This document shows, one piece after another, positions 1 through 35,021 of a stretch of 35,021 nucleotides of DNA (within the stretch, counting starts at the first letter, position 1; every line of letters begins with the position of its first letter). The notes beneath the pieces are model-generated. The model saw only the letters and a list, made by a program, of their open reading frames with translations, made no database searches and was not told where the DNA came from. The DNA comes from Thermoplasmata archaeon (GTDB lineage Archaea > Thermoplasmatota > Thermoplasmata > Halarchaeoplasmatales > Halarchaeoplasmataceae): NCBI GenBank assembly GCA_019594025.1, contig JAFDUB010000003.1, forward strand, positions 1-35,021, given 5' to 3'. The translations under genes and the position numbers were made by a program.

Positions 1-2
1 AT

Positions 3-281
3 ATGAGCGAACAAACAGAAGAAGGAAAAGTTACTATTGAATTCATATTTTCGGACACATGTCCCGATTGTCCCCCGGCTAAAGAACTAGTAGAAAGGAT
101 AGCGCCGGAATTCGAAGAAGTAGAAGTAAAGTACCTTGAGGCAAGAGATAATCCAGGCCTTATAGAAAAATACGATATAACACACGTTCCAACTGTAGTG
201 ATAAACGGGGAAGTGGCTTTTGTTGAAAGCCTTACCGAGGTTAAACTGAGAACCAAACTCCAAGAACTGATAAATGGCTGA
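3..281 (+). CDS. Thioredoxin/glutaredoxin-fold protein
   Basis: 92 aa ORF; redox-like SDTCPDC motif near the N-terminus, cis-Pro segment THVPTVVINGE typical of the thioredoxin fold. Confidence 0.8.
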   Translation: MSEQTEEGKVTIEFIFSDTCPDCPPAKELVERIAPEFEEVEVKYLEARDNPGLIEKYDITHVPTVVINGEVAFVESLTEVKLRTKLQELING

Positions 282-1251
282 ACTTGTTTTTGAATTAGTA
301 GGACCTTATTATCGATTATCTTCTGCAGAAGTAAAGGCTGTTATCGAAGGCAAAGGCTGCCGATGGAAGGAAAAAGGATCAGCAAAAGAGGTCTTGGTTC
401 TTGAAACCGATTGCCCTGCGGAATACATAGCTCCTAGGTTAGGATTAACACACCGGGTTCTTCTTCATGAATATACCGGAAAGCAGGAGGATATCATTAA
501 AGGGAATCTAAACGTCGAACTTCCGGAGGGTAGTGCCAAGGTGGAGACAAGACGTATATCTGGAGCCGAGGGAGAAACACAAAATATCAAAGAGGTACTA
601 GGAGATGATTTAGATAATCCAATCGATTTGATAAACCCGGACCATCAAATAGTGGTCCTACTAACCGATAAATGCCATGCCGGCAGGTTTTTGTTTACTT
701 CGGATAAGGAGGGTTATAAAGAGAGAGAAGTAAAAAACAGACCTTTTTTCTCACCCATATCCCTTGAACCCAGGTATGCAAGGGCAGCGGTGAACTTGGC
801 AAGGGTAAAAGAAGGGGAGACGCTGCACGATCCCTTCTGTGGGACCGGGGGAATACTTTTAGAAGCACTGGATATTGGGCTTCGAGCTTCAGGCGGAGAT
901 ATAGATGAAAACATGGTCCAGGGATGTAAAATGAACTTGAAAGAATTTGGATTTGGATGCCCGCTTGAAGTGGGAGATATGGGTAATACTATTCCCTACG
1001 AGTTAGATAATATAGTAACCGACCCTCCGTACGGTAGGGCGGCGTCAACATCGGGAGAAAACATAGTAAGTCTTTACAAACGATTCTTTAGAGTGGCGAA
1101 GGATAGATTGAAAAAAGGTGGTTACCTTTCGGTGATACTGCCGGATAAAAAGTACATGGATACCGCTGAAGGTTTTAGATTTGTAGAGGGGTATAGAACC
1201 AAGGTACATTCATCGCTGGAAAGACACTACCTTGTATTTCAAAAAATTTAA
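274..1251 (+). CDS. Trm11/TrmG10-like tRNA (guanine-N2) methyltransferase
   Basis: SAM motif HDPFCGTGGILLEA, catalytic TDPPYGR, THUMP-like N-terminus; overlaps the upstream ORF by 8 nt. Confidence 0.85.
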   Translation: MAELVFELVGPYYRLSSAEVKAVIEGKGCRWKEKGSAKEVLVLETDCPAEYIAPRLGLTHRVLLHEYTGKQEDIIKGNLNVELPEGSAKVETRRISGAEGETQNIKEVLGDDLDNPIDLINPDHQIVVLLTDKCHAGRFLFTSDKEGYKEREVKNRPFFSPISLEPRYARAAVNLARVKEGETLHDPFCGTGGILLEALDIGLRASGGDIDENMVQGCKMNLKEFGFGCPLEVGDMGNTIPYELDNIVTDPPYGRAASTSGENIVSLYKRFFRVAKDRLKKGGYLSVILPDKKYMDTAEGFRFVEGYRTKVHSSLERHYLVFQKI

Positions 1252-3071
1252 ACTGTCCGGACACCTATAACCTCAATCGATTCGTACTCACCCGTTCCCT
1301 GTGACTCTATATGTATATAAGCGTAAACAGTTAGGAATTCCGATGTATCGTCTTCCTGAGAGCTCATTTCTACCGTAAATGTTACCTGTGATCCTGTAGA
1401 GACGTTAATCTGTAAGATTTCGCCCTCTTGTTCTCCGTAAGTATACATTATATTCCATCCTTCTCTAGATACGTCCTCCGTGCTGATATTGTACACGTCT
1501 TGATGACCTAGATTGAATATATCTATTTCAAAGGTGGCGGTACCGTTCCTTATGGGAACCACCTTTTCACCCCGTACTTCAGCATTGAAAGAATAAATCA
1601 ATCTTACAGATAGCTCAATAAATCTTTTTCTTTCCGTATTTTCAGACACCGCTTTGAGTTCTATGTCTGTTCGAGGTAAAGCGTGCTCTTCGGCTTGAAC
1701 CTCTAACTTGAATTCAGCAGTCTCTGCCGGCTCTAACTCCACAGAGGTGTAATTCAAATCAATAGGTAACCATTCTGTTTCGTTTCGGATGAACATCTGA
1801 ACGGACCATGCAGTAGAATTACTGAGAGTGTAGCTAACGTTGTAGGTATCCGAGGCGGGATCACCGGTATTGGTGAGATTGACCAGGTACTCGGCACTTT
1901 CGTTGACTGAAAGCATCCTTACGGGTTCGTCCTCTATAAGTTCGAATGAAAAATCGTGTGAATATGTAATTTGCTCTACTGGTATGGGATGAAAGCAGCT
2001 TAATAACAGTAAAATTGCGAAGACGCCAACCGCTTTACGTTTAATATCGAGCCCACTCATATCGTTAAGCGGTGGTGGATGTTTCAATCCCACCATAAAG
2101 AATATGAACAGAGCAAAAATCAACCATCCCGGGTACCAGAATATACCAACGATTACTAAGAAGGCGGCGGCGGCATAACTTGCGTATTTTGCCTGTTCAC
2201 CAAAAAGTGCCCTAGCCACGTGTCCTCCGTCAAGCTGCCCGGCGGGTAATAGGTTCAAACCGGTGACCAGAAATCCGATCCACCCCGCAAAGGCGGTTGG
2301 ATGGAGCATAGCATCGCTGGGAAAGGGCATCAGGTAGGAAATAGCCTGCATTATTATAGGGAAGTTGATGGACATAAAGGTGCCTTCTATGTCTGCTGGG
2401 ACAGGGCGTCCCATTGTCGTTCCTAAATATATACCTAAAATAGATATTGGAACGGCGACTATAAAACCACAAATTGGACCGGCGACGCCGAGGTCAAGCA
2501 GTGACTTTTTATCGGGTATAGGTTCTCGAATACTGATGAAAGCACCTATGGTACCGAGAGGAGGAATGAATGGGATGAAGAACGGTAAGGAGGCTTTTAT
2601 ACCGTGATATCTGGCCAGCATATAGTGTCCCATCTCGTGAATACCGAGTATGGTCATCAGGGGTAAGGTAAAGTAAAGTCCTCCGTTGAGTAAGTTGTAA
2701 AGAGTAAAAAATCCTCCGTTCTGCGGATCGTAAGAGGCCCACCACCACATACCGGCGAACAAGGTTGTACAGATGGTGATTAACAGCATCAATACGTTTG
2801 TTTTGATACCTCTATAATTCTGTTCTGGTTGAGCTTTGACGCTGACTATGAATTCACCACGCGCCTCTCGAAGATGAGGGATGTAATTTTGAGGTACTAG
2901 CTCTTTTCTTAAATCGTTAAAGGGTCTTTCAATATCCTGCTCTGGAGATATACGAACGTACAGGTTAACTATATCGTACTCTATTTCAGTTCTGTAGATA
3001 GGAAAGTACTTTCCCACGATCGATTGTAAGTATTCTACCTGGTTTATGTAGTCTTCTGGTCGAGCTACCAT
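1248..3071 (-). CDS. M50 (site-2 protease-like) membrane metallopeptidase with large C-terminal ectodomain
   Basis: HEMGHY zinc motif, second motif LLPAGQLDGGHVARALFG, multiple TM segments; C-terminal beta-rich repeats (EYLVNLTNTGDPASDTYNVSYTL; FEIDIFNLGHQDVYNIS). Confidence 0.85.
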   Translation of the reverse strand: MVARPEDYINQVEYLQSIVGKYFPIYRTEIEYDIVNLYVRISPEQDIERPFNDLRKELVPQNYIPHLREARGEFIVSVKAQPEQNYRGIKTNVLMLLITICTTLFAGMWWWASYDPQNGGFFTLYNLLNGGLYFTLPLMTILGIHEMGHYMLARYHGIKASLPFFIPFIPPLGTIGAFISIREPIPDKKSLLDLGVAGPICGFIVAVPISILGIYLGTTMGRPVPADIEGTFMSINFPIIMQAISYLMPFPSDAMLHPTAFAGWIGFLVTGLNLLPAGQLDGGHVARALFGEQAKYASYAAAAFLVIVGIFWYPGWLIFALFIFFMVGLKHPPPLNDMSGLDIKRKAVGVFAILLLLSCFHPIPVEQITYSHDFSFELIEDEPVRMLSVNESAEYLVNLTNTGDPASDTYNVSYTLSNSTAWSVQMFIRNETEWLPIDLNYTSVELEPAETAEFKLEVQAEEHALPRTDIELKAVSENTERKRFIELSVRLIYSFNAEVRGEKVVPIRNGTATFEIDIFNLGHQDVYNISTEDVSREGWNIMYTYGEQEGEILQINVSTGSQVTFTVEMSSQEDDTSEFLTVYAYIHIESQGTGEYESIEVIGVRTV

Positions 3072-3148
3072 TTAATACTCTTTAGCAACATCGGGCTAAT
3101 AAGTGTTGTGGGTTTATGATAATCGAAAATCTTATGATTAAGTAGCAG

Positions 3149-3628
3149 ATGGGGGCTAGCATGAGTGCTCTATCAACCGACAGGAGGGGAGATATACCGG
3201 GATTACCTCTGGAACTCATGGTGATAGGGTTGGTAATGGTGGTAGTTATTCCCTCGGTCTATTCCATCTCTAATCACTATAGAGACCAAAGGATAGAACA
3301 GATGCTGCAGGACGAGTTGAGTAAATTTAAACGAGCGGCGCAGGAGGTAGAAGGTACAGGGGCCGGGAATGTAAGGGTGGTCAAACTCTCTCTCTCTTCT
3401 TTATCTAGAGTAGAATACGTACGCTGTGGAGGGGAGATGCCGATGGTTATCAGATATCGTTTGACTAGAGGCAGCGAGAAAACCTTCAACCTAGGGGTAG
3501 CGGTTACGAATATTACGGATGAAGGAGCTAATGAAATCGAGCTTCCTCTGGACGGTACGGTGATTGCACTTAGACGTACACTCGCCTACGAGGGACTTGT
3601 CGAAGTTAGAGTGGGTGATTTTAGTTGA
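3149..3628 (+). CDS. Pilin-like / single N-terminal TM protein
   Basis: Short charged N-terminus (DRRGDIPGLPLE) then a hydrophobic segment and a small ectodomain; paralogous to the next ORF (SLSRVEYVRCGG vs MASLDYVKFGG). Confidence 0.55.
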   Translation: MGASMSALSTDRRGDIPGLPLELMVIGLVMVVVIPSVYSISNHYRDQRIEQMLQDELSKFKRAAQEVEGTGAGNVRVVKLSLSSLSRVEYVRCGGEMPMVIRYRLTRGSEKTFNLGVAVTNITDEGANEIELPLDGTVIALRRTLAYEGLVEVRVGDFS

Positions 3629-4125
3629 GAAGAATCTGTAGGGATAAGAGGGGGATGGTCGAGATGCCTTTCAAACTCATACTGATGTGTGTACTGCTGG
3701 GATTACTCATTCCCACAACAGCGTATGGGTATCGACAGGTTTCCAGGATAAGACTAACTAGGACCGTAGAAGAAAATATCGATGATTTGTTGTTCAAAGC
3801 TAAGAGGATATCACAACAGGGCGACCTGTCTAGAGTGCTGATTGAATTCGATGCGGAAGGTGGGCCGATGGCAAGTTTAGATTACGTTAAATTCGGTGGA
3901 ACGTTAGGTGAAGATGACAACTTTATAGAGTACCGGATGGGATGGTGGAATCAACCCATGTACATATCTACCGAGGGATTGTGTCTAACCTCTCCAAAAA
4001 ACAGTAGTTTTTATCTTAGAGGGGGGAATCACGAACTGGCTCTTACCCGGCTCACGGTATCCAACGAAACCGTGGTTGTACTGTCAGGAGCGGTACATCA
4101 CGTGGACCCAGATTCCTTCTCTTGA
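3625..4125 (+). CDS. Pilin-like / single N-terminal TM protein, tandem paralogue
   Basis: DKRGMVEMPFKLILMCVLLGLLIP N-terminus; start overlaps the preceding stop codon. Confidence 0.55.
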   Translation: MRRICRDKRGMVEMPFKLILMCVLLGLLIPTTAYGYRQVSRIRLTRTVEENIDDLLFKAKRISQQGDLSRVLIEFDAEGGPMASLDYVKFGGTLGEDDNFIEYRMGWWNQPMYISTEGLCLTSPKNSSFYLRGGNHELALTRLTVSNETVVVLSGAVHHVDPDSFS

Positions 4126-4580
4126 TCCGACGTGAAGTCATCTAGTGTTCTACCCTTCCAACTGCCACCACGGCCAAGATGGATAACCTCCCAACCATGT
4201 TCCTCCAACTTTTCGGAAATGAATCTTCTATGGCATCTCGAAGGTTCCTTCTCGAGACACATTATCACAGTAGTAGCCTCCGAAGCGAACTCGATCAACT
4301 CAAAAAAAGCTTTTTTCCACACGTCGGTCTCCATCCGTTCTCGGTAGTTCTCTATCTCAAGGCCTCCGAGGGCCTTCATATGTTTGTACAGTATTCCTTT
4401 TTTGAACAGGATTTTTTTTAGTTCATCTCTACTGAATTCACTTCTTTGAGAATGGGGTGAGGTTCTAACATCGGCTAAATGCCTTATTCCCTTTTCTGAG
4501 ATTAGTTTTATGAATCCGTCCAGGGTTTTATCTTCGTACCCGATAGTGTAGATCCTTCTCACAATCCGTGTATAGTACAA
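4098..4580 (-). CDS. DUF488 family protein
   Basis: YTIGYEDKTLDGFIKLI, LADVRTSPHSQR, MCLEKEPSRCHRRFIS motifs typical of DUF488. Confidence 0.85.
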   Translation of the reverse strand: MYYTRIVRRIYTIGYEDKTLDGFIKLISEKGIRHLADVRTSPHSQRSEFSRDELKKILFKKGILYKHMKALGGLEIENYRERMETDVWKKAFFELIEFASEATTVIMCLEKEPSRCHRRFISEKLEEHGWEVIHLGRGGSWKGRTLDDFTSDQEKESGST

Positions 4581-4634
4581 TTAGGATAAAAGTATTTTCA
4601 TTGTAAGATGTAGATAAGGATGCAAAAGCATAGA

Positions 4635-4645
4635 AATTTTTAAAT
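4635..4645 (+). promoter_or_regulatory. Archaeal TATA box-like element for the RHH gene
   Basis: tttttaaatac about 38-48 bp upstream of the ORF start at 4683. Confidence 0.5.
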
Positions 4646-4682
4646 ACCGTTATCCTATTGTAGGACGTACGGCATACAAAAG

Positions 4683-4949
4683 ATGTCGGATAAGGGTACA
4701 ACATGGAGAATTAAGATGTCAGAAACCGAGAAAATCACGATAAGGCTGCCCAAGAGTTATCTTGAGCGTGTGGATTTTCTCGTAGAGATGGACGACTTCC
4801 CCAGCCGCTCTGAAGCCGTAAGAACCGCCGTTAGAGATATGCTGTATTACCGGATCGAACTGGTAGCGGATAAGGTGGAGAAAATGGTGGAGCAGGAGCG
4901 GAAGATGGCCCAGGCAAAAGCAATAAAAGAAGAATATTTGAAGAGGTGA
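4683..4949 (+). CDS. Ribbon-helix-helix (CopG-like) transcriptional regulator
   Basis: EKITIRLPKSYLERVDFLVEMDDFPSRSEAVRTAVRDML is a classic RHH sequence; an internal Met may be the true start. Confidence 0.85.
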   Translation: MSDKGTTWRIKMSETEKITIRLPKSYLERVDFLVEMDDFPSRSEAVRTAVRDMLYYRIELVADKVEKMVEQERKMAQAKAIKEEYLKR

Positions 4950-4968
4950 ATTGGGATGCTCTCTAACC

Positions 4969-4989
4969 GGCCCGGGTCCCCCTCGGGCC
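4969..4989 (+). terminator. GC hairpin in convergent intergenic region
   Basis: GGCCCG-ggtccccct-CGGGCC inverted repeat followed by a pyrimidine/T-rich stretch. Confidence 0.45.
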
Positions 4990-5026
4990 TTTCACGATAA
5001 AATATCTCCCCCCTTTCCTTTTTTAT

Positions 5027-6175
5027 TTATACACCCATTGCTAGACGAAGCATGTTGCGTACCCCTGGTGCAAGACCAAGAACTATAACGGCAAATTGAA
5101 GAAGTCTTTTTACATTTGGGATCTCTTTTAACTCCTCATAATACCAAACGTCTAGAGAATATATTACTAAAAATATGAGGACAATCTTCAACGGATACAT
5201 GACCAAAGAAGTGCCGATAAGGTCTATTGCAAGAGCCGGTAGGACGTGCTTCTCAACGTACCCGTAGGCACTTATACCTCGGTAAGTGGCCGAGGCGTCG
5301 AGCATGTGGGCGAATACTATGAGTGGGTTTACCGCTGTTAGAAATGTTTTGAAGTTGGAAAATTTAAAAGACAGCAACCATACGATACCAAACAGAATGG
5401 AAGAGCTTACTATGGTTAATAGGAGGATTATTCCGATCTCAAACGGTCTTGTTCCATCTAGGGTTAAAAGGTAGTAAGATATGTAAAATAAGGTGAATGC
5501 CAGCAGAGACGTACCGTAGGAACTCAATAGGTATCTCGGTCCGATCGTGTCTAGGTGGTAGCCAATTAAATAAGATATGACGGTTACCCCAGCTAATAAC
5601 AATAAAACATAGTTGACATAAGGGGGATTCAACATTAGTGCGAATATAAGCGGAGGTAAAAGTGATAGAGCTCTCACCATGTGAGTGGATAAATTTGGTT
5701 CCATACTCGATAATTTTGAACCTAGTACAAGTGTAAGTATGGCGCCTATACCCAGCACAAAATAGATTACCGGAGATATGAAAAACGGACTAATAGAGGA
5801 AGAGAAAAACCCTGCATCTTCGAGGCTTCTGAAGGTACCTCCCAATATTACCCACGGCATGAGTGAAAGCATCAAACTTCGATCCATCTCAATATCATAT
5901 CTTTGAAATATCTCTAAGATACCAAGTAAAGCCACAACCATGGATACCGCATAAACCAGTGTGTTGACGATGTTGTATCCGGCAGATATTCCATTTACCT
6001 GCTCCCCCCGTGCATCTGCAACCACCGGACCCCATATATACCTCCAGAGAAAGGCATCCCAGAATAGTTCTTTGAGTAATATACTACCGATTAAAAGTAC
6101 AAGAGGTATACCTATTAGTACAATAGACCAGAACAGTATTTTGTGTTCTTTATAAGCCTCCGCCGGATCCATCAT
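5027..6175 (-). CDS. DUF63 family archaeal polytopic membrane protein
   Basis: Many TM segments; GGTFRSLEDAGFF and FAHMLDASATYRGI motifs typical of DUF63; start overlaps the glmS stop. Confidence 0.8.
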   Translation of the reverse strand: MMDPAEAYKEHKILFWSIVLIGIPLVLLIGSILLKELFWDAFLWRYIWGPVVADARGEQVNGISAGYNIVNTLVYAVSMVVALLGILEIFQRYDIEMDRSLMLSLMPWVILGGTFRSLEDAGFFSSSISPFFISPVIYFVLGIGAILTLVLGSKLSSMEPNLSTHMVRALSLLPPLIFALMLNPPYVNYVLLLLAGVTVISYLIGYHLDTIGPRYLLSSYGTSLLAFTLFYISYYLLTLDGTRPFEIGIILLLTIVSSSILFGIVWLLSFKFSNFKTFLTAVNPLIVFAHMLDASATYRGISAYGYVEKHVLPALAIDLIGTSLVMYPLKIVLIFLVIYSLDVWYYEELKEIPNVKRLLQFAVIVLGLAPGVRNMLRLAMGV

Positions 6176-7956
6176 TCAACCGTCACGCTCTTTGCAAGGT
6201 TCCTAGGTTTATCGATAGCACAATCAAGTTCGTATGCTGTATAATACGCCAAGAGCTGTAGAACCACGTTGACCAGTATCGGTGAGAACATCGGTGGTAC
6301 GGAGGGTATAGTTATCAGCTTGTCGGATAACTTTTTCAGTTCTTTGTCATGGTCACCAACCGCGATGATAGGACTACTACGGGCTGCGATCTCCCCAATA
6401 TTTCCCAGCATCTTCTCGAAGGTGTGGTCTTTCACCAATATAGCTACCACGGGAGTGTTTTCGGTGAGTAGAGCGAAGGGGCCGTGTTTGAGCTCACCCG
6501 CAGGATAGCCGGCGGAATGTATATAGGCGATCTCCTTAAGTTTTAAAGCCCCCTCCAGGGCGACAGGGTAGTTTATATTACGACCGACAAAGAAGATGTC
6601 GTCGGCATCCACCAATTTTTCGCAAACCTTCCTTATATCTTCCGATTGGTCCAGAAGAACTTTTACGTGCCTAGGAAGTCTTCTTAACTCATCCCTGTAA
6701 TCTTGAGCATTTTCCCTCAACAACTTATTGTTGTTCAGCCCCAGCTCCATGGCTATGAGATAAAGCACTATAAGCTGGGTGGTGAACGTTTTGGTGGCGG
6801 CGACACCTATCTCCGGACCTGCTTGGGTGTAGATAACTTCATCCACCTCGCGAGTTATACTGCTGTTCATCACGTTGGTGATAGCCATCGTCTTACAGCC
6901 ACGCTGTTTTGCCTCCTTAGCGGCGGCGATGGTATCTGCGGTTTCACCACTTTGGCTTATCAGTATGGTGAATGGTAAATACTCGGATGGAGACGAGTAC
7001 CTATACTCGGAAGCGAGTTCGGCGGTACATGGTATCTTCGCGATTTCTTCTATGATGTACTTACCCACTAGGGCTGCATGGTAAGAAGTTCCGCACGATA
7101 TGATCCTTATGAATCTCGTATCGTATTGTTTAAAGTCGACATCGTTGAATTCAACCAGCCTACCGAGAAGAGAATCGTGTATCGCCTTCGGCTGCTCGTA
7201 AATCTCTTTAAGCATGTAGTGTTCGTATCCCCCCTTCTCCGCATCCTCTAGATTCCAGTCTATTTCAACCGTTTCTCTCTCTACGGCATTACCGAGAGAA
7301 TCCCAGATATGCACTCCGTTAGAGCTTATCTCTGCCACATCTCCATCCTCTAGATACTTGACTTCATTAGTGTAATCTAAAACTGCGGGAACATCGGAAG
7401 CTATTAGATTCTCATCCACCCCTACACCTATGACCAAAGGACTTTGATCCCTAGCTATTACGATCCTGTTGGAATCTTTCTGTACAGCACATATTGCATA
7501 CGAACCTCTGAGCATACCAACTATATTTTTAAGGGTTTCTACAAGATCACCCTGGTAGTTTTCTTCTATCAAATGGGCGATAACTTCACTGTCGGTTTCA
7601 GATGTAAATTCATGACCTTTTTTTATCAATTCTTCTTTGAGCGTTACGAAGTTATCTATGATACCGTTGTGCACCACTGCAAATTCACCGGTACAGTCGG
7701 AAAAAGGATGGGCGTTTTCGTCGGAAGGTTTACCATGTGTGGCCCAGCGTGTATGACCTATTCCTACGTTACCATTCGGAAAGTCATCCTCATCTAGCTC
7801 TCTGATCCTTCCTTTGGTCTTCTGCACGTATATTCCATTATTCTCCACTATGGCGACTCCTGCTGAATCGTAACCTCTGTATTCTAATCTCTTCAAACCC
7901 TTCAGCAGTATGCCGCCGACGTTGTTAATTCCAGTATACCCAACAATTCCACACAA
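6172..7956 (-). CDS. glmS: Glutamine--fructose-6-phosphate aminotransferase (isomerizing)
   Basis: MCGIVGYTG N-terminus, GHTRWATHG, SCGTSYHAALVGKY, SQSGETADT, KPRNLAKSVTVE C-terminus. Confidence 0.97.
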   Translation of the reverse strand: MCGIVGYTGINNVGGILLKGLKRLEYRGYDSAGVAIVENNGIYVQKTKGRIRELDEDDFPNGNVGIGHTRWATHGKPSDENAHPFSDCTGEFAVVHNGIIDNFVTLKEELIKKGHEFTSETDSEVIAHLIEENYQGDLVETLKNIVGMLRGSYAICAVQKDSNRIVIARDQSPLVIGVGVDENLIASDVPAVLDYTNEVKYLEDGDVAEISSNGVHIWDSLGNAVERETVEIDWNLEDAEKGGYEHYMLKEIYEQPKAIHDSLLGRLVEFNDVDFKQYDTRFIRIISCGTSYHAALVGKYIIEEIAKIPCTAELASEYRYSSPSEYLPFTILISQSGETADTIAAAKEAKQRGCKTMAITNVMNSSITREVDEVIYTQAGPEIGVAATKTFTTQLIVLYLIAMELGLNNNKLLRENAQDYRDELRRLPRHVKVLLDQSEDIRKVCEKLVDADDIFFVGRNINYPVALEGALKLKEIAYIHSAGYPAGELKHGPFALLTENTPVVAILVKDHTFEKMLGNIGEIAARSSPIIAVGDHDKELKKLSDKLITIPSVPPMFSPILVNVVLQLLAYYTAYELDCAIDKPRNLAKSVTVE

Positions 7957-7967
7957 TTAAGTTCACC

Positions 7968-9158
7968 TCAGAAGACCGTACTCCTAGAGGATATATCCTC
8001 TCTCAACACCACACCCGTTCGAATATTACACACTTCACCAATCAATATACCGGGATGGGAAGTAACACCTCCGGCAATAACGGTGTCTTCCCCGATCATA
8101 CAGCCTATGTTCTCAACCCTTTCCAACCGACCATCGACTGTCATATCGACCGTATCTACGTGTGAAGAGAATCCGGCGCCGATTTTAACACCCTCTCCTA
8201 TCACAGAAGAGTCCAAAAGTGATTTTGGCCCGAGATTTACACCATCCATGACTATGGAGTTATGCACCATTGCGAAAGGCCCGATCCTACAGTCGTTTCC
8301 TATACTAGATGATGGTGATATGCACGCCAGAGGACCGATTTCGCATCCTTCCCCTATAATTGCCGGCCCTTCTATGTACGTTCCTCCTTTGATAACGGAA
8401 CCCTCGCCTATGCTGACATCACCTTTGATAGTAACGCCGTCTTCTATCACTCCCTTCACCGAAGGAGCGGTATCGGTGACCGCGGCGGAATTTAGCTTTA
8501 GAAGATCCCAAGGGTACACGGCGTCCATCCATCTGGAATCTGTGCGTATTCCGTAGATCGGTTCCTCGGCCTTCAAAGAATTCATGACCGAGGTTAGGTC
8601 GTAGGTGTTATCGAGCATCATCTCGTGGATCCTTGTAAAAACATCAGTCGATAGGTAGTAAATACCCGTAGATATAAGGTGGCTTGTACTCTTTTCAGGT
8701 TTCTCTACTATCCTATTCACAACTCCATTGTGCATTGAGACTACGCCGTACTTAGAAGGATGTTCGTTTTTGGTAATCAGCATCGAAGTGCCCTTTAATT
8801 CTGAAAGAAAATCCTGTATAGTTTCTTGACTGACCAGGTTGTCACCGGGGAGTACGATAAAATTATCATCGACCACGTGTCGTGCCTGATAAAGCGCATG
8901 GGCGGTACCGAGTTGTTTTGGCTGTGTGATATACTGTATCTTAGCACCGAATTCCTCCCCATTACCGAAATAAGACATTATTCGCTGCCTGTGATAACCG
9001 ACCACGATAATGATATCGGTGACATTACATTCAACTAGAGCTTCTACAACATGTCGTAGTATCGGTTTGTTGGCTACAGGGATCATCACCTTTGGCTCGG
9101 AGGATGTAAAGGGTCTCAGTCTCGTGCCCTCTCCTGCAGCCAGGATAACTGCTTTCAT
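7968..9158 (-). CDS. Bifunctional sugar-1-phosphate nucleotidylyltransferase/acetyltransferase (archaeal GlmU-like)
   Basis: MKAVILAAGEGTRLRPFTSSEPKVMIPVANKPI plus C-terminal left-handed beta-helix hexapeptide repeats. Confidence 0.9.
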   Translation of the reverse strand: MKAVILAAGEGTRLRPFTSSEPKVMIPVANKPILRHVVEALVECNVTDIIIVVGYHRQRIMSYFGNGEEFGAKIQYITQPKQLGTAHALYQARHVVDDNFIVLPGDNLVSQETIQDFLSELKGTSMLITKNEHPSKYGVVSMHNGVVNRIVEKPEKSTSHLISTGIYYLSTDVFTRIHEMMLDNTYDLTSVMNSLKAEEPIYGIRTDSRWMDAVYPWDLLKLNSAAVTDTAPSVKGVIEDGVTIKGDVSIGEGSVIKGGTYIEGPAIIGEGCEIGPLACISPSSSIGNDCRIGPFAMVHNSIVMDGVNLGPKSLLDSSVIGEGVKIGAGFSSHVDTVDMTVDGRLERVENIGCMIGEDTVIAGGVTSHPGILIGEVCNIRTGVVLREDISSRSTVF

Positions 9159-9196
9159 ACAACTTCAATTAAATGCACAGGATATAAGGATTTTGT

Positions 9197-12055
9197 TCAC
9201 TCAACGTATATAGCTGGTTTTCTAGGTATCGCTTGTGATGCTTTACCTGCTGGATCGTATGAAATATCGTCCGAGGGATATACGTTGATCTCAGCCTTGA
9301 ATTCATCTTCGAAGAACTTTTGAGAAGCTTCCAGTGTCTCGTATTCGTTTATTTTGATAGACCATGATCCCTTAGCTCCTTTCTCTCTGAGAATTTTTAG
9401 TACCTGCTGAACGTACCCGGAGATCTCCTTCGGAGATGCATCAAGCTCATGGGTTAGTTCACCCATGATGCCCATTCCCTTATCGGGATTATCCAGTATC
9501 TTCATCATTGCCTTTTCTTTCCAATCAGGTGCCACGTAAAGGTGTATTTGTTCGCCATCAACATCGGCGATATCCAGTATCTGTTTGATATCTGACTGTA
9601 CTTCCTTAATATACTCTTCTTCTAACTCCGCTTTTATGGAGATGGCGTCTTCCGGAATTTCATCCAATCGAGTATTAACGATGTATTCTAAGTTCCACTG
9701 CTCGGAGAGTTCCTCGGCAATGTGGGGTGTGAAAGGTACCATCAGTTTAAGCAAGCCGACGGCGACTTCATCTAAAAGTTCACCGTTAGTGCCCCCTCTC
9801 TTGAAGTACCAGTCGATTTCTGAAGGTATATGGTAGTAAACAACGCTAGCCGCCTTTCTTAGTTCGTAATCATCCATGTGCTCTTTTACTCGTTTAACAA
9901 GCGAGTAGAATCTGGAACGTAAGTAATCATCTACGGGTGTTTCTTCACCATCTATTTCTTTCATCCTATGAACTTTATTCCAGATCGAGTTCAGCTTCTT
10001 CCTGTAATTGAAAACTTCGTCTTCGCTCCACTCCTTATCAACGAAAGGACTGGCAGAGTGGGAATAGAATAGCCTCAAAGTATCAACACCGTATTTTTCG
10101 GCCGCATTCGGTATGGGTTCGGCACCCCCTTTAGATTTGGATATCTTTCCGTTCTTTCCAACCAACCACCAGTTCACGAATATACCCCGTGGCCAATCTT
10201 TTTCGTCAAGGATGGCTACATGGTTCATGAGAAAAGGGGGGAAATGGACTGTCATGTGCTCCTTACCTCCTAGATTGAGGTCCAAAGGATACCAGTAATT
10301 GAAATCCGAGCGTACTTGTTCTAGGATCTCTTCACTCAGCGCCGTTTTTCCCGCAACTTCACCAAGGTCTCCTTTATCGAGGCAAACGTAATCGAAGAAA
10401 TCTTCGTTCATGTTCCCCGCTTTTATGCTGCCCTGATTGTAGTGCTTAGCTACTATGTAATAGGCAGGATAAAGTGTAGAATCCGCTATAGCCTCGATAA
10501 CCCACTCCTCATCGAAGGGGAATTCAGTGCCCATCCAATTACCCTTTCTGGCGCAGGAACGGTCCTGGAACCACTCGATAGTATCCGATAGGTTATCGGC
10601 GTAACTCTGCGGTTTGACGCCCATGCCCTTGGCGTGACTCTTGCTCCTCTCTGTAAGCTCTAGGTCTGAGTAGCGGATGAACCATTGGTCGGGAATCTTA
10701 CCGACTACCACCTTCGCACCACACCTGCAGACTACCTCCTCCGAAAGATCGTACATTATATCCGCTTCACCTGAAGCGATCATATCCTCTTTTACCAGTT
10801 CTTTTGCTTCCTGAACACTCATGCCTGAGTAATCACCACAGATATCCTGCATGGTACCCGTGTGGAATCCGGATTTGTATATCTTCTGGGTCGCAGTTTC
10901 TAACTTCTCTTCATCCTTTTGGCTCTTGATACCCATCTCGTGGATTATCTTTTCCGCCGGGTTAATACCCCAGTCCTTGGAGTCTATGATTTCGATGGGT
11001 TCTACGTTTTTTATCTTGTCTTTTAAGCCGTACTTTTTAAGCAGTTTTTCATTCTCTTTCAAATCTCTAAGTGCTATCCAATCATAGGGTGCGTCACTGG
11101 GTACGCTTGTAACGATACCTGTTCCCACATCCGGGTCGGTAAAGGACGCCGGTAGTATGATTATATCTCTGTGGATGGCGGGAGCTGTGGCGTATTTACC
11201 TACCATCTCTTCGCCTTTTATTGTATCAACGATAGTGATGTCGTCTTTTTGATACTTCAACTTCTCCACGGCTTTATCACTGAGGATCCACTTTTCGCCT
11301 TCGACCTCTGCTACAACGTATTCCTCTTCCGGTTCCACCCATAGATTGGTCTGTCCGAATACGGTTTCCGGCCGTAAAGTGGCGGCGGTTATGTACACCC
11401 CATCGAATTTGAACTTTAGAAGTGTGTACTCCTGCTTCTCCGCCGTTCCTCCTTTGGAAAGGTCGGTTTCGGAAGGGTCCACCGCTACCGGTCCGCACTC
11501 GATGCACACCGTACCGAAATAGTCCTTCTGGGTTAGCAGGCCTTTCTCTTTCAACTTCTTGAATTGCCATTTTATGAACTGTCTGTAATCCTCACGTATG
11601 GAATAGGTGAAATAGTCGAAATCTATGCTGATCCCGAACTTTTTCCAGTATTTTTCTATGTAAACTTCATTGAAGTAGGAAACTAGTTCTTTTGGATCCT
11701 TCACCCTCTCTATATCCTCCTCTGTGGCACCGTTCCTCTTCATGTAATCTATCTTCTTCTGAACCCCCTCTTCTATATGTTTCGATAGACTGTAAGCCTG
11801 ATTACCGGTTGGATGTGTGCCGGTGGGGAATAGTACGTTGTATCCCTCCATGCGCTTGTATCGTGCGATCATATCCGTGTAGCTGTAACATCTCATATGG
11901 CCGAGGTGAAGAAACCCGGATATTCCCGGATATGCAAAAATGAGGTAAAAGGGTTCTTTGGAATCGTCCACTTCCGCTCTATCAACCTCCCCCTGCTCCC
12001 ACCTACGCTGCCACTTTTCTTCGATATCTACAGGGTCGTAGTCTTTCATATTCAA
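9197..12055 (-). CDS. leuS: Leucyl-tRNA synthetase, archaeal type
   Basis: 952 aa; HLGHMR (HIGH-like), FPTGTHPTGNQ, KISKSKGG (KMSKS) motifs. Confidence 0.95.
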   Translation of the reverse strand: MNMKDYDPVDIEEKWQRRWEQGEVDRAEVDDSKEPFYLIFAYPGISGFLHLGHMRCYSYTDMIARYKRMEGYNVLFPTGTHPTGNQAYSLSKHIEEGVQKKIDYMKRNGATEEDIERVKDPKELVSYFNEVYIEKYWKKFGISIDFDYFTYSIREDYRQFIKWQFKKLKEKGLLTQKDYFGTVCIECGPVAVDPSETDLSKGGTAEKQEYTLLKFKFDGVYITAATLRPETVFGQTNLWVEPEEEYVVAEVEGEKWILSDKAVEKLKYQKDDITIVDTIKGEEMVGKYATAPAIHRDIIILPASFTDPDVGTGIVTSVPSDAPYDWIALRDLKENEKLLKKYGLKDKIKNVEPIEIIDSKDWGINPAEKIIHEMGIKSQKDEEKLETATQKIYKSGFHTGTMQDICGDYSGMSVQEAKELVKEDMIASGEADIMYDLSEEVVCRCGAKVVVGKIPDQWFIRYSDLELTERSKSHAKGMGVKPQSYADNLSDTIEWFQDRSCARKGNWMGTEFPFDEEWVIEAIADSTLYPAYYIVAKHYNQGSIKAGNMNEDFFDYVCLDKGDLGEVAGKTALSEEILEQVRSDFNYWYPLDLNLGGKEHMTVHFPPFLMNHVAILDEKDWPRGIFVNWWLVGKNGKISKSKGGAEPIPNAAEKYGVDTLRLFYSHSASPFVDKEWSEDEVFNYRKKLNSIWNKVHRMKEIDGEETPVDDYLRSRFYSLVKRVKEHMDDYELRKAASVVYYHIPSEIDWYFKRGGTNGELLDEVAVGLLKLMVPFTPHIAEELSEQWNLEYIVNTRLDEIPEDAISIKAELEEEYIKEVQSDIKQILDIADVDGEQIHLYVAPDWKEKAMMKILDNPDKGMGIMGELTHELDASPKEISGYVQQVLKILREKGAKGSWSIKINEYETLEASQKFFEDEFKAEINVYPSDDISYDPAGKASQAIPRKPAIYVE

Positions 12056-12243
12056 TCGAATTATGGATGATTATTTAAAGTCTTTCGAATATTGGATGTC
12101 TAGGATCGGTAGGTGAAGTGATACATGAATTGTAGTAACTACAGTCTAAATTGGTGAAATATTGTATTAACAACAACTATAAGAAAAAAATAACGGTTGT
12201 AACTACAGTAAAACAAGGAATGTAAATGTGGTAATTCAAGTAG

Positions 12244-12399
12244 AACTTTAAGGTAGATAAGAAGGATGCAAAGAATCTGTTAAAGTTGCCCGAGGAGTAT
12301 CAGTTATTCCTGATCACCAAAGAAAGATACGACGACTGGACTATAGATGGTAGAACGGTAAAAGTGGTACCTCTGTGGTTGTTAACTCTCTGTGTCTGA
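12244..12399 (+). pseudogene. Short decayed coding remnant, unknown family
   Basis: Uninterrupted frame NFKVDKKDAKNLLKLPEEYQLFLITKERYDDWTIDGRTVKVVPLWLLTLCV* with no ATG and a stop immediately upstream; protein-like composition in an otherwise noncoding gap. Confidence 0.4.
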
Positions 12400-12498
12400 T
12401 AACCTATCATAAAGGCAGTATTTTGGTTCTCTATCAACATCTGATAAAAAAAACACGGTTAAATTTTTATCTGTTGAGATGATAAACCATCGATATCA

Positions 12499-13161
12499 AT
12501 GATAGAAACTCCTGTGATAATGGTGAACTATAAGACGTACAGCCAGTCCATCGGTGAGAGTGGATTGGAACTGACGAAGAAGATCGAAAATGCCGCCGAG
12601 GCGTCCTGGCTGGTATGCCCCCAACCGGTGGATATCCGTACTATCAAAGAGAAGACGAATATACCTGTTTTTTCACAACATATCGACGCCGTTAAACCGG
12701 GAAGCAACACCGGTCATCTGTTGATAGACGCCATGGTGGATGCAGGGGTTGAAGGAACCCTGATCAACCACTCCGAGAACAGGTTGAAGTTATCGGAGAT
12801 CGACGAGATAGTGACCATGTGTAAGGAAAAAGGGCTGACTACGGTGATATGTGCTAACAATCCGGCGACCTCTGCGGCTGCGGCGGCACTAAAACCGGAT
12901 TTCGTGGCCTACGAACCTCCGGAGCTCATAGGCGGAGATATATCAGTATCCACTGCAAAACCTGAAGTAGTGAGGGAGGCCGTCGAACGTGTAAAAGCGG
13001 TCGATCCCGACGTCAAAGTGCTTTGCGGTGCCGGAGTAAAGAACGGAAAGGATGTAAAAAAGGCGCTGGAGCTCGGTACGGAGGGTGTTCTATTAGCATC
13101 AGGTTTGGTAAAATCAGATGACGTCGAAGGGGTCATTCGAGACCTAGAAAGCAGCCTATGA
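12499..13161 (+). CDS. tpiA: Triosephosphate isomerase, archaeal type
   Basis: VNYKTY, GTLINHSENR, VAYEPPELIG, VLCGAGVKNGKDV, GVLLASGLV motifs. Confidence 0.95.
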   Translation: MIETPVIMVNYKTYSQSIGESGLELTKKIENAAEASWLVCPQPVDIRTIKEKTNIPVFSQHIDAVKPGSNTGHLLIDAMVDAGVEGTLINHSENRLKLSEIDEIVTMCKEKGLTTVICANNPATSAAAAALKPDFVAYEPPELIGGDISVSTAKPEVVREAVERVKAVDPDVKVLCGAGVKNGKDVKKALELGTEGVLLASGLVKSDDVEGVIRDLESSL

Positions 13162-13164
13162 GCA

Positions 13165-14241
13165 TCATCTAGGCTCAAGAGCGTCTTCAGGGCATATCTC
13201 GGCGCAGCAGTAGCATCTGATGCACTTCCACCAACTTATCTTGGGATACTGATTCATCTTGATGGCATCCTCGGGACATATCCTCATACACTCTCCGCAG
13301 GAGATGCACTTATCAGCATATAAATTCGGCCTTTTCATGTACAGGTTCGCCATCACACCACCAAAGGTTTCAGGCAACCACCAGGGTGTAGACCCACCTT
13401 CGGGGTAATTTACATTTACCTCACTCGGTAGTTCTCCTACAACATCGATATCCGAAAGTTTTACCTCCCTGAACAAAGGCACTTTTGATGTATCGATACC
13501 CACTGCTTTACACGCCATATAATCCAGGGCCGGAGCGTCGGTAGATGCAAGGATAATTGATAATTTAACAGGATCTCCTCCAGCAGGCCCCTTTCCTTCC
13601 ATACCTACGATCCCGTCCATTATGGATATGTCTGGTGAAACTGCATCGTGTACGTCCAAAAGCATCCTGTTAAACGTTTTCATCCCTTTGTACTGTCCGT
13701 GAAATGCGGACTTCATGAGTCCGGGAACCATTCCGTAGGTGTTCTTTACCGCACCTGTAAATACCGTTAGTGAATGGGTTTTGAGTTTCGGTAGGTTGAC
13801 CACCAAATCCGCATCATTGCATACATTCATCACCGGAACTGATTTGAGTACCCGCCCTTCAGGTAAAGGTACGTGAGAATATGACAAGTCGTAGTTCAAA
13901 ACCGCATCGGTTTCTTCTGGTATCCTAGTCCAAATCGATTTCTCATAACATCTTTTCAAGAATTTTTTCGAACTCGGTCCACCTGGGCTATCACCTACGA
14001 TCACTTTCATACCTGCATCCTCTAACTCCCGTATAACTGCTATAATAAATTCGGGATGAGTGGTAACCGCTTTCTCAGGGGGAGCACCCTTCAGTAGATT
14101 CGGCTTTACCAGTGCGGTACCACCAGAAAAAGTTAATTTCTTAAATGGTAAGAATATGCTTTTAACGCTGCCCTGCACATTTTGATAATCACCGCATCTT
14201 CTTACGTGAACCTCAGCCATATACTCTTCACCACTGCTCAA
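13165..14241 (-). CDS. DUF362 domain protein with C-terminal 2x[4Fe-4S] ferredoxin domain
   Basis: DUF362-type core (VVNLPKLKTHSLTVFTGAVKNTYGMVPG); CISCGECMRICPEDAI and CIRCYCCAEICPEDAL. Confidence 0.9.
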   Translation of the reverse strand: MSSGEEYMAEVHVRRCGDYQNVQGSVKSIFLPFKKLTFSGGTALVKPNLLKGAPPEKAVTTHPEFIIAVIRELEDAGMKVIVGDSPGGPSSKKFLKRCYEKSIWTRIPEETDAVLNYDLSYSHVPLPEGRVLKSVPVMNVCNDADLVVNLPKLKTHSLTVFTGAVKNTYGMVPGLMKSAFHGQYKGMKTFNRMLLDVHDAVSPDISIMDGIVGMEGKGPAGGDPVKLSIILASTDAPALDYMACKAVGIDTSKVPLFREVKLSDIDVVGELPSEVNVNYPEGGSTPWWLPETFGGVMANLYMKRPNLYADKCISCGECMRICPEDAIKMNQYPKISWWKCIRCYCCAEICPEDALEPR

Positions 14242-14951
14242 GAAGGTATGGGTATGAACTCACAGTAGCCTATATCATCCGCCTTTTTCTTTAAATCGTC
14301 CCAATACTTTATGTAATGTGCGGCCACCGGATAAAATAGGTGATCCTCTATGAATTTATGGTGATGAAGTGAATAGATAAGAGCATTTAACTCTCTAATA
14401 AGTTGGTATCTGTTTTCAGTGCCATTATCAAACAGTTCTTCGAGCCTATCCCGTCTTTCAACAAAATCATTGTGCTCTTTAGCCAGCATATTCAAACGTC
14501 CTTCCATCTCATTTCCTAAAACTCTTCTTAACTCGACAAAAAGAGTTTGCTCTTCCCTGTTAATATGCAAAGTGATCTGGTATAGGTTGTCTATAACCGT
14601 GCATATCACCTTGTCTTCCATGAAATACGCCTTACTACGTAGTGAGGAGGATATTTTGTCGAGTGAAGATAAAAATTCTCCAATCTTTTCATGCTCTTTT
14701 ATAAACGGAAGAACCGGGTGTCCTTCCTCTAACTGCTCCTGGAGCTTCTTCGACTCACCTTGAAGTAACTCCACGTAAAGTTTGCCGATCTCTTTTATAT
14801 CCGCTTCCTTCAAACCGTCGGCCATCAACTCTATCTCAGCCAGGTAGAGATTTATGGTCGGTACTCCCTCCAGCGCCTCTAGAGCGTCCTCCTTGGTAAT
14901 CACGTTGAAGTGATATCCTTTCAACACGTCTATCACATCGTCTACTTCCAT
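14238..14951 (-). CDS. DUF438 / hemerythrin HHE-like domain protein
   Basis: His/Glu-rich helical motifs (LHINREEQTLFVELRRV, LHHHKFIEDHLFYPVAAHYI); DUF438-like N-terminus. Confidence 0.75.
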   Translation of the reverse strand: MEVDDVIDVLKGYHFNVITKEDALEALEGVPTINLYLAEIELMADGLKEADIKEIGKLYVELLQGESKKLQEQLEEGHPVLPFIKEHEKIGEFLSSLDKISSSLRSKAYFMEDKVICTVIDNLYQITLHINREEQTLFVELRRVLGNEMEGRLNMLAKEHNDFVERRDRLEELFDNGTENRYQLIRELNALIYSLHHHKFIEDHLFYPVAAHYIKYWDDLKKKADDIGYCEFIPIPS

Positions 14952-14954
14952 AGA

Positions 14955-15599
14955 TTACTCCACAAAGTGTACCACCACTTTTTCAACGTCCCACATAGGC
15001 TCTATCTTCTCTTTGATATCCTCTTTGATAGCGTTGGCGAATTGATGGTCTTCTGTTAAATCTACATGGATATCCACAACACCTTCTTCAACCGATATAT
15101 CGTGAATTAGGTCTGTTCGGATCACGTCCAAACCGGTCATAGGATTCATAACACGCTTCAATCTTTTCTCAACTACCTCCGGTGTAGTAGGCTCTTTTTC
15201 CTTCACCAAACCGTGTCTTTCTTCGTAATCCCTGATAGCACTTCTTAATCCGTCGATAGCTAAAACCGAGCAGTGTGCCTTTATAGGTGGTAAACCACCC
15301 AATTCATCGGCGGCGTCTTCCCAAGTTATCTTCTTCGCCTCTTCTACGGTCTTCCCCTTGGCCATCTCGGTTATTATTGAACCGGTAGCTATGTTGGAAG
15401 CGCATCCGTAGGATTCAAACTTAACATCGGTTATGGTCTGTGTCTCCTGATCCACCTTTATGTAAACCTTGACCATGTCCCCACAGGCCGGACTGCCTTC
15501 CTGTGCCTTTCCATCAGGATCGTCTATCTTTCCTACGTTTTTTGGATTTTTGAAGTATTCGATTACTTTCTCGCTGTACGGTAAACCCATATCTATCAC
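14955..15599 (-). CDS. IscU/NifU-like Fe-S scaffold fused to C-terminal MIP18/DUF59-like domain
   Basis: IscU cysteines GSPACGDMV, ESYGCASNIATGS, PPIKAHCSVLAIDGL; C-terminal DVIRTDLIHDISVEEGVVDIHVDLTEDHQFANAIKEDI...VEKVVVHFVE resembles DUF59. Confidence 0.85.
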   Translation of the reverse strand: MIDMGLPYSEKVIEYFKNPKNVGKIDDPDGKAQEGSPACGDMVKVYIKVDQETQTITDVKFESYGCASNIATGSIITEMAKGKTVEEAKKITWEDAADELGGLPPIKAHCSVLAIDGLRSAIRDYEERHGLVKEKEPTTPEVVEKRLKRVMNPMTGLDVIRTDLIHDISVEEGVVDIHVDLTEDHQFANAIKEDIKEKIEPMWDVEKVVVHFVE

Positions 15600-16759
15600 T
15601 CCTTTCCTAGAGGGCTTATCTCCCTCAATCTTTCTACTACCTCTTTAATGTTATCTACAACATAATCAACATCATCCTGAGTACTGTATCTACCCAAGGA
15701 GAATCTAACAGAACCGTGGGCCCTTTCGTGGTCTCCACCGATACCCATTATCACGTGACTTGCCTCTAGCGAGCGGCTGAAACACGCGGATCCGGTGCTC
15801 ACGGCAACTCCCCTCATATCCATATGAAGTGTGATGGATTCACCCTCCACATAATGGAAGGTGATATTGGCGTTCTGAGGTATACGCTCTTCTCTAGCTC
15901 CGTTCAAGGTGGTATCAGGTATCTCTTTTAACACCCTGTCGATGATCCGATCTCTCAATTCCTTTATCCTGTCGTTCTCTTCCTTGGTCACAAGCTCAAC
16001 AGCTTTGGCAAAACCGACAGCACCGGGTATATTCTCCAGTCCACCTCGTTTGTCGAACTCCTGAAAACCTCCATCCATCTGCTTTTTTATGTTGATTCCA
16101 TCGCGCAAGTAAAGGGCGCCTATTCCCTTGGGTCCATGGATGGTATGAGCAGATAAAGTGATCAAATCGGCGGGGATCTCGTTCACATCCAAGGGAATAC
16201 GTGTGAACGTGTGAGTTGCATCGGTGTGAAAGAACACTCCTGCATCTTTACATATCTCTGCGAGCTTTTTTATATCCTGAAGGGTACCGATCTCCTGGTT
16301 GGCGTGCTGTATGGATACCAGCACTGTGTCATCCCTTATTTCTTCTTTTAAATCATCAGGATCGATAAATCCTTCATCGTCTACAGTTAGGTATGAAACA
16401 TCATATCCTGCTTTTTCAAGTGTTCTAGCGCTGTGAAGTACGGAAAAATCTTCAATATCGGATATTATCAGATGTCCATCATTAGCGGACAAAACACCTT
16501 TCAAAGCAAGGTTACTCGACTCCGCCGACCCGGATGTGAACACTATCTCCTGTGGGCTAGCCCCGATATTTTCCGCGATCGACTTTCTAGCACCATCCAA
16601 ACCTTCCTTTGACTCGACACCCATGGAATGTCCGAATTCGGACGTAGCTACTGCGTACTTATCGAAAAAATACGGTTCCATAGCCTCCATCACTCTTTCG
16701 TCGAGGCACGTACTTGAAGCGTTATCCATATATACTTTCTTTCTTGACACTTTTATCAC
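15596..16759 (-). CDS. iscS: Cysteine desulfurase (NifS/IscS family)
   Basis: YMDNASSTCLDERV, FTSGSAESSNLALKG, SAHTIHGPKGIGALY (PLP Lys), STGSACFSRSLEASHV (catalytic Cys loop). Confidence 0.95.
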   Translation of the reverse strand: MIKVSRKKVYMDNASSTCLDERVMEAMEPYFFDKYAVATSEFGHSMGVESKEGLDGARKSIAENIGASPQEIVFTSGSAESSNLALKGVLSANDGHLIISDIEDFSVLHSARTLEKAGYDVSYLTVDDEGFIDPDDLKEEIRDDTVLVSIQHANQEIGTLQDIKKLAEICKDAGVFFHTDATHTFTRIPLDVNEIPADLITLSAHTIHGPKGIGALYLRDGINIKKQMDGGFQEFDKRGGLENIPGAVGFAKAVELVTKEENDRIKELRDRIIDRVLKEIPDTTLNGAREERIPQNANITFHYVEGESITLHMDMRGVAVSTGSACFSRSLEASHVIMGIGGDHERAHGSVRFSLGRYSTQDDVDYVVDNIKEVVERLREISPLGKE

Positions 16760-16761
16760 CT

Positions 16762-17190
16762 TTATAGGAATAGTGTAATATCGGACTCCCTGGCCTCCTT
16801 TATATATGTTCCGACGGCGCAGTAGTCACCTATCAGATCACGGTCCAAATCCTCTCTTTTCACACCCATTATATCCATGGTCATATCGCATGCCAGGACT
16901 TTACCGCCTAGTTCGATATAATCATCCATGAGGTCTTTCAACGAACGAACATTCGCCTTCTTCATCTTTCTCTTAACCATCCACTTTCCCAGTCCAAGCA
17001 TATTCATACGAGATAGCGGTCCTTTTTCTAAGCGACCTTTTTTCAACCTATCTAGCCCCCAGAATGTAAAGTATATCGATACGTCCATACCCATAGATAG
17101 AGCGCCTGTACCTACCACAAGCGCACTGTATAGTCTATCGTAATAACCGCTCTGCATAATTATCGTCGCTTTATCAGCCATCCGCATCAC
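16762..17190 (-). CDS. DsrE/DsrF-like sulfur-relay family protein
   Basis: ATIIMQSGYYDRLYSALVVGTGALSMGMDVSIYFTFWGLDRL and MAcDMTMDIMGVKREDL-like region typical of DsrE2-like proteins; adjacent to TusA. Confidence 0.8.
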   Translation of the reverse strand: MMRMADKATIIMQSGYYDRLYSALVVGTGALSMGMDVSIYFTFWGLDRLKKGRLEKGPLSRMNMLGLGKWMVKRKMKKANVRSLKDLMDDYIELGGKVLACDMTMDIMGVKREDLDRDLIGDYCAVGTYIKEARESDITLFL

Positions 17191-17449
17191 CAGGTATCTT
17201 TATAGTTATCTTCCATTTATCGTCCTTTTGTTCAACACTAATAAGCTCCAATCCTAGTGATTCTACGGCCATGGGTATCTCATCCTTTGAAGGAGGATGA
17301 TTTCCAACGATCTCGATAATATCTCCCGCTTCAGCTTTTCGGATAGCCTTCCTTGTTTCTACCAAAGGTACAGGGCATGTTTCCCCTGTTACGTTTATCT
17401 TAATCGTCTTTTTTTCTTCCATTTGATTACCCCTTATCTGATAGTTCAT
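17174..17449 (-). CDS. TusA/SirA-like sulfur-carrier protein
   Basis: VTGETCPVPLVETRKAIRKAEAGDIIEI: CPxP motif of the TusA family. Confidence 0.9.
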   Translation of the reverse strand: MNYQIRGNQMEEKKTIKINVTGETCPVPLVETRKAIRKAEAGDIIEIVGNHPPSKDEIPMAVESLGLELISVEQKDDKWKITIKIPGDADG

Positions 17450-17480
17450 GTGGATTATTAGTTTTCCCTAGGTTATAAAC

Positions 17481-17499
17481 ACTATAAGGTGATTATAGT
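17481..17499. promoter_or_regulatory. Candidate operator: perfect inverted repeat ACTATAA-ggtga-TTATAGT
   Basis: 7-bp perfect arms in the divergent intergenic region between the TusA operon and the histidine kinase. Confidence 0.4.
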
Positions 17500-17551
17500 A
17501 TTTATACTTTTAGTTCCAAAAAGATTATATCCTGTTATACACATTGTTAAT

Positions 17552-20500
17552 ATGGATGGAAACAGCATGAAAGTTTTTCTTGTGAGCGGGGATATCGAGT
17601 TCCTAAAAAGTGCAAAGGACTTCCTTGAAAAGAAGACGGAGGACTTAAATGTAGATACCTCTGGTTCTCCTGAAAAAGCGTTAAAGAAAATATCACGAGG
17701 AAAGTACGATATCGTGGTTTCAACATACTTCACCGATAAAGAAATGGACTGCTTAGATTTCTTAGTGAAACTAAAGAGAATTAACGATGATATATCAATC
17801 ATAATGATTTCAAGGGAGAAAGAAGAGAAGATTGCAGTAAAAGCTTTGGAACTTGGTGCGGAAAGGAACATTTTCGGTACAGGTTCAAAAGAAATACAGA
17901 TGATCACCCTCTTTAGAGCTATCGAGAATGAGCTTGAGTTGAAGCAGGTTCAGAGGGAACTAAAGGAATCGGAACGCCTCTATAAAGGTATGTATGACTC
18001 CATGCTAGTGCTATCCAAACACGACGATCTAGATTACCTGCTGGCGACGATAGCTTATGAAGTCAAATCCTTACTGGGCGCCACCGATTGTAATATACAT
18101 TTTTACGACGAGGATGAAGAGCTGTTACGTCCGATCTATTCAAACCACCCAAAATATTCTGAAGAAATAATGAAACATCCTATACCCCTGGGCGAAGGTC
18201 TTACTGGTATGGTTGCTGAAGACGGTGTTGGCAGATACTTAAATTATGACGACCCAGATCACGTCTCGATTCACGTTCCCGATACCGATTTGGAGGAGGA
18301 GGAACTGGAATCCATAATGGTGGTACCTCTTTGGGACTACGACAAGCTGTTAGGGGCGATGTCTGTAGGAAAACTAGAGGATACCTTTGACGATTATGAC
18401 ATGAGCAAACTGAATCTTTTTGCAAGGCAGGTAGAGATAGCTTTAATAAAGGCCAGGCATATAAAAGATCTAAAAAAATCTCGTAAAAAACTGTTCCAAG
18501 AAAAGGAACGTATTAAAAAAATCCACGACATCGCAATCAAAATGAAAAGTATACGTTCAGAGGAAGAATTATACCCGATGATAATCGATTCTGTCCGGGA
18601 AATCCTCGATTTCTATGTCTGCAGCCTCGATCTCCTGGAGGACGGAGAATTTGAGGTAAAAGCCACCATGGGAGGGGTAAATAAGAAGGGAGATAGATAT
18701 CCTGTAGAAGGTGTCGCTGGTGAAACCCTAAAAATGAATAGGTCGTATATCATAGATGATGTCCAGGGTTCGAGGATGGCAAAACCCAAACGGAAAAATT
18801 ATCTTTCCGCTATAAGCGTGCCGATAGGTGACTTCGGTGTGTTTCAGGCCCTTTCAAAGAGAAAAAACGACTTCTCTCAAGAGGATTTGGATATTACCGA
18901 ACTACTCATGGCCCACGTCACCCAAACTCTCATAAGACTTCGTAATTTTAGAAAAGTGAAAGAGAGTGAAGAAAAATTTAAAGCTTTGTCCGAGAACAGC
19001 CCCTTCGCAATATTTGTTTATCGGGAAAAATTCCTCTACGTCAACGATGCCAGTGAGGAGTTGACAGGATATTCAAAAATGGAAATGCTCAACAGACACT
19101 TCTGGGAGGTGGTACACCCAGATCATCGAGAGATGGTAAAAGAAAGAGGCTTTGCTCGGCTAAGAGGCGAAGATGTCGCCCCACGTTATGAGTTCAAGAT
19201 AGTAAAAAAAGACGGAACCCCCCGATGGATATATTTCACAGGGAGTAAGATTAACTTTGAAGGCGAAAGTGCGGGACTCGGCACCGCAATCGATATAACC
19301 GAGAGGAAGGAAACCGAGGAAGCTTTGAAGGAAACTAATCGTAAACACATCACATTGATCGAGAACCTTCCCGGTATCGCTTATAGGTGCAAAAACGTTA
19401 AAAACTATACCATGGAATTTTTAAGCGAAGCCTGTACAAAACTGACAGGATACCAGCCTGATGATTTTGTGAACGACAAGAAACTGGCCTTTAAAGATAT
19501 CATACATCCTGAGGATAGAGAGTATGTATGGAGGTCAATCCAAGAGGCTGTAGAAAAAAGAGAATCTTTCGAAATAGAGTATAGAATAATCACAGATGAC
19601 AATGAAGAAAGATGGATATGGGAGCAGGGAAGAGCGGTTGAATTTCCCAAAGATGGGCCGGAGATACTAGAAGGGATAATAACAGATATCACAGAGCAAA
19701 AGATATCGGAGGCATTATTGAAGGAGAGAGAAGAAAAGTACCGAACTATCTTTGAATGCGCAGATGATGCAATATTCGTAATGAAAGATGATATATTCAT
19801 CGACTGTAACGTAAAAACGTTGGACATATTTCAATGTTCTCGTGATGATATTGTGGACGAACCACCATATAAATTTTCCCCGCCAAAACAACCCGATGGT
19901 AGAGATTCCAAAGAAAAGGCCTTGGAAAAGATAAACGCCGCCCTTTCCGGCAAACCTCAGTTATTTGAGTGGGTACACACAACAATGGCGGGTGAACGAT
20001 TTTATGCGGAAGTTAACCTGAATCGGTACAAAATAAACGATGAACTGTACATCATGGCTATAGTTCGTGATATCTCCGAGCAAAAACAAGCCGAAAAAGA
20101 ACTGCGGGAATACAAAGATCAATTGGAAGAGATGGTGGAAGAGAGAACCGCGGCGCTAAGGGATGCCAATATCGAGTTGAAGGCATTTACTCATTCTATG
20201 TCCCATGATCTAAAAGCACCTCTGAGGGCTATACAAGGATTCACTAGAGAATTAATGAAAGAACAAAAGGAGGGGTTGGACCAAGACGGTGTAGAGTGTC
20301 TCAAACGGATACATAAGGCCTCCGTAAGGATGAATACCCTAATCGAGGATCTGCTACGGTATAGTGAGGTATCCAAGGAGAAGAGGGCGCTTACCCAGGT
20401 ATCGCTGAACGAAGTATTAAAAGAAACCATCCAAGATTTTGAAGAAGTTATAGAAGAGAAAAATGCCATAGTTTCCATAGAGGGGAAAATGCCTGTGGTT

Positions 20501-20845
20501 ATGGGAAGGTACTCGACCATGGTCCAGATATTCTCAAACCTGCTATCCAATGCCCTTAAATTCGTCGAGGATGGCCAGTCCCCGGAGATTAAGATTTATG
20601 CCGAAAGTAGTGAAGACGTCGTACGTATATGGGTGCAAGACAAGGGCATAGGTATTCCTGAAGAACGTCACGATGAAATATTCCATCTTTTCGAAAGACT
20701 CCATGGCCGAGAAATTTATCCCGGGACGGGCATAGGTTTATCCATAGTTAATAAAGCGGTTGAGAAGATGGAGGGGAAAGTTGGTGTTGAATCGAAATCG
20801 GGGGAAGGAAGTAAATTCTGGGTCGAACTCGTTCCTTATCGATAA
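17552..20845 (+). CDS. Multidomain sensor histidine kinase (degenerate receiver, GAF, PAS repeats, HisKA, HATPase)
   Basis: ORF track opens at 17489; likely start is ATG 17552 or 17567. PAS modules (ENSPFAIFVYREKFLYVNDASEELTGYS; ITDITEQK), GAF-like segments, HSMSHDLKAPLRAIQGF HisKA, NLLSNALKF and DKGIGIPEE...GTGIGLSIV HATPase. Confidence 0.93.
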   Translation: MDGNSMKVFLVSGDIEFLKSAKDFLEKKTEDLNVDTSGSPEKALKKISRGKYDIVVSTYFTDKEMDCLDFLVKLKRINDDISIIMISREKEEKIAVKALELGAERNIFGTGSKEIQMITLFRAIENELELKQVQRELKESERLYKGMYDSMLVLSKHDDLDYLLATIAYEVKSLLGATDCNIHFYDEDEELLRPIYSNHPKYSEEIMKHPIPLGEGLTGMVAEDGVGRYLNYDDPDHVSIHVPDTDLEEEELESIMVVPLWDYDKLLGAMSVGKLEDTFDDYDMSKLNLFARQVEIALIKARHIKDLKKSRKKLFQEKERIKKIHDIAIKMKSIRSEEELYPMIIDSVREILDFYVCSLDLLEDGEFEVKATMGGVNKKGDRYPVEGVAGETLKMNRSYIIDDVQGSRMAKPKRKNYLSAISVPIGDFGVFQALSKRKNDFSQEDLDITELLMAHVTQTLIRLRNFRKVKESEEKFKALSENSPFAIFVYREKFLYVNDASEELTGYSKMEMLNRHFWEVVHPDHREMVKERGFARLRGEDVAPRYEFKIVKKDGTPRWIYFTGSKINFEGESAGLGTAIDITERKETEEALKETNRKHITLIENLPGIAYRCKNVKNYTMEFLSEACTKLTGYQPDDFVNDKKLAFKDIIHPEDREYVWRSIQEAVEKRESFEIEYRIITDDNEERWIWEQGRAVEFPKDGPEILEGIITDITEQKISEALLKEREEKYRTIFECADDAIFVMKDDIFIDCNVKTLDIFQCSRDDIVDEPPYKFSPPKQPDGRDSKEKALEKINAALSGKPQLFEWVHTTMAGERFYAEVNLNRYKINDELYIMAIVRDISEQKQAEKELREYKDQLEEMVEERTAALRDANIELKAFTHSMSHDLKAPLRAIQGFTRELMKEQKEGLDQDGVECLKRIHKASVRMNTLIEDLLRYSEVSKEKRALTQVSLNEVLKETIQDFEEVIEEKNAIVSIEGKMPVVMGRYSTMVQIFSNLLSNALKFVEDGQSPEIKIYAESSEDVVRIWVQDKGIGIPEERHDEIFHLFERLHGREIYPGTGIGLSIVNKAVEKMEGKVGVESKSGEGSKFWVELVPYR

Positions 20846-20892
20846 CAACTCTATCCGAAAGATAAATATGAATCAACCATCATAGTCAAACT

Positions 20893-21486
20893 ATGTTTTC
20901 ACAGAAAGAGGGAGAATGTGCGGTAAGGGCTGCAAGAAAAGTGGTGCACTCCCACACTAGAGGTAAAAAGGTCGAGGTCGGCGATTTACCCGACAAATTC
21001 AACAAAAAGATGGGAGTATTCGTTACGATCAACCGATATCCCTCCGGGGATCTACGAGGATGTATAGGTTTTCCAGAACCGGTTATGCCTTTAAAGGATG
21101 CGTTGGTCCGGTCTGTAGTTAGTGCTACGAGAGACCCGAGATTTGCACCTTTGAGTAAAAACGAACTTGATAATATTGTAATCGAAGTGACGCTGCTTAC
21201 TCCTCCTAAGTCGGTGCGTTGTAAAACCAAAGAGATTCCCCAAAACATAGAATGTGGAAAAGATGGTCTTATTGTTTCCTACAAAAACCGTTCGGGTTTA
21301 CTGCTACCTCAAGTCCCTGTTGAACATGGATGGGACGTTCTTGAGTTCCTGGACCATACTTGTTTAAAGGCAGGTTTACCACCGGGAACATGGAAAGAAG
21401 AAGATTGTACGATCAAGAAGTTCCAAGGTCAAATCTTCATGGAAAAAGAACCTGAAGGTGAAATCGTAAAAAAGGAGCTATGCTGA
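20893..21486 (+). CDS. AMMECR1 domain protein
   Basis: GVFVTINRYPSGDLRGCIGFPEPVMPL, SATRDPRFAPLS, LLPQVPVEHGWDVLEFLDHTCLKAGLPPGTWK. Confidence 0.95.
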   Translation: MFSQKEGECAVRAARKVVHSHTRGKKVEVGDLPDKFNKKMGVFVTINRYPSGDLRGCIGFPEPVMPLKDALVRSVVSATRDPRFAPLSKNELDNIVIEVTLLTPPKSVRCKTKEIPQNIECGKDGLIVSYKNRSGLLLPQVPVEHGWDVLEFLDHTCLKAGLPPGTWKEEDCTIKKFQGQIFMEKEPEGEIVKKELC

Positions 21487-21487
21487 T

Positions 21488-22714
21488 ATGATAATAAAGG
21501 GTTCCACCTACATAAACGGTGAAATTGTAAAAAGGTACATAGGCATAGAAGAGGGGAAAATATCATTCGTTAAACGAGCTATAAAGACCAATGAGGATGT
21601 TTTTGAATGGGACGGTGTGATACTCCCTGCGGGGACGGACATGCACGTACATTTTCGAGACCCTGGACATATAGATAAAGAAGATTTTTACACCGGCACT
21701 CTGAGTGCTGTCCACGGAGGTATCACCACGGTAGTAGATATGCCGAACAACGATCCTCCTACCAACAACTTGAAAAGGCTAAGAGAGAAAATAAAGCAAT
21801 GTTCGAAGAAAGCTTGTATCGACTTCGGTCTTTACGCCCTACTATCCTCAGATGTGGAAAGGATGATGGATGAAACCTCTTTGTTCAAGGTGTATATGGC
21901 TGGTAGTACCGGTGCCCCGGGGCGGGGTGACCTTAAAGAGGAAGCAAAGCTCGTTTTCGATTCAGGTGGTCTTGTTGCCTTTCACTGCGAGGATGAAACC
22001 TCGTTTAAACAACCGGGAAAGGATTTGAAGGGATACAACAGAGAACGGCCGGCTGAAAGTGAGGTAAAGGCCATCAAGAGTTTAAAGGAATGGCCGGAAG
22101 GGCGAAAGCATGTATGTCACGTAAGTACTGAACGTGGATTAAAAGTTGCGAAATCTTTAGGTGCGAGTGTGGAGGTAACACCCCATCATCTATTCTTTAC
22201 CCATGAAGTTATGTTGGGCCCCTTCGGAAAGGTAAACCCGCCCCTAAGGGGAGATATAGATCATTTTGCCCTCTGGGAACATTTGGAACGTGGAGAAGTG
22301 GACATCATGGCCAGTGATCACGCACCGCATCTAGAAACCGATAAGACGGAATCCTTTTTGGAGGCACCGGCAGGCATACCCGGTGTTGAAACCATTTATC
22401 CTCTGATGATGAATTCCGTCGCGATGGGTGAGATGGGATTATCTACCGTCGTCGATTTATTGTGTACCCGTCCCGCAGAGATACTGGGCATAAAGAAAGG
22501 AGAAATTAAAGAGGGATATTATGCTGACCTAGCCCTTTTCGATTTCAGAGAGTTCGAGCCCATAATGTCCAATCGATTGCACTATAAGTGCGGGTGGACA
22601 CCTTACGAGGGCTTCAGATGCATCTTTCCAAGGCATGTGATCTCTAAAGCTGATTTCGTGATAAGTGACAGAAGTTTTGTTGGTTCGAAGGGCGAAGGAG
22701 AGTATATTTTTTAA
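21488..22714 (+). CDS. pyrC: Dihydroorotase
   Basis: ILPAGTDMHVHFRDPGHIDKEDFYTGTLSAVHGGITTVVDMPN, HVSTERGL, ASDHAPH amidohydrolase motifs. Confidence 0.93.
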   Translation: MIIKGSTYINGEIVKRYIGIEEGKISFVKRAIKTNEDVFEWDGVILPAGTDMHVHFRDPGHIDKEDFYTGTLSAVHGGITTVVDMPNNDPPTNNLKRLREKIKQCSKKACIDFGLYALLSSDVERMMDETSLFKVYMAGSTGAPGRGDLKEEAKLVFDSGGLVAFHCEDETSFKQPGKDLKGYNRERPAESEVKAIKSLKEWPEGRKHVCHVSTERGLKVAKSLGASVEVTPHHLFFTHEVMLGPFGKVNPPLRGDIDHFALWEHLERGEVDIMASDHAPHLETDKTESFLEAPAGIPGVETIYPLMMNSVAMGEMGLSTVVDLLCTRPAEILGIKKGEIKEGYYADLALFDFREFEPIMSNRLHYKCGWTPYEGFRCIFPRHVISKADFVISDRSFVGSKGEGEYIF

Positions 22715-22773
22715 TCCTCGATATCGAAGGCGAAGATTATATATCCCCCCGTACGATTGGGATAACCGATACC

Positions 22774-23094
22774 TTGTCACCTAAAGATGATAACAAAGAA
22801 GAAGTTATTCGAGTACCCTATCCTAAGAGAAGAGATGGTCAAATGTTTGCTATCGCTGATAAAATGCTGGGTGGAGGTAGGATAAGAATAATATGTGAAG
22901 ATGGAAAGTCAAGAATGGGGAGGATTCCGGGAAAACTTAAGAAGAGGATGTGGATGAGAGAAGGTGATTTATTGATAGTGAAGCCTTGGGACTTTCAAGA
23001 TGAAAAGGCTGAGGTAGAGTATAGATATACCCGTACCCAGGTTTATTATCTTAAAAAAAGAAACGATATCCCATCCAATATAGATATTTTTTAA
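22774..23094 (+). CDS. eif1A: Translation initiation factor 1A (TTG start)
   Basis: GQMFAIADKMLGGGRIRIICEDGKSRMGRIPGKLKKRMWMREGDLLIVKPWDFQDEKAEVEYRYT is a typical OB-fold aIF1A. Confidence 0.95.
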   Translation: MSPKDDNKEEVIRVPYPKRRDGQMFAIADKMLGGGRIRIICEDGKSRMGRIPGKLKKRMWMREGDLLIVKPWDFQDEKAEVEYRYTRTQVYYLKKRNDIPSNIDIF

Positions 23095-23169
23095 CCCGGT
23101 CGTAATGTTTTATCAACCCATAGAAAAGTATTAAATTATATGTCACTATATACGTTAGGATTCACGATG

Positions 23170-23661
23170 GCCCGAATCAAAGTAATCAAAGATGTAACAG
23201 ACTTCGTACCTATACTTCGTGCGGTCAGTACTGAGACAAAAAAAGAGATATTCACCGAACTGGCGGAGGAATGGAAAACGTCGGACGAGGTAGAGGAAAA
23301 ATACGGTGAAGAAGGTCTGGAAGCACTCAAACTTTTTGAAAAGATGAAGTTGGTAGAGACACGTTGGCAGCACACTGACAGAGAAACAAAAAAGGCATAC
23401 CATACCTACTATTCATCGGTACATATCGATGCCTCAGTTCCTGTAGGTGAAATAAGCGAAGTACTTTACGCGGCTATGCTCAGTGACGAGGAATTTACTA
23501 ATATAGAAGAAAAAATACTGAAGCAGGTGAAAAAAGGTGAAAACTTCGCAAAGGATATAAGCGAGATGCTCGAGGTTTCCCCACTCACTTTAAAAAGCAT
23601 GGTTAAGCGGTCGGTAAGACTTGATTACAGGGGCCATCGAATATTGGAACTAAAGGAGTGA
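23170..23661 (+). CDS. ArsR-like winged-helix archaeal regulator (ORF track start 23140; internal ATG at about 23167 likely)
   Basis: LRAVSTETKKEIFTELAEEWKTSDEVEEKYGEEGLEALKLFEKMKLVETRW wHTH-like; a second helical HTH-like C-terminal part. Confidence 0.6.
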   Translation, partial: ARIKVIKDVTDFVPILRAVSTETKKEIFTELAEEWKTSDEVEEKYGEEGLEALKLFEKMKLVETRWQHTDRETKKAYHTYYSSVHIDASVPVGEISEVLYAAMLSDEEFTNIEEKILKQVKKGENFAKDISEMLEVSPLTLKSMVKRSVRLDYRGHRILELKE

Positions 23662-23667
23662 AAATAT

Positions 23668-24204
23668 ATGGATTTAGACGATCTGAATATATTTGAAAAG
23701 TACTCTACAGGCACATTCGCCCTGGTACTTGGGATGGCTATAATTGGTACTATAACTTACATAATTTACGTACTCGGTCCCCTCTACGGTGACCATAGGT
23801 CTGTTTTTTTACTCTCGTTTCTAGTCATTACTCTAGGTATTTTCATTCCTTTTTGTTTTTTCGTGGAAATGATTTTCGATGATATACCTGATGTTGTAGG
23901 GAAGTTTTTAGCCGGTTTGTTGTTTGCAGGTATAGTTTGGACATCCTATCATACAAATACCAGCGAAGGAATTGTAGGTGCGGAGCTAGTACTCTACATG
24001 GCACTACCGGCCTTGTTCTCGATCCTCACGTCTTTAGTTTTGTTTAGAGGCGTAGTTATACCGGTAATCGAAGATAGCGGTTTCGGAGTTGAATGGGGGG
24101 ATGAGGAGGAAGGCATTATCACTGAAGATGAAATGGAGGGCGAGAAGGTATCGGAGGAGGAAGAATCGGATCTTTTTCCTGAAGAAATGGAAGACTCTTG
24201 GTGA
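23668..24204 (+). CDS. Polytopic membrane protein with acidic C-terminal tail, unknown function
   Basis: About five hydrophobic segments followed by EWGDEEEGIITEDEMEGEKVSEEEESDLFPEEMEDSW. Confidence 0.7.
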   Translation: MDLDDLNIFEKYSTGTFALVLGMAIIGTITYIIYVLGPLYGDHRSVFLLSFLVITLGIFIPFCFFVEMIFDDIPDVVGKFLAGLLFAGIVWTSYHTNTSEGIVGAELVLYMALPALFSILTSLVLFRGVVIPVIEDSGFGVEWGDEEEGIITEDEMEGEKVSEEEESDLFPEEMEDSW

Positions 24205-24210
24205 ATGTAA

Positions 24211-25194
24211 TTGGTATCGATTCTACGATTAGGGCATCGGCCTGAAAGAGATAAACGTATGACCACACACGTTGGATTGACCGCTAGATCCTTCGGTGCT
24301 CAAGGTATTTATCTACCTAAAATCGATAACAGGGTGAAGAAAACTCTCGATGACGTTTCAAACAGATTCGGAGGCGCTTTTAAAGTTGAAGAAAGGAAGG
24401 ATTGGAGGGGACTGATAAAAGATTGGGGCGGAGACGTGGTGCACCTAACCATGTATGGTGAAAATATAGATGATTTTTTCAACAAGGTATCTTTAAAAAA
24501 TCCATTGGTCATCGTTGGGGCCGAGAAGGTACCGGGTGAAGTGTACAAGATTGCAGATTACAACGTAGCGGTAGGCAATCAACCCCACTCCGAAGTTGCG
24601 GCATTGGCAGTCTTTTTGGACCGATTAAACGAGCGGATTAGTAGTGATGAGTTTACAGACTCTAAAATCTCGGTCTTACCATCGAACGGTAAGAAAAGGG
24701 TGATAGATTATTCGAATATCCCATCACTGCACGGCAGCTACGTTTTTTGCATTGAAAGGGGCATGGAACAAAATTTGATGGATCATACCATATCCGTGCT
24801 AGAAAGAGTGTTGAAGATTCAGAACAGATTCGGAGGCGATATACAGCTTATAATGGCAGGCGCTATGCTTCATGACATAGGTAGAACGGAAACACACGGG
24901 GTGGACCACGGTGTAGTCGGTGCCGATATCGTTAGAGAGCAGGGATGGGACGAAGAGCTTGCTAAGATGGTGGAAAGGCATGTTGGAGGAGGGATAACTA
25001 AGGAAGAGGCGGTTCAGCAGGGATTGCCGAAGAGAAATATGGTACCGACTAGTTTGGAAGAAAAAATAATATGCCATGCAGACAACACCGCCGGTGGAAT
25101 TGATAGATTCGAAGAGTTGTTAGAGAGGACGAAATCCGCAGGCTACGTAAAAAGTGCAGAGCGCATGAAGGAGTTAGCTGATTTTTTTAAATAA
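24211..25194 (+). CDS. tRNA (cytidine(56)-2'-O)-methyltransferase (aTrm56) with C-terminal HD domain (TTG start)
   Basis: VSILRLGHRPERDKRMTTHVGLTARSFGA and NVAVGNQPHSEVAALAVFLDR of aTrm56; C-terminal MLHDIGRTETHGVDHGVVGADIVREQ HD motif. Confidence 0.9.
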   Translation: MVSILRLGHRPERDKRMTTHVGLTARSFGAQGIYLPKIDNRVKKTLDDVSNRFGGAFKVEERKDWRGLIKDWGGDVVHLTMYGENIDDFFNKVSLKNPLVIVGAEKVPGEVYKIADYNVAVGNQPHSEVAALAVFLDRLNERISSDEFTDSKISVLPSNGKKRVIDYSNIPSLHGSYVFCIERGMEQNLMDHTISVLERVLKIQNRFGGDIQLIMAGAMLHDIGRTETHGVDHGVVGADIVREQGWDEELAKMVERHVGGGITKEEAVQQGLPKRNMVPTSLEEKIICHADNTAGGIDRFEELLERTKSAGYVKSAERMKELADFFK

Positions 25195-25209
25195 TAAAAA
25201 AAAAGGGGT

Positions 25210-26487
25210 TTAAACGAGTTTTTGCTTTTTTCCGATATCCATCATCACGAAGCCGGAGTTTACCTTGGGGTAAAAATCCGTGGACTTCTCGGGCATACGT
25301 TCACCGTTCTTCGCGGCTCTTAGAACCTGCTCGGGTCTTGTAGCGTTTACCAGGAACGCAGCGGTCGCATTACCTGTTTTAACTTTGTTTACCGCGTCCT
25401 CAGCCCACCTTTCGTAGGATATTGTCTCGTCTATGTCCAGTTTCCCGGTCTTCATTATTCCTTCGAAGATAACGTCTCGAAGGACAACCACGTCTAGACT
25501 CTTGTAATCCTCCGAATAATCGTCTGGTAAGAATTTCTCGATGGAAGAACGGTCCTTTAGTCTTAGACCTATGTTTCTTCCCCCATCGTAAACTACGAAG
25601 GCGGTGGTGTCTTTGTTCTTAGTGAGGAATTCGTCGCTATTTTCCACATCACTTACATCGAAGTATTCTTCCATATCGTTTAAGTGCTCTTCGGTTAATT
25701 TATGCTCCAGAAGAAGTCTGTGTCCTGGGAGTACGACTAAACCCGGATCCTCCACAGGTACCATGTAGGTCATCCTGAAGTTGAAAGCCGAGTCCTCGGC
25801 CCAATCCGTTTTTCCTCTGGTTTCGTCTCTGTAGGTAACAGCGGTTTCATATCTATGATGTCCGTCGGCGATAACCACCTGCTGGTCTTTCAACACCTCT
25901 TGAATTTTCTTAATATCCGATAGCGATTCAATTCTCCATACCTGACTTTTTACACCGTATTCGTCTTCAACTTCGAATTCGGGTTCGTTCTTGGAGATTT
26001 CATCGAATATTTCGATGGTTTTTTGTTCTGGATCGCTGTACAGCATGAATCCCGGTTCAAGATTTTTCTCAGTAGCACTGAGCATGTTCAGCCTGTCGAT
26101 CTTTGGACCTTTATGGGTCTGCTCATGAGGTAGTACCACTCCTTCTTCGAAAGGATATAATTTAACTGCGGATATGAACCCCTTTCGTGTGTACCTCTTT
26201 CCCAGCACCTCGAATTCCTGGTAATAGACATAGATACACGGTTTTTTATCGGGGACGAGTACGTTTTCCTTGAGCCAGTTATTAAGTCTCTCAGCTGCGG
26301 CTTTGTATCGCTCTTCCTCCTTGGGTAAGATCAAACGGCAGAAGTTGTACTCACTTTTACCGTAGTACTTATCTTGAAGTTCCGGTGGGATCTTGTCGTA
26401 AGGTTGTGTTATCACTTTTTCCATAGAACCTATTTTCTCTTCGTCGTAATGTATACCGGGAAAGGGACGGATCTCTACCATGATCAT
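25210..26487 (-). CDS. DUF1015 family protein
   Basis: RPFPGIHYDEEKIGSMEKVITQPYDKIPPE, HEQTHKGPKIDRLNML, VIADGHHRYETAVTYRDE motifs. Confidence 0.92.
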   Translation of the reverse strand: MIMVEIRPFPGIHYDEEKIGSMEKVITQPYDKIPPELQDKYYGKSEYNFCRLILPKEEERYKAAAERLNNWLKENVLVPDKKPCIYVYYQEFEVLGKRYTRKGFISAVKLYPFEEGVVLPHEQTHKGPKIDRLNMLSATEKNLEPGFMLYSDPEQKTIEIFDEISKNEPEFEVEDEYGVKSQVWRIESLSDIKKIQEVLKDQQVVIADGHHRYETAVTYRDETRGKTDWAEDSAFNFRMTYMVPVEDPGLVVLPGHRLLLEHKLTEEHLNDMEEYFDVSDVENSDEFLTKNKDTTAFVVYDGGRNIGLRLKDRSSIEKFLPDDYSEDYKSLDVVVLRDVIFEGIMKTGKLDIDETISYERWAEDAVNKVKTGNATAAFLVNATRPEQVLRAAKNGERMPEKSTDFYPKVNSGFVMMDIGKKQKLV

Positions 26488-27407
26488 CCCCTTTTCTTAA
26501 GCTCGGCGATAACTTTTTCTGCTGCCTGTGTTCCTGCTCTCGCTTGTCCTTCCAAGGTCTGTCCGCCTATGTGGGGCGTTGCGTGGAAGTTATCAAGGGT
26601 GAGCAGGGGATTATCTCCCGGAGGTTCCTCGGCGAAAACGTCCTTGCTGGCGAATCTTATTTCACCATCTGTTAGGGCCTCATAGAGTGCATCCTCATCA
26701 ACTACACCGCCGCGTGAACAATCGACCAATACAGCGGATTCCTTCATCTTCTTGAATTCTTCGGAGCTAAGTAGATGATGTGTCGAATCGATATGAGGTA
26801 CGTGGAGAGTGATGAAGTCGCTTTCGGTTATGATCGTATCGAAGTCGACCATCTTAGCAGGTCCGGGTTCATCTACGTCGATAACATCGAATGCTATCAC
26901 GTTCATACCGAATGCGTCAGATCTTTTGGCAACTTCATGACCGATATTACCGTATCCGATTATACCTAGTGTCTTTCCGTAGATCTCGTTGCTTTTCAAG
27001 TCCTTCTTTATCCACTTTCCTTCCCTGAGGCTGATGGTGCCGGCGACTATATTCCTATAAGCGGCGAACATGTGGGTAAATACCAACTCGGCTACGGAGA
27101 TTGTTGTAGCGGTAGGAGTGTTATATACGGCAATTCCTTTGTCCTTGGCATAATCAACATCGATATTATCCAAGCCGATACCCGGTCTACCGATCACCTC
27201 TAGGTTTTCTGCCGTATCTAGGGTCGGTTCTCCGACCTTGGTGGAACCGCGTACGATCATCGCATGATAAGGGGGTACCTTTTTGGTCAATTCTTCTTTG
27301 GACATCCCAAACTCTTGATCTACTTCAAGTCCAGCTTCTTCCAGCATCTCTATGCCTTCGTCGGCGATGGGGTTGCAAACCAGTACTTTTTTGTTCATAT
27401 GTATCAC
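26484..27407 (-). CDS. serA: D-3-phosphoglycerate dehydrogenase-like, short form without ACT domain
   Basis: VRGSTKVGEPTLDTAENLEVIGRPGIGLDNIDV, GIIGYGNIGHEVAKR, ATPHIGGQTLEGQ; 307 aa. Confidence 0.88.
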   Translation of the reverse strand: MIHMNKKVLVCNPIADEGIEMLEEAGLEVDQEFGMSKEELTKKVPPYHAMIVRGSTKVGEPTLDTAENLEVIGRPGIGLDNIDVDYAKDKGIAVYNTPTATTISVAELVFTHMFAAYRNIVAGTISLREGKWIKKDLKSNEIYGKTLGIIGYGNIGHEVAKRSDAFGMNVIAFDVIDVDEPGPAKMVDFDTIITESDFITLHVPHIDSTHHLLSSEEFKKMKESAVLVDCSRGGVVDEDALYEALTDGEIRFASKDVFAEEPPGDNPLLTLDNFHATPHIGGQTLEGQARAGTQAAEKVIAELKKRG

Positions 27408-28507
27408 AGCCCTGCTACTTCTTCTATGGCATCGGTGAGCTCTTTTACATCCTCTACGGAGTGCTCTCCCATGTGACCGATACGGAAGGTCTTTTCTTTC
27501 AGCTGTTTTCCATATCCATTCGAGAAGAGGATACCGTATTTCTCATCGATCTCCTGACGGAGTTCATTTATGTTCAATCCCTGGGTGTTTTTGATCGTAC
27601 TGACTGTTTGTGACCCGTAACCTGCTTCTGGGAACATCTCGAAGTGTTTTTTAGCCCATTTTTGGGTGTACTCCGCCATATCTTTGTGCCTTTGATCTCT
27701 CGCTTTATGGCCTTCTTCAAGCATGCGTTCCATCTGTTTTCTGTAAGCAAGCATCAATGAGATTGCCGGAGTGGAGTGGGTTTGACCTTTCTTGTTATAG
27801 TAATCTATGTTCCTTTGGAAACCTGCATACCATGAAGCAGAATCTGAGTTTGCCTCTCGCTCGTATGCCTTATCATTTACCACGCAAACAGCTAATCCTG
27901 GAGGCATGGCAAAGGCCTTCTGCACGGAGGTGAATATGACATCGATATTGCTTCCTTCTATGTCTATGTAATCCCCTCCTAATGCGGATATTGCGTCCAC
28001 TATGAATAAAGTGTCCGGGAAGTCTTTCATTACCTCTCCTATCTCCTCTAGTGGATTTCTTATACCGGTGGATGTCTCGTTCATTACACAGGTGAAGGCG
28101 TCGTAGTCTTTTTTCTCCAATGCCTCCCTCACATCTTTCGGTTTCACCGCTTTACCCCATTCATACTCCAGTCTATCGACGTTTTTTCCAAGACGTTCTG
28201 CGATATCCGCCTGCCTTTGAGAAAAACTTCCGCAGGTCGAACAAAGAACTCTGTCGTCGACGCAATTCATTATGGAGCTCTCCATGAAGAGCGTGCCGGA
28301 TGTGGACAGAATTATTACGTCGTTCTCAGTACCGAGAAACTTTTTAGTGTCCTCGGTCATAGTAGTGAACAACTCAGTCATCGTTGGAGAACGGTGACCG
28401 AACATCCATGCTTCCATTTCATCTATTATTTCCTTCTTGACCTCAGTGGGTCCCGGGATGAATAATTTCGTGTGTTTATCTTTCACATACACCACCTGAT
28501 TCGGCAT
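27404..28507 (-). CDS. Class V aminotransferase (serine-pyruvate / alanine-glyoxylate / phosphoserine aminotransferase-like)
   Basis: LFIPGPTEVKKEIIDEM, GHRSPTMTELF, VDAISALGGDYIDIE, SVQKAFAMPPGLAV (PLP Lys). Confidence 0.9.
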   Translation of the reverse strand: MPNQVVYVKDKHTKLFIPGPTEVKKEIIDEMEAWMFGHRSPTMTELFTTMTEDTKKFLGTENDVIILSTSGTLFMESSIMNCVDDRVLCSTCGSFSQRQADIAERLGKNVDRLEYEWGKAVKPKDVREALEKKDYDAFTCVMNETSTGIRNPLEEIGEVMKDFPDTLFIVDAISALGGDYIDIEGSNIDVIFTSVQKAFAMPPGLAVCVVNDKAYEREANSDSASWYAGFQRNIDYYNKKGQTHSTPAISLMLAYRKQMERMLEEGHKARDQRHKDMAEYTQKWAKKHFEMFPEAGYGSQTVSTIKNTQGLNINELRQEIDEKYGILFSNGYGKQLKEKTFRIGHMGEHSVEDVKELTDAIEEVAGL

Positions 28508-29383
28508 ACAAAGATAATGTATATAATGGTTGTGTTTTTTCGAATCAAGTCCAACACATTTTTATATCTCACATACCTCCCTTTGTATTGGTGGAAACCC
28601 ATAAGCGAAATAACTAAAACAATATCTGATACCGCCTATAAAGCATACGAAAGAAAGCTGTTTAGGGAAATCAAATCAAAGGGAATCATCCCTACACATA
28701 TAGCAGTGATAATGGACGGTAACAGGCGGTTCGCTAAACAGTTGGGCTTGGACGAGAATATGGGCCACATCAAAGGGAAAGATAAGTTGGAAGAAATGCT
28801 GGGGTGGTGCCTCGAACTGGATATAAAGATACTAACTGTCTATGCCTTTTCTACCGAAAATATATCTCGTGATTCTGAGCAAGTGGAAAAACTGATGGAC
28901 CTTTTTGAAGATAACTTTAGAAAGGCGGCTGAAGACGAAAGAGTTCATAAAAATCGTGTAAAAATAAAAGCTATAGGCGCTCTTGAAAAATTGCCCGAGA
29001 GAGTGAAAGAGTCTATCAGGTATGCGGAGGAGAAAACCAAAGATTACAGCGATTATCACTTCAATATCGCGGTCGCATACGGTGGTCGAGAAGAACTACT
29101 CCAAGCTATCCAGAGGGTAGCGAAAGATGTTAAAAAAGGAGTTATCGAAGTTGAAGACATAAACGAAAAAACGGTGGCGGAAAGGCTCTACACCTCGGAC
29201 CTTCCCGATCCGGACTTGATACTGCGTACCAGCGGTGAGGAAAGGATTTCAAATTTTCTCATATGGCAGTTGGCGTACTCCGAGCTTTACTTCACCGACG
29301 TGTACTGGCCCGGCTTCAGAAAGATTGATTTTTTGAGAGCTATAAGGTCTTATCAGAGCAGACAAAGGAGGTGGGGTGAATGA
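28472..29383 (+). CDS. uppS: Di-trans,poly-cis-polyprenyl diphosphate synthase (UppS family); true start likely downstream of 28472
   Basis: HIAVIMDGNRRFAKQLG, TVYAFSTENISR, NIAVAYGGREELLQA, DLILRTSGEERISNFLIWQLAYSELYF. Confidence 0.93.
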   Translation: MFIFHIHHLIRHTKIMYIMVVFFRIKSNTFLYLTYLPLYWWKPISEITKTISDTAYKAYERKLFREIKSKGIIPTHIAVIMDGNRRFAKQLGLDENMGHIKGKDKLEEMLGWCLELDIKILTVYAFSTENISRDSEQVEKLMDLFEDNFRKAAEDERVHKNRVKIKAIGALEKLPERVKESIRYAEEKTKDYSDYHFNIAVAYGGREELLQAIQRVAKDVKKGVIEVEDINEKTVAERLYTSDLPDPDLILRTSGEERISNFLIWQLAYSELYFTDVYWPGFRKIDFLRAIRSYQSRQRRWGE

Positions 29384-29544
29384 AGATGACCTATATACAG
29401 ATGATTCTTATATTCATCTTTGTAGCACTCATTTTTTTTTCCATCAATATATACTACCCTGAAAGAGGGCCGTGGGTAACCATGGGTGTAATGATCACTA
29501 TCTTCGTCGCCTTTAAAACATATCAATATACGAAGAAGCAGTAA
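29380..29544 (+). CDS. Small (54 aa) two-TM membrane protein
   Basis: Not in the ORF track (below length cutoff). ATGA overlap with the uppS stop; translation MKMTYIQMILIFIFVALIFFSINIYYPERGPWVTMGVMITIFVAFKTYQYTKKQ*. Confidence 0.65.
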   Translation: MKMTYIQMILIFIFVALIFFSINIYYPERGPWVTMGVMITIFVAFKTYQYTKKQ

Positions 29545-29660
29545 GAGAGTTGAGTATCCCGTTGACACTTTTTCATAGTCCAAGTTATGTACGATATAAT
29601 CTAGCGGGTGTTACCAAAAATCCTTATGGATTTTTCCCTACCACGTTCAAACAAGTTGAA

Positions 29661-29735
29661 CGGGCGTGAGGGGATTCGAACCCCCGATTTACAGCTTAGG
29701 AGGCTGTCGCCATATCCAGACTTGGCCACACGCCC
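29661..29735 (-). tRNA. tRNA-Arg (anticodon CCT)
   Basis: Reverse strand folds: acceptor GGGCGTG/CACGCCC, anticodon stem ACAGC-CTCCTAA-GCTGT, T-arm GGGG-TTCGAAT-CCCC. Confidence 0.92.
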
Positions 29736-29745
29736 AGATTGTTCA

Positions 29746-29819
29746 GTGTCGGTCTAGTCTGGTTAAAGGAGGAATCCGTTATTCCTGCGCATATCCAGAC
29801 TTGGCCACACGCCCAGATT
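29746..29819 (-). ncRNA. tRNA-Arg 5'-end copy forming an extended fold-back hairpin (possible structured RNA or leader)
   Basis: 30-bp exact repeat (29711-29740 = 29790-29819) plus nested pairing GTGT/ACAC, GG/CC, AGTCTGG/CCAGACT, AGGAAT/ATTCCT (5-nt loop). Confidence 0.45.
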
Positions 29820-29843
29820 CAAATGGGCGAAAAATGATGTTAG

Positions 29844-29917
29844 TGGGCCCGACCGGATTTGAACCGGCGACCATCTGGTTATGAGCCAGACGCTCCACCT
29901 GACTAAGCTACGGGCCC
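29844..29917 (-). tRNA. tRNA with CAT anticodon (elongator Met, or Ile2)
   Basis: Reverse strand: acceptor GGGCCCG/CGGGCCC, anticodon stem CTGG-CTCATAA-CCAG, T-arm CCGG-TTCAAAT-CCGG. Confidence 0.92.
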
Positions 29918-29959
29918 ATTATGCCCGTGGTATTATCTAGGTATTGTATATAAGGTTGA

Positions 29960-30054
29960 TGGGCCGAGGCGGAATTGAACCGCCGATCTTCGCCTTTCTG
30001 ACCGTATTTACTACGGTTGTAAGGGCGACGTCATGACCCCTAGACCACCGGCCC
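29960..30054 (-). tRNA. tRNA-Val (anticodon TAC) with 22-nt anticodon-loop intron (29996-30017)
   Basis: Acceptor GGGCCGG/TCGGCCC, T-arm GGCGG-TTCAATT-CCGCC; anticodon stem TCGCC/GGCGA separated by CTTACA + 22-nt insert + A, insert contains ACCGTA-gtaaa-TACGGT. Confidence 0.9.
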
Positions 30055-30075
30055 ATGAAGGAGTGCAGCGTGTGA

Positions 30076-30126
30076 ATGGGCAGGGGTGAGTTGGAAGCTT
30101 TGCTTCCGATGGACCACCGGCCCATG
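30076..30126 (-). ncRNA. tRNA-Val 5'-end copy forming an extended fold-back hairpin (possible structured RNA or leader)
   Basis: 15-bp exact repeat (30043-30057 = 30112-30126); nested pairing ATGGGC/GCCCAT, GGTG/CACC, GGAAGC-ttt-GCTTCC. Confidence 0.45.
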
Positions 30127-30312
30127 GGAGAATAGTTACAGGCGAATAGGCGTATGTAAGTATTCAAGTATGGTGACCTTACTTTCGTGTAAGATAACAC
30201 CTGAGCGGAAATCGTCAGTGTTATGTTTTATATTTAATCCTTTTGACATGTCCGTGCACTTCTCTACAAAAAATAATTATAGGTGTCCCTGATACAGACT
30301 TGGTGCTTTTAA

Positions 30313-30873
30313 ATGATAGAGATTCGGTTTCACGGAAGAGGTGGACAAGGTGCGGTAACAGCGTCCGAGTTCCTGGCCCGGGCTGCGTTTTTGGAAGGGA
30401 ACGACGTCCAGTCGTTTCCAATGTATGGAGTAGAAAGAAGAGGTGCCCCGGTGACCGCCTTCACTAGGATCGATAGTAAAGCGGTTAGGAACAAGGCACA
30501 GATCCACGAGCCAGACATAGTTATCGTTATGGACATGGCTCTACTGGACGCTGTGGATGTTACTGCAGGGCTCAAGCCAGACGGAAAAGTGATCCTCAAC
30601 ACGGAGAAGGCTCCGGATGAAATTGATCTTGGAGTCGATAATCCGATATACACAGTGGATGCCAGCAGTATTGCGGTAGAGCATAGATTGGGTTCTAAGG
30701 TGGCCCCCATCGTGAACACTGCCATACTCGGCGCCATCACAAGGGCTACGGGGATAGTAGATATAGAAACGCTGGTGGATGTTGTACGCAACAACGCACC
30801 GGCAAAAAAAGAAGAGAACGCAAAAGCCACCAAACAAGCTTATAATGAGGTAAGAGGTGAAGACCTTGAGTGA
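30313..30873 (+). CDS. porG: Pyruvate/2-oxoacid:ferredoxin oxidoreductase gamma subunit
   Basis: [43 protein letters not shown]. Confidence 0.95.
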
Positions 30874-31177
30874 AGAAGAAGTTTTTAGAATAGTTATTGA
30901 TCCAAAGGACCATAGAGACCTACCGAGAGCGGTTATAACTGACTGCCCCTCTCATCTTATGACGAAGACTGGAAGTTGGAGGACACTCAGACCTATTGTG
31001 GATCTGGAGAAGTGCATTAAGTGCGGTATCTGCTGGAAATTCTGCCCCGATGTATCCATTCACGTTGAAGAGGAAGGAGCAGTAGTTGATTACGACTTCT
31101 GTAAAGGATGTGGAATATGTGCTAAGGAATGTCCTGTAGATGCCATCGAGATGAAAAAGGAGGCAGACTATGTCTGA
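30857..31177 (+). CDS. porD: Pyruvate/2-oxoacid:ferredoxin oxidoreductase delta subunit (2x[4Fe-4S])
   Basis: [16 protein letters not shown] and [16 protein letters not shown]. Confidence 0.95.
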
Positions 31178-32363
31178 AATGAAGATCGTATCAGGTAACT
31201 TCGCTGCAGCATACGGTGCTAAACTTTCTAGGGTAGAGGTAGTGGCAGCCTATCCTATCACCCCTCAGACCGAAGTTGTAGAGAAGATAGCGGAGCTGGT
31301 AGCAGAAGGCGAGATGGACTCGGAATACATCAAAGTAGAAAGCGAACACTCGGCAATGGCCGCCTGCATAGCTGCAGCAAACGCCGGTGCAAGGGCTTAT
31401 ACAGCGTCCTCTGCACATGGACTGGCACTAATGCATGAGTTGTTAATCTGGGCCGCCGGTGCAAGGCTACCCGTGGTCATGACCAATATAAATCGAGCCA
31501 TGGGTCCACCCTGGAGCGTATGGGCTGACCATCACGACACCCTGGCCCAAAAAGGAACCGGCCAGCTTCAATTTTTCTGTGAAAATAATCAAGAAGTTCT
31601 GGACAGCGTCATAATGGCTTACAAGATATGTGAAGACGAAGAGATTATGCTGCCGGCAATGGTCGTTGAAGACGCTTTCATCCTTAGCCATACAAAAGAG
31701 CCGGTGGAGATCTACGATCAAGAACTAGTAGATGAATTCTTACCTCCCTATGACCCCGATTACAAACTGGATGTAGATCAACCTCTAGGTTTCGGCTCGT
31801 TGGGTATGCCAGATTGGTACATGGACTTTAGGTACAAGATAGCAGAGGCCTTCGAAAAGGCTCCGGATAAGATAGAAAAGGTGAACAAAGAATTCAAAGA
31901 AACCTTCGGCAGAGATCCCGGTGGACTTATAGAGGAATATAGGACAGACGGAGTGGATGTTCTTATCGTCACCATGGGATCGATATCTAGTACATCACAG
32001 GATGTAATCGACGAACTGAGAGACGAAGGACATAATGTAGGCCTTGCTAGGCTGCGTACTTTCCGTCCGTTCCCAGTTGACAAATTCAGAGAGCTCACAA
32101 AGAATGTGAACGTTGTAGGTGTTCTAGACAGGAGTTATACATTCGGACACGGAGGAGACGCTGCTAGAGAGATAAAGGATGCTCTCTACGGACACAACGA
32201 CGTGATCATAAAGGACTATATAGTCGGATTAGGAGGTAGAGACCTGACTCCCAAGATACTGAAGAACGTGATGCTTGACGCGATCTCCCTTCAGGATAAA
32301 GGACTAGGCAAGGAGATCGAATGGGTCGACCTTAGAATAAACCAACATAAATGGAGGCGATGA
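31170..32363 (+). CDS. porA: Pyruvate:ferredoxin oxidoreductase alpha subunit
   Basis: [80 protein letters not shown]. Confidence 0.95.
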
Positions 32364-33262
32364 ATATGGCAAAAGTACCAGATGTCGAATTGATGAACAA
32401 AGGAACAACGGCCTGCCCGGGTTGTGGAGCGGCACACGCAATGAGGTACACGCTCAAGGCATTGGGCAGGGATACAATAATAAACATACCCGCATGCTGC
32501 TGGGCGGTAATACCGGGTGTGTATCCCTCTAGAAATCTGGAGATACCACTACTCTACACCGCTTTCGAGGCCACCGGTGCCGCCTCTTCAGGAGTAAGAG
32601 CGGCGTTGAATGCAAAGGGTATAGATCCCCGGGAAATCACCGTAGTAGGTTTCGCCGGTGACGGTGGCACGGCGGATATAGGGATACAGGCACTTTCAGG
32701 ATGCTTAGAACGAGGTACCGATACCATTCAGATTATGTACGATAACGAGGCGTACATGAATACAGGTATTCAAAGAAGCGGTGAAACACCCTACGGCGCA
32801 TGGACCACTACAACCCCTGTTGGAAGCCAAAAGGCGTGGAAAAAGAATCCTAAGAAGAACATGATGGAGATAGTTAAAGCCCACGGTTCACCCTATGCGG
32901 CTACGGTAAGCATAGGCCACCCTGAGTCAATGATAGAGAAAATACAGAAAGCGAAGGAGATACCCGGACCTAAGTTCATTCATATTTATGCCCCGTGTCC
33001 AACCGGATGGAGGTCGGATCCCTCGAACACCATAGAACTCTGCCGTTTGGCGGTGGACAGCTGCGTGTTCCCACTGTACGAAATTGAGAACGGTAAATAC
33101 AACATATACAAGAAGCCAAAGAAGAAGATACCTGTAAGAGACTATCTGAAACTTCAGGGTAGATTCAGACATCTTCCTGAAGAAGAGGTAGAAAAGATAC
33201 AGGGGAATGTTGACAAGGAATGGGAACTTCTGCTTAAAAAAGAAGAGATCACCAGTGAGTAG
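32351..33262 (+). CDS. porB: Pyruvate:ferredoxin oxidoreductase beta subunit
   Basis: TTACPGCGAAHAMRYTLKALG, FAGDGGTADIGIQALSGCLERG, YDNEAYMNTGIQRSGETPYGAWTTTTPVG (TPP site). Confidence 0.95.
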   Translation: MEAMNMAKVPDVELMNKGTTACPGCGAAHAMRYTLKALGRDTIINIPACCWAVIPGVYPSRNLEIPLLYTAFEATGAASSGVRAALNAKGIDPREITVVGFAGDGGTADIGIQALSGCLERGTDTIQIMYDNEAYMNTGIQRSGETPYGAWTTTTPVGSQKAWKKNPKKNMMEIVKAHGSPYAATVSIGHPESMIEKIQKAKEIPGPKFIHIYAPCPTGWRSDPSNTIELCRLAVDSCVFPLYEIENGKYNIYKKPKKKIPVRDYLKLQGRFRHLPEEEVEKIQGNVDKEWELLLKKEEITSE

Positions 33263-33274
33263 GGGGACGAATAA

Positions 33275-35021
33275 ATGAAAGAACTCCTCAAAGATGAACC
33301 GGGCAAAGAGATTTTACTGTTAGGAAACGAAGCCATAGTACGGGGTGCTTTAGAAGCAGGTATAGGTCACGGGTCCACCTATCCTGGAACACCGTCGTCG
33401 GAAATCGGTAATACCTTGGAAAAAATCGCCAAACAATATGGGATGTACTTCGAGTACTCCGCCAACGAGAAGGTGGCCATGGAAACTGCGGCTGCAGCTG
33501 CAGCCTCTGGAGTCCGTGCTATGGCATGGCTGAAGCACGTAGGTGTTAACGTAGCTGCGGATGCCCTGATGACTCTTATGTACTGCGGAGTCAGGGGTGG
33601 AATGGTTATAGTAGCCGCTGGAGACCCATCCATGCACTCCAGTCAGAACGAACAGGATACTCGTTACTATTCTCAATTGGGGAATATACCTATGTTAGAA
33701 CCGACAAGTCCTCAGGAAGCGAAGGAGATGACGAAGTACGCTTTTGAGCTGTCCGAGAAACTTGAGCTTCCCGTCATGGTGCGTACCACCACTAGGGTGA
33801 ATCATGCCAGAGGTTTAGTCACTTTTGGCGAATTGAAAAAACCCGCAGGTAAAGGGCACTTCGAAAAGGACCCTGGTAGATTCGTAGCGGTACCACAAAA
33901 CGCCCGTAAGAATCATCCCCGTCTGTTAAGGCAGATAGGCAAAGCCGAGCGTTTTTCCGAGAGCTCACCTTTCACAGAACTGATAAAGGTTGACGAACCC
34001 GAACTGCATGTAATAGGAACCGGTGCAGGATTTAACTACATAAACGAGTTAAAAGAACTGTACGACCTGCCTATATCGATACTTAAATTAGGCATGACCC
34101 ATCCCTTCCCGAACGAAGAGGTGGGCTATTTCATCAGAGACGCTGATAGATTACTGGTTGTTGAGGAATTAGAACCCTTTGTGGAAGATAAGGTAACCGC
34201 CATTGCCAAAGAGCATAATCTTTCTCTGGAGATTTACGGTAAACATACCGGGCATTTCTCACGATTGTACGAATACGACCCCGATGTGGTACGAAACGCC
34301 CTCTCCAAATTAATCGATATGCCCCCAGGAAAAGAAGCGTTGGTAGCCGAGGAGTATGACCTTCCATCGAGACCACCTTCTTTATGTCCCGGATGCCCCC
34401 ATAGGGCAACCTATTATGCGGTTAAGAAGGCCCTTGGTAAGAGAGAGGCGGTGTTCTCTAGTGATATAGGCTGTTACACACTTGGAGTTCAAAGCCCCCT
34501 TAATACCGCCGACTTTCTATTGTGTATGGGTTCTAGTGTAGGAGGGGCGGGCGGATTCTCTAAAAACACCGATCAACAGGTGTTCGCCTTCCTTGGTGAT
34601 TCCACCTTTTTCCACTCCGGATTACCGGCATTGGTAAGCGGTGTTTACAACCAGCACGACTTCGTGTACGTGATAATGGACAACCGGACCACCGCCATGA
34701 CCGGACATCAACCACATCCCGGCACAGGAAGAACCGGTATGGGTGACCCTGCGCCTATGGTATCGATCGAAGACCTTGCCAAAGGAGCCGGTGTAGAGTT
34801 CGTGGAAACCGTTGATCCGTACAACATCGAAAAAACAATCGATACGTTCAAAAGAGCCATAGAACACCCAGGTATCTCAGTGGTCGTACCTAAGCATCCA
34901 TGTGTACTAATAGAAAAGAAAAAATCACGGGGAGCGCCGTTACAAGTGGACCAAGATAAATGTAAGCAATGCTATATCTGTACCAATCAATTGGGCTGTA
35001 TAGCGCTGGTTAAAGAGGGAG
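33275..35021 (+). CDS. iorA: Indolepyruvate:ferredoxin oxidoreductase alpha subunit, truncated by the window end
   Basis: Open frame from ATG 33275 (MKELLKDEPGKEILLLGNEAIVRGALEAGIGHGSTYPGTPSSEIG, CPGCPHRATYYAVKKAL, C-terminal CKQCYICTNQLGCIAL); absent from the ORF track because no stop is reached. Confidence 0.93.
   Translation, partial: MKELLKDEPGKEILLLGNEAIVRGALEAGIGHGSTYPGTPSSEIGNTLEKIAKQYGMYFEYSANEKVAMETAAAAAASGVRAMAWLKHVGVNVAADALMTLMYCGVRGGMVIVAAGDPSMHSSQNEQDTRYYSQLGNIPMLEPTSPQEAKEMTKYAFELSEKLELPVMVRTTTRVNHARGLVTFGELKKPAGKGHFEKDPGRFVAVPQNARKNHPRLLRQIGKAERFSESSPFTELIKVDEPELHVIGTGAGFNYINELKELYDLPISILKLGMTHPFPNEEVGYFIRDADRLLVVEELEPFVEDKVTAIAKEHNLSLEIYGKHTGHFSRLYEYDPDVVRNALSKLIDMPPGKEALVAEEYDLPSRPPSLCPGCPHRATYYAVKKALGKREAVFSSDIGCYTLGVQSPLNTADFLLCMGSSVGGAGGFSKNTDQQVFAFLGDSTFFHSGLPALVSGVYNQHDFVYVIMDNRTTAMTGHQPHPGTGRTGMGDPAPMVSIEDLAKGAGVEFVETVDPYNIEKTIDTFKRAIEHPGISVVVPKHPCVLIEKKKSRGAPLQVDQDKCKQCYICTNQLGCIALVKEG

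Follow-up and report, generated by a model that had tools for sequence, protein, structure and literature searches.

The window, by which we mean the whole 35,021-nt stretch of DNA that was analysed, carries genes for tRNA-Arg(cct) and tRNA-Val on the minus strand, with tRNA-Met lying between their units (Table 1). Upstream of the intact tRNA-Arg(cct) gene we observed a second, exact copy of the 30-mer CATATCCAGACTTGGCCACACGCCCAGATT, at a spacing of 79 nt from the first. By ARAGORN boundaries the 30-mer comprises 26 nt of the tRNA and 4 nt of leader; the initial annotation had placed the repeat correctly and recognised it as tRNA 5' end plus leader, but had divided it as about 25 + 5 nt. It is the longest exact direct repeat in the window, and the maximum in 20 shuffled versions of the window was 18 nt. 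The host is a Thermoplasmata archaeon; the nearest named relatives of a neighbouring gene were from Thermoplasmata MAGs (such as CSSed10_214 and B1Sed10_191R1) and Ca. Haladaptatiplasma.

Table 1. Features of the tRNA-Arg and tRNA-Val units in the window.
Feature	Position	Strand	Basis
tRNA-Arg(cct) gene, intact	29660..29736	minus	ARAGORN; Rfam RF00005, 66 bits
Proximal repeat copy: tRNA-Arg 5' end + 4-nt leader	29711..29740	minus	Repeat search
Insert, 49 nt, separating the two copies	29741..29789	minus	Absent in G002, G003
Anti arm, imperfect complement of tRNA-Arg positions about 6-22	29746..29762	minus	Fold + relatives
Inner hairpin AGGAAT-ccgtt-ATTCCT	29770..29786	minus	Fold
Upstream copy of tRNA-Arg 5' end + leader	29790..29819	minus	Repeat search + relatives
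tRNA-Met gene, between the Arg and Val units	29843..29917	minus	No end copies found
tRNA-Val gene with intron	29960..30054	minus	Rfam RF00005, 53.2 bits; ARAGORN Val(tac), 22-nt intron
tRNA-Val unit insert, 54 nt	30058..30111	minus	Fold z = −4.18
tRNA-Val insert anti arm	30078-30091	minus	Fold
tRNA-Val insert hairpin GGAAGC/GCTTCC	30093-30107	minus	Fold
Upstream copy of tRNA-Val 5' end, 15 nt, spacing 69	30112..30126	minus	Repeat search

The arms described in the initial annotation, GTGT/ACAC, GG/CC, AGTCTGG/CCAGACT, and AGGAAT/ATTCCT, were all present. The minus strand from 29819 to 29740 gave a folding energy of −24.0 kcal/mol (z = −2.27), and 5 of 200 shuffled sequences folded equally well. 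The fold-back exists, but is by itself only moderately stable. Likewise, the duplex energy of the insert with tRNA-Arg was matched by 229 of 1000 shuffled inserts; this pairing is not exceptional by itself, and its significance comes from the group of units to which it belongs. Opposite position 14, the anti arm fits the T14 form of tRNA-Arg, which occurs in other genera and one congener (G001), and not the A14 of the tRNA-Arg of the window genome. The upstream copy has A14, as its own tRNA does, so the arm is older than the copy or came from elsewhere. The earlier view that this is not a decayed tandem tRNA was supported: the duplicated 5' end is built into a real, tailored fold-back.

The tRNA-Val copy, which the initial annotation did not list, has its own fold-back (z = −4.18), and the hairpin of its insert is also present at tRNA-Val in G003. 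Past tRNA-Arg, on the minus strand at 29600-29660, a hairpin GGGAAAAATCC-ATAA-GGATTTTT resembles one past tRNA-Lys (L040) and is possibly a decayed 3' unit. At 30292-30303, immediately ahead of oxidoreductase genes, ATACAGACTTGG matched the repeated tRNA-Arg D-arm segment at 11 of 12 positions, probably by chance.

The close relatives G002, G003, and G008 lacked the unit at tRNA-Arg(cct). In G002 and G003, the tRNA-Met spacer passes directly into tRNA-Arg; at this point in the window genome come the outer copy and the unit. Five orthologous tRNA-Arg loci of another genus gave the position of a promoter-like box, which is clear only in this set and statistically weak across all tRNAs. At empty sites (L007, L009) the box stood 40–54 nt before the tRNA, and in the filled orthologues (L010, L011, L015) it stood 38–53 nt before the outer copy, with a unit of 76–144 nt intervening. 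As the box keeps the same distance to the outer copy as to the tRNA of empty sites, the outer copy marks the original tRNA start, and because this start lies behind the promoter-like box, the unit is best read as an insertion between promoter and tRNA. Presence or absence of units at the same tRNA also differed between related genomes.

The survey then covered 16 genomes of the family, with 189 distinct tRNA loci that were ranked by tRNA score and are not a random sample. Copies had to be exact and at least 12 nt long, and 5' copies were counted up to 250 nt upstream. Of the 189 loci, 33 repeated the tRNA's own 5' end upstream and none repeated it downstream; the own 3' end recurred downstream in 33 and upstream in 8, these 8 being probably neighbouring tRNAs. 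Shuffled flanks contained 0 copies of tRNA ends. The 5' copies mostly started at nt 1 and lay mostly 60–83 nt upstream, and the 3' copies ended at or near the tRNA end, mostly 80–110 nt downstream. In fresh cases the repeat takes in leader or trailer sequence, giving 30 nt in the window and up to 39 nt elsewhere. Most of these genomes are fragmented metagenome assemblies, often broken at units, and several contigs start or end inside one (L276, L282, L287, L297, L300, L301, L309, and others); units probably break metagenome assemblies.

Beside an intact tRNA, the general unit consists of a copy, hairpins, and an arm complementary to that copy. Units of the 5' type run from a copy of tRNA nt 1 to 9–26 through a hairpin (often TCGGAA..TTCCAA or GA-stem-GA), the anti arm, and a CTCGT-rich linker to the tRNA. 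In the 3' type, the tRNA and its trailer are followed by an inverted T-arm (e.g., CCGGATTTGAACC), GGTTC, a double hairpin, and RAATCC with the acceptor strand. The double hairpin is a YGA-hairpin-GAGC followed by a hairpin with a near-fixed U.G pair; put differently, the 3' unit duplicates the T-arm plus the acceptor end and has the double hairpin seated in the T-loop of this copy. The arms are tailored to their tRNAs. In 20 independent 5' units, folding with the own copy averaged −22.3 kcal/mol compared with −17.1 kcal/mol for copies from other tRNAs (Wilcoxon p = 5e-5). The advantage of the own copy in 24 3' units was smaller (p = 0.01), because T-arms are alike.

Units also occurred in tandem (L246, L140, L276, L309, and G227, the last with three units behind tRNA-Arg(tcg)); tRNA-Ala(ggc) had three units in G003 and one in G002. 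Nested units were visible on comparing L028 with L248 and L173 with L172, and the core was found in both orientations relative to tRNAs. Upstream of tRNA-Ala(cgc) in G013 (L250), at a distance of 223 nt, we observed an almost full-length pseudo-tRNA-Ala that contains insertions and seems to be a long copy that was displaced.

This generality across tRNAs led us to reject a switch specific to tRNA-Arg, which the initial annotation had suggested: units of one kind stand on either side of many different tRNAs, often as tandem arrays, and close relatives lack the unit at tRNA-Arg(cct). The annotation had named two findings that would speak against it, absence from relatives and arms varying without compensation. 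The unit is indeed absent in congeners, but across loci the arms do follow the tRNA. Its other suggestion, a scar of recombination, comes close to the insertion reading given below.

In the 3' unit, 25 pairs across 12 sequences were 92.6% paired. Compensatory changes were strong, with 28 double-change cells; shuffles gave 9.5 and slid versions no more than 8. Over 63 model matches the inner stems contained 29 G.U against 6 A.C, counted in alignments fitted to the covariance model and leaving out the fixed U.G pair, which is present in 51 sequences. The excess of G.U points to strand-specific folding, as RNA or as single-stranded DNA. A pure DNA palindrome, strand-symmetric and in keeping with equal G.U and A.C over all flanking hairpins, was overturned by the G.U excess in the defined 3' units.

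The covariance model gave more than 100 matches, in 15 of the 16 family genomes, and most of the matches examined adjoin tRNA ends or contig ends. Two multi-hairpin units were solitary, with no tRNA nearby (L305 in G000:C64 and L315 in G008:C42). Extended to the class (200 genomes) and the phylum (393 genomes), the search found matches outside the family in G024, G029, G039, G111, G225, G227, and G299, always beside a tRNA. These seven genomes belong to six other families, so that at least seven families of Thermoplasmatota carry the units. Five such genomes, with 34 tRNAs, had 5' copies at 4 tRNAs and 3' copies at 9. Among the 33 tRNAs of five genomes without a model match, there was one genuine 5' unit (L371, at tRNA-Met in G027, a complete 1.5-Mb genome from another family), and the sole 3' match was a neighbouring tRNA. 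The true distribution is wider than these matches indicate, because the model is tuned to one 3' subtype. In Rfam 15, the units matched only tRNA models and sub-threshold chance entries. Literature searches, whose coverage left out many subscription journals, gave no description of such units, and the tRNA-end fold-back repeat family is undescribed.

From these results, the feature is best explained, with a probability of roughly 0.55, as one of a set of multi-hairpin insertion elements (about 50–150 nt) that are mobile or expanding and form a family specialised on tRNA gene ends. Entry of a unit into the tRNA gene, presumably by means of an enzyme, would take place at or beside the D-loop for the 5' type and at the T-loop for the 3' type. 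The gene end outward of the entry point would be duplicated (tRNA nt 1 to about 9–26 with leader, or the last 13–19 nt with trailer), so that one intact tRNA stays and the displaced end persists as the outer copy. The complementary arm of the insert would let the displaced copy fold back on it, and this pairing may be needed for the insertion or for masking the displaced end. Recombination or slippage between direct repeats would let arrays grow and shrink and would keep the copies in step with the tRNA; later hairpin units would insert into the loops of older ones. The reading as insertion elements is favoured by the patchy occurrence of units, by sites that are empty in relatives, by units in tandem or nested, and by a core in either orientation. 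Against it, no mobilising gene emerged, Cas1 being missing in the window's genus and reverse transcriptase confined to 2 of 16 genomes; the units were seen in no circular or free form, and a few of them have no tRNA (L305, L315). Identity between copies and tRNA also persists although trailers have diverged (G029 compared with G039), which simple decay of a duplicated target would not lead one to expect, so homogenisation or selection must be invoked. The excess of G.U over A.C (29 to 6) is also predicted by RNA function.

A less probable and more far-reaching reading is that of self-addressing hairpin elements: the single-stranded arm of a small nucleic acid would pair with the end of one tRNA and so guide its own insertion into the D- or T-loop, the end being duplicated so that the host survives and the displaced end folded away. 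If true, Thermoplasmatota would harbour a class of tRNA parasites that are guided and free of genes.

The copies, anti arms, and true ends could instead be functional pre-tRNA elements, co-transcribed with the tRNA and pairing alternatively so as to regulate its processing or level, or forming a stable RNA. As the promoter-like box lies upstream of the outer copy, 5' units should belong to the pre-tRNA and to the primary transcript, and such a role would suit the conserved joints, compensatory changes, and near-fixed U.G pair as well as the copies that stay identical to the tRNA over long times. We nevertheless consider it unlikely as the main account, since units are sporadic, restricted to a minority of tRNAs, present as tandem copies, and missing or lost from congeners. 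The core also stands in either orientation, and transcription should already stop at a T-run ahead of many 3' units. An RNA role nevertheless keeps some plausibility from the persistence of the copies, the conserved joints, and the probable transcription. Template-switching scars of replication (fold-back copying and slippage) at highly transcribed tRNA genes would require no dedicated element, and inverted and direct partial copies do lie side by side, with many perfect hairpins in tRNA flanks. A core with conserved joints, shared between unrelated tRNAs and distant families, already weakens this explanation. In the window, moreover, the 30-nt copy is perfect but the anti arm is not, which means that the two were not copied together; scars of this kind seem very improbable.

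A tyrosine recombinase acting in trans, integron-like or on a satellite, is also quite improbable. The duplicated tRNA ends would then be att cores, and each unit either a minimal cassette or what is left of an element that had integrated at the D- or T-loop. Among archaeal integrases, tRNA 3' ends serve as targets, and for the pTN3-like group the 5' half does (PMC8371274); integrated elements leave partial tRNA copies (PMC9897764), and tandem cassettes are present here. However, in the 3' copy the hairpin core lies between the two T-arm halves, att sites have no counterpart of the tailored anti arm, and the 1.5-kb flanks contained no cargo-bearing version, the units being too small for a gene. 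Relatives on plasmids gave no match. A Cas1/CRISPR-type origin was rejected on finding Cas1 in 0 of 4 genomes of the window's genus and 6 of 16 of the family. A reverse-transcriptase origin was rejected in the same way, with RT in 2 of 16 family genomes; one of these only two matches is an RT domain in an 824-aa open frame (L266, G002:C153). Y1 transposases were present in 13 of 16 family genomes. The units do not fit non-autonomous IS200/IS605 (Y1) elements, which insert without target duplication: such duplications are seen here, and Y1 transposases are not known to produce them.

Genes for tRNAs are classic landing sites of mobile DNA, but in the known cases this DNA carries genes. Elements of archaeal tyrosine recombinases resemble the units in having a duplicated tRNA end as a direct repeat flanking the insert, an intact tRNA, and break points at or near tRNA loops, with both 5' and 3' use known (PMC8371274, PMC9897764). 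Cleavage by their tRNA-targeting integrases has been proposed at anticodon, D, or T loops (PMC8371274), and those integrated in Thermococcaceae are inserts of 9–23 kb (PMC9897764). In contrast, the units have tens to about 150 nt, contain neither integrase gene nor cargo, and show a fold-back arm, variable hairpins, and arrays. The mitochondrial hairpin elements RHE, DHE, and yeast GC clusters offer a precedent: they too are short, hairpin-forming, sporadic, in tandem, and merging, and target-site duplications are reported for the GC clusters (PMC2800124, PMC4478555). The units share with RHE and DHE short repeated units with stable hairpins and presence/absence variation among close relatives. 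They differ in that mitochondrial elements are dispersed in intergenic DNA with duplications of 2–3 nt (PMC2800124, PMC4478555), whereas units on the archaeal chromosome duplicate 10–39 nt of a tRNA gene, carry a tRNA-matched arm, and are not dispersed genome-wide, nearly all matches examined being at tRNA ends and two solitary. CRISPR adaptation and casposons likewise combine a short insert with target duplication and an array growing beside a fixed anchor, but the inserts here are related hairpins and not foreign DNA, in a genus without Cas1.

The gene-free hairpin units are present across the phylum and track each tRNA's own end sequence. They are natural experiments on the tolerance of essential genes to insertion and bear on which enzyme recognises folded tRNA ends, and they will confuse assembly and annotation near tRNAs in these archaea. 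They also bear on how D- and T-loop insertions, and perhaps tRNA introns, arise. Archaeal tRNA introns are likewise small structured insertions at tRNA loops (PMC4090602); units need no splicing, because the tRNA end is duplicated. In G005 (L006), a perfect hairpin, AACGCAAAC-GAT-GTTTGCGTT, is inserted in the anticodon loop of tRNA-Met and flanked by repeats, a hint that some of the tRNA introns here have the same origin as the units.
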